The notes beneath the pieces are model-generated. The model did no database searches. It had not been told where the DNA came from and saw nothing but the letters and a program-made list of their open reading frames with translations. The translations under genes were made by a program, and so were the position numbers. 64,000 nt of DNA from an uncultured Roseateles sp. (GTDB taxonomy: Bacteria; Pseudomonadota; Gammaproteobacteria; Burkholderiales; Burkholderiaceae_C), in the NCBI RefSeq assembly GCF_913777145.1, contig NZ_CAJYPS010000034.1, forward strand, positions 62,001 through 126,000, in the 5' to 3' direction. Within the stretch, counting starts at the first letter, position 1. Each line of letters starts with the position of its first letter. Positions 1 to 64,000 of this stretch are shown piece by piece.

Positions 1-69
1 CGGCGCGGCGGCGGCCAGCGTCAGGCCGGCGCCGTGCGTGAGCAGGGCGCGTCGGTTGATGGGTGCCAT
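1..69 (-). CDS. Start of a Tat-exported protein (partial)
   Basis: Only the first 23 codons are in the window, starting at the ATG at 69 and running off the left edge. The translation opens with MAPINRRALLTHGAGLTLAA, a twin-arginine-like n-region followed by a hydrophobic stretch, so the product is probably exported folded by the Tat system. It lies 52 bp after the TonB-dependent receptor stop on the same strand and is likely the next gene of the beta-glucosidase/LacI/receptor operon. Periplasmic glycosidases or oxidoreductases are common in that position, but nothing here identifies the enzyme. No good Shine-Dalgarno precedes the ATG. Confidence 0.6.
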   Translation of the reverse strand, partial: MAPINRRALLTHGAGLTLAAAAP

Positions 70-121
70 GATGAGGAGGGATTGTGGGAGCCGGCCACGG
101 CCGGCTCCCGGTCGGCCGAGA

Positions 122-3061
122 TCAGAACGAGTAGCTCACGCCCAGCTTGAACTGGCGCATCGGACCACGCACCCCGGTCTTGGTGTCGAAGTGGGCGTTG
201 TCACCGCCCAGCGCATTGGCCGGCGGCGTGGAAGGGCCACCGACCCAGTCGTCGTAATAGCCCCAGTTGGCGGTGTTGAACAGATTCAGCACATCCAGCC
301 GCACCTGCAGTTCGCCGCCGTACACCTTGATGTTCTTGGCCAGTGCCACGTCGAACTGCTTGAACGCGTTGGAGTCGCGCTTCACGTAGACGCATTGGCC
401 CTGGCTGGTGTCGCTGGGGAAGCCCAGGTGGCAGTCCGTCACCTGACGCGGCTGGCCGCTGCCCAGCGTGATCTTGCCCGACAGCTGCAGACCCCAGGGC
501 AAACGGTCGGTCAGGCCACCGATCACGAGGCGGTCGCGCTCGGCGTCCTTGCTGGGGTTGAAGCCGTGCGTGGACTTGCCATAGGTCCAGTCGAAGATGT
601 CATCGGTCCAGGCATTGCTGTTGGTCTTCGCATCGGTGTGCGTGTAGGCAATGGTCACGCTCCAGCCGCTGGCCGGCGTGTAGGGCTTCTCCAAAGACAG
701 GAACAGGCTGCTGGACTTGTTCTCGCCGACAAAGTCACCGAGCACCAGCGTGCCATAGCCGTTTGGGCCGCCCCACAGCGGGTCGATGGGGTTTTGCTTG
801 CCCCAACCGCCGTTGGGGTCCCGGTTGCCCCCGAACCAGATGAACTGGTTCTTGGCATGCACGTTGGACAGCGCAACGTCCATATTCCATTCACCCAGCG
901 CCTGGCGCAGGCCGATGCTCATCTGATCGGCAAAGGGCATCTTGAAATCATTCTTGATCAGCCAGATTTCGCCACCGGGCTGAGCGTTCTTCTGCAGCTC
1001 ATCCAGCGCGTTGTTGGCCATGCGGCGGTCGTAGCTGCGTCCCCAGCCGCCGTAGATCACGGTCGCCTTGTCACCCTTGACGTCGTAGGACGCACCCAGG
1101 CGGGGTGCGAACGCGCCCTTGAACGGTTTGCGCGAGCTGCCGTTGGAGATGAAATCCTCGATGTTGATGCCGCCCTTGGCCAGCGACTGCGCGTAGGTCT
1201 GGCCGGCAGGCGCGGTGATGCCGGCGATGGTGCGGCCATCCAGGCCGCGCAGCGCCGCCACGCGGTCGGCCGGGGTGACATAGCTGTTGTTCAGCATGTT
1301 GTCTTCATAGTCCCAGCGCGCGCCGAGGTTGAGCTCCAGCTGCTTGGTGAGCTTCCAGTCGTCCTGCAGGTACAGGCCGTACTGCTTATTGCTGAAGTTG
1401 GCCGATGCGCTGGGAATCGCCGCGGTGATCTCGCACTGGTCGCTCTTGAGCCCGTTGCTGCTCACATTGGTGCCGGTGCAGGTCAGGCCGTTGAAGTAGG
1501 GCTGGCCGGTCAGCGTGTTCAACACCGTGTTGATCGTGGGCACGCGGAAGGCCGTGCCACTGAGTTCGTACTTCATGGCCTTGACCTGCACGCCGCCCTT
1601 GATCACGTGACCCGCGATGCCGGTGTAGCTCAGGTCGTCCTTGAGATAGGTGCCGCGCTGTCGACGGTCCTGAGCGTTGGGCGAGCCGCCGGTGAAGAAG
1701 ATGTCCTGCACATTCGCCAGCGAGTTCGTCGGCGAATACTTGTAGCGCACCTGCGGGTCGCTGGAGTCCGACTGCGGATTCCAGCGCGAGCTCTCCCAGC
1801 CTATGCGGGCCTCGTTCAGCCAGCGATCACCCGTGTACTCGTGGGTCAGGTCCACGTGGTACTCGTTGTTGTTGTTGTTGATCGCTGTGCTGGGCGCGAA
1901 ACGGTCGCCGTCCACCGCGTAGCTGGTCTCCTTGCGCAGCGTGGTGGACAGATCCAGACGCTGGCGGCTGTCGATCTCGGCCGAGAGCTTGCCGAACAGC
2001 AGGTGCTCCTTGAACTGACCGTTGAACGAGCCCTGCTGACCGGCGATGGTCGGCACCTGGCCCGGACTGCCGGGGTACTTGTCCAGGTTCATCGCGGTCA
2101 GCTGGCGCGGCTTGTCCAGCGACTTGCCGTCATAGGCCACGAAGTAGTGCAGCGTGTCGGGCTTGATCGCACCGCCGATGCTGAAGCCGCCCTCGATCTG
2201 TTCGTTGGACGGTGCCGCGATGCCGTTGGCCTGGTCCTGCTTTTGGATGGGGCTCAGCGAGGTCCAGTTGCTGCCGGTGCGGTTGATGTAGACGTTGCCG
2301 TGCGTGTCGTTGCCACCCGACTTGGTCACTGCCGAAATCGCCACGCTGGAAACCTGGTCGTACTCGGCCTTGTAGTTCTGAGTCAGCACCCGGTATTCCG
2401 CGATGGCGGTCTGCGGGAAGGGGTTGCCCTGGCTGGTGTCCTGACCGGACACGCCGCCGCGAAGGATGTTGTTCTTGCGGCCGACACCGTCGATGAAAAC
2501 GTTTACAGAGTCAACGTTTTGAGCGCCACTGCGCAGCCGCGTGTTCCCGCTGGCATCGGTGTCAAAGCGCACGCCCGGTGCAAAGTCCGCTGCCGACAGG
2601 AAATTGCGGGTGGCCTGCGGAAGAGCCTCGATCATCCGGTTGGACACCGTGGTGCCGACCTGGGAGTCGATCACGCCCTGGCGCTGCGCACTCCCGGTGA
2701 CGACCACGGCGTCCAACTTGGTGCTGCCGCTGCTCAGGTCCAGCGTGGCACTCTCACCCACGGACAGCGTGACCAGCGTGCCGTTGGCTGCACCGCCCAC
2801 CCGTATCTCATAGCTGCCGGGGCTGAGGCCCAGCAGCACGTAGCTGCCATCGGCCAGCGTCCGGGTGCGGTAGGTATTGCCGTTGCTCTTGTTGACCGCG
2901 ATCACCTCGGTGCCGGCCGGCACCGAGGCGCCTGCCGCCGTGATGGTGCCGCGCACGGTGGCGTTGGAACTCTGGGCCGACGCGACGCCGGCCAGCGCGA
3001 AGCAGACCGCGGTGGCGATCGCTCCGCGGCGCCAGGTCTTGCTGAGGGATGAGTGGTTCAT
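122..3061 (-). CDS. TonB-dependent receptor, Oar-like
   Basis: 979-aa outer-membrane receptor. Residues 1-29 form a signal peptide with cleavage expected after ASA. Residues about 33-110 are a carboxypeptidase-regulatory-like beta-sandwich (TVRGTITAAG, ADGSYVLLGLSPGSYEIRV). A plug domain follows (about 125-245), then a long beta-barrel ending in an aromatic residue (QFKLGVSYSF). The extra N-terminal domain and the size place it with Oar/CarboxypepD_reg receptors rather than siderophore receptors. It starts 42 bp after the LacI regulator stop, in one leftward operon with a GH1 beta-glucosidase, so it probably imports a beta-linked oligosaccharide or glycoside. The substrate is inference. Confidence 0.88.
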   Translation of the reverse strand: MNHSSLSKTWRRGAIATAVCFALAGVASAQSSNATVRGTITAAGASVPAGTEVIAVNKSNGNTYRTRTLADGSYVLLGLSPGSYEIRVGGAANGTLVTLSVGESATLDLSSGSTKLDAVVVTGSAQRQGVIDSQVGTTVSNRMIEALPQATRNFLSAADFAPGVRFDTDASGNTRLRSGAQNVDSVNVFIDGVGRKNNILRGGVSGQDTSQGNPFPQTAIAEYRVLTQNYKAEYDQVSSVAISAVTKSGGNDTHGNVYINRTGSNWTSLSPIQKQDQANGIAAPSNEQIEGGFSIGGAIKPDTLHYFVAYDGKSLDKPRQLTAMNLDKYPGSPGQVPTIAGQQGSFNGQFKEHLLFGKLSAEIDSRQRLDLSTTLRKETSYAVDGDRFAPSTAINNNNNEYHVDLTHEYTGDRWLNEARIGWESSRWNPQSDSSDPQVRYKYSPTNSLANVQDIFFTGGSPNAQDRRQRGTYLKDDLSYTGIAGHVIKGGVQVKAMKYELSGTAFRVPTINTVLNTLTGQPYFNGLTCTGTNVSSNGLKSDQCEITAAIPSASANFSNKQYGLYLQDDWKLTKQLELNLGARWDYEDNMLNNSYVTPADRVAALRGLDGRTIAGITAPAGQTYAQSLAKGGINIEDFISNGSSRKPFKGAFAPRLGASYDVKGDKATVIYGGWGRSYDRRMANNALDELQKNAQPGGEIWLIKNDFKMPFADQMSIGLRQALGEWNMDVALSNVHAKNQFIWFGGNRDPNGGWGKQNPIDPLWGGPNGYGTLVLGDFVGENKSSSLFLSLEKPYTPASGWSVTIAYTHTDAKTNSNAWTDDIFDWTYGKSTHGFNPSKDAERDRLVIGGLTDRLPWGLQLSGKITLGSGQPRQVTDCHLGFPSDTSQGQCVYVKRDSNAFKQFDVALAKNIKVYGGELQVRLDVLNLFNTANWGYYDDWVGGPSTPPANALGGDNAHFDTKTGVRGPMRQFKLGVSYSF

Positions 3062-3103
3062 GGTGTCCTTGTCTCCTGTTGGTTTGCTGTGTTGAGGACG
3101 GGG

Positions 3104-4117
3104 TCAGAGCGGTGTGCCGCAAGAGCGGCGCACCACCAATTGCACGGACATGACGGTGGGACGAGCCTCGCTGACACGGCCCTCGCGGTCCAGGGTGTCG
3201 GCCAGCGCATCCAGCGCCTGGCTGCCCAGCGCCGCGATGGGCACGCGCACCGTGCTCAGCGCCGGGCTGATGTAGCGGGCGATGGGGATGTCGTCGAAGC
3301 CGGCCAGCGCCAGGTCATCGGGCACGCGCAGGCCCGCGGCCTGCAGCCGGCCCAGCAGGCCTATGGCCATGATGTCGTTGGCCGCGAACACCGCCTGGGG
3401 GCGCTGCGCGGGCGGCAGGGCCAGCAGCTCTTCAGCCGCACGCTCGCCCGAGCCCTCGCTGAAGTCGCCCGCCAGCAGCCAGGGCTGGGCGCCCGCCGGC
3501 AGACCGGAGCGGTAGCCGCGCTCGCGCTCACGCGCCTCGAAGTTGGCTGCCGGGCCGCCCAGAAAGGCGATGCGGCGGTGGCCCAGGCTGGCCAGGTGCT
3601 CGGTCATCGCGCGGGCGCCGCCGTAGTTGTCGACGCCAAAGGCCTGCTGGCCCGACCCGGCGACGCCCGAGTTCAGCAGCACGGCCGGCAGCGTGGCCGG
3701 CAGGTTGTAGGCCAGGAAGTCGGCGTCTGCATGCGGCGACATCACCAGCAACCCGTCGACGCGGCCGTTCATCGCGCGCAAGGCGGCGGCGGCCTCGTCG
3801 GCGTCACCGTGCGAGCTGGACAGCAGCAGGTGCAGGCCGCGCGCACGCGCCGCCTGGTCGATGCCGCGTATCAGCTCGGAGAAGAACTCGCCGTGCAGGT
3901 CGGGCAGCAGCGCGCCCACGGTATCGGTGCGGCGCGTGATGAGGCTGCGCGCCGCCCCCGACGGCGAGTAGCGCAGCTCGCGCGCCACCTCGACGATGCG
4001 CTGGCGCGTGTCGGGCAGCACATTGCCCGCGCCGTTCAGCGCGCGGGACACGGTGGCGACCGACACGCCGGCCACGCGGGCGACGTCCTTGATCGTGGCG
4101 GGCGTGGAGGCACTCAT
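3104..4117 (-). CDS. LacI-family transcriptional regulator
   Basis: 337-aa sugar-responsive repressor. The N-terminus is a canonical LacI helix-turn-helix with hinge (TIKDVARVAGVSVATVSRAL, residues about 7-26), followed by a periplasmic-binding-protein-like sensor domain (GALLPDLHGEFFSELIRG onward). It starts 4 bp after the beta-glucosidase stop and is co-transcribed with it and the receptor. The palindrome at 5496-5509 upstream of the operon is the form this family binds, so autoregulation and control of the whole operon are likely. The effector is probably glucose or a beta-glucoside, which is inference. Confidence 0.92.
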   Translation of the reverse strand: MSASTPATIKDVARVAGVSVATVSRALNGAGNVLPDTRQRIVEVARELRYSPSGAARSLITRRTDTVGALLPDLHGEFFSELIRGIDQAARARGLHLLLSSSHGDADEAAAALRAMNGRVDGLLVMSPHADADFLAYNLPATLPAVLLNSGVAGSGQQAFGVDNYGGARAMTEHLASLGHRRIAFLGGPAANFEARERERGYRSGLPAGAQPWLLAGDFSEGSGERAAEELLALPPAQRPQAVFAANDIMAIGLLGRLQAAGLRVPDDLALAGFDDIPIARYISPALSTVRVPIAALGSQALDALADTLDREGRVSEARPTVMSVQLVVRRSCGTPL

Positions 4118-4121
4118 GAGC

Positions 4122-5465
4122 TCAGTCCGGCAGGCCGTTGCGGGCGATCACGTCAGCATAGAAGCGTGCGCTGGTCTTGGGCGTGCGCTCCAGGGTCTGG
4201 AAATTCACATGCACCAGGCCGAAGCGCTTGGAAAAGCCCAGCGCCCATTCCAGGTTGTCGAACAGCGACCACGCGAAATAGCCGCGCATGTCGGCGCCCC
4301 GTGCCATCGCGTCCTGCACCGCCGCGATATGGGTGCGCAGGTAGTGCACGCGCAGCGGGTCGTCGACGCGGCCCTCGATGGCGGCGGGCGGGTCATAGAA
4401 GGCCGCGCCGTTCTCGGTCACGTACAGCGGCAGGCCGCCGTAGCGCTCGTGCATCCACACCAGCGTGTCGGCCAGGCTCTGCGGATGCAGCTCCCAGCCG
4501 GTCTCGGTGTAGATGCCGCCGGGCTGGCGCACCGGCACGGCCGGCAGCGGCCAGCCCTGCACGTCGTGGCGCACGACGGCGCGGGTGTAGTAATTCAGGC
4601 CCAGGAAGTCGATGGGCTGCTTCAGCGCCTCGACCTCGGCGGCCGGCCAGTCGGGCCAGGCCTCGCCGAACACCTCGCGCAACTCCTCCGGGTAGCGGCC
4701 CAGCAGCGCCGGGTCCAGGTATTGCCGGTTCATGTAGGCGTCGGCCAGCTGCGCCGCATGGCGGTCGGCGTCGGTCGCATTCGGCCCGACATGCTTGGGC
4801 TCGATGTTCACCACCAGGCCGATCTGGTGCTTGCCGGTCGCGCGGTAGGCCTGCACACCCTTGGCATGGGCCTGCATCAGCCGGTGCGCGACGATGGCGG
4901 CTTCATAGGCACTCTTGTGGCCCGGCGCCAGCGCGCCGTGCATATAGCCCTGATCGGCGATGACCCAGGGCTCATTCAGCGTGACCCACAGCTTGACCCG
5001 ATCGTCCAGTGCGCGGAAGGCCACCTGGGCGTAGTCGGCAAACCAGTCCGGCATGTCGGGATTGAGCCAGCCGCCGCGGTCGTCCAGCGCGGCCGGCAGG
5101 TCCCAGTGGTGCAGCGTGGCCATGGGCTGTATGCCGGCGGCCAGCAACTCGTCGACCAGGCGCTCGTAGAAGCCCAGACCCGCCGGGTTCACGCGGCCCC
5201 GTCCCTCGGGCAAGACCCGGTTCCACGCGATGCTGAAGCGGTAGGCGGTCAGGCCCAGGTCACGCATCAGCGCGACATCCTCCTTCATGCGGCGGTAGTG
5301 GTCGCAAGCGACGTCGCCGGTGTCGCCATTCGCCACGCGGCCCGGCGTGTGGGCGAAGCGATGCCAGTTGCTCACCCCGGCCCCGTCGGCCAGCGGCGAG
5401 CCCTCGATCTGGTAAGCGGAAGTGGCGCAGCCCCACAGGAAGCGGGGCGGAAACGGTTGTCTCAT
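4122..5465 (-). CDS. GH1 beta-glucosidase
   Basis: 447 aa, the usual length for bacterial glycoside hydrolase family 1. It opens with the family signature FLWGCATSAYQIEG. The acid/base glutamate is Glu165 in TLNEPW and the nucleophile is Glu351 in YVTENGAAF. HHWDLP and NYYT motifs line the -1 site. There is no signal peptide, so it is cytoplasmic and hydrolyses imported beta-glucosides to glucose. It is the first gene of the leftward operon with the LacI regulator and the TonB-dependent receptor; the operator palindrome lies 31 bp before its ATG. The precise glycoside cannot be read from sequence. Confidence 0.93.
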   Translation of the reverse strand: MRQPFPPRFLWGCATSAYQIEGSPLADGAGVSNWHRFAHTPGRVANGDTGDVACDHYRRMKEDVALMRDLGLTAYRFSIAWNRVLPEGRGRVNPAGLGFYERLVDELLAAGIQPMATLHHWDLPAALDDRGGWLNPDMPDWFADYAQVAFRALDDRVKLWVTLNEPWVIADQGYMHGALAPGHKSAYEAAIVAHRLMQAHAKGVQAYRATGKHQIGLVVNIEPKHVGPNATDADRHAAQLADAYMNRQYLDPALLGRYPEELREVFGEAWPDWPAAEVEALKQPIDFLGLNYYTRAVVRHDVQGWPLPAVPVRQPGGIYTETGWELHPQSLADTLVWMHERYGGLPLYVTENGAAFYDPPAAIEGRVDDPLRVHYLRTHIAAVQDAMARGADMRGYFAWSLFDNLEWALGFSKRFGLVHVNFQTLERTPKTSARFYADVIARNGLPD

Positions 5466-5495
5466 CCGTCGGTCCGGGCTGTAGGTCCGGTGTTG

Positions 5496-5509
5496 TGTAA
5501 ACGTTTACA
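5496..5509. promoter_or_regulatory. LacI-type operator palindrome
   Basis: TGTAAACGTTTACA is a perfect 14-bp palindrome with the central CG that marks LacI/GalR-family operators. It lies 31 bp upstream of the beta-glucosidase ATG, where it would overlap the promoter or the start of transcription. The operon's own LacI-family product is the obvious ligand. Binding is inferred. Confidence 0.8.
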
Positions 5510-5599
5510 TGCATTCTTGCCCAAGATTCACAAAACCGTCAACCGCGTCAAACCCCAGCTGCACTGGCCCGTGGCGAGTTCGCCACCGCAGCAAAGCAA

Positions 5600-5645
5600 G
5601 ACGCCGCCCGGTGGGCGGCGTCAGACCCCATCACCAAATGGGGTC
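5600..5645 (-). terminator. Hairpins after the glycerophosphodiesterase gene
   Basis: Two perfect inverted repeats follow the stop codon at 5662. The first has 8-bp arms at 5624-5631 and 5638-5645. The second has 10-bp arms at 5600-5609 and 5613-5622 with a 3-nt loop, followed on the minus strand by a T-rich stretch (TTGCTTTGCT). The second fits an intrinsic terminator, although its T-tract is interrupted. Confidence 0.55.
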
Positions 5646-5661
5646 AGGTTTTGCGTGCGGC

Positions 5662-6672
5662 TCAGGCCTGCGCGCTGCGCCGGCGCATCAGCGCGCCCAT
5701 GGCCACCAGGCCCAGGGCCATCAGCCCGTAGGAGCTGGGCTCGGGCACGGAGGCGATGTACTGGGCCCGTGCGTCCAGTGCGATGTCGGCGTAGTTGGAG
5801 AACACGCCGTCCATGCCCCAGCCGAAGAACTTCAGGTACTCGGGCACCGCCGTGGCCGGGTTGTTCTTGCTGAAGGTGTAGCCATGCACCATCAGGCCAG
5901 CCGCGTGGGCCGCGCTGATGAAGCTCTCGCTCATGCCCGCGCCGGTGATGCTGGGGCCCACGCCGTCGGCGAAGCTGGCGATGTTGGCCAGGCCATAGTT
6001 CAGCAGCGCGGTGGACGAGGAGCTCAGCACGATGAGCTTGAAGTCCACGCCCATCTGCGCCTGCTTGTCGTGCAGGCTGCGAATGGTGTCGGCGCTGAAG
6101 GACTGGATGAAGACCTTCTCGTGGCCGTCGTAGCCGTTGGCCACCAGGGTCTGCAGGATCAGGTCTTCCATGCGCGGGTCGGCCTGTTTGGCCTCGGGAT
6201 AGATGCCCACCTCGCGGCCGCTGATCAGGCTCTGCTGCTTGGCCAGGCTGATGACCTCCTGGAAGGTCGGCACCCGGAACGGGTCGGCCGCGCTGGGCGT
6301 GAAGCCCGGGTAGCTGGTGGACGCCGTGCCCACCGGCTTGACCGTCAGCGTCTTGATCTCGGCCAGCGTGAAGTCGGACACCGCATAGCCGCCGTTGCGC
6401 GCGGCGAACAGGTCGGCCACGTTGGTCGTGCGGTTCAGCGTGGTGTCGTGCATCGCGACCAGCACGCCGTCCTTGGTCAGCTGCAGATCGGGCTCGATGT
6501 AGTCGGCCCCCAGCTTCACGGCCAGCTCGTAGCCGGCCAGCGTGTGCTCGGGCAGGTAGCCGCTGGCACCGCGGTGCGCGATCACCAGCGGGGCGGCGCC
6601 GTCCAGCGTGGCATGGGCGGGCAGCGCGGCGGCAAAGGCCAGCGCCAGCGTGATGGAAAGACGGTTTTTCAT
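5662..6672 (-). CDS. Glycerophosphodiester phosphodiesterase with PEP-CTERM anchor
   Basis: 336 aa. The ATG at 6672 is chosen because GAGGAG lies 7 nt upstream and a signal peptide follows (MKNRLSITLALAFAAALPAHA); an upstream extension to 6801 has no such support. The mature part has the GDPD catalytic start (VIAHRGASGYLPEHT), the metal ligands of YIEPDLQLTKDG and MHDTTLNRTT. The C-terminus is a sorting signal: VPEPSS, a hydrophobic helix and MRRRSAQA, recognised by exosortase/EpsH systems. The enzyme would hydrolyse glycerophosphodiesters to glycerol-3-phosphate at the cell surface. No exosortase gene is in the window, so one should exist elsewhere in the genome. Confidence 0.9.
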   Translation of the reverse strand: MKNRLSITLALAFAAALPAHATLDGAAPLVIAHRGASGYLPEHTLAGYELAVKLGADYIEPDLQLTKDGVLVAMHDTTLNRTTNVADLFAARNGGYAVSDFTLAEIKTLTVKPVGTASTSYPGFTPSAADPFRVPTFQEVISLAKQQSLISGREVGIYPEAKQADPRMEDLILQTLVANGYDGHEKVFIQSFSADTIRSLHDKQAQMGVDFKLIVLSSSSTALLNYGLANIASFADGVGPSITGAGMSESFISAAHAAGLMVHGYTFSKNNPATAVPEYLKFFGWGMDGVFSNYADIALDARAQYIASVPEPSSYGLMALGLVAMGALMRRRSAQA

Positions 6673-6815
6673 GGGCACTCCTCGATTGCTTGTAGGCCGG
6701 GTCTGGCCCGGCCGGCGCAATGTAGGAAGGCCCGATGTCGAGGCGGTGACGGCTTGCGGACTAGGGGGGACGGTCGACGCTGACATGCGGCCGACACACA
6801 AGGCCCCATTGGTGC

Positions 6816-7094
6816 CAGGTCTTGCCTTCGGTCCTGCTCAGTCCCCTGGCAGGGCGCACGGGCCCTGCGAGACAGGGCCCGTTCCTCCTGAGGCGTCGCG
6901 CAGTCCGCAGGGACTGCGCTCGGTCCTCATGCCTGAGCGCCTGCAGGCGCTCAGGCCTTCGCCAGGCGTCAGGCAAGACGCAGGTCTTGCCCTCGGTCCT
7001 GCTCAGTCCCCTGGCAGGGCGCACGGGCCCTGCGAGACAGGGCCCGTTCCTCCTGAGGCGTCGCGCAGTCCGCAGGGACTGCGCTCGGTCCTCA
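6816..7094 (-). repeat. 114-bp direct repeat pair carrying structured hairpin modules
   Basis: Positions 6816-6929 and 6981-7094 are near-identical direct repeats 165 bp apart; the one difference I see is 6827 T versus 6992 C. On the minus strand each holds AGGACCGAG, an 8-bp stem with CTGC loop, CGACGCCT, and a 10-bp hairpin (6858-6867 with 6873-6882). The spacer holds a third module with a different stem (6972-6979 with 6984-6991) and a 24-bp palindrome at 6932-6955. The right copy includes the stop codon of the Bug receptor gene. I see no gene in the rest of 6673-7091. Confidence 0.85.
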
Positions 7095-8063
7095 GTCGGC
7101 GTACTGGCCGGCGGCCTTGATGACGGGGCTGAGCTTGTTGATCTCGGCCTCGACGAACTTCTTGTGCTCGACCGGGGCCAGACGGGCGTCCGCGATGATG
7201 ACCGCGCCCAGCGCCTCCTGGCGCTTGTGGAACTCGGGGTCCTTCAGCGCGGTGCGCAGCGCGCCGTTGATCTTGTCGACCACCGCCTTGGGCGTGCCCT
7301 TGGGCGCATACAGGCCATGCCAGACCGACATGTTGAAGCCCTTCACGCCGGCCTCGTCCAGCGTCGGCAGTTTGGCCAGCGCGGGCGCGCTCAGGCGCTT
7401 GGACGTGGTCACCGCATAGGCCTTCACCTTGCCGGACTCGATCTGACCGGTGGTGTTGGTGGTCTGGTCGCACATGATGTCGACCTGACCGCCCAGGAGG
7501 TCGTTCATCGCCGGGGCCGTGCCCTTGTAGGGCACGGTGATCATGTCCAGCTTGATGCTGGACTGATACAGCAGGCCGCACAGGTGCGAGGCCGAGCCCA
7601 CACCGGCATGGGCCAGGTTGATCTTGCCCTTGTTGGCCTCCAGCCACTTGCCCAGTTCCGCGTAGCTGCCGGCGGGCAGCGTGGTGCGGCCTATCAGCGT
7701 CATCGGGACCTCGTTCACCATGCCCAGGTACTCGAAGTCCTCCAGCGTCTTGTAGGGCAGGTTGCGGTACAGCGAGGGCGCGCTGGCGATGCCGATATGG
7801 TGCAGCAGCACCGTGTAGCCATCGGGTGCGGCCTTGGCCACGCGCGCCGCGCCCAAGGTACCGCCGGCACCGCCCACGTTTTCGATCACCACGGTGCCGC
7901 CCAGGGGCTTGCGTATCGCCTCGGCGAGGTCACGGGCGACCTTGTCGGTGGGCCCGCCGGCCGCGAAGGGCACGATCAGCGTGATCGGCTTGTCGGGGTA
8001 GTCGGCCGCCGCGTTCAGGGCGGTCAGTGCCAGCGGCAGGGCCAGCAGCAAAGGGGTGCGCAT
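7092..8063 (-). CDS. Bug-family tripartite tricarboxylate transporter receptor (TctC-like)
   Basis: 323-aa periplasmic solute receptor of the Bordetella-uptake-gene family. The ATG at 8063 is supported by GAGGAG 8 nt upstream and a signal peptide ending near residue 20 (LTALNAAA). Family hallmarks follow: YPDKPITLIVPFAAGGPTD, then VENVGGAGGTLGAARVAK-like ligand-binding loops, and QVDIMCDQTTNT in the second lobe. Bug receptors bind carboxylates and related small acids. No TctA/TctB membrane genes are adjacent, as is usual for Bug genes in Burkholderiales, so it is an orphan receptor. The stop codon lies inside the hairpin repeat. Confidence 0.9.
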   Translation of the reverse strand: MRTPLLLALPLALTALNAAADYPDKPITLIVPFAAGGPTDKVARDLAEAIRKPLGGTVVIENVGGAGGTLGAARVAKAAPDGYTVLLHHIGIASAPSLYRNLPYKTLEDFEYLGMVNEVPMTLIGRTTLPAGSYAELGKWLEANKGKINLAHAGVGSASHLCGLLYQSSIKLDMITVPYKGTAPAMNDLLGGQVDIMCDQTTNTTGQIESGKVKAYAVTTSKRLSAPALAKLPTLDEAGVKGFNMSVWHGLYAPKGTPKAVVDKINGALRTALKDPEFHKRQEALGAVIIADARLAPVEHKKFVEAEINKLSPVIKAAGQYAD

Positions 8064-8216
8064 GGGGAGTCTCCTCGTTGAAAGCCTTGTTGTGATTCGC
8101 CAGCCCATCCTAGGCAAAGGGACGGGGGCTGGCGCGCGTGTAAACACCGAGAGGACGACACGCCCCTGAAGCAGGGCTCGCGCGTCGGCAGGCCCGGCCC
8201 ACACAATCCAGGCGCC

Positions 8217-10154
8217 ATGACCGATGCGCCGCTGCCGCCTCCCGTCGAGCCGCCCAGAAGGGCATCGCTGCCGTGGCGCTGCTGGCGGGTCATTGCGGGC
8301 CTGCTGCTGCCGCTGCTGGCCGCCGTGGCGCTGCAGCTGCTGCACGAGGGCGAGCCGGCGGCACTGGGCGTGCAGCAGCTCACAAGTGCCCGGGTGCTGG
8401 CCTCCGAGGCCGCCACGCCGCCGGCCGACCTGGCCAGCGCGCCCCTGCGCCCCCTGCCGCTGCGCCTGCCCGCCGACGCCGGCCACGGCCTGTGGCTGCA
8501 ACTGAAGCTGCCCGAACCGCAAGGGCCGCTGGAGCGGCTGGCGCTGGCCTTCCGGCCCGGCATCGAGGTGTGGCTGAACGGGCGCCTGCTGAGTCATTCG
8601 TCCGAGGGGCTATCCGGCCGCGGCGAGCGCCTGGTGCTGGGCCACGAGCAATGGATGCTGGACCTGCCGGCCGCGCTGCGCGAAACCCCTGGCACGGTGC
8701 TGCAGCTGCGCCTGCCGCCGCCCGGCCCCAGCGGCACCAGCCTGCAACCGGTGCTGCTGGGGCCGCCTGCTGCGGTGCAGCGCCTGGACGAGGGCCGCCA
8801 GCACTGGCAGCTGCTGCGTGCCGCCACCGCACTGGGCGGCGTGATGGTGGCGGCCTTTCTGCTGCTGGTCGCGCGGGTGCGGCGCGACGAGCCGCTCTAC
8901 CTGCTCAGCGGCCTGCACGTGGCGCTGCTGGCGCTGCTGCTGAGCCCCTATGTGCTGCCCGACCAGCCCCTGCCCTCGCCCGCCTGGCGCATGCTGCTGG
9001 ACGCGGCCGACCTGGGCGCCAAGGCGCTGCTGGTGGGCATCACCGCGCGGCTGTCGGGCGGCTGGCACCCCGGGCTGCGGCGTGCGCTGCTGGCGCTGCT
9101 GGGGGTGGCGCTGGCGGTGGACCTGGTGGCCGCCGCCCAGGGTTGGGCCTGGTCCAACTTCTCTCAGCCCTGGCCCTGGTGGGCGCTGGGCGTGCGCACG
9201 CTGCTGCTGGCCGCCGCCTGGGGCTTTGCGCTGCGTGGCCTGGCACGCAGCGGCGGCGCGGGCGACTGGGCCACCGCGCTGCTGGTGGGCTTCTCGGCCA
9301 GCACCTGGGCCGTGGTCAGCCTGGGTGCGCTGGCGCTGGACCTGCCGGTGGTGGACGCCAACGCGCTCGCCCACGCCGGCTGGGTCGCCTGGGTGGCGCT
9401 GCTGCTGCAGCGCCACTTCATAGACGCCGCACGGCGCGAGCGTGCGCTGCGCCAGGCGCTCAGCCATGACCTGGCCCAGCGCACCGGCGAGCTGCAGCGC
9501 GCCTTCCAGGCCCAGGCCGAGGCCGAGCGCGAGCGCGCCGCCAGCGAGCAGCGCCGCCGCCTGCTGCAGGATCTGCACGACGGCCTGGGTGCCCGCCTGC
9601 TGGGCGTGCGCCTGCAGCTGGCCGAGCTGGACGGCGCCGCGCTGGCCCAGGCGCTGGACGACTGCCTGCTGGAGATGCGCCTGTCGGTGGATACGCTGGC
9701 CGACGACGACGGCGACCTGGGCGTGCTGCTGGGCAGCTGGCGCCAGCGCGTCAGCGGGCTGGCACGCGCGGCCCAGCTGAGCTTCGTGTGGCGGGTCGCG
9801 CCGCTCCCCCCCCTGCCCTGCCTGCAGGGCGCCGGGGCGCTGGAGCTGGTACGCGGCCTGCAGGAGCTGCTGAGCAACTGCATACGCCATGCGCAGGCGC
9901 GCCACCTCACGGTGGCCACCGAGCTGCACGAGCACGAGGCCTGGCTGTGGCTGGTGGATGATGGCGTGGGCCTGGCGCCCGAGGCCCGGCCGGGCCAGGG
10001 CCGACGCGGCCTGCAGCAGCGCGCCCAGCGCCTGGGCGGCAGCATGGAATGGATCTCGCCCGCTCCACCCACCTGGGGCACGGACGGCCCGGGCACGGCC
10101 GTCGTGTGGCGGCTGCCGCTCAGGGCACCAGACCGCGCCGACGCGCCTCGTTGA
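8217..10154 (+). CDS. Membrane sensor histidine kinase (NarL/DesK type)
   Basis: 645 aa. One membrane helix at about residues 20-40 precedes a ~150-residue extracytoplasmic segment resembling a 7TMR-DISM sensor. A block of hydrophobic helices (about 205-400) and a coiled coil follow. The HisKA_3 dimerisation domain carries the phospho-accepting His454 in LLQDLHDGLGARL, and a HATPase domain closes the protein (ELLSNCIRHAQARHL, VDDGVGL). It should phosphorylate a LuxR-type response regulator, and one lies next door. Unusually, that regulator is on the opposite strand and the 3' ends overlap by 35 bp. The signal is unknown. Confidence 0.87.
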   Translation: MTDAPLPPPVEPPRRASLPWRCWRVIAGLLLPLLAAVALQLLHEGEPAALGVQQLTSARVLASEAATPPADLASAPLRPLPLRLPADAGHGLWLQLKLPEPQGPLERLALAFRPGIEVWLNGRLLSHSSEGLSGRGERLVLGHEQWMLDLPAALRETPGTVLQLRLPPPGPSGTSLQPVLLGPPAAVQRLDEGRQHWQLLRAATALGGVMVAAFLLLVARVRRDEPLYLLSGLHVALLALLLSPYVLPDQPLPSPAWRMLLDAADLGAKALLVGITARLSGGWHPGLRRALLALLGVALAVDLVAAAQGWAWSNFSQPWPWWALGVRTLLLAAAWGFALRGLARSGGAGDWATALLVGFSASTWAVVSLGALALDLPVVDANALAHAGWVAWVALLLQRHFIDAARRERALRQALSHDLAQRTGELQRAFQAQAEAERERAASEQRRRLLQDLHDGLGARLLGVRLQLAELDGAALAQALDDCLLEMRLSVDTLADDDGDLGVLLGSWRQRVSGLARAAQLSFVWRVAPLPPLPCLQGAGALELVRGLQELLSNCIRHAQARHLTVATELHEHEAWLWLVDDGVGLAPEARPGQGRRGLQQRAQRLGGSMEWISPAPPTWGTDGPGTAVVWRLPLRAPDRADAPR

Positions 10155-10803
10155 CCGCCTGCAGCTTGGAGTGCACCTGCAGCTTGCGGTAGCAGCGCTT
10201 CACATGCGTGGCGACCGTGTTCAGCGTGAGCCCCAGCTGGCGCGTGATCTCCTCGAAGCTGTAACCCATCGCGATCAGTTGCAGGATCTCCAGCTCGCGG
10301 TCCGACAGGCTGACCTCGCCCACCGAGGATGAGCGCGGCGCCAGCGACGCCTGCCGCAGCGACGCCCGGCCGCCCGGCGCCAGCCGCTGCAGCAGCTTGC
10401 GCGCGATCACCGGGCTCAGTGGCGCGCCGTCCTCGCGCAGCGCCTCCAGCTGCTCCACCAGGCGACCGGCGCTGCCCTGCTTGAGCAGATAGCCCACGGC
10501 GCCGGCGGCCAGCGCGGCCAGCACCGAGTCCTCCTCGCCCAGCGTGCTGACCACCACCACCTCGCAGTCGGGCAGCTCCTCGGCCGCGGCCTGGATCAGC
10601 GTGAGGCCGCTTCCGCCGGGCAGCTGCAGGTCCACCAGCAGCAGGTCGGGCCGCAGGCGCCGCATCAGCGCAAGGCCGTCGCCCAGGTCGCTGGCCGCGC
10701 CGACGAAGTCCAGGCCCGGCGCGCCCATCACCGCCGACGCCAGCGCCGCGCGGTAGGCGGCGTCGTCTTCGACCAGGGCAGTACGCAGGGGCGCGGCGTT
10801 CAT
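10120..10803 (-). CDS. NarL/FixJ-type response regulator
   Basis: 227 aa. The receiver domain holds the acidic pair Glu12-Asp13-Asp14 and the phospho-acceptor Asp58 in LLLVDLQLPGG, with the conserved Lys in GYLLKQGSAG. The C-terminal LuxR helix-turn-helix reads LSDRELEILQLIAMGYSFEE and LNTVATHVKRCYRKL. It is the likely partner of the convergent kinase at 8217-10154. The last 12 codons overlap the end of that kinase on the other strand, so the two cannot share a transcript and each transcript is partly antisense to the other. Confidence 0.9.
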   Translation of the reverse strand: MNAAPLRTALVEDDAAYRAALASAVMGAPGLDFVGAASDLGDGLALMRRLRPDLLLVDLQLPGGSGLTLIQAAAEELPDCEVVVVSTLGEEDSVLAALAAGAVGYLLKQGSAGRLVEQLEALREDGAPLSPVIARKLLQRLAPGGRASLRQASLAPRSSSVGEVSLSDRELEILQLIAMGYSFEEITRQLGLTLNTVATHVKRCYRKLQVHSKLQAVNEARRRGLVP

Positions 10804-10861
10804 CGGGCCATTGTGGAGCGCAGGTCGGCGCGACGGCTCACCTCGACAGGTGACAGCCTCG

Positions 10862-12109
10862 CTACGTGACGGACCGACGGTCCTCGATCAGCCGGCCATC
10901 GTTGGGCAGGCTGCCGGGCTCGACCAGCTCGACCTCGGCGCGCAGCTTGGTCAGCTCGCGCAGCGAGGTGGCCAGCAGCTCGGCCAGGCCCAGCGGCCGG
11001 CCCGGCACCTCCACCTGCAGTGTCAGGCGGTCGTTGGCCATCTCGCCCTCCACCACCAGGCGCACGCGGCGCAGCGCCGGGTGGCGCTTCTGCAGCTCGG
11101 CCACCTGGCCGGCGTGCACGAACATGCCCCGCACCTTGGCGGACTGGTCGGCGCGCCCCAGCCAGCCGCGCAGGCGCTGATTGGTCCGGCCGCAAGGACT
11201 GACCCCAGGCCGCACCGCGGACAGGTCGCCGGTGGCGAAGCGGATCAGCGGGTAGTCGGGGCTGAAGCTGGTCACCACCACCTCGCCCACCTCACCCTCG
11301 GGCAGCGGCTCGCCGCTGCCGGGCCGCACGATCTCCACCAGCACGCCCTCGTCCACCACCAGGCCCTCGCGCGCGACCGTCTCGTAGGCGATCAGGCCCA
11401 GGTCGGCCGTGGCATAGCACTGGTAGGCATCCAGCCCGCGCTCCGCGAACCAGGTGACCAGCGCCGGCGGGCAGGCCTCGCCGCTGACCAGCGCATGGCG
11501 CAGCGACAGCGGCTGGCCGGATTCGGCCGCGCGCTCGTAGAGGATGCGCAGAAAACTGGGCGTGCCGGCATAGGCCTCGGGGGCGAGGTCCAGCACCGCC
11601 TGCAGCTGCTGCTCGGTGTTGCCCACGCCGCCCGGCACGCTGGCCAGGCCCAGCGCGCGCAGACCGGCCTCCATCATGGCGCCGGCCGGGGTCAGGTGGT
11701 AGCTGAAGCTCACATGGGCCAGCTGGCCGGCGCGCAGGCCGGCGGCGAACAGCGCCCGCGCGATACGCCAGGGGTCGGCGGCCGCGCCGTCGGGCTCGGG
11801 CTCGTACAGCGGCCCGGGCGACTGGAAGATGCGCCGCGGCGTGCCGGCCGCGTAGCCGCCCAGGCGCAGCGCCCGGCGCGCGGCCTGGGCCGCGGCCAGG
11901 CTGCTCTTGCGGGTCAGCGGCAGCGCCGCCAGCGCCGCGCGCGAGGTGATGCGGGCCGCGTCCACGTCGGCCAGCAACTCCGCATAGGCCGGGCTGCTCT
12001 GCTGCGCATGGGCGATCTGCGCGGGCAGCGCGGCCATCAGCGCGGCCTCGCGCTCGACCGGGTCGCGGGTCTCCAGCGCGTCGAAGAAACCTCCCGGGTT
12101 GAGCTTCAT
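10862..12109 (-). CDS. Phenylacetate-CoA ligase-like AMP-forming enzyme
   Basis: 415-aa adenylate-forming enzyme of the PaaK type. It has the family start (QQSSPAYAELL), a conserved VSGEACP, YATADLGLIAYE around the acyl-adenylate site, and RFATGDLS as the hinge motif. The expected reaction is activation of an aryl or related carboxylate to its CoA thioester using ATP. Its ATG overlaps the stop of the small gene at 12106-12405 (ATGA), so the two are translationally coupled. It is the last gene of the HAAT uptake cluster, which suggests the acid is activated after import. It is slightly shorter than typical PaaK (about 430-440 aa). Confidence 0.82.
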   Translation of the reverse strand: MKLNPGGFFDALETRDPVEREAALMAALPAQIAHAQQSSPAYAELLADVDAARITSRAALAALPLTRKSSLAAAQAARRALRLGGYAAGTPRRIFQSPGPLYEPEPDGAAADPWRIARALFAAGLRAGQLAHVSFSYHLTPAGAMMEAGLRALGLASVPGGVGNTEQQLQAVLDLAPEAYAGTPSFLRILYERAAESGQPLSLRHALVSGEACPPALVTWFAERGLDAYQCYATADLGLIAYETVAREGLVVDEGVLVEIVRPGSGEPLPEGEVGEVVVTSFSPDYPLIRFATGDLSAVRPGVSPCGRTNQRLRGWLGRADQSAKVRGMFVHAGQVAELQKRHPALRRVRLVVEGEMANDRLTLQVEVPGRPLGLAELLATSLRELTKLRAEVELVEPGSLPNDGRLIEDRRSVT

Positions 12110-12405
12110 TCCTCGTCCTTCCAGCGCGTCAGCCGACGCTTGATCTCATCCTGCAGCTTGCGCGTGTCAAGCGCCGACCTGAGCGTGAACACATCCCACT
12201 CGGGCGTGCGCGCGGGGCGCTTGGCCAAGTGCAGCTTCAGGGCCTCGCCGTCCGGTGCCAGCTTCAGCACCAGATCCGCGCCCAGGCACCAGCCCTCGCC
12301 GCGCTCGGCCAGCACGCGCTGGTCGCGCAACCAGCGCTTGAGCGTCAGCAGCGCCTGCCCGGCATCAAAGGGCGGGGGTGCGATATCCCAGGTTTCTTCG
12401 CTCAT
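12106..12405 (-). CDS. Conserved hypothetical, 99 aa
   Basis: The start at 12405 has AAGGAG about 9 nt upstream. The product is acidic and soluble, begins MSEETWDIAPPPFDAGQALL, and has no signal peptide, membrane segment or motif I recognise. A WLRDQRVL stretch and a charged C-terminal helix (DEIKRRLTRWKDEE) suggest a small helical protein. Its stop overlaps the start of the CoA ligase by 4 nt and it begins 26 bp after livF, so it is part of the uptake/activation operon. An accessory role to the ligase is possible but unsupported. Confidence 0.75.
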   Translation of the reverse strand: MSEETWDIAPPPFDAGQALLTLKRWLRDQRVLAERGEGWCLGADLVLKLAPDGEALKLHLAKRPARTPEWDVFTLRSALDTRKLQDEIKRRLTRWKDEE

Positions 12406-12431
12406 CACTCGGGCTCCTTGACCGCGGCCGC

Positions 12432-13238
12432 TCAGGCCAGCCAACGCTTGCGGCGCTTGTAGCTCTTCACATCCTTGAAGCTGCGCCGCCCTTCCCCGCC
12501 CATGCCCAGGTAGAACTCCTTCACGTCCTCGTTGTCGCGCAGCGAGGCGGCGCTGCCGTCCATCACCACGCGGCCGTTCTCCAGGATGTAGCCGTAGTCC
12601 GCATAGCGCAGCGCCATCGCGGTGTTCTGCTCGGCGAGCAGAAAGGTCGTGCCTTCGCGGGTGTTGAGGTCGCGCACGATCTCGAACACCTCCTCCACGA
12701 TCTGCGGCGCCAGCCCCATGGAGGGTTCGTCCAGCAGCACCATGCTGGGATTGGCCATCAGCGCGCGGCCGATCGCGCACATCTGCTGCTCGCCACCCGA
12801 GGTGTAGGCGGCCTGGCTGCTGCGCCGGGTCTTGAGGCGCGGGAAGTAGGCATAGACCTTGTCCAGCGTCTCGCGCACCGCGGCCTGGCCGTCGCGACGC
12901 GTGTAGGCACCGGTCAGCAGGTTCTCCTCGATGGTGAGGTGGGCGAAGCAGTGGCGGCCCTCCATCACCTGCACCACGCCGCGCTGCACCATGGCCGCGG
13001 TGGACAGCCTCTCGATGCGCTCACCACGCAGCTCGATGCCGCCCTTGGTGACCTCGCCGCGTTCGCCTTCCAGCAGGTTGGACACCGCGCGCAGCGTGGT
13101 GGTCTTGCCCGCGCCGTTGCCGCCAAGCAGCGCGACGATGCGGCCCTCGGGCACCTGCAGCGAAACGCCCTTGAGCACCAGGATCACGTGGTTGTAGATG
13201 ACCTCGATGCCGTTGACGTTGAGGAGGGGTGGGGTCAT
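12432..13238 (-). CDS. livF: HAAT ABC transporter ATP-binding protein (LivF type)
   Basis: 268 aa using the ATG at 13238, which has GGAG 8 nt upstream; an ORF extension to 13280 adds unrelated residues. Walker A is GGNGAGKTT at 39-47, the signature is TSGGEQQM and Walker B is MVLLDEPSMGL. LivF-type ATPases pair with LivG and power LivH/LivM. Here livF is separated from the receptor gene by the ~630-bp repeat region, so it may depend on read-through or its own promoter. Sequence alone does not give the substrate; flanking CoA ligases point to an organic or aromatic acid. Confidence 0.9.
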   Translation of the reverse strand: MTPPLLNVNGIEVIYNHVILVLKGVSLQVPEGRIVALLGGNGAGKTTTLRAVSNLLEGERGEVTKGGIELRGERIERLSTAAMVQRGVVQVMEGRHCFAHLTIEENLLTGAYTRRDGQAAVRETLDKVYAYFPRLKTRRSSQAAYTSGGEQQMCAIGRALMANPSMVLLDEPSMGLAPQIVEEVFEIVRDLNTREGTTFLLAEQNTAMALRYADYGYILENGRVVMDGSAASLRDNEDVKEFYLGMGGEGRRSFKDVKSYKRRKRWLA

Positions 13239-13289
13239 GGCGTTGCTCCGCGCACTCGCGAGATGGTGATGTTCCGGCAAGGCCCGTGC

Positions 13290-13925
13290 CGGGATTTCGC
13301 CCCGGCGGGCGACCTACTTTCTGGGCGACCAGAAAGTAGGCAAAGAGTTCCCCCCGACCGCACCGACCGCAGCCAAGCTGCGGGTGCCCTGCGGTACTCA
13401 GGCCTTGAAGCCCCGCGCAAAACTCGCGCCGCTACGCTCTGCTCTAACAGTTGCGCGGAGTCAGTTCTTGAAGTGCGCTGCGCGCACGGCTTCAAAGCCT
13501 TCCGTTCCTCGGCGGTGCTAAACGGGGCATACCCAACAGCCGACGCCAGCCGGCGTCGGGGTTTGGCTTTCGGCTGTTCGGCTGTTCCATCACTCCCCTT
13601 TGGAGGAGCCGAGAAGCGCAGAACGGCGAGGCGCGCGCGCAGCGCGCTTCGTGAACTGACTCCGCGCAACTGTCTGACCGGAGCGCAGCGCAGGGAGTTT
13701 TGCGCGGGCCTCGCCGTTCGACGCAGTGAGACAGGACCGAGCACAGCACCTGCGTGCTGTGCGACGCCTGACGAACGCCATGCCAAATGCAAGCGGCATG
13801 GCACGCAGGGCACCCCTCGCGCAGCGAGGGGTGCCGGAACAGGGGCGACTCTTTGCCTACTTTCTGGTCGCCCAGAAAGTAGGTCGCCCGCCGGGGCGAA
13901 CTCCCGGCTGGGCCTGTCAAAAAGA
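13290..13925. repeat. Inverted pair of a long intergenic repeat
   Basis: The interval 13239-13948 has no credible gene. Two divergent copies of one repeat face each other. The outer blocks share a TACTTTCTGG/CCAGAAAGTA hairpin with CGCCCCGGCGGGCG (left about 13298-13350, right about 13846-13903, inverted). The inner blocks share TTGCGCGGAGTCAGTTC (about 13452-13468, inverse near 13655-13671) and CGCGCAAAACTC. The right copy has an extra segment absent from the left: the structured module at 13733-13835. A central hairpin lies at about 13543-13561. No transposase, target-site duplication or terminal IS motif is visible, so it may be a non-autonomous element. Confidence 0.8.
13733..13835 (+). 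repeat. Structured hairpin module inside the long repeat
   Basis: AGGACCGAG (13733-13741) is followed by an 8-bp stem (CACAGCAC, 13742-13749; GTGCTGTG, 13754-13761) with loop CTGC, then CGACGCCTGACGAA. A second 8-bp hairpin follows (13777-13784 with 13795-13802) and a third with 12-bp perfect arms (13809-13820 with 13824-13835). Sequence and order match the modules at 6816-7094 and 41637-41720, but the stem sequence is different. Confidence 0.75.
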
Positions 13926-13948
13926 CCGAAGCAGTTCAAAGCCACCTC

Positions 13949-15277
13949 TTAGCTCTGACACTCCGCCGGCGTCCGCCTTGTGAGCTTCTTCTCCGCCGCG
14001 TACTTGTCCGCCGCCGCCTTCACCATGGGCTTGAGAATCTGGTCGTCGGCCTGATACCAGTCGGACGAGAAGTTCCACTTCTTGCCGTCCCAGGTGTGCA
14101 CCCGCACCCAGCTGGAGCCCTGGTGGTCGGTGCAGCTGGTGCTGATGGGGCGGATCACGCCGGTCAGGCCTAGGCCGCTCAGTTTCTTGTCGTCCAGCGC
14201 CAGGTTCTCCAGGCCCCAGCGCACCTGCTCGCCGGTCATCACCTTGCCCTTGCCGAAGCGCTCCTGCGCGCGCCGCACGCCCTCCACCGCCAGCGCCTGG
14301 ATCACCAGGCCGCGCGTGTAGAGCACCGAGCCCACCTCGTCGCGCGCCCCCGTGCCCTGGCCCTTGTCGTGCACGAACTTCAGCACGTCCTGGATGACCT
14401 TGGGCGCGGTGCCCGAGGTGTTGAGGTTGAGCGCGTTGTAGCCCTTGGCGCCCTCGCCCACGTCCTTCACGTCGGGCTCGGCACCCGACCACCAGACACC
14501 GTACATCTTCTCGCGCGGGTAGCCGGTGGCCTGGGCCTCCTTCAGCGCGGTGGAGTTCATCACGCCCCAGCCCCACAGCAGCACATAGTCGGGCCGCTGC
14601 TTGCGCACCTCCAGCCAGGCGCTCTTCTGCTCGACGCCGGGCGCGGTCACCGGGATCTTGATGAGCTCGAAGCCATGCATCTTCTGGCGCTCGTCCAGCA
14701 CCGGGATGGGCTCCTTGCCGAAGGGACTGTCGTGGTAGACCAGCGCGATCTTCTTGCCCTTGAGCTTGTCCAGGCCGCCCTCTTTCTTGCCCAGGTGCTG
14801 GATCAGCACGTCGGCGGCGGTCCAGTAGCTGCCCATCAGCGGAAAGTTCCACGCGAACACGCCGCCGTCAGCCGCAGCCGAGAGGCCGTAGCCCAGCGTG
14901 ATCAGCGGAATCTTGTCGGCCGGCACCTTGTCGGTCAGCGCGAAGGTGATGCCGGTGGCCTGGGGGTCGAACAGCGTGGCGCCGAACTGCCCCTTGCCCT
15001 TGAGCCGCTCGTAGCACTCCACGCCCTTGTCGGTCGCGTAGCCGGTCTCGCACTCCTCGAACGTGAGCTTCACGCCGTTGACGCCGCCATCGCGCGCATT
15101 GATCAGCTTGATGTAGTCCTGCTTGCCATTGGCCCAGGGCGTGCCGTTGGGCGAGTAGGGCCCGGTGCGGTAGACCAGCAGCGGGAAGAACTGCTCCTTG
15201 GCCTGGGCCAGCGCGGCCGGGGCGGCCCCTAGCGTGGTCACGGCCGCGAGGGTGAGGGCGAGTGCCTTGATCTTCAT
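13949..15277 (-). CDS. HAAT ABC transporter substrate-binding protein
   Basis: 442 aa from the ATG at 15277 (AAGGAGA 8 nt upstream; signal peptide MKIKALALTLAAVTTLGAAP...ALA). It is a type I periplasmic binding protein of the LivJ/LivK superfamily, longer than LivJ (about 370 aa), and close to the variant found beside acyl-CoA synthetase genes. Recognisable pieces are TGPYSPNGTPWANGKQDY, then KKIALVYHDSPFGKEP and VLLWGWGVMNS. It delivers substrate to LivH/LivM. The gene order receptor-livM-lipoprotein-livH-livG-acyl-CoA synthetase is consistent with uptake of a carboxylic acid, not necessarily an amino acid. Confidence 0.88.
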   Translation of the reverse strand: MKIKALALTLAAVTTLGAAPAALAQAKEQFFPLLVYRTGPYSPNGTPWANGKQDYIKLINARDGGVNGVKLTFEECETGYATDKGVECYERLKGKGQFGATLFDPQATGITFALTDKVPADKIPLITLGYGLSAAADGGVFAWNFPLMGSYWTAADVLIQHLGKKEGGLDKLKGKKIALVYHDSPFGKEPIPVLDERQKMHGFELIKIPVTAPGVEQKSAWLEVRKQRPDYVLLWGWGVMNSTALKEAQATGYPREKMYGVWWSGAEPDVKDVGEGAKGYNALNLNTSGTAPKVIQDVLKFVHDKGQGTGARDEVGSVLYTRGLVIQALAVEGVRRAQERFGKGKVMTGEQVRWGLENLALDDKKLSGLGLTGVIRPISTSCTDHQGSSWVRVHTWDGKKWNFSSDWYQADDQILKPMVKAAADKYAAEKKLTRRTPAECQS

Positions 15278-15375
15278 CGCTTGTCTCCTTGGTTGAATTT
15301 GTCGGTGCTCAAGAAAACCATCACCGTGCACCGGCGCCAACAGGCGCCTGGGCACGACATCCAGCGGACGGCGCC

Positions 15376-15443
15376 GATCCGGCTCTGCCGGTCGGCCGCC
15401 GTCGCCCCCTTGAGGGGGCGCGCGAAGCGCGTAGGGGGTGGGC
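15376..15443 (-). repeat. Stop-adjacent triple-hairpin repeat, copy 1
   Basis: On the minus strand, 4 nt after the livM stop codon: GGCCCACCCCCTA, a CGCGCTTCGCGCG hairpin, CCCCCTCAAGGGGG, then a CCGGCAGAGCCGGATC hairpin. The same order occurs after pilU and pilT. It may form the 3' end of the transcript, but no T-tract follows. The rest of 15278-15447 shows nothing else. Confidence 0.75.
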
Positions 15444-15447
15444 CATA

Positions 15448-16512
15448 TCAATGGGGGAAGGGCCAGAGGCGCAGCTTTTCCTTGGCCGTCGCCCACAGCC
15501 GGGCCAGGCCATGGGGCTCCTTGATCAGGAAGAACACGATGAGCGCGCCGAAGATCATCAGCGCCAGGTGGGAGGCGGTGGCCGTGTCCATGGGCAGGCC
15601 GGTCCAGTAGGGCAGCTGGTCCAGGATCAGCGGCAGCACCACGATGAAGGCCGCGCCGAAGAAGGCGCCCGAGATGGAGCCCAGGCCACCGATGATGACC
15701 ATGAACAGCAGATCGAAGCTGCGGTTGATGCCGAAGGCCGCGGGCTCCCAGGAGCCCAGGTGCACAAAGCCCCACAGCGCACCGGCCACGCCGATGATGA
15801 AGCTGCTGACCGCGAAGGCGCTGAGCTTGGCCTGCAGCGGCCTGATGCCTATGACCGCGGCGGCCACGTCCATGTCGCGCATCGCCATCCAGCTGCGGCC
15901 GATGTGGCCGCGCACCAGGTTCTTGGTCAGCAGCGCGAACACCACCACAAAGCTGAGGCACAGCAGGTAGCGCGACGCGGGCGATTCGATCGGCAGGCCC
16001 GCCACATTGAGCCCGGCGACGCTGACCGAACCCGAGGCCGAGTCATTGGTGACCCACTTGAGCCGCAGGCAGGCCCAGTCCACGAAGAACTGCGCGGCCA
16101 GCGTGGCCACGGCCAGATACAGCCCCTTGATGCGCAGCGACGGCAGGCCGAAGGCCAGGCCCAGCAGCATCGCGCCCGTGCCGCCGGCCAGCAGGCTCAC
16201 GATCAGCGGCAGGCCGTCCATGCGCGCCTGGCAGTTGTAGGCCACATAGGCGCCCACGGCCATGAAGGCCCCGGAGCCCAGCGAGATCTGGCCGCAATAG
16301 CCCACCAGCACGTTCAGGCCCAGTGCGGCCAGGCTGAGGATCAGGAAGGGAATGAAGACCGCGCGCAGCAGGTATTCGCTGGCCAGCAGCGGCACCAGCA
16401 CAAAGGCCGCCGCCAGCAGCAGCGCCATGAAGACCCGGTCCTGGCGTATCGGCAGGATCTGGCTGTCCAACGCATAGCTGGTCTTGAACTGGCCGTTTTC
16501 GCGGTAGAGCAT
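15448..16512 (-). CDS. livM: HAAT ABC transporter permease (LivM type)
   Basis: 354-aa polytopic inner-membrane protein with about nine or ten hydrophobic helices. It carries the LivM-type stretch GLNVLVGYCGQISLGSGAFM and the ATPase-contact loop near RSWMAMRDMDVAAAVIGI. The final segment (GGLGSISGAFFGAAFIVVLP) is the typical C-terminal permease signature. It forms the translocation channel with LivH. It starts 15 bp after the lipoprotein gene stop, and its own stop is followed directly by a triple-hairpin repeat. Confidence 0.9.
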   Translation of the reverse strand: MLYRENGQFKTSYALDSQILPIRQDRVFMALLLAAAFVLVPLLASEYLLRAVFIPFLILSLAALGLNVLVGYCGQISLGSGAFMAVGAYVAYNCQARMDGLPLIVSLLAGGTGAMLLGLAFGLPSLRIKGLYLAVATLAAQFFVDWACLRLKWVTNDSASGSVSVAGLNVAGLPIESPASRYLLCLSFVVVFALLTKNLVRGHIGRSWMAMRDMDVAAAVIGIRPLQAKLSAFAVSSFIIGVAGALWGFVHLGSWEPAAFGINRSFDLLFMVIIGGLGSISGAFFGAAFIVVLPLILDQLPYWTGLPMDTATASHLALMIFGALIVFFLIKEPHGLARLWATAKEKLRLWPFPH

Positions 16513-16527
16513 GGTGGGCGGGTCCGG

Positions 16528-17277
16528 TCAGGGCAGGGTGTCGGCAACACGCCGCAGCACCGCGCCGTTGCTGTAGGAGGAGAAGTACCAGGTGCTGGCA
16601 ATGCGCAGCTCGTCACCACTCAGCTTCAGCGCATAGCTGCCCTGCCCGTAGGGCAGCACCCCGCGGCCGTCGCTCACATCGATGCGCTGGAAGGCGCGCG
16701 GCCGGGCCAGCCGGGACTGCAGCACCACGCGGGCCTGGCAACGCGCGTCCACGTCCAGCACCCAGACCCACACGCGGCCCCAGCCGAGGTAGGCCCACTG
16801 CCCTTCCCACAGCCCACTCAGCGCGGCGCAGGCGGCGGGCACCTCGGGCGAGGGCTTCACGATGTAGAGCGGCGCGCCCGGCGAGCTGTCTTCACCGGGG
16901 GCCATGCGCAGCAGGCGGGCGGCCCTCACCTCACCGTCCGGCAGCGTCCATTGGCCCTCGAAGCTCCCCGCGTCGGTCTGCTTCAGCTCGGCCCGGGCCC
17001 CCAGCGGCGTCGTGAAGCGCAGCGTGGGCACGGCGGCCTCGTCCAGCACCACCGCCAGCGGCACCATGCGCTGGCCACGGAATCCGATCTGGGCGACCAG
17101 CCGCGCGTCCGGTGCTGCGGCCGCGTCCACCCGCAGGATGCGCAGCGTGCGCTGGGTGGTGTCGCCGGCCACCTCGATGGACCAGCTGGCCACCAGCTCG
17201 TCACTGGTCGGCGCCTCCCCGGCGCAGCCCCAGGCCAGCAACCAGGCGGCCGCGCCGGCGGCACTTGAGCAGCGCAT
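16528..17277 (-). CDS. Putative lipoprotein within the HAAT operon
   Basis: 249 aa from the ATG at 17277, which begins 4 bp after the livH stop. The N-terminus has a lipoprotein signal peptide with lipobox LAWG-C (Cys18). The remainder is predicted mostly beta and I recognise no family. WEGQWAYLGWGRVWVWVLDV is a tryptophan-rich strand pair. Lying between livH and livM, it interrupts the usual permease gene pair, so it is either an accessory of this transporter or a recent insertion into the operon. Codon usage looks like its neighbours. Confidence 0.7.
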   Translation of the reverse strand: MRCSSAAGAAAWLLAWGCAGEAPTSDELVASWSIEVAGDTTQRTLRILRVDAAAAPDARLVAQIGFRGQRMVPLAVVLDEAAVPTLRFTTPLGARAELKQTDAGSFEGQWTLPDGEVRAARLLRMAPGEDSSPGAPLYIVKPSPEVPAACAALSGLWEGQWAYLGWGRVWVWVLDVDARCQARVVLQSRLARPRAFQRIDVSDGRGVLPYGQGSYALKLSGDELRIASTWYFSSYSNGAVLRRVADTLP

Positions 17278-17281
17278 GGGC

Positions 17282-18211
17282 TCAGACGCGATCAATGATC
17301 TTCTCCCCGAACAGCCCCTGAGGCCTCACCAGCAGCACGCCCAGCACCAGCACATAGCCGAACCAGTACTCGATGCCGCCGCCCAGCAGCGGGCCCAGGT
17401 AGGCCTCGGACAGCTTCTCGCCCACGCCGATCAGCAGGCCGCCGACGATGGCGCCGGGCACGCTGGTGAGTCCGCCCAGGATGACCACCGGCAGCGCCTT
17501 CAGCGCCACCAGCGACAGCGAGAACTGCACGCCCAGCTTGCTGCCCCAGATCATGCCGGCCACCAGCGCGACAAAGCCTGCCACGCTCCACACGATGACC
17601 CAGATGTGCGACAGCGGAATGCCAATGCTCTGCGCGGCCTGGTGATCGTCGGCCACCGCACGCAGCGCGCGGCCGGTGGCGGTCTTCTGGAAGAACAGGC
17701 TTAAAGATGCCACCAGCGCCGCGGCGATCAGCGCCGCGTACAGGTCTTCCTTGCTGACCAGGATGCCGCCCTCGAACTGCTGCTCGAGCAAGAACATCGG
17801 GTCCTTGGGCAGGCCGATGTCTATCTTGTAGATGTCGTTGCCGAACAGCATCTGGCCCAGGCCTTCCAGCAGGTAGGCAATGCCCAGCGTCGCCATCAGC
17901 AGCGTCACGCCCTCCTGATTCACCAGCCGCGACAGCGCCAGCCACTCCACCAGCCAGGCCACCACCACCATCACCACCAGTGCGCCGGCAAAGGCCAGCA
18001 GGTTGATCAGCAGCTTGTCCTCCAGGCCCGTGAGCCGCGGCAGCCATTCGGCCAGGCGCGCCATCGCCAGCGCCGCGAACAGCACCATCGCGCCCTGCGC
18101 GAAATTGAAAACGCCGCTGGCCTTGAAGATCAGCACAAAGCCCAGCGCGATCAGCGAATACAGCATGCCGGCCATCAGGCCGCCAATGAGAGTCTCAAGG
18201 AATGGTCCCAT
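17282..18211 (-). CDS. livH: HAAT ABC transporter permease (LivH type)
   Basis: 309 aa from the ATG at 18211, with GAGGGG about 8 nt upstream; a GTG one codon earlier (18214) is possible. LivH hallmarks are GGLMAGMLYSLIALGFVLIF at the N-terminus, GVFNFAQGAMVLFAA, and the conserved C-terminal block RPQGLFGEK. About eight membrane helices. It partners LivM and starts 10 bp after livG in the leftward operon. Confidence 0.92.
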   Translation of the reverse strand: MGPFLETLIGGLMAGMLYSLIALGFVLIFKASGVFNFAQGAMVLFAALAMARLAEWLPRLTGLEDKLLINLLAFAGALVVMVVVAWLVEWLALSRLVNQEGVTLLMATLGIAYLLEGLGQMLFGNDIYKIDIGLPKDPMFLLEQQFEGGILVSKEDLYAALIAAALVASLSLFFQKTATGRALRAVADDHQAAQSIGIPLSHIWVIVWSVAGFVALVAGMIWGSKLGVQFSLSLVALKALPVVILGGLTSVPGAIVGGLLIGVGEKLSEAYLGPLLGGGIEYWFGYVLVLGVLLVRPQGLFGEKIIDRV

Positions 18212-18221
18212 CACAAGCCCC

Positions 18222-19064
18222 TCAGTGGCCAGCGCCGAGGTAGGCGCGGATCACGTCCTCGTTGCGGCGCACCTCGTCCGGCGCGCCGTCGCCTATCTTC
18301 TTGCCGTAGTCCAGCACGACGACGCGGTCCGAGATGTCCATCACCACGCCCATGTCGTGCTCGATCAGCACGATGGTGGTGCCGAACTCGTCGTTCACGT
18401 CCAGGATGAAGCGGCACATGTCCTGCTTCTCCTCCACGTTCATGCCGGCCATGGGCTCGTCCAGCAGCAGGAGGCTGGGCTCCATCGCCAGCGCCCGGCC
18501 CAGGTCCACGCGCTTTTGCAGGCCATAGGGCAGGCGGCCCACCGGCGTCTTGCGCCAGGCCTGGATCTCCAGGAAGTCGATGATGCGTTCCACCGCCTCG
18601 CGCTGCTCGGTCTCCTCGCGCCGCGCCGGGCCCAGGTGCAGCGCCTGCCAGAACAGGCCGCGGCGCATGCGCAGGTTGCGGCCGGTCATCAGGTTGTCCA
18701 GCACGCTCATGCCCTTGAACAGCGCGAGGTTCTGGAAGGTGCGCGCCACGCCCATCTCGGCCACCTGGCGCGGGCTCATGCCGCGGTAGGTCTGACCGCG
18801 CAGCGTGATCTGACCCTGCTGCGGCTGGTAGACGCCGTTGATGCAGTTCAGCATGGAGCTCTTGCCGGCGCCGTTGGGGCCGATGATGGCGCGTATCTCG
18901 TGCTCGCGGACATTGAAGCTGATGTCGGTCAGCGCCTTCACGCCGCCGAAGGACAGCGAGATGTTCTGCACCTCCAGGATGACCTCGCCCCGGCCCGCCC
19001 GCCGCGCGGCCGCGGGCTGGGAGGCCGGCACGGCCAGATCGTCGAGGCTCTGCATCTGGTTCAT
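18222..19064 (-). CDS. livG: HAAT ABC transporter ATP-binding protein (LivG type)
   Basis: 280 aa. Walker A is GPNGAGKSS at 62-70, Walker B is LLLLDEPMAGM, and the signature loop is the LivG variant LPYGLQKRVDLGRAL in place of LSGGQ. The C-terminal GDGAPDEVRRNEDVIRAYLG is the LivG tail. A 28-residue N-terminal extension rich in Ala/Arg precedes the ATPase fold. Its ATG overlaps the acyl-CoA synthetase stop by 4 nt (ATGA), so synthesis of the ligase and the transporter ATPase is coupled. Confidence 0.93.
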   Translation of the reverse strand: MNQMQSLDDLAVPASQPAAARRAGRGEVILEVQNISLSFGGVKALTDISFNVREHEIRAIIGPNGAGKSSMLNCINGVYQPQQGQITLRGQTYRGMSPRQVAEMGVARTFQNLALFKGMSVLDNLMTGRNLRMRRGLFWQALHLGPARREETEQREAVERIIDFLEIQAWRKTPVGRLPYGLQKRVDLGRALAMEPSLLLLDEPMAGMNVEEKQDMCRFILDVNDEFGTTIVLIEHDMGVVMDISDRVVVLDYGKKIGDGAPDEVRRNEDVIRAYLGAGH

Positions 19065-21010
19065 GCGGCCTCCTGGCGGGCGGGGGCGAAGGTGCGCGCC
19101 TCGACGATGCGCAGGTCGGCCGCCACCAGCGCGCTGCGGCCGTCCTCGAAGCGCACCTGGGTCTCGATGTGCTGGGACACCCGGCCCGCATACAGCGCCT
19201 CGACCAGCACGCCGTACTTGTCGGCGATCGCGCCACGCCTGACCTTGCGGGTGCGCGTGAGCTCGCCGTCGTCCGCGTCCAGCTCCTTGTGCAGCACCAG
19301 GAAGCGGCAGATCTGGCTGCCGGCCAGCAGCTGGTCCTGCGCGAGATCGGCGTTCACCTGCTCTACGCAGTTGCGCATCAATTCGTAGACCTCCTCACGG
19401 CCCGCCAGGTCGGTGTAGCCGGTGTAGGCCAGGTTGCGGCGCTCGGCCCAGTGGCCCACGGCCTCGAAGTCGATATTGAGGAAGGCCACCACCTTCTCGC
19501 GCTGGTCGCCAAAGCACACCGCCTCCTTGATGTGCGGAAAGAACTTGAGCTTGTTCTCCACATACTTGGGCGCAAACATCGCGCCGTCGAAGGGGCCACC
19601 CGACAGCCGGCCCACGTCCTTGGCGCGGTCGATGATCTTGAGGTGGCCGCCCGCGCCCAGAAAGCCCGCGTCGCCGGTGCGGAACCAGCCGTCCTCGGTC
19701 AGCGCCTCGCGCGTGGCAGCCTCGTTCTTGTAGTAGCCCTTGAGCAGGCCGGGCGAGCGCACCAGCAGCTCGCCGCTGTCGCTGAGGCGGATTTCCACGC
19801 CCGCGATGGGCACGCCCACGGTGTCGGCGCGCACCTCGTGGTCGGGCTGCAGGCACACGAACACCGCGGTCTCGGTGGAGCCGTAGAGCTGCTTGAGGTT
19901 GATGCCTATCGCGCGGTAGAAGCTGAACAGGTCCGGGCCTATGGCCTCGCCCGCGGTGTAGGCCACACGCACCCGCGAGAAGCCCAGCGTGTTGCGCAGC
20001 GGGCCGTAGATCAGCGCATCGCCCAGCGCATAGCCCAGGCGCGCGAGCACGCCCACCGGCTCGCCCGCCATCAGCCGCGGGCCCACGCGCCGCGCCAGCG
20101 CCATGCAGCGCTCGAACACCCAGCACTTGAGGGCCGACGCGTCTTCCATGCGGATCATCACGCTGGTCAGCAGCGCCTCGAACACGCGCGGCGGTGCGAA
20201 GTAGTAGGTCGGACCGATTTCCTTCAGGTCTATGCTGACCGTGGCCGCCGACTCCGGGCAGTTCACCACATAGCCGCAGGCCAGCCACTGCGCAAAGCTG
20301 AAGATGTTCTGGCCTATCCAGGCCGGCGGCAGATAGGCCAGCACCTCCTCGTGCTCGCTCAGGTGGTCGAAGCGCGCGCCGGCCTGGGCGCGATCGATCA
20401 GCGATGCATGGGTGTGGATCACGCCCTTGGGGTTGCCCGTGGTGCCCGACGTGAAGAACAGCGCCGCCACATCGCCCGGCTGGCCAGCGTCCACCTCGGC
20501 CGCGAACAGGTGCGGGCGCTGCTCACCATGCGCGCGGCCCTGCGCGACCAGTTCGTCCAGCGACGCCAGACCCGGCTCGCAGTAATGGCGCAGGCCGCGC
20601 GGGTCGTCGAACCAGATGCGCTTGAGCTGCGGGCATTGCTCGCGCAGCTCCAAGAGCTTGTCCACCTGCTCCTGGTCTTCCACCACCGCGAAGCCGACCT
20701 CGGCATTGTTCAGCGGGAACACGAACTCCGCGGCCACCGCGTCCTGGTACAGCGGCACCGGCACCGCGCCCAGCGCCTGCGCGGCCAGCATGCTGGCGTA
20801 CAGACGCGGCCGGTTGTCGCCCACCACCACCACATGGTCACCGCGCCGCAGGCCGGCCGCCGCCAGGCCCAGTGCCAGGTCCTGCACCAGGCGCGCGAGC
20901 TGCGCCCAGCTGAGGGTCTGCCAGACGCCATAGGCCTTCTCGCGCAACGCCGCCGCATCCGGGCGCCGTGCCGCGTGGCCGAGCAAGAGCCGGGGAAAGG
21001 TCTCGGTCAA
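19061..21010 (-). CDS. Long-chain acyl-CoA synthetase-like AMP-binding enzyme
   Basis: 649 aa, the length of FadD-type synthetases. P-loop TSGTTGNPKGVIHTH, adenine motif YGSTETAVF, and hinge DGWFRTGDAGF are all intact. The enzyme converts a carboxylic acid, ATP and CoA to acyl-CoA. It is the promoter-proximal gene of the leftward HAAT operon, coupled to livG by an ATGA overlap. A ligase at each end of the operon (this and 10862-12109) suggests that the imported compound is activated on entry. The acid could be a fatty or aromatic acid; sequence does not decide. Confidence 0.9.
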   Translation of the reverse strand: MTETFPRLLLGHAARRPDAAALREKAYGVWQTLSWAQLARLVQDLALGLAAAGLRRGDHVVVVGDNRPRLYASMLAAQALGAVPVPLYQDAVAAEFVFPLNNAEVGFAVVEDQEQVDKLLELREQCPQLKRIWFDDPRGLRHYCEPGLASLDELVAQGRAHGEQRPHLFAAEVDAGQPGDVAALFFTSGTTGNPKGVIHTHASLIDRAQAGARFDHLSEHEEVLAYLPPAWIGQNIFSFAQWLACGYVVNCPESAATVSIDLKEIGPTYYFAPPRVFEALLTSVMIRMEDASALKCWVFERCMALARRVGPRLMAGEPVGVLARLGYALGDALIYGPLRNTLGFSRVRVAYTAGEAIGPDLFSFYRAIGINLKQLYGSTETAVFVCLQPDHEVRADTVGVPIAGVEIRLSDSGELLVRSPGLLKGYYKNEAATREALTEDGWFRTGDAGFLGAGGHLKIIDRAKDVGRLSGGPFDGAMFAPKYVENKLKFFPHIKEAVCFGDQREKVVAFLNIDFEAVGHWAERRNLAYTGYTDLAGREEVYELMRNCVEQVNADLAQDQLLAGSQICRFLVLHKELDADDGELTRTRKVRRGAIADKYGVLVEALYAGRVSQHIETQVRFEDGRSALVAADLRIVEARTFAPARQEAA

Positions 21011-21079
21011 GCTTGTCTCCGTTGCGGGGCTGGAGCCACCGTCTGTGGCGCCGATTCTGGGCAGGACTTTGACGCCAGG

Positions 21080-21097
21080 TTGTCGTTACGACGACAA
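21080..21097. promoter_or_regulatory. Palindrome in the ligase / Crp-Fnr divergent promoter
   Basis: TTGTCGT-TACG-ACGACAA has 7-bp perfect arms around 4 nt. This matches the architecture of Crp/Fnr-family sites (Fnr: TTGAT-N4-ATCAA) with a different recognition sequence. It lies 70 bp before the synthetase ATG and 35 bp before the regulator ATG, so one dimer could control both directions. Confidence 0.65.
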
Positions 21098-21131
21098 TTC
21101 AGGGTCTTCACCGAGCAGACTTACCCCAGTC

Positions 21132-21845
21132 ATGCCCGACACCGCCCTGCCGCTGCGCCAGCGCGCCCGCGCCCCCACCCGCCAGGAACTGGACGCCATC
21201 CCCTGGCTGCCGCTGCTGGAGCGCGAGCAGCGCGCGCTTGCGGTGGACGCGCTGCGCGTGGCCGATGCCGAGCCCGGCGAGCGCCTGTGCCGCATAGGCC
21301 GGCCGGCCAGCTACTGGTTCGGCGTCATCGACGGGCTGCTGAAGATGAGCAACGACGACTCCTCGGGCCTGGCCGTCACCTTCACCGGCGTGCCCTCGGG
21401 CGGCTGGTTCGGCGAGGGCACGCTGCTCAAGCGCGAGGCCTACCGCTACAACATCCAGGCGCTGCGCCCCAGTGTGGTGGCTGGCCTGCCGCTGGACAGC
21501 TTCGAGGCGCTGCTGGGCGGCAGCATCGCGTTCAACCGCTTCGTGCTAGACCAGCTCAACGAGCGCCTGGGCCAGTTCATCGCGGCCCGCGAGACCGACC
21601 GCATCCACGACCCCGACGTGCGAGTCGCGCGCAACCTGGGCGCGCTGTTCCACCCCCAGCTCTACCCCGGCGTGGGCAGCCTGCTGCGCATCACGCAGCA
21701 GGAGCTGGGCTACCTGGTGGGGCTGTCGCGCCAGCGTGTGAACCAGGCGCTGCGCCGCCTCGCCGCGGACGGGCTGATACGCATCGAGTACGGCGGCGTG
21801 CGCGTGCTGGACCTGGCCGGCCTGCGCCGCTTCCAGCCCGCCTGA
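21132..21845 (+). CDS. Crp/Fnr-family transcriptional regulator
   Basis: 237 aa from the ATG at 21132 (no strong Shine-Dalgarno; an ORF extension to 21045 would cross the palindrome). The N-terminal cyclic-nucleotide-binding-type beta-barrel runs to about residue 130 (LKMSNDDSSGLAVTFTGVPS, GGWFGEGTLLKREAYRYN). A dimer helix and a winged helix-turn-helix follow (ITQQELGYLVGLSRQRVNQA). There is no Fnr-type cysteine cluster, so oxygen sensing by Fe-S is unlikely. Divergence from the acyl-CoA synthetase/HAAT operon suggests it controls that operon, possibly sensing the acyl-CoA or acid. Confidence 0.87.
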   Translation: MPDTALPLRQRARAPTRQELDAIPWLPLLEREQRALAVDALRVADAEPGERLCRIGRPASYWFGVIDGLLKMSNDDSSGLAVTFTGVPSGGWFGEGTLLKREAYRYNIQALRPSVVAGLPLDSFEALLGGSIAFNRFVLDQLNERLGQFIAARETDRIHDPDVRVARNLGALFHPQLYPGVGSLLRITQQELGYLVGLSRQRVNQALRRLAADGLIRIEYGGVRVLDLAGLRRFQPA

Positions 21846-21961
21846 GCGCCGCGGTGCCAGGTCTTGCGCTGCACGCGCGGGGCTAACCCCCATGTTGGGG
21901 CTGCGGCCCAGCCGGCACACTCGCGCCGCCGGCGCCGGCCGGACCTGCCCAGGAGAAAGAC

Positions 21962-23251
21962 TTGACCCCCATCCCGCCCCGCGCCGCACCCGAATGGTTC
22001 GGCCACCCGCGCGGCCTCGTCGTGCTGTTCCTGACCGAGATGTGGGAGCGCTTTTCCTTCTACGGCATGAAGGCGCTGCTGATCTATTACATGATCCGCC
22101 ACCTGCAGTTCACGCAGGCCGATGCATCGCTGATCTACGGCGCCTACATCGGCGGCGTCTACCTCACGCCCATCGCGGGCGGCCTGCTGGCGGACCGCTG
22201 GCTGGGCCGGCGGCGCGCCATCCTGATCGGCGGCAGCCTGATGGCGCTGGGCCATTTCGTGCTGGCGTCCGAGGCACTGTTCTTCCCGGCACTGGCGCTG
22301 ATCGCGCTGGGCAACGGCCTGTTCCTGCCCAGTCTGCCCAGCCAGGTGGGCGATCTCTACGACGAGCGCGACCCGCGCCGCGGCGGCTCCTACAACATCT
22401 ATTACGTGGGCATCAACCTGGGCGCGCTGCTGGCGCCGCTGGTGTGCGGCACGCTGGGCGAGCTCTACGGCTGGCATGTGGGCTTCGGCGTGGCGGGTCT
22501 GGGCATGTGCCTGGGCCTGGCGCTGTACCTGGCCGGCTCACGCTACCTGCCGCCCGACCGGCCTCTCGCGGCACGCGCGGCCGCCCCGGCTGCACGCGCC
22601 TGGTCGCTGCGCGGCCTGCTGCCGCTGTTGCCACTGGTGCTGGTGGGCCTGGCCGTGGTGCTGTTTCGCAGCGGCTACGAGCAGGGCGGCAACACGCTGG
22701 CCGTGTGGGCCGAGAGCCAGGTGGACCGCCAGCTGGGCGGCCTGACCGTGCCGGTGACCTGGATGCAGTCGCTGAACCCGCTGGGGGTGTTCCTGTTCAC
22801 GCCGCTGGTGGTGGCGGGCTGGCGACGGGCCGCCCAGCGCGGCCGCGAGCCCTCCGCGCTGACCAAGATGGCGCTGGGCGCGGGCGGAGTGGCGCTGGCC
22901 TACCTGATGCTCGCGCTGCTGGCGGCGCACCACGGCGCCACGCCGGTGAGCCTGCTGTGGGTGGCCGCCTTCTTCACGGTCTACACGCTGGCCGAGCTCT
23001 ACATCCTGCCGGTGGGCCTGGGCCTGTTCGCGCGGCTGGCGCCGCCGGGCCTGGGCGCGACCGTGATCGCCGCCTGGTATCTCGCCTCCTTCGGCGGCAA
23101 CCTGATGTCGGGCCTGGTGGGGCGCCAGCTGCAGATGCTGGGGCCGGCGCACTTCTTCGTGCTGCTGGCCGCGCTCACCGGCGCGGCGGCGCTGGCGCTG
23201 CTGGCACTCAGGCCCTGGCTGGACCGCGTGGAGGCGGCGCACGCGGCCTGA
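21962..23251 (+). CDS. POT-family proton-coupled peptide transporter
   Basis: 429 aa. The start is TTG at 21962: AGGAGA lies 7 nt upstream and the first in-frame ATG falls inside the conserved first helix. The POT proton-coupling motif is intact (EMWERFSFYGMKALL), as are AYIGGVYLTPIAGGLLADRWLGRR and NIYYVGINLGALLAPLV. It imports di- and tripeptides with protons. It is shorter than typical bacterial POTs (about 480-500 aa); the shortfall fits loss of the extra HA/HB helix pair, which would leave a 12-helix form. It is probably monocistronic. Confidence 0.9.
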   Translation: MTPIPPRAAPEWFGHPRGLVVLFLTEMWERFSFYGMKALLIYYMIRHLQFTQADASLIYGAYIGGVYLTPIAGGLLADRWLGRRRAILIGGSLMALGHFVLASEALFFPALALIALGNGLFLPSLPSQVGDLYDERDPRRGGSYNIYYVGINLGALLAPLVCGTLGELYGWHVGFGVAGLGMCLGLALYLAGSRYLPPDRPLAARAAAPAARAWSLRGLLPLLPLVLVGLAVVLFRSGYEQGGNTLAVWAESQVDRQLGGLTVPVTWMQSLNPLGVFLFTPLVVAGWRRAAQRGREPSALTKMALGAGGVALAYLMLALLAAHHGATPVSLLWVAAFFTVYTLAELYILPVGLGLFARLAPPGLGATVIAAWYLASFGGNLMSGLVGRQLQMLGPAHFFVLLAALTGAAALALLALRPWLDRVEAAHAA

Positions 23252-23264
23252 GCGCTTGAGAGGC

Positions 23265-23969
23265 TCAGAGGCGCACCGTGCGGCCCACGAACAGGATGGG
23301 GCCGGATGGCCGGTCATAGGGCGAGCCACCGGCCGGCTCCAGCGTGATCTCGAACAGCTGGCGCTCGCCCAGCGCCGGCAGGCGCGCCACCGGCAGGCTC
23401 AGCGCCTGGTTGGCCTGCACCAGGCCCAGCGACGTGGGGCCGGCCGCGCCCTCGGGCTTGGTCCAGAACTGCAGCGCACGCCCCGCGGGCACCGGCTGGG
23501 CCGCGCCCGCGCCCACCGGCAGCAGGCGCAGCTCGCCGCCGGCCTGCAACTCCACCACCCAGCCGGCCGCGCCGCCCTGTGGCGCCTGCAGCACCGCGAG
23601 ATAGCGGTCGGTGGCCAGCGGCTGGCGTTGCACCAGCAGCAGTGCCAGCACCAGGCAGGCCGCCAGCGCCAGGCCGCTGAGGCCCTGCCACAGGCCCAGG
23701 CGCTGCCACCAGGGCCGGGACGGCACCGGACTGGCCTCGCGACGCGGCCACAGGCTGGCCTCGATGCGGGCCCACAGGCCGGGCGCCGGCGTCTGGCCGG
23801 GCGCACGGGCGCTCAGCGGCAGCAGCCGGTCCTGCCAGGCGTAGACCGCGGCCTGCAGCTCGGGCGAGGCCGGCAGCTCGCGCTCCAGCTCGGCGCGCTG
23901 GGCCTCGTCCAGCGTGCCCAGAACATAGTCGGCGGCCCGCAGGTCGCGCTCCGGCGAAGGGGAATTCAC
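23265..23969 (-). CDS. Anti-sigma factor (RskA-like)
   Basis: 234 aa with a GTG start at 23969 that overlaps the sigma gene stop by 4 nt (GTGA). The cytoplasmic N-terminal domain carries the RskA/zinc-less anti-sigma pattern (ERDLRAADYVLGTLDEAQRA, LERELPASPELQAAV). A single membrane helix follows (GLALAACLVLALLLV, about residues 105-125), then a periplasmic domain of anti-sigma-K type (FEITLEPAGGSP near the end). It should sequester the ECF sigma factor encoded upstream and release it after a periplasmic or redox signal. Confidence 0.88.
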   Translation of the reverse strand: MNSPSPERDLRAADYVLGTLDEAQRAELERELPASPELQAAVYAWQDRLLPLSARAPGQTPAPGLWARIEASLWPRREASPVPSRPWWQRLGLWQGLSGLALAACLVLALLLVQRQPLATDRYLAVLQAPQGGAAGWVVELQAGGELRLLPVGAGAAQPVPAGRALQFWTKPEGAAGPTSLGLVQANQALSLPVARLPALGERQLFEITLEPAGGSPYDRPSGPILFVGRTVRL

Positions 23970-24511
23970 GACAGGCACTCCTTCAGCGCGGCCAGGCTGC
24001 GCCGTATCCACGACTTCACCGTGCCCAGCGGCGCCCCCACACGGGCCGCGATCTCGTCATGCGTGCAGCCGTCCACGAAGGCCAGCGTCACGCAGTCGCG
24101 CCGCTGCGGCTCCAGGTGCTCCATGCAGCGCTCCAGCCCGTCCACATCCAGGCCGCGCTCACGGTCGGGTGCTGCGGCCTGGGTGGCGTCCGACAGCTCG
24201 GCCAGCTCCTGCGGCGCCAGCGCACTCACGCGGCCCTGGCGCCGCACGGCCCGCAGCGCGGTGTGGCGCACCACGGTGTAGATCCAGCCACGCGCCGAAC
24301 CGAGTGCCGGCTGGTAGGTGGAGGCCGACTGCCACAGCTGCACGAAGGCGTCATGCAGCACATCCTCCGCCAGCGCCGAATCACCGACGATGCGACGCGC
24401 GACGCCGCACAGCCAGCGCGACTCGCGCTCGTACAGCGCGCGCAGCGCATAGCGCTCGCCGCGGGCGCAGGCGAGCAAGGCGGCTTCGTAGTCGAAGGTG
24501 TCGGGCGTCAT
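23966..24511 (-). CDS. ECF RNA polymerase sigma factor (SigK-like)
   Basis: 181 aa, the standard size for ECF sigma factors. Region 2 is readable as ERESRWLCGVARRIVGDSAL and EDVLHDAFVQLWQ, and region 4 as LAFVDGCTHDEIAARVGAPL with GTVKSWIRRSL. It is followed by an overlapping RskA-type anti-sigma gene, so the pair forms one regulatory unit. The DUF3455 gene upstream on the same strand (53 bp away) is a plausible target or operon member. The inducing signal is not evident. Confidence 0.92.
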   Translation of the reverse strand: MTPDTFDYEAALLACARGERYALRALYERESRWLCGVARRIVGDSALAEDVLHDAFVQLWQSASTYQPALGSARGWIYTVVRHTALRAVRRQGRVSALAPQELAELSDATQAAAPDRERGLDVDGLERCMEHLEPQRRDCVTLAFVDGCTHDEIAARVGAPLGTVKSWIRRSLAALKECLS

Positions 24512-24564
24512 GGCGGGGCGGCAACCGGCAGGCGCCCGATTGTGGGCGCCCGCTCGCGCTGGGC

Positions 24565-25116
24565 TCAGCTCGCTTTCCAGAAGATGTAGTCCGCCTGGTA
24601 GCTGACGATCTCCTGCCGGCCCACGCTGGCCGCATCGCAGGCCAACGCCGGCGCGACGCCGCCACGGGTCGCGACCCGCTGGATGTAGCTGATGCCCATC
24701 ATGCTGCCGGGGCCGCTGGCCGGGTTGGCCTTGACCAGCTGCAGCGAGATGCTGCCGGCCGCGGCCGGCGCCACCGCCTGCTGGGCGCCGCTGATCTTGG
24801 AGCCGTCCAGCGATTCCCAGGTGGCCGGCGGGCCGTAGTAGCTGCCCAGCTTGCGGCCGGCGCGGTCACGCAACTCGGCCTTGGGGCCCACGAACACCCA
24901 CTCGAACTGGCCGGCGGCCTGGGCCTTGGCGCGGCATTCGTAGGTGATCTGGCCCACGCCCACGCTCTCCAGCACCACGCGGTGGCCGGCAGGCACCTGC
25001 ACGGCGGCGGGCAGGTCGGCCTGGCTGAAAGCGGGTGTGCTGGGCGACATGCCGGCGCAGGCGGTCAGCGACAGCAGGGCCAGCACGGGCGTGGCCTGGG
25101 CGAGGATGCGGTTCAT
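24565..25116 (-). CDS. DUF3455 lipoprotein
   Basis: 183 aa from the ATG at 25116 (GGAG 9 nt upstream). The signal peptide ends in a lipobox (LLSLTA-C, Cys at about residue 20). The mature part matches my recollection of DUF3455 proteins: VPAGHRVVLESVGVGQITYEC, then EWVFVGPKAELRDRAGRKLG and the closing ADYIFWKAS. The function of this family is unknown. It sits 53 bp upstream of the ECF sigma gene on the same strand and could be controlled by it. Confidence 0.8.
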   Translation of the reverse strand: MNRILAQATPVLALLSLTACAGMSPSTPAFSQADLPAAVQVPAGHRVVLESVGVGQITYECRAKAQAAGQFEWVFVGPKAELRDRAGRKLGSYYGPPATWESLDGSKISGAQQAVAPAAAGSISLQLVKANPASGPGSMMGISYIQRVATRGGVAPALACDAASVGRQEIVSYQADYIFWKAS

Positions 25117-25210
25117 GGGCGATCTCCAGTGTGATAAGGGATGGGATGTGGCCACGATCGGCTCACAACCCCCACTGGTCGCCAGGCGGCGCTTTGGATG
25201 CAGCGCCTAC

Positions 25211-25246
25211 AAAAAAAGTTGTAACAGCGGCCGGAAGGGCCGCCGT
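25211..25246 (-). terminator. Intrinsic terminator after the GNAT gene
   Basis: On the minus strand a hairpin (arms 25238-25246 and 25224-25232, one G-T pair, 5-nt loop) starts at the GNAT stop codon and is followed by TACAAC and seven T residues (25211-25217). This fits a Rho-independent terminator separating the acetyltransferase from the DUF3455/sigma genes. Confidence 0.65.
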
Positions 25247-25854
25247 CAGGCCGCAAAAGCGATGGCCGGCGGCTGTTGCAGCGGCTGGCCGGACCAGGCG
25301 CCGGCGCTGGCCTCGTACAGCAGGCTGGCCGCCTGGCCGGGCGTGTCGGCCAGCGAGCCGCGCAGCCGCAGGCCCACCTGCTCCAGCGTCTTGCGCGTGG
25401 GCACATTGGCCGGCAGCACGGCCGCGTAGACGGCGGACTCGTGCAGTTCGTCGAAGGCCAGCGACAGCGCGCGCAGCAGCAGCTCGGCCGCATAGCCGCG
25501 GCCCCAGGCCTGGGGCGCGATGCGGTAGTAGAGATAGAGCCCGCTCTGGCCGCCAACGCTGCGACGCATCAGGCCGCCGAAGCCTATGGTCTGCTGGGGC
25601 TGGTCCTGCAGCGTGACCGCCCAGTGGCCGAAGCCCTGGGTCTCCCAGTGCGCCAGCCAGCTGTCCAGCTGTGCCTCCACCGCGGCCCGCCCCTGGGGCG
25701 TCGAGCAACCGCAGAAACGCGTGACGGCTGGATCCTTGTGCAACTGCAGCAATAGATCCAGATCGCTAGCCCGCGGCGCCCTCAGCGACAACCGGGCGGT
25801 TGTCGTGGCCACCGGCAGTGCGGCGGCGGGCTCAATCCACTCACTCAAGACCAT
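25246..25854 (-). CDS. GNAT-family N-acetyltransferase (RimJ/RimL type)
   Basis: 202 aa. The fold reads as an Acetyltransf_3 domain: TARLSLRAPRASDLDLLLQL at the N-terminus, the acetyl-CoA-binding segment APQAWGRGYAAELLLRAL (the Q/RxxGxG/A loop), and VLPANVPTRKTLEQVGL. RimJ/RimL-like enzymes acetylate protein N-termini or small molecules; the substrate is not predictable. It has its own terminator, and no neighbour hints at a pathway. Confidence 0.85.
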   Translation of the reverse strand: MVLSEWIEPAAALPVATTTARLSLRAPRASDLDLLLQLHKDPAVTRFCGCSTPQGRAAVEAQLDSWLAHWETQGFGHWAVTLQDQPQQTIGFGGLMRRSVGGQSGLYLYYRIAPQAWGRGYAAELLLRALSLAFDELHESAVYAAVLPANVPTRKTLEQVGLRLRGSLADTPGQAASLLYEASAGAWSGQPLQQPPAIAFAA

Positions 25855-25972
25855 GCGATGCGGAACCCGGTAAAAACCCTATCCCTAGGGTAGCGAGTTG
25901 TCCGACCGGCGGGAAGCCTGGATTCGCGGAATTTGTAGTGTTGCGGTCACAAACCGGAAGATTTGCGGAAAT

Positions 25973-25995
25973 CCTTCTGCGGCCAGCGCAGAAGG
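25973..25995 (-). terminator. Candidate terminator after htpG
   Basis: After the htpG stop at 26027 the minus strand holds two hairpins: 8-bp arms 26009-26016/25996-26003, then 8-bp arms 25988-25995/25973-25980 followed by a short ATTT. The T-tract is weak, so termination may be partial. Confidence 0.4.
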
Positions 25996-26026
25996 GCCCG
26001 GCCGCTGGGGCCGGGCTGGGCGGGGC

Positions 26027-27910
26027 TCAGCCCACCAGCAGCGCGTTGATGCGCTTCACATAGGCCGCCGGGTCCTCCAGGTGGCCGCCCTCGGCCAGCA
26101 CGGCCTGGTCGAACAGCACCTGGGCCAAATCGTCGAAGCGGGCGTCACCGGCCTGCAGGCGCTTCACCAGCGCGTGCTCGGGGTTGATCTCCAGCGTGGG
26201 CTTGGACACTGGCGCGCTCTGGCCGGCCTGCTTCAGCAGGCGGGCCAGGTGGCCACTCATGTCGCCCTCTTCCACGACGATGCAGGCCGGCGAGTCCACA
26301 AGGCGAGTGGTCACGCGCACATCCTTGGCGCGCTCGGCCAGCGAGGTCTTGAGCTGGTCCAGCAGCGGCTTGAGGTGCTCGGCCGCTTCCTCGGCCTTCT
26401 TCTTTTCCTCTTCGTCCTGCAGCTGGCCCAGGTCCACCGAGCCCTTGGCCACGGATTGCAGCGACTTGCCCTCGAACTCGTAGAGGTGGCTCAGCATCCA
26501 CTCGTCCACGCGGTCCACCAGCAGCAGCACCTCGATGCCCTTCTTGCGGAAGATCTCCAGCTGCGGGCTGTGCTTGGCGGCGGCCAGGCTGTCGGCGGTG
26601 ATGTAGTAGATGGCCTCCTGGCCCTCCTTCATGCGCGACACATAGTCGGCCAGGCTCACGCCCTCGTCGGCGTGGGTGGACGCGAAGCGGAACAGCTTGG
26701 CCAGGCGCTCCTGGTTGGCGTGGTCTTCGCCGATGCCTTCCTTCAGCACCTGGCCGAAGTCCTTCCAGAAGTCGGCGTACTTCTGGCGCTCGGCCGCGTC
26801 CTCGCTGTTGGCCAGGCTCTCCAGCATGCCCAGCACGCGCTTGGTCGAGCCCTCGCGGATGGCCTTCACGTCGCGGCTTTCCTGCAGCAGCTCGCGCGAC
26901 ACATTCAGCGGCAGGTCGGCCGAGTCGATCACGCCCTTCACGAAGCGCAGGTAGACCGGCATCAGCGCCTCGGCGTCGTCCATGATGAAGACGCGCTTCA
27001 CGTACAGCTTCACGCCGCCGCGCTTGTCGCGGTTCCACAGGTCGAACGGCGCCTTCTTGGGGATGTAGAGCAGCTGGGTGTATTCGCTGCGGCCCTCCAC
27101 GCGGTTGTGCGTGTAGGCCAGCGGCGCCTCGGTGTCATAGGAGATCTGCTTGTAGAACTCCTCGTACTGCTCGGGCGTGACCTCGCTCTTGCTGCGGGTC
27201 CACAGCGCCGAGGCCTTGTTGACCGGCTCCCACTCGTCCGTGACCACCTGCTTGGCGGCCTCCGCGTCCCAGCTCTCCTTCTTCATCAGGATGGGCAGGG
27301 AGATGTGGTCGCTGTACTTGGCCACGGTGGACTTCACGCGCCAGGTCTTGAGGAACTCCTCCTCTCCCTCGCGCAGGTGCAGGATCACGTCGGTGCCCCG
27401 GCCCGCCTTGGTGATGGTCTCCAGCTCGTACTCGCCGGTGCCCTCGCTGCTCCAGCGCACGCCCTGCTCGGCGCTCAGGCCAGCGCGGCGGCTTTCCACC
27501 GTGATGCGGTCGGCAACGATGAAGCCGGAATAAAAGCCCACGCCGAACTGGCCGATCAGCTGGGCATCCTTCTTCTGGTCGCCCTCCAGCTTGGCCATGA
27601 ACTCGCGCGTGCCGCTCTTGGCGATGGTGCCCAGGTGGGCCGCAGCCTCCTCGGCGCTCATGCCTATGCCGTTGTCGCTGATGGTCAGCGTCTTGGCGTC
27701 TTCGTCGAAGCTGATGCGGACCTCGAGGTTGGGCTGGTCCTCGAACAGCGCCGCGTTGTCCAGCGCCTCGAAGCGCAGCTTGTCGCAGGCGTCGCTGGCG
27801 TTGCTCACCAGCTCACGCAGAAAGATCTCCTTGTTGGAGTACAGGCTGTGCGTGACGAGGTGCAGGATCTGCTTGACTTCGGCCTGGAAGGCGTGGGTTT
27901 GCTTGGTCAT
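26027..27910 (-). CDS. htpG: Hsp90-family chaperone HtpG
   Basis: 627 aa, full length for bacterial Hsp90. The N-terminal ATPase has [28 protein letters not shown] and [15 protein letters not shown] (GHKL Bergerat fold). The middle domain includes [20 protein letters not shown] and [10 protein letters not shown], and the C-terminal dimerisation domain follows. It refolds client proteins with DnaK in the cytoplasm. A heat-shock-like promoter lies 39-66 bp upstream of its ATG. Confidence 0.97.
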
Positions 27911-27948
27911 GACGGTTTTTGTGAGGTCAAGAAACGCGAACGCGGCCG

Positions 27949-27976
27949 AAGTGCGGCCGCGCCCGGCGTTTTCAAG
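27949..27976 (-). promoter_or_regulatory. Heat-shock (sigma-32-type) promoter for htpG
   Basis: On the minus strand CTTGAA (27971-27976) is followed after 14 nt by CCGCACTT (27949-27956), close to the sigma-32 consensus CTTGAA-N14-CCCCATNT. Transcription would start about 30 nt before the htpG ATG. The -10 element lies in a GC-rich inverted repeat (27941-27947 with 27955-27961). Confidence 0.6.
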
Positions 27977-28001
27977 AGGGGGAAAGACGCGGTGGCGGGC
28001 C

Positions 28002-28313
28002 TCAGTAGGACACGGCCTGGCGGCCGACGTCCACCTTGATCAGCGCCTTGGACAGCACGCCGGCCGCGGCCCGCGCGTAATCCAGCGCCCAGGCCGGGTC
28101 GGCAAAGCCGGCCCGGCCGGCACCGGCCGCGACCTGGATCAGCTTGTCGGCGAACAGCACCTTGCCAGAGCCGCGCAGCGGCTCGCACTGCATCTGCACA
28201 TATTGCTCGTCCAGCCAGCGGCGGGCGGCTTCGGAGCTGAGCACCTCGGCGCCGTCGAGCTGGAGCTCGACCGGATCGCCGGATTCGAACAGGACGGTGA
28301 CTTGGGTCTTCAT
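28002..28313 (-). CDS. Conserved hypothetical, 103 aa
   Basis: Small soluble protein without signal peptide or membrane segment, starting [20 protein letters not shown]. The N-terminal half looks like a beta-rich unit and the C-terminal half is helical. I recognise no family. It begins 13 bp after the aroG stop on the same strand and so is probably co-transcribed with DAHP synthase and placed under the same attenuator. The htpG promoter begins just after its stop. Confidence 0.72.
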
Positions 28314-28326
28314 GACCCGGATTGTG

Positions 28327-29451
28327 TCAGCGCCGCGCGTGCACCGCCGCCGACAGCACCTCCAGCACCTCGCGGGAGTCGTCCCAGCCCAGGCAGGCGT
28401 CGGTGATGCTCTGGCCGTAGACCAGTTGGGCCGGGTCGTCCTTGCCGGGCGTGAACTTCTGGGCGCCGTCGTTCAGATGGCTTTCCACCATCACGCCGAA
28501 GATGCGGCGGCTGCCGGCCTGCATCTGGGCGGCGATGTCACGCGCCACGTCCAGCTGGCGCTCGTGGCGCTTGGAGCTGTTGGCGTGCGAGCAATCCACC
28601 ATCAGGCGCTCGGGCAGCTTGGCCTTGGCCAGATCGGCGCAGGCGGCCGCGACGCTGTCGGCGTCGTAGTTGGGCGCCTTGCCGCCGCGCAGGATCACAT
28701 GGCAATCGGGGTTGCCGCGGGTCTCGACAATGGCGACCTGGCCGTTCTTGTGCACCGACAGGAAGTGATGGCCGCGCTCGGCCGCCTGGATCGCATCGGT
28801 CGCGATCTTGATGTTGCCGTCCGTGCCATTCTTGAAGCCTATGGGGGCGGACAGACCCGAGGCCAATTCGCGGTGCACCTGGCTCTCGGTAGTGCGTGCG
28901 CCGATTGCGCCCCAGGAGATCAGGTCGCCGATGTATTGCGGCGAGATCACGTCCAGGAACTCGGAGCCCGCCGGCATGCCCAGGCGGTTGATCTCCAGCA
29001 GCAGCTGACGCGCGATGCGCAGGCCCTCGTCGATGCGGTAGCTCTCGTCGAGATACGGGTCGTTGATCAGGCCCTTCCAGCCCACCGTGGTACGCGGCTT
29101 CTCGAAGTAGACCCGCATCACGATCTCCAGCGTGTCGGCGTACTTCTCGCGCTGCTCCTTCAGGCGGCGCGCGTACTCGATGGCGGCCGTCGGGTCGTGG
29201 ATGGAGCAGGGGCCTATGACCACCAGCAGGCGGTCGTCCTGCCCCGCCATGATGCGGCGTATGCGCTGGCGGGTCTGGCTGATCAGCTGCTCCATCGGCG
29301 TGTTGCGGATGGGGAAGAAGCGGATCAGGTGCTCCGGCGGCGGCAGCGGCGTGATGTCGAGGATGCGCTCGTCATCGGTGGCGCTGGTCTTGTCGTCCTG
29401 CGAGTACCAGCGCTGGGCTTCGGGTTCGACGGACTTGATGGTCGCATTCAT
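28327..29451 (-). CDS. aroG: 3-deoxy-7-phosphoheptulonate (DAHP) synthase, AroG type
   Basis: 374 aa from the ATG at 29451 (MNATIKSVEP; an in-frame ATG 5 codons upstream lies against the terminator). Class I DAHP synthase condenses phosphoenolpyruvate with erythrose-4-phosphate, the first step of the shikimate pathway. Motifs: VVIGPCSIHDP, AGSEFLDVISPQYIGDLISW, GARTTESQVHRE, KNGTDGN and MVDCSHANSSKR. The leader upstream holds an aromatic-rich peptide and an intrinsic terminator, so expression should fall when charged Phe/Tyr/Trp tRNAs are abundant. Which amino acid inhibits the enzyme itself is not visible. Confidence 0.95.
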   Translation of the reverse strand: MNATIKSVEPEAQRWYSQDDKTSATDDERILDITPLPPPEHLIRFFPIRNTPMEQLISQTRQRIRRIMAGQDDRLLVVIGPCSIHDPTAAIEYARRLKEQREKYADTLEIVMRVYFEKPRTTVGWKGLINDPYLDESYRIDEGLRIARQLLLEINRLGMPAGSEFLDVISPQYIGDLISWGAIGARTTESQVHRELASGLSAPIGFKNGTDGNIKIATDAIQAAERGHHFLSVHKNGQVAIVETRGNPDCHVILRGGKAPNYDADSVAAACADLAKAKLPERLMVDCSHANSSKRHERQLDVARDIAAQMQAGSRRIFGVMVESHLNDGAQKFTPGKDDPAQLVYGQSITDACLGWDDSREVLEVLSAAVHARR

Positions 29452-29464
29452 CTTCGGGCACCTC

Positions 29465-29503
29465 AAAAAGAAAAACCGCCGGGCTTTGGGGGCCCGGCGG
29501 TTT
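29465..29503 (-). terminator. Intrinsic terminator (attenuator) in the aroG leader
   Basis: On the minus strand a 12-bp perfect stem (AAACCGCCGGGC at 29492-29503 with its complement at 29473-29484) with a 7-nt loop runs into TTTTTCTTTTT (29465-29475), which ends 13 nt before the aroG ATG. A strong terminator between promoter and coding region on the same strand is the mark of transcription attenuation. Confidence 0.9.
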
Positions 29504-29531
29504 CAGGGGATTCGGTTGGCGCTGCGCGCGT

Positions 29532-29600
29532 TCACCTCTCCTGCGCCGGGGGGCGGCAGAAGAACCAAAAGAACGCAAAGTAGGCGCGTGCGAAATGCAT
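29532..29600 (-). CDS. aroG leader peptide (22 aa)
   Basis: ATG at 29600, stop at 29534-29532. The 22-residue peptide has six Phe, one Tyr and one Trp; codons 7-14 read YFAFFWFF. It ends 29 nt before the terminator stem. Codons 17-19 (Pro-Pro-Ala) contain CCCGGCG (29544-29550), which can pair with CGCCGGG in the 5' arm of the terminator (29493-29499) and so could form an antiterminator when a ribosome stalls on the aromatic codons. No clear Shine-Dalgarno is seen before the ATG. The rest of 29601-29756 shows no gene. Confidence 0.85.
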   Translation of the reverse strand: MHFARAYFAFFWFFCRPPAQER

Positions 29601-29756
29601 GGGCTGGAATCTAGCACGCCGCGCAAGACCCGGCTTCGGCGCCGCACAAAGCAGCCATCGCGCGCCGCGACGGCAGGGGCAAGCCCGGCTTGACCCGCCG
29701 CCCGTCTTGCCGGTGAATGCAGCCACCCTTCACGACAACAAGCAGAGGAGACACGC

Positions 29757-30548
29757 ATGCAACGACGCCTTGCCCTGGGCAGTGCGCTGACCGGCCTGGG
29801 TGGCCTGGTCGCCAGCGGCTGCGCCAGCACCGCCGCCCCGACCGCCACCGCGGCCACGCCCTTTGCGCTGGCCCAGCCCAGCGTGCCCATCGCCGGCAGC
29901 ACCGAGGTCTTCCCGGTTCGGCGCATCTACTGCATAGGCCGCAACTACGCGGCGCATGCGCGCGAAATGGGCTCGGACCCGACGCGCGAGCCGCCCTTCT
30001 TCTTCCAGAAGCCCAGCGACGCGGTGCAGTTCGTTGCGCCGGGCCGGACCACCGACCACCCCTACCCGCCGCTGACCAAGAACTACCACTACGAACTGGA
30101 ACTGGTGGCGGCGCTGCACCGGGGCGGCCGCAACGTGCCGGTTGAGCGCGCGCTGAACCTGGTCTATGGCTACGCGGTCGGCCTGGACATGACCCGCCGC
30201 GACCTGCAACGCGGCATGGGCGACCAGAAGAAGCCCTGGGAAATCGGCAAGAGCTTTGACCGCTCCGCGCCGATTGGCCCCATACACCGCGTGGCGCAGG
30301 TGGGCCACTTCAAGCAGGGCGCGATCACGCTGAAGGTGAACGGCCAGGTCAGGCAGAACGCCGACCTGAACCAGATGATCTGGAGCGTGGCCGAGCAGAT
30401 CGCCAAGCTGTCGGAAGCCTTCGAGCTGATGCCCGGCGACCTGATCTACAGCGGCACGCCGGAGAACGTGGGGCCGGTGGTGCCGGGGGATTTGATGGAA
30501 GGGACGATTGCGGGCTTGCCGCTGCTCAGCGTCAAGGTCGTGGCCTAG
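29757..30548 (+). CDS. Fumarylacetoacetate hydrolase-family protein with lipoprotein-like signal
   Basis: 263 aa. The FAH fold is clear: RRIYCIGRNYAAHAREMG, FFFQKPSDAVQF, a metal-binding HYELELVAALHR, and LMPGDLIYSGTPENVGPV near the end. The family hydrolyses C-C bonds of acylpyruvates such as fumarylpyruvate. What is unusual is the N-terminus: MQRRLALGSALTGLGGLVAS followed by GC, with twin arginines and a lipobox-like cysteine at about residue 21. Relatives are cytoplasmic, so this one appears to be exported, perhaps by Tat, and lipid-anchored. RBS GGAG lies 9 nt before the ATG. Confidence 0.85.
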   Translation: MQRRLALGSALTGLGGLVASGCASTAAPTATAATPFALAQPSVPIAGSTEVFPVRRIYCIGRNYAAHAREMGSDPTREPPFFFQKPSDAVQFVAPGRTTDHPYPPLTKNYHYELELVAALHRGGRNVPVERALNLVYGYAVGLDMTRRDLQRGMGDQKKPWEIGKSFDRSAPIGPIHRVAQVGHFKQGAITLKVNGQVRQNADLNQMIWSVAEQIAKLSEAFELMPGDLIYSGTPENVGPVVPGDLMEGTIAGLPLLSVKVVA

Positions 30549-30614
30549 CTACCTGGCATTCCCGGGCCGAGCGCTGGGCCTGCCATGGGCCACAAAGGCC
30601 CAAGGCGTTCCGTA

Positions 30615-30646
30615 GACACAAGCGGTCCGCGGGGACTGCTTGTGTC
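30615..30646. repeat. Long hairpin between convergent genes
   Basis: GACACAAGC (30615-30623) pairs with GCTTGTGTC (30638-30646), and the inside extends as GGTCC/GGACT with a CGCG-type loop. It resembles the structured modules elsewhere, but the flanking AGGACCGAG is missing. A second smaller hairpin lies near 30694-30711 (CGATGC/GCATCG). The interval 30549-30781 holds no gene; these may end both convergent transcripts. Confidence 0.5.
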
Positions 30647-30781
30647 CGACTCCACCTCACCGAGCCGGCCCGCTTGGGCGATGTGCTTGAGGCTCGATGC
30701 CGCAAGCATCGCCGTCCCCTCGGGGGGACCGACCAGGCTCGCCTGCGTTCAGCACGGCGAGACTGGCCGCGGGGCTCCGTT

Positions 30782-32245
30782 TCAGGCCGTGCCGCCCACC
30801 GTGAGCCCGTCGATGCGCAGCGTCGGCTGGCCCACGCCCACCGGCACGCTCTGGCCTTCCTTGCCGCACACGCCCACGCCGGTGTCGAGCTGCATGTCGT
30901 TGCCGATCATGCTGACGCGCGTGAGGGCGTCCGGGCCATTGCCGATGATGGTCGCGCCCTTGACCGGGTACTGGATCTTGCCGTTCTCCACCCAGTAGGC
31001 CTCGCTGGCCGAGAACACGAACTTGCCGCTCGTGATGTCGACCTGGCCGCCGCCGAAGTTGGTGGCGTACAGGCCCTTCTTGATGGACGCGACGATTTCC
31101 CTGGGGTCGTCCTTGCCGCCCAGCATGTAGGTGTTGGTCATGCGCGGCATGGGCAGGTGGGCGTAGCTCTCGCGGCGGCCGTTGCCGGTGGGCGCGGTCT
31201 TCATCAGGCGCGCATTCATCGCATCCTGGATATAGCCCTTGAGGATGCCGTCCTCGATCAGCACATTGCGCTGCGACGCGCAGCCCTCGTCATCCACGTT
31301 CAGCGAGCCGCGGCGGTCCGGCAGCGTGCCGTCGTCCAGCACGGTCACGCCCTTGGCGGCCACGCGCTGGCCCATGCGGCCGGCGAAGGCGCTGGAGCCC
31401 TTGCGGTTGAAGTCGCCCTCCAGGCCATGGCCCACGGCCTCGTGCAGCAGCACGCCGGGCCAGCCCGGGCCCAGCACCACGGTCATCTCACCGGCCGGCG
31501 CGGGGCGGCTGTCCAGATTGGTGAGCGCCGCTTGCACAGCCTGCTCCACATAGCTGGCCAGCATCTCGTCGGTGAAGTAGGCCAGGCCGAAGCGGCCACC
31601 GCCACCGCCCGAGCCCACCTCGCGGCGGCCGTTGCTCTCAGCGATCACGGTCAGCGACAGCCGCACCAGCGGGCGCACATCGGCCGCCAGCGTGCCGTCG
31701 GCACGCGCGATCAGCACCACCTCATGCTCGGCCGCCAGGCCGGCCATCACCTGGGTCACACGCGGATCCTTGGCGCGGGCCAGCTTCTCTATCTTCTCCA
31801 GCAGCGCAACCTTGGCGGCGCTGTCCAGGCTGGCGATGGGGTCGGCCATGCCGTAGAGCTCGCGGCTGCCCGCCACGCGGCCCTGGGCCGGCACCTTCAC
31901 CTTGCGGCTCTGGCCCGCGGCCGCGATGGTGCGCACGGTGCGCGCCGCGTCCAGCAGCGCGGCTTCAGAAATGTCGTCGGAGTACGCGAACGCGGTCTTC
32001 TCGCCGGCCACGGCGCGCACGCCCACGCCCTGGTCGATGCTGAAGGAACCGCTCTTCACGATGCCCTCCTCCAGGCTCCAGCCCTCGGCACGCGTGGTCT
32101 GGAAATAGAGGTCGGCGTCGTCGACCCGGTGCTCGGTGATGACGCGCAGCGCCTGACTCAGCGTGGCCTCGGTCAGGCCGAAGGGCTCCAGCAGTTGCGA
32201 GCGGGCGGTGGCCAGGCGGGCCAGGGTGGGTTCGACGGCGATCAT
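30782..32245 (-). CDS. tldD: Metalloprotease TldD
   Basis: 487 aa, the usual TldD length. The zinc site is [11 protein letters not shown], followed by [14 protein letters not shown]; the C-terminal beta domain includes [16 protein letters not shown]. TldD pairs with TldE (PmbA) to form a protease that degrades unfolded peptides, matures some modified peptides and acts on CcdA-type antitoxins. The TldE gene is not in the window. The gene is convergent with the FAH protein and probably monocistronic. Confidence 0.95.
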
Positions 32246-32387
32246 GACGGGAATTCTAGGAGCGGGGCGGCGCCAGACACGGCACCAGGGTTGTGGGCCA
32301 TTTACGCTCGCTTACAGCGCGCCGGTCAGCCGGCCACCGCGGGGCTTCGTTGACAGCTCACCTCTTCACAACCCACGAGGCTACGCC

Positions 32388-32732
32388 ATGAACACCCGCT
32401 ACCTGATCGCCCTGCTCGCCCTGGCCGGCACCTCGGCCTTTGCCCAGACTCCGGCGCCCACGCCCGGCACCAACACGCCGCGCATCGATCAGCGCGAAGC
32501 CCGCCAGCAGGCCCGCATCGCCCAGGGCGCGGCCAGCGGCTCCCTGACACCCAAGGAGACCCAGCGGCTGGAGAAGGAGCAGGCCCGCATCGACAAGGTC
32601 GAGACCCAGGCCAAGGCGGACGGCCAGGTCACGGCCCGCGAGCGCGCCAAGCTGACCGCGATGCAGGACGGCGCCAGCCGCGACATCCACCGCAAGAAGC
32701 ACAACGCCCGCGTGGCCGGCAACGGCGGCTGA
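32388..32732 (+). CDS. Small exported protein of unknown function, 114 aa
   Basis: The ATG at 32388 opens a clear signal peptide (MNTRYLIALLALAGTSAFAQ). The mature region is strongly charged and helical (EARQQARIAQGAASGSLTPK, KETQRLEKEQARIDKVETQ), with repeated Arg/Lys/Glu/Gln and no cysteine. Similar small periplasmic proteins are common in betaproteobacteria, but I know no function. It ends 11 bp from the stop of the convergent rsmI. Confidence 0.8.
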   Translation: MNTRYLIALLALAGTSAFAQTPAPTPGTNTPRIDQREARQQARIAQGAASGSLTPKETQRLEKEQARIDKVETQAKADGQVTARERAKLTAMQDGASRDIHRKKHNARVAGNGG

Positions 32733-32743
32733 AACGCCAGGTC

Positions 32744-33658
32744 TCAGGACGCGGCGTTCTTCAGCGTCAGCGCCGCGTCGTAGAGCTGGTTGCGCGGCGC
32801 GCCGGTGATCTGCACCGCCAGCGCCACCGCCTGCTTCAGCGGCAGCTCGGCCACCAGCGCTTGCAGCACGCGGACGACCTCGGGCGGCAGTTCGTCCGCC
32901 GCCTCGACCGGCGCGGCCGCGTGCAGCACCAGCACGAATTCGCCGCGCAGCCGCTGCGCGTCGGCGGCCAGCCAGTCGGGCAACGCGCCGGCCTCGGCGG
33001 TGTGCACGGTCTCGAACTGCTTGGTCAGCTCGCGGCACAGCGTGACCCGCCGAGTGGGCGCCAGTTCGGCCAGCAACGCGGCCAGCTCCGTCATGCGATG
33101 CGGCGCCTCGAACAAGACCTGACTCTGCCCCTCCACCACCAGCAGCGCCTGCAACGCGCTGCGGCGCTCGCCCGCCTTGGTGGGCAAAAAGCCGGTGAAC
33201 GCAAAGCCGCGGGCCTGTGTGTCGCCGGCCACGCTCAGCGCGGTGACCGCGCTGCTGGGGCCGGGCAGCGGCAACACGCGGTAGCCGGCGGCCACCACCG
33301 CCTGCACCAGCACCGCGCCGGGGTCGGAGATGGCCGGCGTGCCCGCATCGGACGCATAGGCCACGCGCTCACCGGCCGCCAGCCGCGCGATCACCGCGGC
33401 GCTGGCCTCGTGCTCGTTGTGCTGGTGCAGCGCCAGCAACGGCTTGTGCAGGCCCAGGTGGCGCAGCAGCGCGCCGCCCAGGCGCGTGTCCTCGCAGGCC
33501 AGCGCATCCACCAGGCCCAGCGCATGGATGGCGCGCAGCGAGATGTCGGCCAGATTGCCTATGGGCGTGGCCACCAGGTAGAGCGTGGCGGCCGGATACT
33601 GCTGCTGGCCGGCGGCCGCGGCAGCGGCCTGGGTCAGCAGGGAGGCGTCGATGTTCAA
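32744..33658 (-). CDS. rsmI: 16S rRNA 2'-O-methyltransferase RsmI
   Basis: About 304 aa if started at the TTG at 33658; an ORF extends further upstream without an ATG near the conserved start, and a GTG at 33691 is an alternative. The tetrapyrrole-methylase-type fold opens with [19 protein letters not shown], then [14 protein letters not shown] and [17 protein letters not shown], which is diagnostic for RsmI. It 2'-O-methylates C1402 of 16S rRNA. It is head-to-head with yraN, as in E. coli (yraL). Confidence 0.92.
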
Positions 33659-34049
33659 CTCGGATTCCCGATCAAGGTCAAGGCCTGACACCGCGACGCG
33701 CGGCCGGGCGGCCGAGGACGCGGCGCTGGCCCATCTGCAACGGGCCGGGCTGCGGCTGGTGGAGCGCAATTATCGAGTCGCGCGCGGCCCGGCCCGAGCG
33801 GCCGGCGAGGTGGACCTCATCATGCGCGAGCGCGACGGCACCCTGGTCTTCGTGGAGGTGCGGGCCCGCATCGACACCCGCGCCGGCGGCGCCGCGGCCA
33901 GCGTGGGCCCGCGCAAACAGGCCCGGCTGATCTACGCGGCCCAGCACTACCTGCAGCGCCTGGCCACGCCGCCGCCCTGCCGCTTCGACGTGGTGGCGCT
34001 GGACGGCGAGCGGCTGGACTGGCTGAAGGCGGCTTTTGATGCGGGTTGA
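33651..34049 (+). CDS. yraN: YraN/UPF0102 nuclease-fold protein
   Basis: 132 aa. GGGAGG lies 5-10 nt before the ATG at 33651. The Holliday-junction-resolvase-like fold is visible as [38 protein letters not shown] and LVFVEVRAR, with the metal-binding E-D-xx-E pattern retained. Its cellular role is unsettled. The 5' end overlaps the putative rsmI start by 8 nt, so the two ribosome-binding regions lie within each other's coding sequence. Confidence 0.9.
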
Positions 34050-34088
34050 TACGAGGGTGCGGAGCGCAGTGACTATGATTCGCGCCGC

Positions 34089-34658
34089 ATGATTGAACAA
34101 CGCATACAGCAGCAGTTCTTCGAGAGCGCGGACCTGCTGTACCAGGCCGCCGAACAGCTGGCCCGACCGCTCGCGATGGCCGCCCAGATGGTGGCCGACG
34201 CCATCACCGGCGGCAACCGCATCCTCTGCGCCGCCCAGGGACTGGCGGGGCTGGACGCCGACTACCTCGCGTCCCGCCTGGCCGGCCGCTTCGAGCAGGA
34301 CCGCCCCGGCCTGGCCGCCTGGAGTCTGGCGGCCCAGGCCCGCGATGCCGCCGGCCTGGACCTGGAGCGCCTGCTGCAGGCCCATGGCCACCCCGGCGAC
34401 GTGCTGGTGATGATCGAGCCGCTGCGCGAGCAGCGCGACGCCTGGCAGGCCGCGCTGGCGGTTGCGCACTCGCAGGAGATGAGCGTGATCGCACTGACCG
34501 GCGGCACCAGCGACGAGTGGCGCGGCCTGCTGCAGGACACCGACATCCAGATCCGTGTCAGCCACGCCCGCGAGGCGCGCGTTATCGAGACCCAGCGTGT
34601 GCTGCTGCATGCACTGGCCGACGCCGTCGACGTGCAACTGCTCGGCAGCGACGAATGA
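34089..34658 (+). CDS. diaA: DnaA initiator-associating protein DiaA (SIS domain)
   Basis: 189-aa single SIS-domain protein close to GmhA/DiaA. It begins MIEQRIQQQFFESADLLYQA and holds NRILCAAQGLAGLDADYLAS in place of the GmhA substrate loop. Position between yraN and the BON-domain gene identifies it as DiaA, which binds DnaA and times replication initiation, rather than phosphoheptose isomerase. The stop overlaps a possible early ATG of the next gene (ATGA). Confidence 0.87.
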   Translation: MIEQRIQQQFFESADLLYQAAEQLARPLAMAAQMVADAITGGNRILCAAQGLAGLDADYLASRLAGRFEQDRPGLAAWSLAAQARDAAGLDLERLLQAHGHPGDVLVMIEPLREQRDAWQAALAVAHSQEMSVIALTGGTSDEWRGLLQDTDIQIRVSHAREARVIETQRVLLHALADAVDVQLLGSDE

Positions 34659-34678
34659 ACTCCACCACCGGAAACTCG

Positions 34679-35311
34679 ATGAAGCCCCTGAATCGCACCC
34701 TGCTTGCCGCCCTCCTCGTCAGCCTGCTGGGCACCGGCTGCGTGCCGCTGATCGTCGGCGGCGCCATGGTGGGCACCGTGAACGTAGCCACCGACCGCCG
34801 CACCTCCGGCACCCAGCTGGAGGACGAGGGCATAGAACTCAAGACCGCCACCCGCATCCGCGAGCAGTTCGGTGACCGCGGCCACATCAGCGTCAACAGC
34901 TACAACCGCGTGGTGCTGCTGACCGGCGAAGTGGCCAGCGAGGCCGACCGCGCGGCGCTGGACGGCCTGGCCGGCGGCGTGGAGAACGTGCAGAAGGTGC
35001 TCAACGAGACCGCCGTGATGGGCGCCAGCTCGCTGACCAGCCGCTCCAACGACGTGGCGATTGCAAGCAAGGTCAAGGCCAAGCTCATCGACGCGCGCGA
35101 CCTGATCAGCAATGCCTTCTACGTGGTGGTGGAACGCGGCACGGTCTACCTGATGGGCCGCGTCACCGAACGCGAAGCCAGCCGCGCCACCGAGCTGGTG
35201 CGCCAGACCAGCGGCGTGAACAAGGTGGTGCGCGCCTTCGAGATCATCAGCGAGGAAGAGCTCGCGCGCATCACGCCCAAGCCCAAGACCGGCGACACCA
35301 CGCCCCGTTGA
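34679..35311 (+). CDS. dolP: BON-domain outer-membrane lipoprotein DolP
   Basis: 210 aa from the ATG at 34679; an in-frame ATG at 34655 overlapping the diaA stop would add 8 residues before the signal peptide. Lipobox LLGTG-C. Two BON domains follow: one around IRVRE/QFGDRGHISVNSYNRVVLL, the second around ASKVKAKLIDARDLISNAFY to VVRAFEIIS. Size, domain pair and the rsmI/yraN/diaA context match E. coli DolP (YraP), which supports outer-membrane integrity and BamA assembly. The lpoA gene found here in enterobacteria is absent. Confidence 0.9.
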   Translation: MKPLNRTLLAALLVSLLGTGCVPLIVGGAMVGTVNVATDRRTSGTQLEDEGIELKTATRIREQFGDRGHISVNSYNRVVLLTGEVASEADRAALDGLAGGVENVQKVLNETAVMGASSLTSRSNDVAIASKVKAKLIDARDLISNAFYVVVERGTVYLMGRVTEREASRATELVRQTSGVNKVVRAFEIISEEELARITPKPKTGDTTPR

Positions 35312-35401
35312 GCCTGGCGGGCGCCGCGGCCGGCAGCAGAGGCCTGAGCGCCGCGGCTTTCACGCGCGAGAGGGGACCGACGCCAGCGCGCCGGCCCTTC
35401 T

Positions 35402-36292
35402 TCACAGACGCTTGATCAGCGAGGACGTGTCCCAGCGGTTGCCGCCCAGCGCCTGCACGTCGGCATAGAACTGGTCCACCAAGGCGGTCAGCGGCAGGCG
35501 GGCGCCGTTGCGGCGCGCCTCGTCCAGCACCAGGCCCAGGTCCTTGCGCATCCAGTCCACCGCGAAGCCGAAGTCGAACTTGTCTTCCACCATGGTCTTG
35601 CCGCGGTTGTCCATCTGCCAGCTCTGGGCCGCGCCCTTGCCGATGACGTCCAGCACCGCGTTCATGTCCAGGCCCGCGCGCTGGCCAAAACGCACCGCCT
35701 CGGACAGGCCCTGCACGATGCCGGCGATGCAGATCTGGTTGACCATCTTGGCGAGCTGACCCGCGCCGGCGCCGCCCAGCAGCGTGACCGCACGCGAGAA
35801 GGCCATCGCGACCGGCCGCATCGCGTCGAACGCCGCCGCATCACCGCCGCACATCACGGTCAGCGCACCATTGACCGCGCCGGCCTGGCCACCGGACACC
35901 GGCGCATCCACGAACTGCAGGCCCAGGCGCTGCGCCTCGGCAGCCAGCTCGCGCGCGACCTCGGCGGACGCGGTCGTGTGGTCCACGAACACTGCGCCCG
36001 GCGCCATGCCGGCGAAGGCGCCGGTCTCACCCAGCACCACCGAGCGCAGATCGTCGTCATTGCCCACGCAGCAGAACACGAACTCCGCTCCCCGCACGGC
36101 CTCGGCCGGTGTCGCGGCGGAGGCGCCACCGTAGTCCTTCACCCAGGCCTCGGCCCTAGCCACCGTGCGGTTGTAGACCGTGACCTGGTGGCCGGCGCGC
36201 GCCAGATGCCCGGCCATGGGATGGCCCATGACCCCGAGGCCCAGAAAGGCGACGCGGCGGGAGGGAATCGGTTCGTAGGTGCGGTTGCTCAT
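35402..36292 (-). CDS. 3-hydroxyisobutyrate dehydrogenase-family NAD(P)-dependent reductase
   Basis: 296 aa. Rossmann motif VAFLGLGVMGHPMAGHLARA at residues about 14-33, substrate loop FVDAPVSGGQAGAVNGALT, and catalytic-lysine region GAGQLAKMVNQICIAGIVQG are all intact. Members oxidise or reduce 3-hydroxyisobutyrate, tartronate semialdehyde or related beta-hydroxy acids. No neighbouring pathway gene allows the choice. It may be monocistronic. Confidence 0.9.
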   Translation of the reverse strand: MSNRTYEPIPSRRVAFLGLGVMGHPMAGHLARAGHQVTVYNRTVARAEAWVKDYGGASAATPAEAVRGAEFVFCCVGNDDDLRSVVLGETGAFAGMAPGAVFVDHTTASAEVARELAAEAQRLGLQFVDAPVSGGQAGAVNGALTVMCGGDAAAFDAMRPVAMAFSRAVTLLGGAGAGQLAKMVNQICIAGIVQGLSEAVRFGQRAGLDMNAVLDVIGKGAAQSWQMDNRGKTMVEDKFDFGFAVDWMRKDLGLVLDEARRNGARLPLTALVDQFYADVQALGGNRWDTSSLIKRL

Positions 36293-36348
36293 GGGAGGCT
36301 AGTTCGCAAAATATCAGCGCCGCATTTGATCCAGCGGCCGCTGCGGAA

Positions 36349-36411
36349 CCGGCTTTGCCGGGCCGCCAGCGGCGCCCCCTCGCGGGGGCCGGCGAAGCCG
36401 GTAGGGGGTCA
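36349..36411 (-). repeat. Stop-adjacent triple-hairpin repeat, copy 2
   Basis: It directly follows, and by homology overlaps, the pilU stop. On the minus strand: ACCCCCTA, a CCGGCTTCGCCGG hairpin, GCCCCCGCGAGGGGGC, then CCGGCAAAGCCGG. Relative to copies 1 and 3 the first stem changes from CGCG/CGCG to CCGG/CCGG and the second loop from TCAA to GCGA-type, yet both stems still pair. Confidence 0.75.
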
Positions 36412-37545
36412 GACGATAGTCAAGTGCTCCGTGCCCGAGGACAGGTCGCCGCTGCGTGCGCGCTCGCTGTTGAGCTTGATCTGCAGGCGCAGGTCGTTCA
36501 CCGAGTCGGCATTGCGCAGCGCGTCCTCGTAGGTGACCTTGCCCAGCTCGTAAAGGTCGAACAGCGCCTGGTCGAAGGTCTGCATGCCCTGCTCGCGCGA
36601 GCGCTTCATCAGCTCCTTGATCTCGCTGACCTCGCCCTTGAAGATCAGGTCGGACACCAGCGGCGTGTTCAGCAGGATCTCCACCGCCGCGACCCGGCCC
36701 TTGCCCTCGCGGCGCGGCAGCAGGCGCTGGCTGACCAGCGCGCGCAGGTTCAGCGACAGGTCCATCAGCAGCTGGGCGCGCCGGTCCTCGGGGAAGAAGT
36801 TGATGATGCGATCCAGCGCCTGGTTGGCGCTGTTGGCGTGCAGCGTGGCCATGCACAGGTGGCCGGTCTCGGCGAAGGCCACCGCATGCTCCATGGTCTC
36901 GCGGTCGCGCAGCTCGCCCATCAGGATCACGTCCGGTGCCTGGCGCAGCGAGTTCTTCAGCGCGGCTTCCCAGCTGTCGGTGTCCAGGCCCAGCTCGCGC
37001 TGCGTGACGATGCAGTTCTTGTGCGGGTGCACGAACTCAATCGGATCCTCGATGGTCACGATGTGGCCATAGGTGGTCTCGTTGCGTTCGTCGATCATCG
37101 CGGCCAGCGTGGTGCTCTTGCCGGAGCCGGTCGCGCCCACCACGATCACGAGGCCGCGCTTGGCCTGCACCACCTCGCGCAGCACCGGCGGCAGGTCCAG
37201 CGAGCTGATGGTGGGCAGCGTGGACGGAATGGTCCGCAGCACCAGGCCCACACTGCCCTGCTGCAGGAAGGCGTTCACGCGGAAGCGCCCGATGCCGTGC
37301 GGCGAGATCGCGAAGTTGCACTCCTTGGTGCGCTCGAACTCGGCCGCCTGCTTGTCGTTCATGATGGCTCGCGCCAGCTGCAGCGTGTGCTGGCCGGTCA
37401 GCGGCTGCGGCGAGACCTTGGTCATCTTGCCGTCCACCTTGATCGCCGGCGGAAACTCCGCCGTCAGGAACAGATCCGAGCCCTTGCGCGACAGCATCAG
37501 CCGCAGCAGGTCGTTGATGAATTTCGAGGCTTGATCGCGTTCCAT
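36409..37545 (-). CDS. pilU: Type IV pilus retraction ATPase PilU
   Basis: 378 aa. Secretion-ATPase motifs: Walker A GATGSGKST, Asp box TIEDPIEFVH, Walker B VILMGELRD, His box AETGHLCMATLHANS. The N-terminus (FINDLLRLMLSRKGSDLFLT) and the longer C-terminus separate it from PilT. PilU works with PilT to depolymerise type IV pili for twitching motility at the inner face of the membrane. It lies 136 bp after pilT on the same strand, separated by a repeat. Confidence 0.94.
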   Translation of the reverse strand: MERDQASKFINDLLRLMLSRKGSDLFLTAEFPPAIKVDGKMTKVSPQPLTGQHTLQLARAIMNDKQAAEFERTKECNFAISPHGIGRFRVNAFLQQGSVGLVLRTIPSTLPTISSLDLPPVLREVVQAKRGLVIVVGATGSGKSTTLAAMIDERNETTYGHIVTIEDPIEFVHPHKNCIVTQRELGLDTDSWEAALKNSLRQAPDVILMGELRDRETMEHAVAFAETGHLCMATLHANSANQALDRIINFFPEDRRAQLLMDLSLNLRALVSQRLLPRREGKGRVAAVEILLNTPLVSDLIFKGEVSEIKELMKRSREQGMQTFDQALFDLYELGKVTYEDALRNADSVNDLRLQIKLNSERARSGDLSSGTEHLTIV

Positions 37546-37611
37546 AAGTCCTGCCTTTGCTACTTCTCAAGGCGGCCTGCAAGGCCCGCCGTTTCTCGCG
37601 CGACTCGCGCT

Positions 37612-37680
37612 GATCCGGCTTTGCCGGGCAGTCGCGAGTGCCCCCTTGAGGGGGCGCGCGTAGCGCGTAGGGGGTGGGCC
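37612..37680 (-). repeat. Stop-adjacent triple-hairpin repeat, copy 3
   Basis: It begins 1 nt after the pilT stop codon. On the minus strand: GGCCCACCCCCTA, CGCGCTACGCGCG, CCCCCTCAAGGGGG and CCGGCAAAGCCGGATC. It is nearly identical to copy 1. It lies in the pilT-pilU interval and could uncouple the two genes' mRNA levels. Confidence 0.75.
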
Positions 37681-37681
37681 A

Positions 37682-38725
37682 TCAGCCCGGGAAGTTTTCG
37701 GGAAACTTCGCCTTCGAGCGCGCCTCCGCCGGCGAAATGATGTTGCGGCGCACCAGGTCGGTGAGGTTCTGGTCCAGCGTCTGCATGCCCTGGCTGTTGC
37801 CGGTCTGGATGGCGGAATACATCTGTGCCACCTTGTTCTCGCGGATCAGGTTGCGGATGGCCGAGGTGCCCAGCATGATCTCGTGCGCCGCGACCCGCCC
37901 CGTGCCGTCCTTGAGCTTGCACAGGCTCTGCGAAATCACGGCCACCAGCGACTCAGACACCATGGCCCGCACCATCTCCTTCTCGGCCGCGGGGAACACG
38001 TCCACGATGCGGTCCACGGTCTTGGCGGCCGACGAGGTGTGCAGTGTGCCGAACACCAGGTGACCCGTCTCGGCTGCGGTCAGCGCCAGGCGAATCGTCT
38101 CCAGGTCGCGCATTTCACCCACCAGCACCGCGTCCGGGTCCTCGCGCAGCGCGGAGCGCAGCGCGTTCGCGAACGAATGCGTGTGCGGGCCGACCTCGCG
38201 CTGGTTGATCAGGCTCTTCTTGGACTCGTGCACGAACTCGATCGGGTCCTCGATGGTCAGGATGTGGCCGTACTCGTTCTCGTTGAGGTGGTTGACCATG
38301 CCGGCCAGCGTGGTGCTCTTGCCCGAGCCGGTCGGGCCGGTCACCAGCACCAGGCCGCGCGGCTTGAGCGCCAGGTCCGCGAACACCTTGGGCGCGTTGA
38401 GCTGCTCCAGCGTCAGGATCTTGCTCGGAATCGTGCGGAACACCGCGCCCGCGCCGCGGTTCTGGTTGAACGCATTGACCCGGAAACGCGCCAGCCCCTG
38501 GATCTCGAATGAGAAGTCGACCTCCAGCGTCTCCTCGTACACCTTGCGCTGCGAGTCGTTCATGATGTCGTAGACCATGTCGTGCACCGCACGATGGTCC
38601 AGCGCCTCGACATTGATGCGACGCACATCGCCATGCACCCGGATCATGGGCGGCAGACCGGCCGAGAGGTGCAGGTCGGAGGCCTTGTTCTTGACCGAGA
38701 ATGCCAGCAGCTGAGTGATGTCCAT
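37682..38725 (-). CDS. pilT: Type IV pilus retraction ATPase PilT
   Basis: 347 aa from the ATG at 38725 (MDITQLLAFSVKNKASDLHL). Walker A GPTGSGKST, Asp box TIEDPIEFVHES, Walker B AVLVGEMRDLETIR, His box AAETGHLVFGTLHTSSA, and the AIRNLIRE motif needed for retraction are all intact. PilT hexamers pull pili in, giving twitching and DNA uptake. Only 27 bp separate it from the divergent yggS, an arrangement conserved in pseudomonads and other proteobacteria. Confidence 0.96.
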   Translation of the reverse strand: MDITQLLAFSVKNKASDLHLSAGLPPMIRVHGDVRRINVEALDHRAVHDMVYDIMNDSQRKVYEETLEVDFSFEIQGLARFRVNAFNQNRGAGAVFRTIPSKILTLEQLNAPKVFADLALKPRGLVLVTGPTGSGKSTTLAGMVNHLNENEYGHILTIEDPIEFVHESKKSLINQREVGPHTHSFANALRSALREDPDAVLVGEMRDLETIRLALTAAETGHLVFGTLHTSSAAKTVDRIVDVFPAAEKEMVRAMVSESLVAVISQSLCKLKDGTGRVAAHEIMLGTSAIRNLIRENKVAQMYSAIQTGNSQGMQTLDQNLTDLVRRNIISPAEARSKAKFPENFPG

Positions 38726-38752
38726 GATCTTGTGTGGAGTCCTCGTTTCATT

Positions 38753-39439
38753 ATGGCGATCTCCGACTCCCTGCAAGCCACCAAAGACCGCATGGCCGCG
38801 GCATGTGCCGCAGCCGGCCGCCCCACCGACGCGGTGCGGCTGCTGGTCGTCAGCAAGACCTTTCCCGGCAGCGCGGTGCGCGAGGCCTTCGAGGCCGGCG
38901 CACGCGCCTTCGGCGAGAACTACGTGCAGGAAGGCCTGGACAAGATCGCCGAGCTGGCCGACCTGCGCGACCAGATGGAGTGGCACCTGATCGGCCCGTT
39001 GCAGTCCAACAAGACCCGCCCGGTGGCGGCGCAGTTCGACTGGGTGCACAGCGTGGACCGGCTTAAGATCGCGCAGCGCCTCAGCGAACAGCGCCCGGCC
39101 GGGCTGCCGCCGCTGAACATCTGCCTGCAGGTCAACATCAGCGGCGAGGCCAGCAAGAGTGGCTGCCTGCCGGCCGAGGTGCCGGATCTTGCGCGCGCGG
39201 TGGCCGCGCTGCCGCGCCTGCGGCTGCGTGGGCTGATGGCCATTCCCGAGCCGGCAGCCGATCCCGAATCGCAGCGCCGGCCGCACCGCGCGCTTGCGCG
39301 GCTGCTGGCCGAGCTGAACGCGACACAAGACCTGTCCCTGGACATCCTGTCCATGGGCATGAGTGCCGACCTGGAAGCCGCGATCGCCGAGGGCGCGACG
39401 CTGGTACGGGTGGGCACGGCCATCTTTGGCCGCCGCTGA
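38753..39439 (+). CDS. yggS: PLP homeostasis protein YggS
   Basis: 228 aa. The alanine-racemase-like barrel carries the PLP lysine Lys35 in LLVVSKTFP, then FGENYVQEGLDKI, WHLIGPLQSNK and the phosphate-binding SMGMSADLEAAI. YggS binds pyridoxal phosphate and helps control free PLP and amino-acid pools. It is divergent from pilT across 27 bp. Confidence 0.95.
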   Translation: MAISDSLQATKDRMAAACAAAGRPTDAVRLLVVSKTFPGSAVREAFEAGARAFGENYVQEGLDKIAELADLRDQMEWHLIGPLQSNKTRPVAAQFDWVHSVDRLKIAQRLSEQRPAGLPPLNICLQVNISGEASKSGCLPAEVPDLARAVAALPRLRLRGLMAIPEPAADPESQRRPHRALARLLAELNATQDLSLDILSMGMSADLEAAIAEGATLVRVGTAIFGRR

Positions 39440-39540
39440 ACGCCCTTCCGGCCCAAATCCAGGGTTATCACTTATGCCAAAGCGCCTGAGCGTCGCCGCC
39501 TCTTTGGTAGCTTCGCCACGGGCCTGATTGCGGCTGGTGG

Positions 39541-39565
39541 GTCGACGTGAAGCACTTCACGCGAC
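39541..39565. repeat. Hairpin upstream of the chemoreceptor gene
   Basis: CGTGAAG-CA-CTTCACG (39546-39561) with outer GTCG/CGAC pairing and one bulged A forms a compact inverted repeat 160 bp before the chemoreceptor ATG. It could end yggS transcription or bind a regulator. The remainder of 39440-39727 is non-coding; I see no flagellar (sigma-28) promoter that I would defend. Confidence 0.45.
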
Positions 39566-39727
39566 CATTTCTAGCAACATTCGGAATCTTCTGATCCAGG
39601 CCTCAAACTTCGCCCTGGCGAGGCCGGATAAGCCCCAGCACGGGGTCGGACTCGCGTTCCGCACGCTGGCAACGAGGTCAGTCCGCGCAACGAACTCCCT
39701 GCTTTCCCTGTCAAGGATCTGATTCGA

Positions 39728-41275
39728 ATGAACTTTCTGAACCAATTGCGCATTGGTCAACGACTGGCCGTCAGCTTCGGCCTGTTGGTCGTGCTGCTGG
39801 TGGCGATCGGCGTGTACGGTGCCACCAATGCCAAGCGCCTGGCCAATGACCTCGACAAGACCGCCAACTCCAGCCTGGTGAAGATCGCTTCCGCCAACGC
39901 GCTGGAGGGCCAGATCAACGTGATCGCCCGCGCGGTGCGCGACCTGCTGCTGCTGGACACCGCGGGTGCCATCAAGAAGCAGAAGGCCGCCATCACCAGC
40001 GCGCTGGAAGAAACCGAGAAGCAGCTGAGCAGCCTGGAAGCCGAGATTCAAGGCGACAAGGAAAAGGAAATCGTCGGTCAGGTGCGCGAGCGCAAGACCA
40101 AGTTCCTGGCGGCGCTGGAGAAGTTCCAGAAGATCCAGCAGGACGGCAGCCCCGACGAGGCCCGCGAGAGCCTGATCACCGACCTGCGCCCGGCCCAGTC
40201 CGCGCTGCAGGAAGGCCTGAAGGCCCTGGTGGACCTGCAGTTCGAGAACGCCCATGACCTCGCTGTCAATGGCGGCCAACTGGCCCGCTCCTCCATCATG
40301 CTGACCGCGGTGCTGGTGGCCGTGGCCGTGGTGATCGGTATCGGCGGTGGCCTCGTGATCACCCGCTCCATCGTCGGCACGGCCCGACGCGCCCAGGCCG
40401 CCGCCGAGGCCATCAGCGCCGGCGACCTGACGCAGCAGATCACGGTCGAAGGACGTGACGAACTGAGCCAGATGATGCAGGCCATGCGCGACATGCAGTC
40501 CGCACTGACCGGCGTGGTGCGCGACGTGTCGTCCGCCGCCAGCGAGGTGGCCAGCAACTCCGGCTCCATCGCCGACAGCAACAGCAACCTGGCCGAGCGC
40601 ACCACGCGTTCCGCGGCCAGCCTGCAGAACACGGCCGCCTCGGTCGAACAGATCGCCTCCACACTCAAGGGCGCCAGCGACCTGACCCGCCGCGCGGCCG
40701 GCATCGCGGTCACCGCACGCCAGGCCGCCAGCAACGGCGGCTCGGTGGTGTCCAAGGTCGTCGAGACCATGGAAGAGATCAGTGCCAGTTCCAAGAAGAT
40801 CGGCGACATCATCGGCGTCATCGACGGCATCGCCTTCCAGACCAACATCCTGGCGCTGAACGCCGCGGTGGAAGCCGCACGGGCCGGCGAGCATGGCCGC
40901 GGCTTTGCGGTCGTCGCGTCGGAAGTGCGCGCGCTGGCCTCGCGCTCGGCCGAAGCCGCCAAGGAGATCAAGGTGCTGATCCAGGAGTCGACCGTCAAGG
41001 TCGAGAACGGCACCAGCCTGGTGAACAACGCCGGCGTCACCATCCGCAGCGTGGTCGACGAGGTCAACAACATGGGCCAGCTGATCGAAGAGATCTCGCA
41101 CTCCGCCCAGGAGCAGGCCGCCGGCGTCGGCGTGGTCAACGGCGCGATGAACGAGCTGGACAAGGCCACGCAGCAGAACACCAGCCTGGTCGACGAACTC
41201 AGCCGCTCCGCCGATGCGCTGCGCAGCAGCTCCACCCGCCTGATCGAGGCGGTGGGCTTCTTCCGCGCCGCCTGA
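39728..41275 (+). CDS. Methyl-accepting chemotaxis protein
   Basis: 515 aa. TM1 (about residues 12-32) is followed by a ~155-residue four-helix-bundle sensor, TM2 (about 192-214), a HAMP domain ([20 protein letters not shown]) and a long cytoplasmic coiled coil with the hairpin tip [20 protein letters not shown] and [18 protein letters not shown]. It relays ligand binding to CheA/CheW. The C-terminus ends in VGFFRAA with no CheR-docking pentapeptide. A TonB C-terminal-domain gene follows 29 bp downstream. Confidence 0.94.
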
Positions 41276-41304
41276 GCTCCCTCACCTATTCAGCAAGGAT
41301 CCTC

Positions 41305-41634
41305 ATGTCTCACACTCGCTCCCTCCTGCGCACCCTGGTGGCCATGTCTGCGGGCCTGATGCTGGCCTTTGCCGCGGTGGCGGCCCCCAAGGTGGTGAAG
41401 AAGGTCCCGCCCGAGTTCCCGCGTGAAGCTGCTCAGAAGGGCATCTCCACCGGTTCGGTCAAGGCCAAGCTGACCATCGAGGCCGACGGCCATGTCAGCG
41501 ACGTCGAGATCCTGGAAGCCGAGCCCAAGCGCGTGTTCGACCGCGCGGTGAAGACCGCGCTGATGGACTGGAAATTCGAGCCGGGCGAAAAGGGCACCCA
41601 CGAAGTCAAGCTCGTCTTCAAGAACGAGGACTAA
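41305..41634 (+). CDS. Stand-alone TonB C-terminal-domain protein, exported
   Basis: 109 aa. A signal-peptide-like segment (RTLVAMSAGLMLAFAAVAA) is followed directly by a TonB_C domain: VPPEFPREAAQKGISTGSVK, LTIEADGHVSDVEILEAEP and ALMDWKFEPG. The proline-rich spanner and the usual cytoplasmic start of TonB are missing. If the signal is cleaved it would be a soluble periplasmic TonB domain; if not, a very short anchored TonB. It lies 29 bp after the chemoreceptor and is probably co-transcribed. The role is unknown. Confidence 0.85.
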   Translation: MSHTRSLLRTLVAMSAGLMLAFAAVAAPKVVKKVPPEFPREAAQKGISTGSVKAKLTIEADGHVSDVEILEAEPKRVFDRAVKTALMDWKFEPGEKGTHEVKLVFKNED

Positions 41635-41636
41635 GT

Positions 41637-41720
41637 TGAGACCGAGGACAAGCCCTGCGGCTTGTCCGACGCTCAACGAAGGCCCACGACCTGCAGGGAG
41701 TGGGCATGAGCAGGACCGAG
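41637..41720 (+). repeat. Structured hairpin module after the TonB-domain gene
   Basis: It starts 3 nt after the stop codon. TGAGACCGAG, then stem GACAAGCC (41647-41654)/GGCTTGTC (41659-41666) with loop CTGC, CGACGCTCAACGAAGG, a hairpin GCCCAC (41682-41687)/GTGGGC (41700-41705) enclosing CCTGCAGG, and a second AGGACCGAG (41712-41720) followed by a degenerate third stem. It fills the space between convergent genes. It matches the modules at 6816-7094 and 13733-13835 with a new stem sequence. Confidence 0.8.
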
Positions 41721-41748
41721 CACAGCACCCGCACACCGCAGGGCAGCC

Positions 41749-42150
41749 CTAGCGCCGCGCTGCTGCGGGCACCTCCCCCGCGTGCTGCAGCCCGCGCGCC
41801 CAGTACGCTCCGCCCAGCACCAGCAGCACCACCACCAACACGGCGCCCGCCCCCCAGGCCAGGCGCCGTTTGTTTTGGGCGTCGCGCGTTGCACGCGCCC
41901 CCCCGCGACCGCCCGCCGCCCGCCAACCCGCCGCCGCCCGGCTCTGCAGCCGCTGGATGCGCACCGCCTGCTTGCGACCGTCACGACCTGACACAATTTC
42001 GAAGCTCAGGCGCTCGTCCAGCCTTGGGCCCTCACCGTCGGTCGGGAAGGCGGCCAGGTTCACGAACACCTCCTCACCGCCCTGCTGGGGCCGTATCGCC
42101 CCGTAGCCGGCGTCCGGATGCCAGGCGCTCAGCACACCTTCAAATCTCAT
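41749..42150 (-). CDS. Cold-shock domain protein with C-terminal membrane helix
   Basis: 133 aa from the ATG at 42150. The N-terminal cold-shock domain reads RFEGVLSAWHPDAGYGAIRP (RNP1-like strand) and EEVFVNLAAFPTDG (RNP2-like), but the canonical KGFGFI aromatic triplet is altered to GYGAI. A basic linker (RAAGGRGGARATRDAQNKRR) leads to one hydrophobic helix (GAGAVLVVVLLVLGGAYWA). Related CSD-DUF1294 proteins have several helices; this form has one. It may tether RNA or single-stranded DNA to the membrane, which is inference. Confidence 0.8.
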   Translation of the reverse strand: MRFEGVLSAWHPDAGYGAIRPQQGGEEVFVNLAAFPTDGEGPRLDERLSFEIVSGRDGRKQAVRIQRLQSRAAAGWRAAGGRGGARATRDAQNKRRLAWGAGAVLVVVLLVLGGAYWARGLQHAGEVPAAARR

Positions 42151-42259
42151 GCTTACCTCAGACAACTTCTTGAGAGCTTGAAGCCTCCGGCCGCAACGCC
42201 GGCAACCACATGTAAATCGACAATACGGTCGCCCGATTTCCCGAACAACGCCATCCCGC

Positions 42260-43213
42260 ATGCCCATTCACTGGTTTCCCGGCCACATGAACGCCACCCG
42301 CCAAGCGATCAAGGATCGCGTCAAGGCGGGCCTGGATGTCGTCATCGAACTGCTGGATGCCCGCCTGCCCGGCTCCAGCGCCAACCCACTGCTGGCCGCA
42401 TTGACGACCGGCCGCCCCTCGCTCAAGGTGCTGAACAAGCAGGATCTGGCCGACCCCGAACTCACTGCGCAGTGGCTGGCGCACTACAACGCCCAGCCCC
42501 ACACGCGCGCGATCGCGCTGGACGCGGGCGAGAAGGCACCGGCGCGCCTGCTGATCAAGGCCTGCCGCGAACTCGCACCCAGCCGCGGCGGCATGGACAA
42601 GCCCATGCGCGTGCTGATCTGCGGCATTCCCAACGTCGGCAAGAGCACGCTGATCAACACGCTGGTGGGCCGCAAGGCGGCCAAGACCGGCGACGAGCCC
42701 GGCATCACCAAGACCGAGCAGCGCATCGTGCTGGAGGATGGCTTCTACCTGTTCGACACGCCCGGCATGCTGTGGCCGCGCATCTCCATCGAGCAAAGCG
42801 GCTACCACCTGGCGGCCAGCGGCGCGATAGGCCGCAATGCCTTCGACGAGGAAGAGGTGGCGCTGGAACTGATTGCGGTGCTCAAGCGCCACTACCCGCA
42901 GCGGCTGCAGGAGCGTTTCGGGCTGGCCGAGCTGGGCGGCGAGGACGAGGTGCTTCGGGCCATAGGCCTGAAGCGCGGTGCCAAGATCAAGGGCGGCGAC
43001 GTGCAAATGCACAAAGCCGCGGAGCTGCTGCTGGTGGAATACCGCCAGGGCCTGCTGGGGCGCATCACGCTGGAGACGCCGCAGGAGATGCAGGCCTGGC
43101 GCCAGGCCGCTGCCGACGCCGAGGCCCGCAAGGCCGCCGAGGCGGAAGCCGCCCGGCTGGCCGACAAGGAACGCCGCAGCGGCCGGCGCGCGGCCAGCAG
43201 CGGCGACGCCTGA
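42260..43213 (+). CDS. ylqF: Ribosome biogenesis GTPase YlqF/RbgA
   Basis: 317 aa with circularly permuted GTPase motifs: G4 (LNKQDLAD, about residue 59) comes before G1 (GIPNVGKSTLIN, about 123) and G3 (DTPGMLWP). The N-terminus IHWFPGHMNATRQAIKDRVK is diagnostic of YlqF/RbgA. The C-terminal part holds the rRNA-binding ANTAR-like helices and a charged Ala/Arg/Glu tail. It acts in late assembly of the large ribosomal subunit. Confidence 0.93.
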   Translation: MPIHWFPGHMNATRQAIKDRVKAGLDVVIELLDARLPGSSANPLLAALTTGRPSLKVLNKQDLADPELTAQWLAHYNAQPHTRAIALDAGEKAPARLLIKACRELAPSRGGMDKPMRVLICGIPNVGKSTLINTLVGRKAAKTGDEPGITKTEQRIVLEDGFYLFDTPGMLWPRISIEQSGYHLAASGAIGRNAFDEEEVALELIAVLKRHYPQRLQERFGLAELGGEDEVLRAIGLKRGAKIKGGDVQMHKAAELLLVEYRQGLLGRITLETPQEMQAWRQAAADAEARKAAEAEAARLADKERRSGRRAASSGDA

Positions 43214-43223
43214 ACAGACCCGC

Positions 43224-43568
43224 TTAGCCCCTCACCCAGCCCCCCATGTGCAGCTGCCAGTGCCCACCCCGGTTTTCCCAGTGGTGGGGCTCCCATCGAT
43301 AACCCGGGCGCGGACGTTCCCAGTAGCCGGGCACCCAGTGGTGGCGACCACCGCTCCAGCCCCAGTAGCCGCCTATCCAGACCGCGCCGGCATAGGGCAT
43401 GGCCGGGATCACCTCGGCATAGGGCGCGGGTGGCGGTGTGTCGATGACGACCGCAGGCGCCGCGTAGGCCACCTCGCCGCCATAGCGATGGGCCGGCACG
43501 ACCACACAGCCCGACAGGGCGGCCGCCGCGGCAAGGGCCATCATGGCCGATGGAATCTTGTGCTTCAT
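43224..43568 (-). CDS. YXWGXW-repeat lipoprotein
   Basis: 114 aa. Lipobox LSG-C near residue 20. The C-terminal half is a run of aromatic repeats: WIGGYWGWSGGRHHWVPGYW and WEPHHWENRGGHW, the YXWGXW pattern of a small family of Gly/Trp/Tyr-rich envelope lipoproteins. The biochemical role is unknown. It is convergent with ylqF (10 bp between stops). Confidence 0.85.
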   Translation of the reverse strand: MKHKIPSAMMALAAAAALSGCVVVPAHRYGGEVAYAAPAVVIDTPPPAPYAEVIPAMPYAGAVWIGGYWGWSGGRHHWVPGYWERPRPGYRWEPHHWENRGGHWQLHMGGWVRG

Positions 43569-43650
43569 GTGCTTGCTCCGGCCGCATCACGGGCGGCCCT
43601 GCGCGCTTAACCCGCGACAGCGCGCAGCAGATGACCAGCTTCACATCGGG

Positions 43651-44826
43651 TTACCCGAGCCGCCGCCCGCGCGCCTCCTCGCGCAGCGCGGCCACCAGCG
43701 CCGCCATGCCCAGCAACAACACCGCGCCGGTCAGCCACAGCGCGGGCGCGAAGCTGCCGCTGGCTTCCACCAGATGGCCGGTGAGCGCCGGCGCGCTGAC
43801 CTGTGCCGCGCCGTAACTCAGCGTGAGCCGGGCCATGGCCTTGCCCGGGTTGCCGGGCGAACGCCGCCCCACCGAGGCCAGGGTCAGGCTCACGATGCCG
43901 ATGAAGGTCGCGCCATACAGCACGGCGCCCGCCAGCGCGGCCAGCAGGCTGCCCGACAGCGCCGGCAGCACCACGCCGACCGCCTGCAGCGCAAAGGCCA
44001 GCAGCAGCGCGCCCAGGTCGCCCAGCCGGCGCGCGACACGGTCCCACAGAAAGACCGCGGGCGTGGCGGCCAGGCCCACCAGCAGCCAGGCCCAGGGCCC
44101 CTGGCCGGCCAGCAGCGGCTGGCGCTCCACGATGGCGACCGTGAAGGTCGCGTTGATCACGAAGCCCCAGCCGGCGCAGAAATAGGCGGCCAGCATCAGC
44201 AGCAGCCAGCGCCGGCTCGGGCCGGCCGAGGCCGCACTGGCCGCGGCGGCGGGCGGCACCGGCGGCCGCCAGCGCCAGGCCGGCAGCAGAAAGGCCAGGC
44301 CCAGCAGCGCAAAGCCCAGCCACTGGCCCTGCCAGCCCAGGCCGGCCGAACCCATGCCTAAAGCACCCAGCGCCGACACCACGATGCCCAGACCCAGGCC
44401 TATGAAGTACAGCCCCAGCTCGGGCCGGTGGCCGGCCCGCATCAGCCAGCCCAGCACCAGGCCCGATCCCAGCAGCATGCCGGCCGCACCGCACAGGCCA
44501 CCGAGGAAGCGCGACAACGCCCAGACCGGAAACTGCGTGCCGGCCGCCATCAGCGCGGTGATCAGCAGCGCCAGCGGCAGGCCCAGCACATAGAGGCGCT
44601 GGCGCCAGACCGGGCTCTCTATCCAGGCCGCCAGCAGCGCGCCGCTCATATAGCCGGCGTAGTTGACCGCGGCCAGCAGGCCGCCATCGGCCACGCCCAG
44701 GCCGGCCTGGGTCTGCATCAGGGGCAGCAGCGGGGTGTAGGCAAAACGGGCCAGGCCTATGGTCAGCACCAGCGCGCAAATGCCGCCCGCCAGCACCTGC
44801 CAGGCCTGCAAGGGGCGGGCGTGCAT
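43651..44826 (-). CDS. MFS transporter, YbfB/YjiJ type
   Basis: 391 aa from the ATG at 44826; the ORF continues upstream without supporting similarity and would overlap the divergent mtfA. Twelve hydrophobic helices. YbfB-type marks are GLARFAYTPLLPLMQTQAGL in the first helix pair, LLAAVNYAGYMSGALLAAW, and the mid-protein GWGFVINATFTVAIVE. Substrate unknown; members of the family are predicted exporters. Confidence 0.88.
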   Translation of the reverse strand: MHARPLQAWQVLAGGICALVLTIGLARFAYTPLLPLMQTQAGLGVADGGLLAAVNYAGYMSGALLAAWIESPVWRQRLYVLGLPLALLITALMAAGTQFPVWALSRFLGGLCGAAGMLLGSGLVLGWLMRAGHRPELGLYFIGLGLGIVVSALGALGMGSAGLGWQGQWLGFALLGLAFLLPAWRWRPPVPPAAAASAASAGPSRRWLLLMLAAYFCAGWGFVINATFTVAIVERQPLLAGQGPWAWLLVGLAATPAVFLWDRVARRLGDLGALLLAFALQAVGVVLPALSGSLLAALAGAVLYGATFIGIVSLTLASVGRRSPGNPGKAMARLTLSYGAAQVSAPALTGHLVEASGSFAPALWLTGAVLLLGMAALVAALREEARGRRLG

Positions 44827-44884
44827 GGGCTCAGGGTAACAAGCCTCTTGCAATCCTGCAGCCCGCGCCCAGTTGCGCAGTCCC

Positions 44885-45718
44885 ATGAGCGAATCCCTGC
44901 CCCTGTTGCTGGCCTTTCTGGCCACGCTGGCCGCCGCCGGCTGGGTGGCCAGCAAACCCTGGCGGCTGGCGCGCCGCCGCCAGCGGCTGGCGGCCCTGCC
45001 CTTTCCGGCGCCGTGGCGGCGCATCCTGCGCCAGCGCGTGCCACTGGTGGCGCGCCTGCCGGCCCGCCAGCAGCTCAAGTTGAAGGCGCTGATGCAGGTC
45101 TTCCTGGCCGAGAAGCCCATCATCGGCTGCGTGGGTCTGCGGGTCACCGACGAGATGCGCGTGACCATCGCGGCGCTGGCCTGCCTGCCGCTGCTGGGCG
45201 CGGCGCGCGGCGTCTACCCGGAGCTGCGCCAGGTCTTGCTCTACCCCAGCGCCTTCGTGGTCGAGCGCCCCGTGGCCCAGGCCGGCGGCCTGCAGTCCGA
45301 ACAGCGCCGCGTGCTGCTGGGCGAGAGCTGGAGCCAGGGCCAGGTCTTGCTGGCCTGGGACGAGGTGAAGCGCGGCGCGGCCACGCCGGGCGATGGGCAC
45401 AACGTCGTGATCCACGAATTCGCGCACCAGCTGGACCAGGCCGGCGGCGCCGCCAACGGCGCGCCGGCGCTGGCCAGCAGCGAGGCCTATCAGCGCTGGT
45501 CGGCCGTGATGAGCCGGGAGTTCGCGCTGCTGCGCCAGCGCCTGGCGCGCGGCGAGCCGACGCTGATCGATCCCTATGCGGCCACCGAACCGGCGGAATT
45601 CTTTGCGGTGATCAGCGAGCTGTTCTTCGAGCGCGCGCGTGAGCTGGCGGTCCAGCATCCGGCGCTGTACGCGGAGCTGCGCGGCTATTACCGGCTGGAT
45701 CCGGCCGGCTGGGACTGA
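44885..45718 (+). CDS. mtfA: MtfA-type zinc peptidase
   Basis: 277 aa. One N-terminal hydrophobic segment (PLLLAFLATLAAAGWVASK), then the MtfA core with LLYPSAFVV, and the zinc site VVIHEFAHQLDQAGG (HExxH), and a downstream Glu in ATEPAEFFAVISELFFERA. In E. coli MtfA binds the repressor Mlc and links it to glucose PTS expression; the peptidase activity is zinc-dependent. The N-terminal membrane segment is typical of longer versions. Confidence 0.92.
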   Translation: MSESLPLLLAFLATLAAAGWVASKPWRLARRRQRLAALPFPAPWRRILRQRVPLVARLPARQQLKLKALMQVFLAEKPIIGCVGLRVTDEMRVTIAALACLPLLGAARGVYPELRQVLLYPSAFVVERPVAQAGGLQSEQRRVLLGESWSQGQVLLAWDEVKRGAATPGDGHNVVIHEFAHQLDQAGGAANGAPALASSEAYQRWSAVMSREFALLRQRLARGEPTLIDPYAATEPAEFFAVISELFFERARELAVQHPALYAELRGYYRLDPAGWD

Positions 45719-45734
45719 GTGGCCGCTTGCCGGG

Positions 45735-46289
45735 TCAGAAGCCCAGCGAGGCCAGCAGGTCGTCCACGTCGTCCTGCTTGAGCGCCTTGTCCGGTGTCTG
45801 CACGCCGGTGAGCTCTTCGGCCGGCGCGGCAGCGCCGGGCACGGGCGCGGCTTCCAGCAACTCGCGCAGCGGCGGCTCGGCGCGCTCCAGCATCTTGCTG
45901 ACCTTGTTGATCACCTGGCCGGAGAGATCCTGGAAGTCCTGCGACATCATGATCTCGGTATGCAGCGAGCGCTCGCGGGACGCGAAGCTGGCCGCATCGG
46001 CCGCATAGGCCGCGCACAGCTTCATCATCGCGCGGGCCCGCTCCACGCTGAGGTCCGAGGCCATGGCCAGGCGGCCCAGCGCATCGGACAGCTCCATGCC
46101 CTTCCTGCGTACCGCCTCCGCATCGACCTGGGCGGTCTCCACCAGATTCAACACCTTGGTGGCCGCCTGCTCGGTCATGCCACGCACATAGGCCAGGCGC
46201 TCACGGGCATCCGGCAGCTCCTGCACAACCCCGTGCAGCACCTGCGCGGCGTCGGCCTGGATCACGGTCTGGATGGACGCATCGGACAT
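45735..46289 (-). CDS. cheZ: Chemotaxis phosphatase CheZ
   Basis: 184 aa from the ATG at 46289 (GGAGACTCCGAG region upstream). The long hairpin helices carry the catalytic segment MMSQDFQDLSGQVINKV, with the Asp and Gln that dephosphorylate CheY-P. The C-terminal CheY-binding peptide is DDVDDLLASLGF after an Ala/Pro-rich linker. No cheY or flagellar genes are adjacent, so cheZ is isolated here. Convergent with mtfA. Confidence 0.92.
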   Translation of the reverse strand: MSDASIQTVIQADAAQVLHGVVQELPDARERLAYVRGMTEQAATKVLNLVETAQVDAEAVRRKGMELSDALGRLAMASDLSVERARAMMKLCAAYAADAASFASRERSLHTEIMMSQDFQDLSGQVINKVSKMLERAEPPLRELLEAAPVPGAAAPAEELTGVQTPDKALKQDDVDDLLASLGF

Positions 46290-46433
46290 CTCGGAGTCTC
46301 CCGGTAACAACTCGCCGCCACCCGTTTGCGGCGAGCGGCGGCAGTTTAGGAGGGGCTCGCCGTGCGGGCGCACCCGCCCGGCCCAAGAGCGCGGCCTTTG
46401 TCACGCCAACCCGGCAAACACCGCCGGCGGGGC

Positions 46434-47279
46434 TTAAGTCGCGGCCAGCAGCCGTCGCAATTGATCCACTTGGGCCGCGGTCAGACGCCCGTCAGTGGTG
46501 GCCAGCTCCAGCTGTAGGTTGGCAAGTGCTCGCATGAGCCCATCACCTTGCGGCAGCATGGCCGCGGCCTGCAGATGTGACTGCAGCACGCCCGCGTCGC
46601 CGCGCGCCACCGGGCCGGAAACCGCGCCAGCCAGGCCGCGCCGGGCGGCAGTGGCCAGCGCGCCCTCGGTGAGCGGCCGCAGCGCCGGCAGCGCGCCGTC
46701 ACCAAGCAGGCCGGCCGCCGCCCACAGCGACTGCGCATGGGCCAGCACCGCCAGCACGCCGCTGGCGGCCAGGTTGGCGGCCGCGTGGTAGCTGGCGCGC
46801 GCCGTGGCGCTCATGGGCCAGGCCAGCGTCAGGGGCTGCAGGCCTAGGCGCCGGGCCAGATCCAGCAGCGCATCCCGGTAGGCCGGCGGCGCTTCTATGC
46901 CCACGCTGTAGCCGGCCCAGACCGGGCTGGCGTCGGCGGCCAGCAGGCGCAGCGGGTGGAAGCCCGCCGCCGCCGGCGCGGCCGCCAGCGCGGCCAGCGG
47001 TGTGGCGCCGCTGCAGTGCAGCGCCAGCTGACCGGGCCGCCAGCGCAGCGCGGCGGCCTGGGTGGCGATGTGGTCGTCCGGCACGGTCAGCCAGATCCAA
47101 TCCGCCAGCGCCGCCGCATCGGCAGCGCTGAACTCGCCCGGCCCGGGCACGCGCCGGCCCACCACCACGGTCTCGCCCAGCGCGCGCAGCGCCGGCACCA
47201 GGGCCTGGGCCAAGCGGCCCCAGCCGATCACCGCGTGGGTGATCGCGGTCGGTGTCGCAGCGGGCGCAGGGGCACTCAC
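46434..47279 (-). CDS. Rossmann-fold/DUF2520 protein
   Basis: 281 aa. The N-terminal NAD(P)-binding fold (THAVIGWGRLAQALVPALRA, then VGRRVPGPGEF) resembles F420/ketopantoate-type reductases, and the C-terminal DUF2520 helical domain includes ATARASYHAAANLAASGVLA and LTEGALATAARRGLAGAVSG. The family is often found near pantothenate genes; none is here. The reaction is unknown, probably an NAD(P)-dependent reduction. Confidence 0.85.
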   Translation of the reverse strand: MSAPAPAATPTAITHAVIGWGRLAQALVPALRALGETVVVGRRVPGPGEFSAADAAALADWIWLTVPDDHIATQAAALRWRPGQLALHCSGATPLAALAAAPAAAGFHPLRLLAADASPVWAGYSVGIEAPPAYRDALLDLARRLGLQPLTLAWPMSATARASYHAAANLAASGVLAVLAHAQSLWAAAGLLGDGALPALRPLTEGALATAARRGLAGAVSGPVARGDAGVLQSHLQAAAMLPQGDGLMRALANLQLELATTDGRLTAAQVDQLRRLLAAT

Positions 47280-47297
47280 GTCGCGCTCGCCCGGCCC

Positions 47298-48113
47298 TCA
47301 AGGCTTGACGAACTTCAGCGTCATGCGGTCGCTCTCGCCGATGGCGGCGTACCTGGCGCGGTCCTTGTCCTTGTTGCCATAGGTGGGCGGCAGCGCCCAG
47401 ACGCCGCCCTCGTGGTCGGCCGTGTCCTTGGGGTTTGCATTCACCTCGCTGCGAGCGGCCAGCTTGAAGCCCGCCGCCTCGGCAAAGCGAATCACCGTGG
47501 CCTCGTGCACATAGCCGCTGCTGCCCTTGGCATCCTCGGCGCGCGACGCCGGCAGGCGATGCTCCACCACGCCCAGTGTGCCGCCAGCCTTCAGCGCCTT
47601 ATAGGCCGCGTCGAACACCGCCTGGGCGCTGCCCGAGTTCATCCAGTTGTGCACATTGCGGAAGGTCAGCACCACGTCGGCAGTGCCGGCCGGCGCAAGG
47701 TCCAGTTTGCCGCGTGCCGGGTCGAACGGCGTGATCTGCACCTTGCCATAGACCGCCAGCGAATCCATCTTGGCCTTGAAGCGGGCCGCGCTGCGCTGCG
47801 CATAGGCCGACGGCGACGCCGGATCCTCGGCCGCGGCGATCAGTTGGCCCTGCTCACGCAGATAGGGTGCCAGGATCTCGGTGTACCAACCGCCGCCCGG
47901 CACCAACTCCACCACGGTGTCGGTCGGCTTGACGCCGAAGAAGCTCAGCGTTTCATACGGATGGCGCCAGGGGTCGCGGGCCACATTGCCCACGCTGCGA
48001 TGCTCGGCCGCCACCGCCGCCTTCAGCGGATCGGCGGGCTGGGCCAGCGTGGGGAGGGAGGCGGTGGCGGCCAGCGTCGCGGCGGCCAGGGCAAGCCAGG
48101 TCTTGATCGTCAT
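47298..48113 (-). CDS. Exported class I SAM-methyltransferase-like protein
   Basis: 271 aa. A clear signal peptide (KTWLALAAATLAATASLPTLAQ) precedes a methyltransferase fold: motif I VVELVPGGGWYTEILAPYL, motif II-like ADVVLTFRNVHNWM, and ALKAGGTLGVVEH. The core looks complete, yet S-adenosylmethionine is not expected in the periplasm. Similar signal-bearing versions occur in proteobacteria. It may bind another ligand or have lost the reaction. It begins 71 bp after the alkaline phosphatase stop. Confidence 0.85.
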   Translation of the reverse strand: MTIKTWLALAAATLAATASLPTLAQPADPLKAAVAAEHRSVGNVARDPWRHPYETLSFFGVKPTDTVVELVPGGGWYTEILAPYLREQGQLIAAAEDPASPSAYAQRSAARFKAKMDSLAVYGKVQITPFDPARGKLDLAPAGTADVVLTFRNVHNWMNSGSAQAVFDAAYKALKAGGTLGVVEHRLPASRAEDAKGSSGYVHEATVIRFAEAAGFKLAARSEVNANPKDTADHEGGVWALPPTYGNKDKDRARYAAIGESDRMTLKFVKP

Positions 48114-48184
48114 GGGGTGTCTCCGGTCTCGAGCGCGCGAGTATCGGCCGACACCCCGGGGATGCCCAAGGTCAGCTTTTGACG

Positions 48185-50206
48185 TCAGCGTTTGATCACG
48201 GGCTTCTTCGCACCACTGGCGTCCGCCGGTGCCACCACGCCCTTGACCGCGGCCTGCGCGAGCTTGAAGAACACGTCGGTGTTGTCGATGACGCCGGTGA
48301 AGGCCAGCGCGCCCGGGCCGAAGGCCGACAGCGGCACGTCGGTGGCGGTGTGCACCGCCTGCTCGCCGGGCACCTGGCCGGTGACGAGAAACTCGCCCTG
48401 GGCATCGTCACGCTCCTGCGCATTGGCCGGATACCACTTCAGCGGCATCTCCTTGGCGAAGGGCTGCTGGCTGTCGCGCTGCGGCGTCTTCTTGGTGCGC
48501 CAGTCCTCGTAGCGGTCCGCGTTGGCGCCATAGCCCACCAGCAGCCGGTAGTCGATGTCGGTGGTCTCGGGATAGCCGTCGGCCGCGAGGCGGTAGTGCG
48601 GGAAGCCGGCCTTCTCGTAGGTGCCCACCACGCTGTTGCGCAGATTGGCCACGCCCTTCTTGGTGGCCAGCTCGGCCAGCCTGGCGTCGGTGACCACGGC
48701 GCCACCGATCAGCGCGGCGCCCGAGCATTCATGGTCGGCCGTCACGATGACCAGCGTGTCGCCGCGCTCGGCCGCAAAGGCCTGGGCCACGCGCACCGCG
48801 CGGTCGAACTCCAGCGTGTCCATCATCCAGCGCTCGGTGTCCATCGCATGGGCCTGCTTGTCGATGGAGGCGCCCTCCACCATCAGCACAAAGCCCTGCG
48901 GCGCGCTCTTCAGCACGGCCAGCGCCTTGGCGGCCATCTCGTCCAGCATGGGCTGGTCCGGCAGGCCGAAGTCGTCCACCACGCTGCCGCCGCCCAGGCC
49001 GTTCTTGTCGCTGCCGCGGCGGCCGTTGATCTTGTCCAGCGCCACATTCATGTTGGAGAACGCGAACAGGCCCAACAGCGGCTGGTCGGCGCGCGCGCGG
49101 TCCAGCTCGGTCTTGGTGGCCGCATAGCCGAAGCCGGCGCGCTGGAACTCGGCAATCAGGTCACGGTCCTTGTCCAGCGCACCGGGCGACGCGCCCCAGC
49201 GCTTCGCGATCTCGGCGGTATGGGCGTCGGTGGCCGAGAACGCGTAGTCGCTGCTGTCGGTGCGGGCCGAGCCCGGCGTGCCGGCCGGCAAAAACCACTT
49301 GCGGCCACCGCCCATCAGCACCCGCAGGCCGGTGAGACCGCGGTCGTCGAAGAACTGATCCACGATGCCGGTGCCCGCACCGCGGTTGCTGGTGTGCACC
49401 GCGTTGCCGGCCGGCGTGGCGTCGAACACGTCAGCGGTGGTGACGATGCCCAGCTGCTTGCCCTGGGTGCGGTGGAGGTATTCGCTGAGGTACTCCACGC
49501 GCGGGTTGTCGAAGGCGTCCAGCGTGTCGTCGGGGAACACGCCCTCCTCGTTGTTGTTGTTCTTGTTGCCGCTCACATAGGAGGTCATGCCCGGCGAGGA
49601 GTCGGTGACGATGGAATTCAGCGAGGCGGTCTTCACCAGTGCGGTGGCCGGGAAGCCGTCCATCGCCAGCGGCTCGCGCGCCTTGCCCTGCGCATAGCCG
49701 TGCACGATGCGCGCGGCGGTACGCTGCGAGGCGCCCATGCCGTCGCCCAGCAGGATGATGAGGTTCTTCACCCTGGGGCCTAGCGCGGCGCTGAAGGGCA
49801 CGATGTCGAAGTTGCCGCGCGCCACCACCTGCTGGCCGTCGGCCTGCGTGGCCTCCACGCGCAGCTCGTGGCGACCGGCCGTGGCCACGCTGACCGCGCG
49901 CACGGTCGCGATCACGGTGTCGGCGCTCAGACCCTTCACGCAGCCGCTGGCGCAGTCGCGCAGCGCGGTGGGCGTGGCGACCGGGCGGCCGTCGATGAAG
50001 AAGCGCGCGGCGCTGATCTTCTGACCGGCGTCGGGCACCAGCGTGGCCTGCAGGTCGAAGCGCTGGCCGGGCAGGAGGCGCGCGATCACCGGCTCGGGCT
50101 GGCCGCTGGAAAACAGCTCGCTGGGCGGGGTCAGGCGGCTCACGCTGGGTGCGGCGACCGCGCTGCCGCCGGCGAGCGCGGCCATCAGGAGGAACAGGGG
50201 CTTCAT
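48185..50206 (-). CDS. Alkaline phosphatase (PhoA superfamily) with N-terminal extension
   Basis: 673 aa from the ATG at 50206. Signal peptide 1-19. Residues about 20-150 form a beta-sandwich-like region (ARFFIDGRPVATP, ATAGRHELRVEATQADGQQV). The catalytic domain then has IILLGDGMGASQ, the nucleophile Ser in TDSSPGMTSYVSG, FVLMVEGASIDKQAHAMD and VTADHECSG, so all metal ligands appear present. It hydrolyses phosphate monoesters in the periplasm. E. coli PhoA is about 470 aa; the excess is the N-terminal domain and insertions. It is 10 bp after the gene at 50217 in one operon. Confidence 0.92.
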   Translation of the reverse strand: MKPLFLLMAALAGGSAVAAPSVSRLTPPSELFSSGQPEPVIARLLPGQRFDLQATLVPDAGQKISAARFFIDGRPVATPTALRDCASGCVKGLSADTVIATVRAVSVATAGRHELRVEATQADGQQVVARGNFDIVPFSAALGPRVKNLIILLGDGMGASQRTAARIVHGYAQGKAREPLAMDGFPATALVKTASLNSIVTDSSPGMTSYVSGNKNNNNEEGVFPDDTLDAFDNPRVEYLSEYLHRTQGKQLGIVTTADVFDATPAGNAVHTSNRGAGTGIVDQFFDDRGLTGLRVLMGGGRKWFLPAGTPGSARTDSSDYAFSATDAHTAEIAKRWGASPGALDKDRDLIAEFQRAGFGYAATKTELDRARADQPLLGLFAFSNMNVALDKINGRRGSDKNGLGGGSVVDDFGLPDQPMLDEMAAKALAVLKSAPQGFVLMVEGASIDKQAHAMDTERWMMDTLEFDRAVRVAQAFAAERGDTLVIVTADHECSGAALIGGAVVTDARLAELATKKGVANLRNSVVGTYEKAGFPHYRLAADGYPETTDIDYRLLVGYGANADRYEDWRTKKTPQRDSQQPFAKEMPLKWYPANAQERDDAQGEFLVTGQVPGEQAVHTATDVPLSAFGPGALAFTGVIDNTDVFFKLAQAAVKGVVAPADASGAKKPVIKR

Positions 50207-50216
50207 GCGGACCTCG

Positions 50217-50708
50217 TCAATGCGAATGGGGGGTGGCGGGCGCGGGGGCCGGTGTGGCGGCCAGCGCGGTGTCGTCCAGCTGCAGGCGCAGCCAGGACAC
50301 GCGGCCGCTGGCATCCTCGGCCGGGCCCCAGGCCAGGCGGCCGGTCAGCGTGACCGGGCCGGGCGTGGCCAGCACGATGCGCTCGCGCTGCGACGCGGGC
50401 AGCAGCACGGTGACGGTCTGGGCCGGCAGGTCGTCGGCCTCGCCGTCAGCATGCTCGGCCATGCTGAGCGGGCGCGGCGTCAGCAGAAAGCGCCCCGGCT
50501 GGGGCTGCTCGCGCTTCACGATGAAGCCGGTGATCTGCACCGGCTGCCCCACCGCGGCCAGCAGGCGCGGCGTGGGCTGCAGGCCGCGCGGGCCCAGCGG
50601 CTGCACGAAGAAGTCGGCAAAGGCGAGCGGCAGTGGCGCCTCGGCCGCGCGGGCCGAGCCGGCCAGCGCCAGCAGCGCGGCGGCCAGCGGCCAGAGGTGT
50701 CGGGTCAT
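50217..50708 (-). CDS. Exported hypothetical protein upstream of the phosphatase
   Basis: 163 aa with a signal peptide (WPLAAALLALAGSARAA). The mature part appears to be an OB-like beta barrel: QPVQITGFIVKREQPQPGRF, then AQTVTVLLPA and PVTLTGRLAWG, resembling DUF3299-type periplasmic proteins. The C-terminus is Ala/Pro/His-rich (PATPHSH), which could bind metal. It lies 10 bp before the alkaline phosphatase gene and may assist it, for example in zinc handling; this is speculation. Confidence 0.7.
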   Translation of the reverse strand: MTRHLWPLAAALLALAGSARAAEAPLPLAFADFFVQPLGPRGLQPTPRLLAAVGQPVQITGFIVKREQPQPGRFLLTPRPLSMAEHADGEADDLPAQTVTVLLPASQRERIVLATPGPVTLTGRLAWGPAEDASGRVSWLRLQLDDTALAATPAPAPATPHSH

Positions 50709-50712
50709 GCGG

Positions 50713-50738
50713 GCATCCCCCGGTAAAGCCGGGGATGC
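50713..50738 (-). terminator. Hairpin between the RND operon and the phosphatase operon
   Basis: GCATCCCCCGG (50713-50723) pairs with CCGGGGATGC (50729-50738) with one bulge. It follows the outer-membrane factor stop (50754) by 16 bp on the minus strand but lacks a T-tract, and it lies just before the next ATG, so it may also act on translation. Confidence 0.4.
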
Positions 50739-50753
50739 TCGCGCCGCAGCGTG

Positions 50754-52199
50754 TCAGGACGATGAAGAGGGCGCCGCCGACGGCGGGGCCGCGGGCTGCC
50801 AGCCACCGCCCAGCGCCTTCAGCAGCTGCACGCTGGCCTGCAGGCGGCGGCGCTGGATATCCAGCAGGCGCTGGCGTGCGGCCCAGTCGCTGTTCTCGGC
50901 CACCAGCACCTCCAGGTAGGACACCGTGCCCACGCGGTAGCGGTCGCGGGTCAGCGCCAGCGCCTGGGCGGCCGCGGCGCTGGCGCGGCCCTGGCTCAGC
51001 GACTCCTCGGCCAGCAGGCGCAAGGCGGCGAGCTGGTCCTGCACCTCCTGGAAGGCCACCAGCGTCTGCTGGCGGTAGCCCTCGGCGGCCGCGTCGTGCG
51101 CGGCATCGGCCTGGCGCAGCCGCGAGTCGCGCGCGCCGCCGTCGAAGATCGCGCCGGCCAGCAGCGGGCCCAGCGCCCAGAAGTGGCTGGGCAGCGCCGC
51201 CAGCTGGGCGATGGACGAGCTTTCCAGCCCGGCGCTGCCGCCCAGGCTCAGCGAAGGATAGAAGGCCGCCTGCGCGACGCCGATGCGCGCGTTCGCGGCG
51301 GCCACGCGGCGCTCCGCCGCCGCGATGTCGGGCCGGCGCTGCAGCAGCTCGGACGGCAGCACCGCGGGCACGGCCGGCGGCGCCGGCAGCGTGCTGACCT
51401 GACCCCAGGCGGCCAGCGTCGCCGCAGGCCGGCCGGTCAGCGTGGCCAGCGCATGCTCGGCGGCGCTGCGCGCGATGTCCAGGTCTGTGAGCTGGGCGCG
51501 GGCGCCATCCAGCTGGGCCTGGGACTGGGCCAGCTCCAAGTCTGACGCGATGCCCACCTGCCGGCGCTGGCGGGTCAGGTCCACATCGGCCGCATCGTTG
51601 GTGATGACCTGCTGCAGCAGCTGTTTCTCGGCATCCAGCGCCCTCAGCTGGAAATAGGCGGTCGCGGTCTGCGCCTGCAGCGACAGCCGCACCGCACCCA
51701 GGTCGGCCGCGCCGGCCTGCGCATCGGCGGTGGCGGCACTGACGCCGGAGGCCACGCGGCCCCACAGGTCCAGCTCCCAGGACAGCGACAGCGGCACGGA
51801 GAAGTCACTGGTGGTCTTGCCCGCCAGCGAGCGCCCCACCACGTTGGCCGACACATGGGAGCGCGTGCCGCCCACGCCCGCATTCAGCTGCGGCGCGCCG
51901 GCGGCCTGCGCGCCCTGCACCGCGGCCAAGGCCTGGGCGGCGCGCGCGGCGGCGGCGCGCAGATCGTGGTTGTCGGCGTTGACCTGCGCCTCCAGGCGGT
52001 CCAGCACGGGGTCGTCGAACAGCGTCCACCAGTCGCCGCGCGGCAGCGTGTCGCCGGGTCGCGCCTGGGCCCAGGGCAGGCCCCCCTCCTGGAAGCTGGC
52101 CGGCAGCGCCAGCGCGGGGCGCTGGTAGGCCGGCGCGCTCGCGCAGGCCTGCAGCAACAGTGCGATCGCGCCCAGCAGGGGCAGTGCAGCGGCGCGCAT
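50754..52199 (-). CDS. RND efflux outer-membrane factor, NodT family
   Basis: 481-aa TolC-like lipoprotein: lipobox LLQA-C, then AYQRPALALPASF. Two outer-membrane-efflux repeats follow, with DWWTLFDDPVLDRLEAQVNA, the RPDIAAAERRVAAANARIG strand-helix junction and SWELDLWGRVASGV. It forms the trimeric exit duct for the adaptor and pump encoded directly upstream; it starts 1 bp after the adaptor stop. Confidence 0.93.
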   Translation of the reverse strand: MRAAALPLLGAIALLLQACASAPAYQRPALALPASFQEGGLPWAQARPGDTLPRGDWWTLFDDPVLDRLEAQVNADNHDLRAAAARAAQALAAVQGAQAAGAPQLNAGVGGTRSHVSANVVGRSLAGKTTSDFSVPLSLSWELDLWGRVASGVSAATADAQAGAADLGAVRLSLQAQTATAYFQLRALDAEKQLLQQVITNDAADVDLTRQRRQVGIASDLELAQSQAQLDGARAQLTDLDIARSAAEHALATLTGRPAATLAAWGQVSTLPAPPAVPAVLPSELLQRRPDIAAAERRVAAANARIGVAQAAFYPSLSLGGSAGLESSSIAQLAALPSHFWALGPLLAGAIFDGGARDSRLRQADAAHDAAAEGYRQQTLVAFQEVQDQLAALRLLAEESLSQGRASAAAAQALALTRDRYRVGTVSYLEVLVAENSDWAARQRLLDIQRRRLQASVQLLKALGGGWQPAAPPSAAPSSSS

Positions 52200-52200
52200 C

Positions 52201-53382
52201 TCAGCGCTCCTGCGCGGCCGCAGCCACGCGCACCCGGTCGCCGCTGGCCAGCGCGTCCGGCGGGTCCAGCGCGATGTGCTCGCCGCCGCCGAGGCCCTGC
52301 AGCACCTGCACGCGCCGGCCGTCGTTGCGGCCCAGCACCACCGGCACCAGCGTCGCGCGGTGGCCGGCGTCCACCACCGCCACCGCCGGACCCGTGGGCC
52401 GGTACAGCAGCGCGGTGACCGGCAGCGTCAGCGCGGGACTGGGGTCCTGGAAGTCGAAGCGCAGCTGGGCCGACGCCCCCGGCAACACCCGACCCTGGGC
52501 GTTGTCCACGTCCAGCTCCACATGCAGCGTGCGGGTGGCGGGGTCCATGGCCTCGGCGCGCCGGCTGATGTGCACGGCCAGCGGCTTGCCGCCGCCCGGG
52601 CCCAGGTCCAGCTCGGCCGCCTGGCCCACGCGGGCCAGCGCCGCATAGGCCTGGGGCACGTCGGCGCTGACGCGCAGCGCATGGTCCTGCGTGAGGTGGA
52701 ACAGCTCGGTGACCCCACCGCTGCTGCCGGCGCTGACCAGCGCACCCACATCCACACGGCGTGCGGTGATGACGCCGGCGAACGGTGCGGTCACGCGCTT
52801 GAAGGACTCCAGCTCGCCCAGCCGCGCGACCTCGGCGCGCGCGCCCTCCAGCACGGCCAGCTTGACGTGCAGATCGGCCTGCTTCTGGTCCACGTCCTGC
52901 GACGCGACCGCATGCGTGCGCGCCAGCTCCTGCCAGCGCGCCGCGGTCACGCGGGCCAGCTCGGCGTCGGCTTCGGCACGCTGCAGCGCGGCGCGGGCCT
53001 GGCGCAGGCTCTCGTCCACCTCGGGCGTGTCGATCTCGGCCAGCAGCTGACCGGCCTTCACACGGGCGCCCAGGTCCACGGTCCAGCGCTTCAGGTAGCC
53101 GCTGGTGCGGGCGTAGATGGGCGTGTCCTGCACCGCGCGCACGCCGGCCGGCAGCACCACCACCTCGCGGGCCGGCGCGCGGCCGGGTTGCACCAGGGCC
53201 ACCACCGGCAGGTTGGGTCCCTCGGCCGAGGCCGCGGGCTCGCTGCCACGGCTCAGCACCGCGGCACCCAGCAGCAGCAGCGCCGCTGCGGCAGGCACCG
53301 CGTAGCGCCAGCGCCCGCCGGGCAGCAGCGTGTGGGCCTTGGGGTCGGCCGGGGTTTGATCGTGAACGGGGGATGGGCTCAT
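52201..53382 (-). CDS. RND efflux periplasmic adaptor (membrane fusion protein)
   Basis: 393 aa from the ATG at 53382. An N-terminal membrane helix (RYAVPAAAALLLLGAAVLS) follows a short cytoplasmic lead. The barrel-sandwich/lipoyl halves are TPIYARTSGYLKRWTVDLGA and VTAPFAGVITARRVDVGALV, flanking an alpha hairpin (DESLRQARAALQRAEADAEL). It bridges the inner-membrane pump and the NodT-family duct. It lies between them in one operon, 44 bp after the pump gene. Confidence 0.93.
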   Translation of the reverse strand: MSPSPVHDQTPADPKAHTLLPGGRWRYAVPAAAALLLLGAAVLSRGSEPAASAEGPNLPVVALVQPGRAPAREVVVLPAGVRAVQDTPIYARTSGYLKRWTVDLGARVKAGQLLAEIDTPEVDESLRQARAALQRAEADAELARVTAARWQELARTHAVASQDVDQKQADLHVKLAVLEGARAEVARLGELESFKRVTAPFAGVITARRVDVGALVSAGSSGGVTELFHLTQDHALRVSADVPQAYAALARVGQAAELDLGPGGGKPLAVHISRRAEAMDPATRTLHVELDVDNAQGRVLPGASAQLRFDFQDPSPALTLPVTALLYRPTGPAVAVVDAGHRATLVPVVLGRNDGRRVQVLQGLGGGEHIALDPPDALASGDRVRVAAAAQER

Positions 53383-53426
53383 GGGATTCTCCGGAGCCGC
53401 CGCGGCGGCAGGGGCGGTTCGAGGGC

Positions 53427-56400
53427 TCAGACGGCGGGGATGGTGGGCGTCGGGTGCGGCTGCGCGGTGGCGCGGCGGCCGTGCAGCCACGCGAACACCA
53501 GCGGCACGAACAGCAGGCTGGCGGTGGTGCCCAACGTCAGGCCGCCCAGCACCGCGCGGCCCAGCGGCGCGTTCTGCTCGCCGCCCTCGCCCAGGCCCAG
53601 TGCCATGGGCAGCATGCCGATGATCATGGCCAGCGCGGTCATCAGCACCGGGCGCAGGCGGGTGGTGCCAGCGGTCAGCGCGGCCTGCAGCGGCGCGATG
53701 CCGGCGGCCAGCTGGTCGCGCGCGGCGTTGACGACCAGGATGCTGTTGGCGGTGGCTATGCCCACGCACATGATGGCGCCGGTCAGCGCCGGCACGCTGA
53801 CCGTGGTGCCGGTGAGCAGCAGCATCCACACCACGCCGGCCATCACCAGCGGCAGGCCGGTGAGGATGATCAGCGGGTCCAGCCAGGACTGGAAGTTCAC
53901 CACCATCAGCAGGTAGACCAGCACGGTCGCGAACAACAGGCCCTGGGCCAGGCCGCTGAAGGAGGACTGCATGGTCTGCACCTGGCCGCGCAGCACCACG
54001 GACGCACCCTTGGGCAGCTCGGCACGGCTGGCATCGACGATGCGCTGCACGTCGCGTGCCACCGCGCCGAGGTCACGGCCCTGCACCGACGCGTAGAGGT
54101 CCAGCACCGGCTGCACGTTGTAGTGCGACACCACCGCCGGCGTGCTGCCGAAGCTGGCCGTGGCCAGATTGCCCAGGCGCGTGGTGATGCCGTTGGCGCC
54201 GCCGCTGACGGGGATGTTGTCCAGCGCCTGCAGCGAGTCCACGCTGGTCTGCGGCGCCTGCGTGGCCATCAGGTAGCTGACACCGTTCTTGGGGTTGAGC
54301 CAGAAGTTGGGCGTGGTCTGCGCGCTGCCGCTGAGCGTGACCAGCAGGTTGCTGGCCACCTCGCGCGGCGTGAAGCCCATCTGCAGCGCCTGCGGGCGGT
54401 CCAGGTCGTAATGGATCAGCGGCGCATCGGCGGGCTGCTGCAGGCGCAGGTCGACAAGACCCGGCACCGCGGCCAGGCGGCCGCTGAGCTTGCGGGCGAA
54501 CTCGCGATTGGCCTCGGCGTCGCGGCCCACGATCTGCACGTCCATGGGCGCGGGCGCGCCGAAGTTGAGGATCTGGCTGACGATGTCGGCCGGCAGGAAG
54601 GCGAAGCTCACGCCGGGAAAGGCGCGCGGCAGCTGCTCGCGCAGCGTCTGCACATAGCGGGCGCTGGGCGCGTGGCCGTCCTTCAGCGTGATCAGCACAT
54701 CGGCATCGCCCTCGCCTATGGGCCCCGAGGTGCTGTAGCTGAGGTTGATGCCGCTGACCGGCAGGCCGATGTTGTCCAGCACGCCGCCCAGCTCGGCCGC
54801 CGGGATCAGCTGGCGCAGCTGGGCCTCCACGCGATCCACCAGCGCGGCGGTGGACTCCACCCGCGTGCCGGTGCGGGCGCGCAGGTGCAGGCGGATCTGG
54901 CCGGTGTCCACGCTGGGGAAGAAGTCCTCGCCCAGGCGCGGCAGCAGGGCCAGCGACGCCAGCGCGAACAACAGCATGGCCGGCAGCACCAAGGCCTTGT
55001 GCGCCAGCGCGCGCTGCAGCAGCGCCACATAGCCCGCCCGCAGGCGCTCGAAGCCGGCCTCGAAGCCCGCCTGCCAGCGGCGCAGCGCCGCAAAGCGCGA
55101 GCCCTGGGTGGCCGCCGCGTCGTGATGGCGCAGCAGGAAGCGCGCCATCGTGGGCACCAGCGTGCGTGACAGCACATAGGACGCCAGCATCGCGAACACC
55201 ACCGCCTCGGCCAGTGGCACGAACAGGAAGCGCGCCACGCCGCTGAGCAGGAACATGGGCAGGAACACGATGCAGATGCACAGCGTGGACACGATGGCCG
55301 GCACCGCGATCTCGCCCGCGCCGTCCAGGATGGCCTGCTCCAGCGGTGTGCCCAGCTGCAGGTGGCGCTCGATGTTCTCTATGGTGACGGTGGCGTCGTC
55401 CACCAGGATGCCCACCGCCAGCGCCAGGCCGCCCAGCGTCATGATGTTGAGGGTCTCGCCCAGCGCCGACAGCACGGTCAGCGAGCTGAGGATGGACAGC
55501 GGGATGGTGGTCGCGATGATCAGCGTGGAGCGCCAGCTGCCCAGGAACAGCAGGATCATCAGACTGGCCAGCGCCGCGGCGATCACGGTCTCGCGCAACA
55601 CGCCCTGGATGGCGGCCTTCACGAACAGCGACTGGTCGGCCAGCGCCTGGATGTTCAGCTCGGATGGCAGGCCGGCCTGCAACTGGGGCAGCAGCGCCTT
55701 CACGCGGGCCACGATGTCCAGCGTGGATGCATCGCCCGTCTTCTCGATCTGCAGCAGCGCGGCGCGACCGCCGTCCTGCTTCACGATGTTGAGCTGGGGC
55801 GCATAGCCGTCGCGCACCTGGGCCACGTCGTGCACATAGACCACGCCGCCGGACGTGGCCTTGATCGGCAGTTCGTTGAGCGCCTGGATGGTCGTGGGGC
55901 TGGCGTTCATCTCCACGCCGTACTCCAGCGCACCGATCTTGGCCGTGCCACTGGGCAGGATGAGGCTCTGCGCATTGATCGCGTTGACCACGTCCAGCGG
56001 GGCCAGGCCGTGCGCCTGCAGCGCGGCCTGGTCGATATCCACCATCACCTGGCGCACCTTGCCGCCGAAGGGCAGCGGCACGGACGCCCCCGGCACCGTC
56101 GCGAGCTGGGTGCGCACCGCGGTGTTGCCCAGGTCATAGAGCGTCTGCTCGGGCAGGCTCTTGCTGGACAGCGCCAGCTGCAGGATGGGCACGGTGGACG
56201 CGCTATAGCTCAGCATCAGCGGCGCGGTCGCGCCCGGCGGCATCAGCTTCACGATGGACGCGGACTCCGCGCCGATTTCCGACAGCGCCTGCGGCACGCT
56301 GGCGCCCGGCTGCAGGAAGACCTTGACCACCGCCACGCCGTTGAGCGACTGCGACTCGATGTGCTCGATATTGCCCACCGTCGTGGTCAGCGCGCGCTCG

Positions 56401-56600
56401 AAGGAGGTGGTGATGCGCTGCTCCATCTGCTGCGGCGACAGGCCGCCATAGGTCCAGATGACGCTGACCACCGGGATGTTGATGGACGGGAAGATGTCGG
56501 TGGGTGTGCGCAGCGCGGTCAGCGGACCGACGATGAGGATGAGCAGCGCGAGCACCGCGAAGGTGTAGGGGCGGCTCAACGCCAGCTTGACTATCCACAT
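53427..56600 (-). CDS. RND efflux pump inner-membrane transporter
   Basis: 1057 aa from the ATG at 56600 (MWIVKLALSRPYTFAVLALL); the ORF extends upstream without support. Twelve membrane helices with two large periplasmic loops. Readable marks are FPSINIPVVSVIWTYGGLSP, the proton-relay helix GILVDDATVTIENIERH, and the second-half GAIMCVGIATANSILVVNAA. The TM4 motif is nearer to MdtB/NolG-type pumps than to AcrB. It exports hydrophobic or amphipathic compounds. It heads the operon pump-adaptor-duct; no regulator gene adjoins it. Confidence 0.94.
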   Translation of the reverse strand: MWIVKLALSRPYTFAVLALLILIVGPLTALRTPTDIFPSINIPVVSVIWTYGGLSPQQMEQRITTSFERALTTTVGNIEHIESQSLNGVAVVKVFLQPGASVPQALSEIGAESASIVKLMPPGATAPLMLSYSASTVPILQLALSSKSLPEQTLYDLGNTAVRTQLATVPGASVPLPFGGKVRQVMVDIDQAALQAHGLAPLDVVNAINAQSLILPSGTAKIGALEYGVEMNASPTTIQALNELPIKATSGGVVYVHDVAQVRDGYAPQLNIVKQDGGRAALLQIEKTGDASTLDIVARVKALLPQLQAGLPSELNIQALADQSLFVKAAIQGVLRETVIAAALASLMILLFLGSWRSTLIIATTIPLSILSSLTVLSALGETLNIMTLGGLALAVGILVDDATVTIENIERHLQLGTPLEQAILDGAGEIAVPAIVSTLCICIVFLPMFLLSGVARFLFVPLAEAVVFAMLASYVLSRTLVPTMARFLLRHHDAAATQGSRFAALRRWQAGFEAGFERLRAGYVALLQRALAHKALVLPAMLLFALASLALLPRLGEDFFPSVDTGQIRLHLRARTGTRVESTAALVDRVEAQLRQLIPAAELGGVLDNIGLPVSGINLSYSTSGPIGEGDADVLITLKDGHAPSARYVQTLREQLPRAFPGVSFAFLPADIVSQILNFGAPAPMDVQIVGRDAEANREFARKLSGRLAAVPGLVDLRLQQPADAPLIHYDLDRPQALQMGFTPREVASNLLVTLSGSAQTTPNFWLNPKNGVSYLMATQAPQTSVDSLQALDNIPVSGGANGITTRLGNLATASFGSTPAVVSHYNVQPVLDLYASVQGRDLGAVARDVQRIVDASRAELPKGASVVLRGQVQTMQSSFSGLAQGLLFATVLVYLLMVVNFQSWLDPLIILTGLPLVMAGVVWMLLLTGTTVSVPALTGAIMCVGIATANSILVVNAARDQLAAGIAPLQAALTAGTTRLRPVLMTALAMIIGMLPMALGLGEGGEQNAPLGRAVLGGLTLGTTASLLFVPLVFAWLHGRRATAQPHPTPTIPAV

Positions 56601-56712
56601 GGGCAACCTCGGACTCTGCCGTTGCGACGGCGACCGGGTGCCGCATGACGGCGCGGCACTCCTTGGATGGCCATTCTTGGAATCCGGCCCCGACGCCTGC
56701 CGAACACGCTGC

Positions 56713-56726
56713 TTACATTTTTGTAA
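56713..56726. promoter_or_regulatory. Operator-like inverted repeat before the RND operon
   Basis: TTACA-TTTT-TGTAA is a perfect 5+5 inverted repeat 113 bp upstream of the pump ATG. The form resembles TetR/AcrR-type operators of efflux operons. No regulator gene lies nearby, so the protein would have to be encoded elsewhere. Confidence 0.5.
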
Positions 56727-57141
56727 TCCGCCGTACCCGGAAACGCCGTCCGCACAGATGCACCTAAGGTGTCCCCGCATGCACCACTCACGGTGGATCG
56801 GACGGAAATCCAGCTCGATTTGCACCAATCTGCAACAGCACCCTGGCCTTTGGGCCAGGCCTTCACGCCCTTTTGCCGTGCATTCAGGGCGATTGGCGAC
56901 CTACCCCCCTAACTTCGACGTAAGCGCGAAAAGTTACACACTTCGCAGAGGGGCGGTAGTACAAATGATGCACCGCAGCAATCGACTCGAAAGAGAAGAG
57001 TCGAATAGCCGCCGGCAATGAGACCGTGCATTGACGCGCAGAAGACGATCCATTCGAAATGAATGGAGATGACTGCGCGGGGACAAACTCGGCCTCAAGA
57101 GTTGCTGAGTTGAATCACCGTAGCAGTCAGGGGAGCAGCCC
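56727..57141. other. Non-coding divergent region before the exopolysaccharide operon
   Basis: About 540 bp (56601-57141) separate the RND and exopolysaccharide operons; this part is visibly less GC-rich than its surroundings. I see no gene. Two hairpins stand out: TCGACTC/GAGTCGA (56982-56988, 56998-57004) and CCATTC/GAATGG (57050-57055, 57061-57066). They probably belong to the promoter/leader of the exopolysaccharide operon. GGGGAG lies 7 nt before its first ATG (57142). Confidence 0.6.
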
Positions 57142-57810
57142 ATGCAAGTCACCACCTACCTGGCATCGTCCAGTGCCCCGCACCACCAGGGCCGCCCCTG
57201 GTCGGAGTCCGTCGAAACCGCGCTGCACCAGGCCACGGCCGCCGTGCTGCTGCTGTTGCTCAGCCCCGTGATGCTGTTCATCAGCCTGATGATCTGGCGC
57301 GTGGACGGCGCGCCCGTGCTGTTCGGCCATTACCGCGTGGGCCGCAATGGCCGGCTGTTCCGCTGCCTGAAGTTCCGCAGCATGCGCCGCGATGCCGATC
57401 AGCTATTGAAAAAATTGCTAGAAGAGAATGAATCGGCACGAATGGAATGGCAGAGAGACCAGAAGCTCGCCAATGATCCGCGCATCACGCCCATTGGCCG
57501 ATTCATTCGAAAGACCAGCCTGGACGAATTGCCGCAATTGATCAATGTGCTGCGCGGCGAAATGCGCCTGGTGGGCCCGCGGCCAGTCACGCCGCCCGAG
57601 CTGACCCGCTATGGCGAGGTGCGCTGGCATTACGTCAGCGTGCATCCCGGCATCACCGGCCTGTGGCAGGTCAGCGGTCGCAACCAGACCACCTACGAAG
57701 AGCGGGTTGCGCTGGACCGCCGCTATGTGGAGACGGCGCATCCGCTGACCGATCTGCGCATCCTGCTGCGCACCCTCTACGTCGTGGTGACCGGCCATGG
57801 CGCCTGCTAA
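57142..57810 (+). CDS. Undecaprenyl-phosphate sugar phosphotransferase (initiating)
   Basis: 222 aa. It has only the catalytic domain of the WcaJ/WbaP family: one membrane segment (TAAVLLLLLSPVMLFISLMI), then GHYRVGRNGRLFRCLKFRSM, SLDELPQLINVLRGEMRLVG, and GPRPVTPPEL, with the Asp-Glu pair in DELPQ. It transfers a sugar-1-phosphate to undecaprenyl phosphate and so starts each repeat unit of the exopolysaccharide. It is the first gene of the operon and overlaps the next by 14 nt. Confidence 0.93.
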   Translation: MQVTTYLASSSAPHHQGRPWSESVETALHQATAAVLLLLLSPVMLFISLMIWRVDGAPVLFGHYRVGRNGRLFRCLKFRSMRRDADQLLKKLLEENESARMEWQRDQKLANDPRITPIGRFIRKTSLDELPQLINVLRGEMRLVGPRPVTPPELTRYGEVRWHYVSVHPGITGLWQVSGRNQTTYEERVALDRRYVETAHPLTDLRILLRTLYVVVTGHGAC

Positions 57811-58984
57811 CTGGGAAGGCGCGGCCGCCGTCGTCGCGCCCGCGGGCTCGCTGCCCGCAACCAGGCTGCAGCGCAGCAGCGCCAGTGCGGAACTCACGGT
57901 CCATCTGGTCGGCCGACTGACGCCGCCGGTGCTGGGCTTTCTGCTGCCGCTGCTGGACACGCTGCACAGCGCCGGCCGCGCGCAGGCGCTGGTCTATGTG
58001 GATGGTGCCGGCCCGCCGCTGCCGCCCGAGCGCCTGCCCCCGGGCCTGCGCCTGCTGCCGGTGGCCGACCACGCCCACCCGCTGGGGCGCATCGTCGCGT
58101 TGTACGCGGCGCTGGGCCGGCTGGCCCGCGAGCAGTCCATTGCCACGCTGCACCTGCACGGCCTGCTGCCGGGGCTGGCCGCCATGCACTGGCTCTACCG
58201 CCGGCCGCGCGGCCAGGTCCACGTGTATTTCTCGCCGCACAGCTCGCGCGCGCTGGTTCGTCAGACCCTGCTGCGCCGCGGCCTGGCCAGGCTGCTGCAG
58301 CTGGGCCTGGGCCGGCATGAGGCCCGCACCATCGTCAACATGAATCCCGAGCTGCAGACGCTGCAGCCGCTGGCCGCGCTGCCCGCCAGCGTGCTGGAGA
58401 GCCCCGTGCCCGCGGTGTTCTTCGACGCACCGCGGCGCGAGGCCCGCCGCCCGCTGTTGATCAGCTGCAACCTGGAGGGCCAGCGCGCCGCGGTGGATGC
58501 GTTCGCGCGCATCGCGGTGCTGCTGAATGACGACGCGCTGAGCCTGAACTTCAACTGGGTGGGTCAGGCCGAGCCCGAGGCCGCCGCGGCGCTGAAGGCG
58601 GCCGGCGTGGGCCAGTTCGCGGTGGCCAGCGACGAGAGCCGCGCGCAGCGCCTGGGCACGGCCTGGATCTATGTGGCACCGACCGAGGAGCGCGGCTTCC
58701 CGGTGCGGCTGGCCGAGGCCATGGCGGCCGGCCTGCCCAGCGTCGCGCTGGACACGCCCAACCACCGCTGCCTGCTGGACGAGGGCGTGACCGGCTACCT
58801 GTGCACCGACCTGGACGGGCTGCTGCAGCGCATTGCCGAGCTGGTGGATTCGCGTGCGCTGCGCGAGTCCATGGGCGCGGCGGCGCGCGAGGTCGCGCGG
58901 GCCCGCTTCAGCGAACCGGTGTTCAAGGCAAGGCTGCTGGACATGGTCGCCGCGGCCGAGGCCGACGGGAGGCCCGCGCCATGA
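57797..58984 (+). CDS. Glycosyltransferase (GT4-like)
   Basis: 395 aa. The N-terminal half is a divergent Rossmann lobe (ELTVHLVGRLTPPVLGFLLP). The C-terminal half has the family 1/4 pattern: NFNWVGQAEPEAA, YVAPTEERGFPVRLAEAMAA with the donor-binding E-x7-E, GLPSVALDTPNHR and VTGYLC. It adds a sugar to the lipid-linked repeat unit. It overlaps both neighbours (14 nt upstream, 4 nt downstream), which points to coupled translation. Confidence 0.87.
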   Translation: MAPANWEGAAAVVAPAGSLPATRLQRSSASAELTVHLVGRLTPPVLGFLLPLLDTLHSAGRAQALVYVDGAGPPLPPERLPPGLRLLPVADHAHPLGRIVALYAALGRLAREQSIATLHLHGLLPGLAAMHWLYRRPRGQVHVYFSPHSSRALVRQTLLRRGLARLLQLGLGRHEARTIVNMNPELQTLQPLAALPASVLESPVPAVFFDAPRREARRPLLISCNLEGQRAAVDAFARIAVLLNDDALSLNFNWVGQAEPEAAAALKAAGVGQFAVASDESRAQRLGTAWIYVAPTEERGFPVRLAEAMAAGLPSVALDTPNHRCLLDEGVTGYLCTDLDGLLQRIAELVDSRALRESMGAAAREVARARFSEPVFKARLLDMVAAAEADGRPAP

Positions 58985-60390
58985 CCCCCACCCAACTGCT
59001 GCGCGCGCTGCGCGCCCGCTGGCTGACGCTGGCCGCCACGCTGGCGCTGTGCCTGGGCCTGGGCACGGCGCTGCTGCTGGTGCTCAAGCCGCAGTACACG
59101 GTCAATGCCACGGTGATGCTGGACATGAAGGCCGCCGACCCGATCAACGGCGCGGTGATCCCGGCGCTGGGCATCAGCAACTACCTGGCCACGCAGGCCG
59201 ACCTGATGCGCAGCGCCCGCGTGATCGAGCGTGCGCTGCGCACGCTGAAGATGGACGCCGATGCGCAGACCGACGCCGACTGGCGCGCCGACACCGGCGG
59301 CCGCGGCGACAAGCTGGCCTGGCTGGGCGCACGCGTGCTGAAGAACCTGCTGGTCACGCCCTCGCGCGAGTCCAACATGATCGCGCTGGCCTACACCGGC
59401 GCCGATGCGCAATGGGCCACCGACTTCATGAAGGCGCTGCTGGACGCCTACATCGCCACCACCATCGAGCTGCGCGCCGCGGCCGCCGGCCACAACAACG
59501 CCTTCTTCGAGGAGCACCTGAGCCAGCTGCGCAACAACCTCACGCAGGCCCAGCAAAAGCTCAGCGCGCTGCAGCGCGACGCTGGCGTGCTGGTCAATGA
59601 CGAGCGCCTGGACGTGGAGAACGCCCGCCTCACCGAGCTGTCCAACCAGCTGCTGGCGCTGCAGATCGCCGAGGCCGATTCCAGCAGCCGCAAGCAGACC
59701 GCCAAGGGCCAGATCGACAGCACGCAGGAGGCGCTGTCCAACCCGGTCGTGGGCGGCATGACGGCCGATCTCGCGCGCCAGGAAGCGCGCCTGTCCGAGC
59801 TCAGCTCGCGCCTGGGCGAACGCCACCCCGATGTGCAGCAGGCGCGCGCCAACATCGCCGCGCTCAAGGGCCGGCTGGACGAGGAACTGCGCCGCCTGGG
59901 CAAGAGCCTGGGCATCAACAACAGCGTGCATGCGACCCGCGTGGCCCAGCTGCGCCAGGCCTACGAGGCGCAGCGCGAGAAGGTCGCCCGCTTCAAGGCG
60001 CTGCGCGACCAGGCCGCGGTGCTGCAGCGCGACGTGGAGAACGCCAACCAGGCCTACAGCGACACCGCCGCACGCGCGCGCCAGACCGGCATGGAGAGCC
60101 AGTCCGCGCTGACCAACGCGGCCGTGGTGATGGCGCCCACGCTGCCGCCCAAGCCCTCCAAGCCCCGGCCGCTGCTGGTGATGGTGCTGGCCAGCGCCGC
60201 CGGCCTGCTGCTGGGCCTGGCCGCCGCGCTGCTGCGCGAACTGACCGACCGCCGCCTGCGCAGCGAGGACGACATCACGCTGCTGCTGGGCCAGGCCTCG
60301 CTGGGCCTGCTGCCGCTGGATGCGCTGACCCGCCCGGCGGGGGGCCTGCTGGCACGCCTGCAGCCCCGGCCCGCGCTGGGCGCCCGCTGA
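58981..60390 (+). CDS. epsF: Exopolysaccharide chain-length determinant EpsF (Wzz/GumC-like)
   Basis: 469 aa from the ATG at 58981, overlapping the previous stop by 4 nt. TM1 (about 15-37) and TM2 (about 400-420) flank a periplasmic domain with long coiled coils (SQLRNNLTQAQQKLSALQRD, DLARQEARLSELSSRLGERH). The Wzz proline-rich segment before TM2 is present (PTLPPKPSKPRPLL). It sets polymer length and couples to the EpsG kinase-like ATPase encoded next. Length and order match the EpsF-EpsG pair of methanolan-type loci. Confidence 0.88.
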   Translation: MTPTQLLRALRARWLTLAATLALCLGLGTALLLVLKPQYTVNATVMLDMKAADPINGAVIPALGISNYLATQADLMRSARVIERALRTLKMDADAQTDADWRADTGGRGDKLAWLGARVLKNLLVTPSRESNMIALAYTGADAQWATDFMKALLDAYIATTIELRAAAAGHNNAFFEEHLSQLRNNLTQAQQKLSALQRDAGVLVNDERLDVENARLTELSNQLLALQIAEADSSSRKQTAKGQIDSTQEALSNPVVGGMTADLARQEARLSELSSRLGERHPDVQQARANIAALKGRLDEELRRLGKSLGINNSVHATRVAQLRQAYEAQREKVARFKALRDQAAVLQRDVENANQAYSDTAARARQTGMESQSALTNAAVVMAPTLPPKPSKPRPLLVMVLASAAGLLLGLAAALLRELTDRRLRSEDDITLLLGQASLGLLPLDALTRPAGGLLARLQPRPALGAR

Positions 60391-60403
60391 ACGAGAGGCC
60401 TGC

Positions 60404-61315
60404 ATGCTCGTCCATCCCAGCCCCTTGAACCAGCCCCTGCCCCGCCCGCGCGCGGTCAGCCCCGAGCCCGCACCCGAGCGGCCCAAGTCCATAGGCCAGC
60501 GCCTGCGCGCGGTGCGGCCGCTGACCGACGCGCAGATCGAGCAGATCCTGCTGCACCAGCGCCAGCACGGCCTGCGCTTCGGCGATGCCGCGGTCGAGCT
60601 CAAGCTGGCCTCGCGCGACGAGGTGGCGCGCGCACTCTCCCAGCAGTTCGACTTCCCCTACGTCAGCACCGAGGACTGCGCGCTCAGCCCCGAGCTGGTG
60701 ACCGCGGTGTCGCCCTTCGGCGAACAGGCCGAGGTGTTCCGCGAGCTGCGCACCCGCTTGCTGCTGGAACACCTGGACCCGCCGCAGCCACGCCATGCGC
60801 TGGCGGTGCTCAGCACCGATGTCGGCGACGGCAAGAGCTACTGCGCGGCCAATCTCGCGATCTCGTTGAGCCAGATGGGCCGTCGCACGCTGCTGATAGA
60901 CGCCGACCTGCGCTGCCCGCGCGTGCACCAGCTGTTCGGCCTGGTGAACCGCCACGGCCTCAGCGCGGTGCTGGCCGGCCACCAGTCGGCCGCCACCGCG
61001 CTGCACACCGTGGCCGAGCTGCCCAGCCTGGAGCTGCTGCTGGCCGGCAGCGTGCCGCCCAACCCGCAGGAGCTGCTGCAGCGCCCCACCTTCACGCTGC
61101 TGCTGCAGGAGCTGCTGGAGCGCTTCGACCATGTGATCGTGGACACACCCGCGGCCAGCCAGGGCGCCGACGCGCGGCTGCTGGCCGCCAAGTGCGGCGC
61201 CGCCCTCATCGTCGGCCGCCAGGGCCGCAGCCGCCTGGCCGATCTGCAGGCGCTGGCCGGCGCGATGGCGCGCACCGCCACCCGCCTGACCGGCGTGCTG
61301 ATCAACCAGGGCTGA
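60404..61315 (+). CDS. epsG: Chain-length-associated tyrosine-kinase-like ATPase EpsG
   Basis: 303 aa. N-terminal residues about 30-95 form an MshEN/GspE-N-like domain (LTDAQIEQILLHQRQHGLRF, SQQFDFPYVS). The BY-kinase P-loop domain follows: Walker A STDVGDGKSYCAANLA (usual GEGKS changed to GDGKS), Walker A' RTLLIDADLRCPRVHQLF, and Walker B HVIVDTPAASQGAD. No C-terminal tyrosine cluster is present, so regulation by autophosphorylation there is unlikely. The MshEN domain suggests control by cyclic di-GMP or a structural role. Confidence 0.87.
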   Translation: MLVHPSPLNQPLPRPRAVSPEPAPERPKSIGQRLRAVRPLTDAQIEQILLHQRQHGLRFGDAAVELKLASRDEVARALSQQFDFPYVSTEDCALSPELVTAVSPFGEQAEVFRELRTRLLLEHLDPPQPRHALAVLSTDVGDGKSYCAANLAISLSQMGRRTLLIDADLRCPRVHQLFGLVNRHGLSAVLAGHQSAATALHTVAELPSLELLLAGSVPPNPQELLQRPTFTLLLQELLERFDHVIVDTPAASQGADARLLAAKCGAALIVGRQGRSRLADLQALAGAMARTATRLTGVLINQG

Positions 61316-61318
61316 GGC

Positions 61319-62764
61319 ATGAGCACACCCCCTGCGCCGCTGCGCCGGCCCCCGCTGCTGCCCCTGGACCTGCTCGCGCTGCTGGGCCTGATGCTGTTGC
61401 TGGTGCTGGCAGCCTGCTGGGAACCCGCGCCGCTGCTGAGCGCGCTGGCGCTGGGGCTGTGGGCGCTGGTGATCGCGCGCGCGCTGCGGCTGCGCACCGC
61501 GGCCATGGTGATGCTGAGCCCCTTCCTGCTGCTGCACCTGTCGGTGATGGCCTCGCTGATCGCGATAGAGAGCGGCGCCTACATGAAGGAGATCGGCGCC
61601 ACCGGCGCGCCCTCGCTGGCGGGTGTGCTCTACCCGCTGCTGTCCCTGCTGTTCGTGGGCGCCGCGCTGCTGGCGCACGGCTTCTGGGGCCGCCGCCTGC
61701 CGGCGGTGCCGCCGCTGTCGGCCGTGCCACCCGCGCCGGCCCCGTGGTGGCTGCTGAACGCCGCGCTGCTGCTGGGCGCGGGCACGGACCTGCTGCTGCT
61801 GGCCAAGGGGCTGGTGGGCGGCTTTCCGATGCTATCGGGCACCGACCGCTTCCAGTTCCGCGCCGGCACCGACGTGCTGACGCTGAACCTGCTCAACCTC
61901 AAGATCGTCATCGCCGCCGCGCTGGCCACCGGCGCGCTGGCGGCCCGCAGCCTGCGGGCGCGCCGCGCCCACCACCTGCTGTTCGGCAGCTATCTGCTGC
62001 TGTCCTTTCTGTACGGCGACAAGTTCTTCAACATCCTGGTCGCGGCCCTGGTCTACGCGATGCCGGCCGCGGCGGCCGACCCGGTGCGACTGCGCCAGCA
62101 TGCGGCCCGCCTGGCGCCGCTGGTGCTGACCCTGCTGCTGGCGGTACTTGGCGCCACGCTGGTGAGCTATTCCAACCAGGGCGAGCTGAGCCTGGCCCAG
62201 ACGCTGGAGCGCCTGGGCGAGCGGGTGGCCGGCCAGGGTCAGCTCTGGTGGGTCGCAATGCGCGACAACGCGCAGTGGCTGGCCTGGGACGGCGAGGCGC
62301 TGCGCGGCTACCTGGCCAGCCTGTGGGCCAACCCGGCGGCCAGCTATGTGTTCGAACACCGGCTGGTGGCCTTCTATTTCATCGAGCGCTATGCGCCCGC
62401 GGCCATGCACCTGTCCTTCCTGCACAACAAGGGCACGGTCACGCCCACCATGGTGTTCGAGGCCTATTCGCTGGTGCTGATGGGCGGCGTGGGCGTGATC
62501 CTCGCCACCGCCTGCGCCGGCCTGTTCACCGGCTCGGCCCTGCACTGGCTGCAGCGCCAGATGCTCAAGGGTCAGGTCGTGAACGTGCTGCTGCCGGCCT
62601 ATGTGCTGATCCAGACCTTCTACCTGATGGCCCAGGCCACGCTCTACAACCTGATCAGCCCCAGTGCCGCCAAGGCCTACCTCGCCTTTCTCGCGCTGCA
62701 GGGCCTGGTGTGGGCCTGGCTGCGCCTGAGCGCCGCGCCGCGGCTGGAGCCCGCCCATGGCTGA
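61319..62764 (+). CDS. Wzy-like polytopic membrane protein
   Basis: 481 aa with about ten to twelve hydrophobic helices (LLALLGLMLLLVLAACW at the start, LLFGSYLLLSFLYGDKFFNI in the middle) and a long periplasmic-type loop with SNQGELSLAQTLERLGERV and HRLVAFYFIERYAPAAMHLS. Position after EpsG and topology fit the repeat-unit polymerase, but Wzy proteins have little conserved sequence, so the call rests on context. It starts 3 bp after epsG and overlaps the next gene by 8 nt. Confidence 0.7.
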   Translation: MSTPPAPLRRPPLLPLDLLALLGLMLLLVLAACWEPAPLLSALALGLWALVIARALRLRTAAMVMLSPFLLLHLSVMASLIAIESGAYMKEIGATGAPSLAGVLYPLLSLLFVGAALLAHGFWGRRLPAVPPLSAVPPAPAPWWLLNAALLLGAGTDLLLLAKGLVGGFPMLSGTDRFQFRAGTDVLTLNLLNLKIVIAAALATGALAARSLRARRAHHLLFGSYLLLSFLYGDKFFNILVAALVYAMPAAAADPVRLRQHAARLAPLVLTLLLAVLGATLVSYSNQGELSLAQTLERLGERVAGQGQLWWVAMRDNAQWLAWDGEALRGYLASLWANPAASYVFEHRLVAFYFIERYAPAAMHLSFLHNKGTVTPTMVFEAYSLVLMGGVGVILATACAGLFTGSALHWLQRQMLKGQVVNVLLPAYVLIQTFYLMAQATLYNLISPSAAKAYLAFLALQGLVWAWLRLSAAPRLEPAHG

Positions 62765-63827
62765 GCGCCTGGACCATCTGGACGGCCTGCGCGGCATCGC
62801 GGCGCTGCTGGTGCTCTACCAGCACGGCGTGGAGCACTGGGCCGCGGCCGTGCCGGACGCGCACGCGGTGCAGGCCCATCTGCAGTGGCTGTTCACCTAT
62901 CTGGACCTGGGCAAGGTGGGCGTGGTGGCCTTCTTCGCGATCAGCGGTTTCATCGTGCCGGCCAGCCTGCGCGGCGACTCACCGCGGCTGGGCTTTGTGG
63001 TGTCGCGGCTGTGCCGGCTGTTCCCGGCCTACTGGCTGGCCGTGGTCGGCGCGGCGCTGGTGCTGCCCGCGTTCGCCGGCCAGACGGTGAGCCTCATCCA
63101 GTTGCTGGCCAATCTCAGCATGGCGCCGGCGCTGTGGGGCCAGGCCGACCTGCTGGGCATCTTCTGGACACTGCGCGTGGAGTGGGTGTTCTACGGCCTG
63201 TGCCTGCTGGTGTTCAGCCTGGGCCGGCTGGACGACGCCGCCTGGATGCAGCGCCTGCTGGGCGCGCTGCTGGCCTATGCACTGGGCGCCAGCCTGTTGC
63301 GCGGCGCCGGCCTGGCGCCGCTGCCGGTGGCACTGCCGCTCTACCTCGCGGTGATGCTGTTCGGCCACCAGCTGCGGCTGGCGCTGCTGGCCCAGGACGC
63401 GCTCGCCCGGCGGCGCTGGCCCGCGCTGCTGGCCACGCTGGCCGTGCTGATCCCGCTGTGCTGGACGCTGGCCTACGACGACAACTCGCACAAGGAGTCG
63501 CTGCTGGCCTCCTGCAGCGGCTTCCTGGTGGGCCTGGCGCTGTTTGTGGCCTGCGTGTGCGGGCGGCGCTTCGGCAGCGCGCTGCTGAGCCACCTGGGCC
63601 GCATCAGCTACGGCATCTATCTGTTCCACCCGATCGCACTGGCGCTGCTGCTGGGCGCGGCCCAGGCGCCGCTGCAGCACGGGCCGCTGCGCGCGCTGCT
63701 GGCCGTGGCGCTGACGCTGCTGCTGGCCCAGCTGGTGCAGCAGGGGCTGGAGCAGCCCGCCATACGCCTGGGCCGCCGGCTGCTGCCGGGCCGGCGCGGC
63801 GAACGCCCGCTGGAGCGACGCGCATGA
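62757..63827 (+). CDS. Membrane acyltransferase (acyltransferase family 3)
   Basis: 356 aa, about ten helices. The family start is ERLDHLDGLRGIAALLVLYQ with the catalytic His in QHGVEHW, then FFAISGFIVPASL and VSRLCRLFPAYWLAVV, and the conserved LRVEWVFYGLCLLVF. These enzymes acetylate or succinylate sugars of surface polysaccharides. In this operon it probably O-acylates the exopolysaccharide repeat unit. Overlaps of 8 nt (upstream) and 4 nt (downstream) indicate translational coupling. Confidence 0.9.
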   Translation: MAERLDHLDGLRGIAALLVLYQHGVEHWAAAVPDAHAVQAHLQWLFTYLDLGKVGVVAFFAISGFIVPASLRGDSPRLGFVVSRLCRLFPAYWLAVVGAALVLPAFAGQTVSLIQLLANLSMAPALWGQADLLGIFWTLRVEWVFYGLCLLVFSLGRLDDAAWMQRLLGALLAYALGASLLRGAGLAPLPVALPLYLAVMLFGHQLRLALLAQDALARRRWPALLATLAVLIPLCWTLAYDDNSHKESLLASCSGFLVGLALFVACVCGRRFGSALLSHLGRISYGIYLFHPIALALLLGAAQAPLQHGPLRALLAVALTLLLAQLVQQGLEQPAIRLGRRLLPGRRGERPLERRA

Positions 63828-64000
63828 AGATACTGCACGTGGTGGAGACCGCCCGCGGCGGCTGCGGCAGCTACCTCAACGAGATCCTGCCCCAGCAGCT
63901 GGCCCTGCTGGGCCCGGCCCAGCTGCGCTGCCTGGCCCCACGCCAGCACCTGGACCAGCTGGACCGGCTGCCGCCCGAGCTGCTGCGCGACTTCGACCGC
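63824..64000 (+). CDS. Glycosyltransferase, N-terminal part (runs off the window)
   Basis: The first 59 codons are present, starting at the ATG at 63824 that overlaps the acyltransferase stop (ATGA). MKILHVVETARGGCGSYLNE is the typical N-terminal strand and glycine-rich loop of GT4-type glycosyltransferases. The remainder lies outside the window. Confidence 0.75.
   Translation, partial: MKILHVVETARGGCGSYLNEILPQQLALLGPAQLRCLAPRQHLDQLDRLPPELLRDFDR

Follow-up and report, generated by a model that had tools for sequence, protein, structure and literature searches.

The aroG gene of the window (the whole stretch of DNA analysed, 64,000 nucleotides) is preceded by an element that is very probably, at a probability of about 0.9, a ribosome-mediated transcription attenuator of that gene; its action in vivo is predicted from its sequence and from folding computations. 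The features of the locus, in the order in which the minus strand is read toward aroG, are as follows.

29757-30548, plus strand: divergent FAA-hydrolase-like gene; the leader lies between it and aroG.
29608..29616, minus strand: extended -10 promoter-like element TGCTAGATT, 7 nt 5' of the leader ATG, read from the sequence.
29600-29532, minus strand: leader peptide reading frame MHFARAYFAFFWFFCRPPAQER, 22 codons; ATG at 29600, with the stop codon included and ending at 29532.
29559..29582, minus strand: control codons 7-14, YFAFFWFF, read from the sequence.
29536..29564, minus strand: putative protector or pause hairpin 1:2, arm 29564-29552 with 29547-29536, from the fold of the window leader.
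29552-29544, minus strand: segment 2 CCCCCGGCG, predicted 5' strand of the antiterminator, in codons 17-19, from its complementarity to the terminator arm and covariation.
29492..29503, minus strand: segment 3 AAACCGCCGGGC, common to antiterminator and terminator, from complementarity and covariation in the alignment.
29504-29472, minus strand: intrinsic terminator hairpin 3:4, 13 bp with a 7-nt loop, from the fold and the alignment.
29475-29465, minus strand: T tract of the terminator TTTTTCTTTTT, 13 nt 5' of the aroG ATG.
28327..29451, minus strand: aroG, DAHP (3-deoxy-7-phosphoheptulonate) synthase, 374 aa, TIGR00034.

Much of this anatomy had been read in a first-pass annotation of the same DNA. 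The 22-codon reading frame on the aroG strand with its six Phe, one Tyr and one Trp, the YFAFFWFF block, the T tail ending 13 nt before the ATG at 29451, and the CCCGGCG of codons 17-19, an exact complement of CGCCGGG in the 5' arm of the terminator, are all as it described them. The GC-rich hairpin that it reported is likewise present, with nine G-C pairs, although the stem spans 13 bp and not 12. Its naming of the gene also held, the product being an aroFGH-type DAHP synthase that scores 541 bits against TIGR00034 (cut-off 173). The 3' arm of hairpin 1:2 (29547-29536) includes most of a conserved GGAGAGG. The folding z-score of the window leader region is -4.67, and none of 200 shuffles folded equally well. 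When all six frames of the window were scanned, the leader block was the sole stretch with seven aromatic residues in eight codons. Three other stretches contain six, two of which overlap the leader block and the third of which (WWWWPGWW, 17947-17970) falls within a permease-like gene but in another frame; none of 20 mononucleotide shuffles of the window attained six. Conservation in the family is a stronger test against chance than these window statistics. A second FFWFF match in the window genome (contig C18, locus L003) falls within a 402-codon transporter-like reading frame, which we take to be of the MFS type, and was set aside as irrelevant. Farther upstream, the next minus-strand gene (30782-32245, presumably tldD-like) has counterparts that end upstream of aroG in L066 and L147; in the window the FAA-hydrolase-like gene on the opposite strand separates it from aroG (29757-32245).

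In the mechanism that we infer, RNA polymerase would start at or within 1-2 nt of the leader AUG, as the position of the -10 element suggests, and a ribosome would load on the leaderless end and translate the short aromatic-rich peptide. With charged tRNA-Phe, tRNA-Tyr and tRNA-Trp plentiful, the ribosome would run past the last aromatic codon and cover segment 2, allowing the 3:4 terminator to form. With any of the three charged tRNAs in short supply, it would wait in the aromatic block, covering the 5' arm of hairpin 1:2; segment 2, left exposed, would pair with segment 3 and let transcription continue into aroG.

Of the 150 genomes in the GTDB family to which the window belongs, 149 gave an aroG match in a protein search, and the DNA upstream of the gene was examined in 143, the seven outside this count being G055 (no match), G040, G043, G068, G074, G112 and G115. 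The first-pass annotation had suggested conservation and covariation in relatives as a check; an aromatic leader followed by a terminator was present at all 141 assessable family loci, and the paired positions covary. The 141 include three leaders missed by the uORF finder and found by reading (L066, L132 and L084, the last with Ser in place of Trp). At L144 the contig end cuts the locus, so that the terminator is present and the leader lies beyond the end. No leader was seen upstream of aroG at L147 (genome G093, 55% complete), where the gene, at 64% identity, begins right after the preceding one. Family leaders are 18-29 codons long with a mean of 7.0 aromatic residues. An exact-pattern scan, which considers the pattern alone and not the downstream gene, included Polaromonas, Rhodoferax, Ramlibacter, Rubrivivax, Roseateles, Curvibacter and Thiomonas as hosts among the matches listed. 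Of the two DAHP synthase paralogues, only one carries the element: it was found before none of seven second copies (the window genome's own paralogue L002, L145 and L150-L154). The downstream gene of a tandem DAHP synthase pair, L146, is without it and the first gene of the pair has it; in G140 the leader adjoins the first gene of a tandem pair, which is not the best protein match. Phe codons in the 141 leaders are TTT 386 times and TTC 245 times (61% TTT). The aroG genes of 30 genomes have 13 TTT to 234 TTC (5%) and the leaders of those 30 have 86 to 66 (57%). In the leaders TTT may slow decoding or leave the block unstructured, two effects that these counts do not separate.

The consequences of ribosome position were computed by folding transcripts that end just before the last terminator arm under a static mask, with an assumed ribosome footprint of 28 nt. 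Over 134 leaders, the probability of the antiterminator helix, P(2:3), was 0.79-0.94 with the A site at codons -8 to 0 relative to Trp, then 0.67 at +1, 0.20 at +2 and 0.00 from +3 onward. In this computation, therefore, the stall position is predicted to decide between the two helices, with a sharp switch across Trp, +1 and +2. Mean P(2:3) in the 134 leaders was 0.57 with a ribosome at the stop codon and 0.41 without a ribosome, so that termination in many leaders, the window's excepted, would need the kinetics or order of events, or hairpin 1:2. For the window leader, P(2:3) was 0.85-0.86 at codons 10-13, 0.23 at codon 14 and zero after that; with no ribosome on the transcript it was 0.01, and a ribosome placed at the stop codon gave 0.03. 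Values were lower at codons 1-4 (0.02-0.03), Tyr7 (0.51) and Ala9 (0.33), with Phe8 at 0.80.

These results bear on which amino acids are sensed. The first-pass annotation had suggested that the peptide could pool all three products of the pathway, and the residue counts agree: Phe occurs in all 141 family leaders, Tyr in 138 and Trp in 132, with the three together in 129. It could be argued that Phe alone is sensed and that Tyr and Trp are incidental, given that Phe is the commonest of the three (19% of leader residues, compared with 7% for Tyr and 4% for Trp), that nine family leaders lack Trp and three lack Tyr, and that the leaders of several other families are without Trp. However, the near-constant presence of Tyr and Trp in the family speaks against this, as does the location of Trp, which in the masking computation on the family leaders is the last position whose stall still fully frees segment 2. 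We therefore regard sensing of Phe alone as unlikely.

In 136 of the 141 leaders an element resembling a -10 box (mostly TACATT) has its end 6-10 nt ahead of the leader start, at 7-8 nt in 114 of them, the start codon having been chosen partly by the position of this element. The extended form TGnTAnnnT lies at 6-10 nt in 131 of 141. Across the 81.5 kb of these regions that pattern occurs 133 times on the leader strand, 131 of them at the leader, and 12 times on the other strand. A Shine-Dalgarno-like motif was found at -16 to -3 of the leader start in none of 136 leaders, a stretch much of which is filled by the -10 element, and before the aroG start at 116 of 141 loci when either of two candidate ATGs was allowed. 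Since the -10 element lies only 6-10 nt before the AUG and no Shine-Dalgarno motif precedes it, the leader mRNA in the window's family is probably leaderless. A transcription start downstream of the terminator had been named at first pass as evidence that would count against attenuation; the likely promoter instead lies upstream of the leader. Among 34 leaders outside the family, a -10 element was seen in 16, with the TG in nine, which partly supports the same architecture there.

To follow the element beyond the family, a covariance model (R1) was searched in 200 genomes of the order, and a second (R2, 51 sequences) in samples of the class and phylum; the large genome searches used stricter Infernal filters, under which a non-match does not equal absence. 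At E <= 0.01, R1 matched 54 of the 200 order genomes, including five from the window's family. We inspected 28 of the best 30 loci, 25 of which lie outside the family, and all 28 precede a DAHP synthase, called in 27 cases by eye from the N-terminal motif and at L183 by position. In a direct look upstream of aroG, the gene was found in 93 of 120 order genomes, 90 of them outside the family; these 90 comprise 67 with upstream sequence, nine already matched by R1 and 14 outside the count. A leader with terminator was present at 16 of the 66 scored loci outside the family, some of the genomes overlapping the R1 set. The order families with the element are f1, f3, f4, f8, f10, f11, f12, f13, f20, f23, f32, f40 and f44. 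At the loci examined, the finder picked up no leader followed by a terminator in f2, f5, f6, f14, f15, f16, f18, f21, f22, f25, f26, f28, f30, f33, f39, f43, f45, f47 and f51, nor in some members of f4, f8, f10, f11 and f32. A Phe-rich reading frame that overlaps a terminator-like stem at L345 (f28) was taken for chance. In f22, terminators of like CCGCC/GGCGG sequence lie some 400 nt ahead of aroG at L344 and L349, where the script found no aromatic leader. Relatives without the element had been put forward at first pass as evidence against attenuation. Such relatives do occur, outside the family and at L147, with no trace of a leader; in our reading this control would be absent from them, which does not refute it for the window.

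Of 369 class genomes searched with R2, 47 gave a match at E <= 0.001; these matches were mostly weak, and weak matches were often bare terminators. Outside the order but in the same class, the element was confirmed in f63 (three genomes) and f68 (one). In the phylum sample 45 of 200 genomes matched, and the matches precede a DAHP synthase in f251, f254 and f258, which belong to another class; f251 and f254 we infer to be rhizobia. Nineteen further loci were taken from the phylum and class searches. Eleven precede a DAHP synthase (ten from another class or classes, and L429), three are pheA- or pheS-type leaders, one is an aromatic leader without a gene identified (L426), and four (L427, L428, L430 and L431) have no leader. 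The downstream genes were confirmed by NCBIfam as DAHP synthase at L411, L413, L419, L374 and L429, as pheA at L424 and as pheS at L423, and were read by eye at the remaining R2 loci. Recovery of the pheA- and pheS-type leaders serves as a positive control for R2. In all, the element occurs in 13 order families, one of them the window's, in two further families of the class and in three that belong to another class, and across these families it stands mostly before DAHP synthase. On a tree of 49 chosen DAHP synthases the element label needs seven changes, compared with a mean of 11.6 when labels are shuffled, and the f251 proteins lie beside those of f68 and f63. This pattern fits one old origin with losses plus transfer, and separate gains are a possible alternative.

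Several side observations came from the same searches. In the class genome G631, an aromatic leader VTVYPRNFYYFSSRFFFGRSGRLRCARV and terminator precede a prephenate dehydratase-like gene (L396), making this locus a candidate for another aromatic attenuator, of the Phe branch. At L429 (G883, f238) a leader-like reading frame LSCAVVFFFGYWFSRSRA and terminator precede a DAHP synthase whose best fit is PRK12755, which suggests that the theme recurs outside the AroG group. L426 (G740) has a leader-like reading frame MQSYVIDNFWWSFWWS with a terminator. The window genome itself gave a weak partial R2 match (G000:C14:423032-423113, plus strand, E 2.6e-4) that covers model positions 53-136 only.

The terminated leader could in principle act mainly in trans, as an sRNA or through its peptide, with control of aroG secondary. 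A short terminated leaderless transcript would arise under plenty, and rhizobial trpL is a precedent for a trans-acting terminated leader. However, the element stays beside DAHP synthase in the family and at most of the divergent loci inspected, as control in cis predicts, and we consider a mainly trans-acting role highly improbable.

Evidence for the attenuator helices themselves came from two alignments, A1 (140 family sequences; 141 were aligned, and L135, which has a long stem, was left out although its leader is present) and A2 (51 sequences from 14 families). In A1 the six terminator pairs of columns 115-120 form in 139-140 of the 140 sequences and the outer pairs form less often. The 2:3 helix is paired in 87.7% of cells, compared with 16-61% when the strands are slid, and its covariation score was matched by one of 500 shuffles, the cells being sequences and not independent events. 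Segment 3 changes from CCGCC to CCGTC in ten of the 140 sequences. In eight of the ten, and in none of the others, segment 2 changes from GGCGG to GACG(G), and the remaining two keep GGC, a G-U intermediate. Pair 47-119 is accordingly GC in 115 sequences, AU in eight, GU in two and unpaired in 15, and we read these 15 misses as fitting leaders whose segment 2 was placed one column off by MAFFT. The eight GAC leaders encode Val-x-Asp (Val-Thr-Asp in six), and all eight have CGTC just before GACG, which could pair in hairpin 1:2. Our impression, formed without a tree, is that the CCGTC set is one clade. In A2 a segment 2/3 pair is CG in 25 sequences, UA in 14 and unpaired in 12, and a segment 3/4 pair is GC in 30, AU in 18 and unpaired in three, with one segment 3 column common to both; neither covariation score was reached by any of 500 shuffles. 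The number of further pair types for 2:3 was not above that of shuffles (135 of 500 in A1, 500 of 500 in A2). With segment 3 shared and covariation on both helices, antiterminator and terminator are predicted to be mutually exclusive. Hairpin 1:2 (UUCUC:GAGAG) is paired in about 95% of cells over the 140 sequences and is nearly invariant; since it hardly varies in the family, covariation says little there. In f63, UUUCC was seen by eye together with GGAAG, which would be compensatory. The attenuator reading made at first pass is thus backed, with peptide, terminator and antiterminator kept in relatives and the helices covarying. The present analysis adds to it the probable leaderless mRNA, the putative hairpin 1:2, the restriction to one paralogue and the spread past the family.

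The alignments also indicate that RNA, not protein, is conserved after the aromatic block. The segment 2 core (consensus CCGGCGG) is read in frame 0 in 108 leaders, frame 2 in 26 and frame 1 in two (136 of the 140 scored). These shifts of frame, together with its covariation with the arm of the terminator, show that segment 2 is kept as RNA. This bears on whether the peptide itself stalls the ribosome on a free ligand, in the manner of TnaC, instead of codon starvation doing so. The family peptide is indeed strongly conserved around (Y/F)FWFS. However, the order and number of aromatic residues shift between families (FYFFFYFWSYL, FYFYFYGFLKP, YYFSFFFWFPS) and the part after the block changes frame, making nascent-peptide arrest very unlikely. 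That the reading frame encodes a small functional protein, with the terminator merely tuning an operon, is scarcely credible: the C-terminal residues kept in many leaders (RPGGGEASA, PGGREASA), which might suggest it, encode segment 2 and the GAGAG just after it in differing frames, and in 13 of the 136 scored leaders the stop codon comes ahead of GAGAG or at it, with GAGAG retained in all 13.

The codon-starvation attenuator was compared with known systems. Rfam 15 gave no matches in the window, and a relaxed search of 29430-29680 gave 11, all under gathering scores and none to a leader-peptide family. The pheA (PheL) and pheST leaders of enterobacteria likewise place an aromatic-rich reading frame and a terminator ahead of a gene of the aromatic pathway or of one for Phe-tRNA ligase; a pheA leader found by R2 reads MKTLSFFFAFFFTFP. 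Those leaders respond to Phe and regulate the Phe branch or PheRS, whereas the window element has Phe, Tyr and Trp codons, stands before the gene for the first common step and probably lies on a leaderless mRNA. The trpL of E. coli follows the same logic of helices 1:2, 2:3 and 3:4 with similar spacing, its control codons lying about 15 nt before segment 2, but it senses Trp only and controls the trp operon. The ilvGMEDA and thr attenuators show that one leader can sense several amino acids, in their case non-aromatic ones (branched-chain and Thr). In Sinorhizobium the trpL leader peptide is encoded on a leaderless mRNA, as is probable for the window's, but it is Trp-specific and precedes trpE(G), not aroG. 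Attenuation of DAHP synthase is of a kind already proposed, in Acholeplasma, Vibrio and E. coli / Shewanella. In Acholeplasma, uORFC-13-1 is a uORF with a terminator upstream of aroF, a DAHP synthase gene, with 24 representatives from Acholeplasma and environmental sequences and at least one Phe codon (PMC8632094); the window element is set apart by its lineage and by description, no pooling being described in the available portion of that paper. In Vibrio, attenuators were predicted before aroAI-alpha-Y > tyrA (PMC1173090), and an aroF attenuator was proposed for E. coli / Shewanella, citing Camakaris 1980 (PMC2659441). Both concern the Tyr-type isozyme, and as far as the available portions of these two papers go, no three-residue leader is given, which sets the window element apart by description. 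In the open-access literature searched, we found no description of this leader, and the family of leaders, the pooling of three products and the leaderless start appear undescribed there.

The element offers a natural sensor for strains that produce aromatic amino acids, and its compensatory changes display how an RNA switch and the coding sequence that overlaps it evolve jointly. More broadly, we give even odds to the view that it is one old device of the AroG-type DAHP synthase, a pooled Phe/Tyr/Trp attenuator, leaderless in the window's family, that has travelled with its gene, by descent or by transfer, through two classes or more and whose codons have been retuned by lineage, with Trp kept or dropped. 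If so, much of the phylum would govern its entry into the shikimate pathway by this device, where E. coli uses the TyrR/TrpR scheme. The textbook account of DAHP synthase control was drawn from E. coli, which has three isozymes and two repressors; sensing of all three end products by one attenuator at the committed step would solve the problem in another way, and one that is widely conserved.
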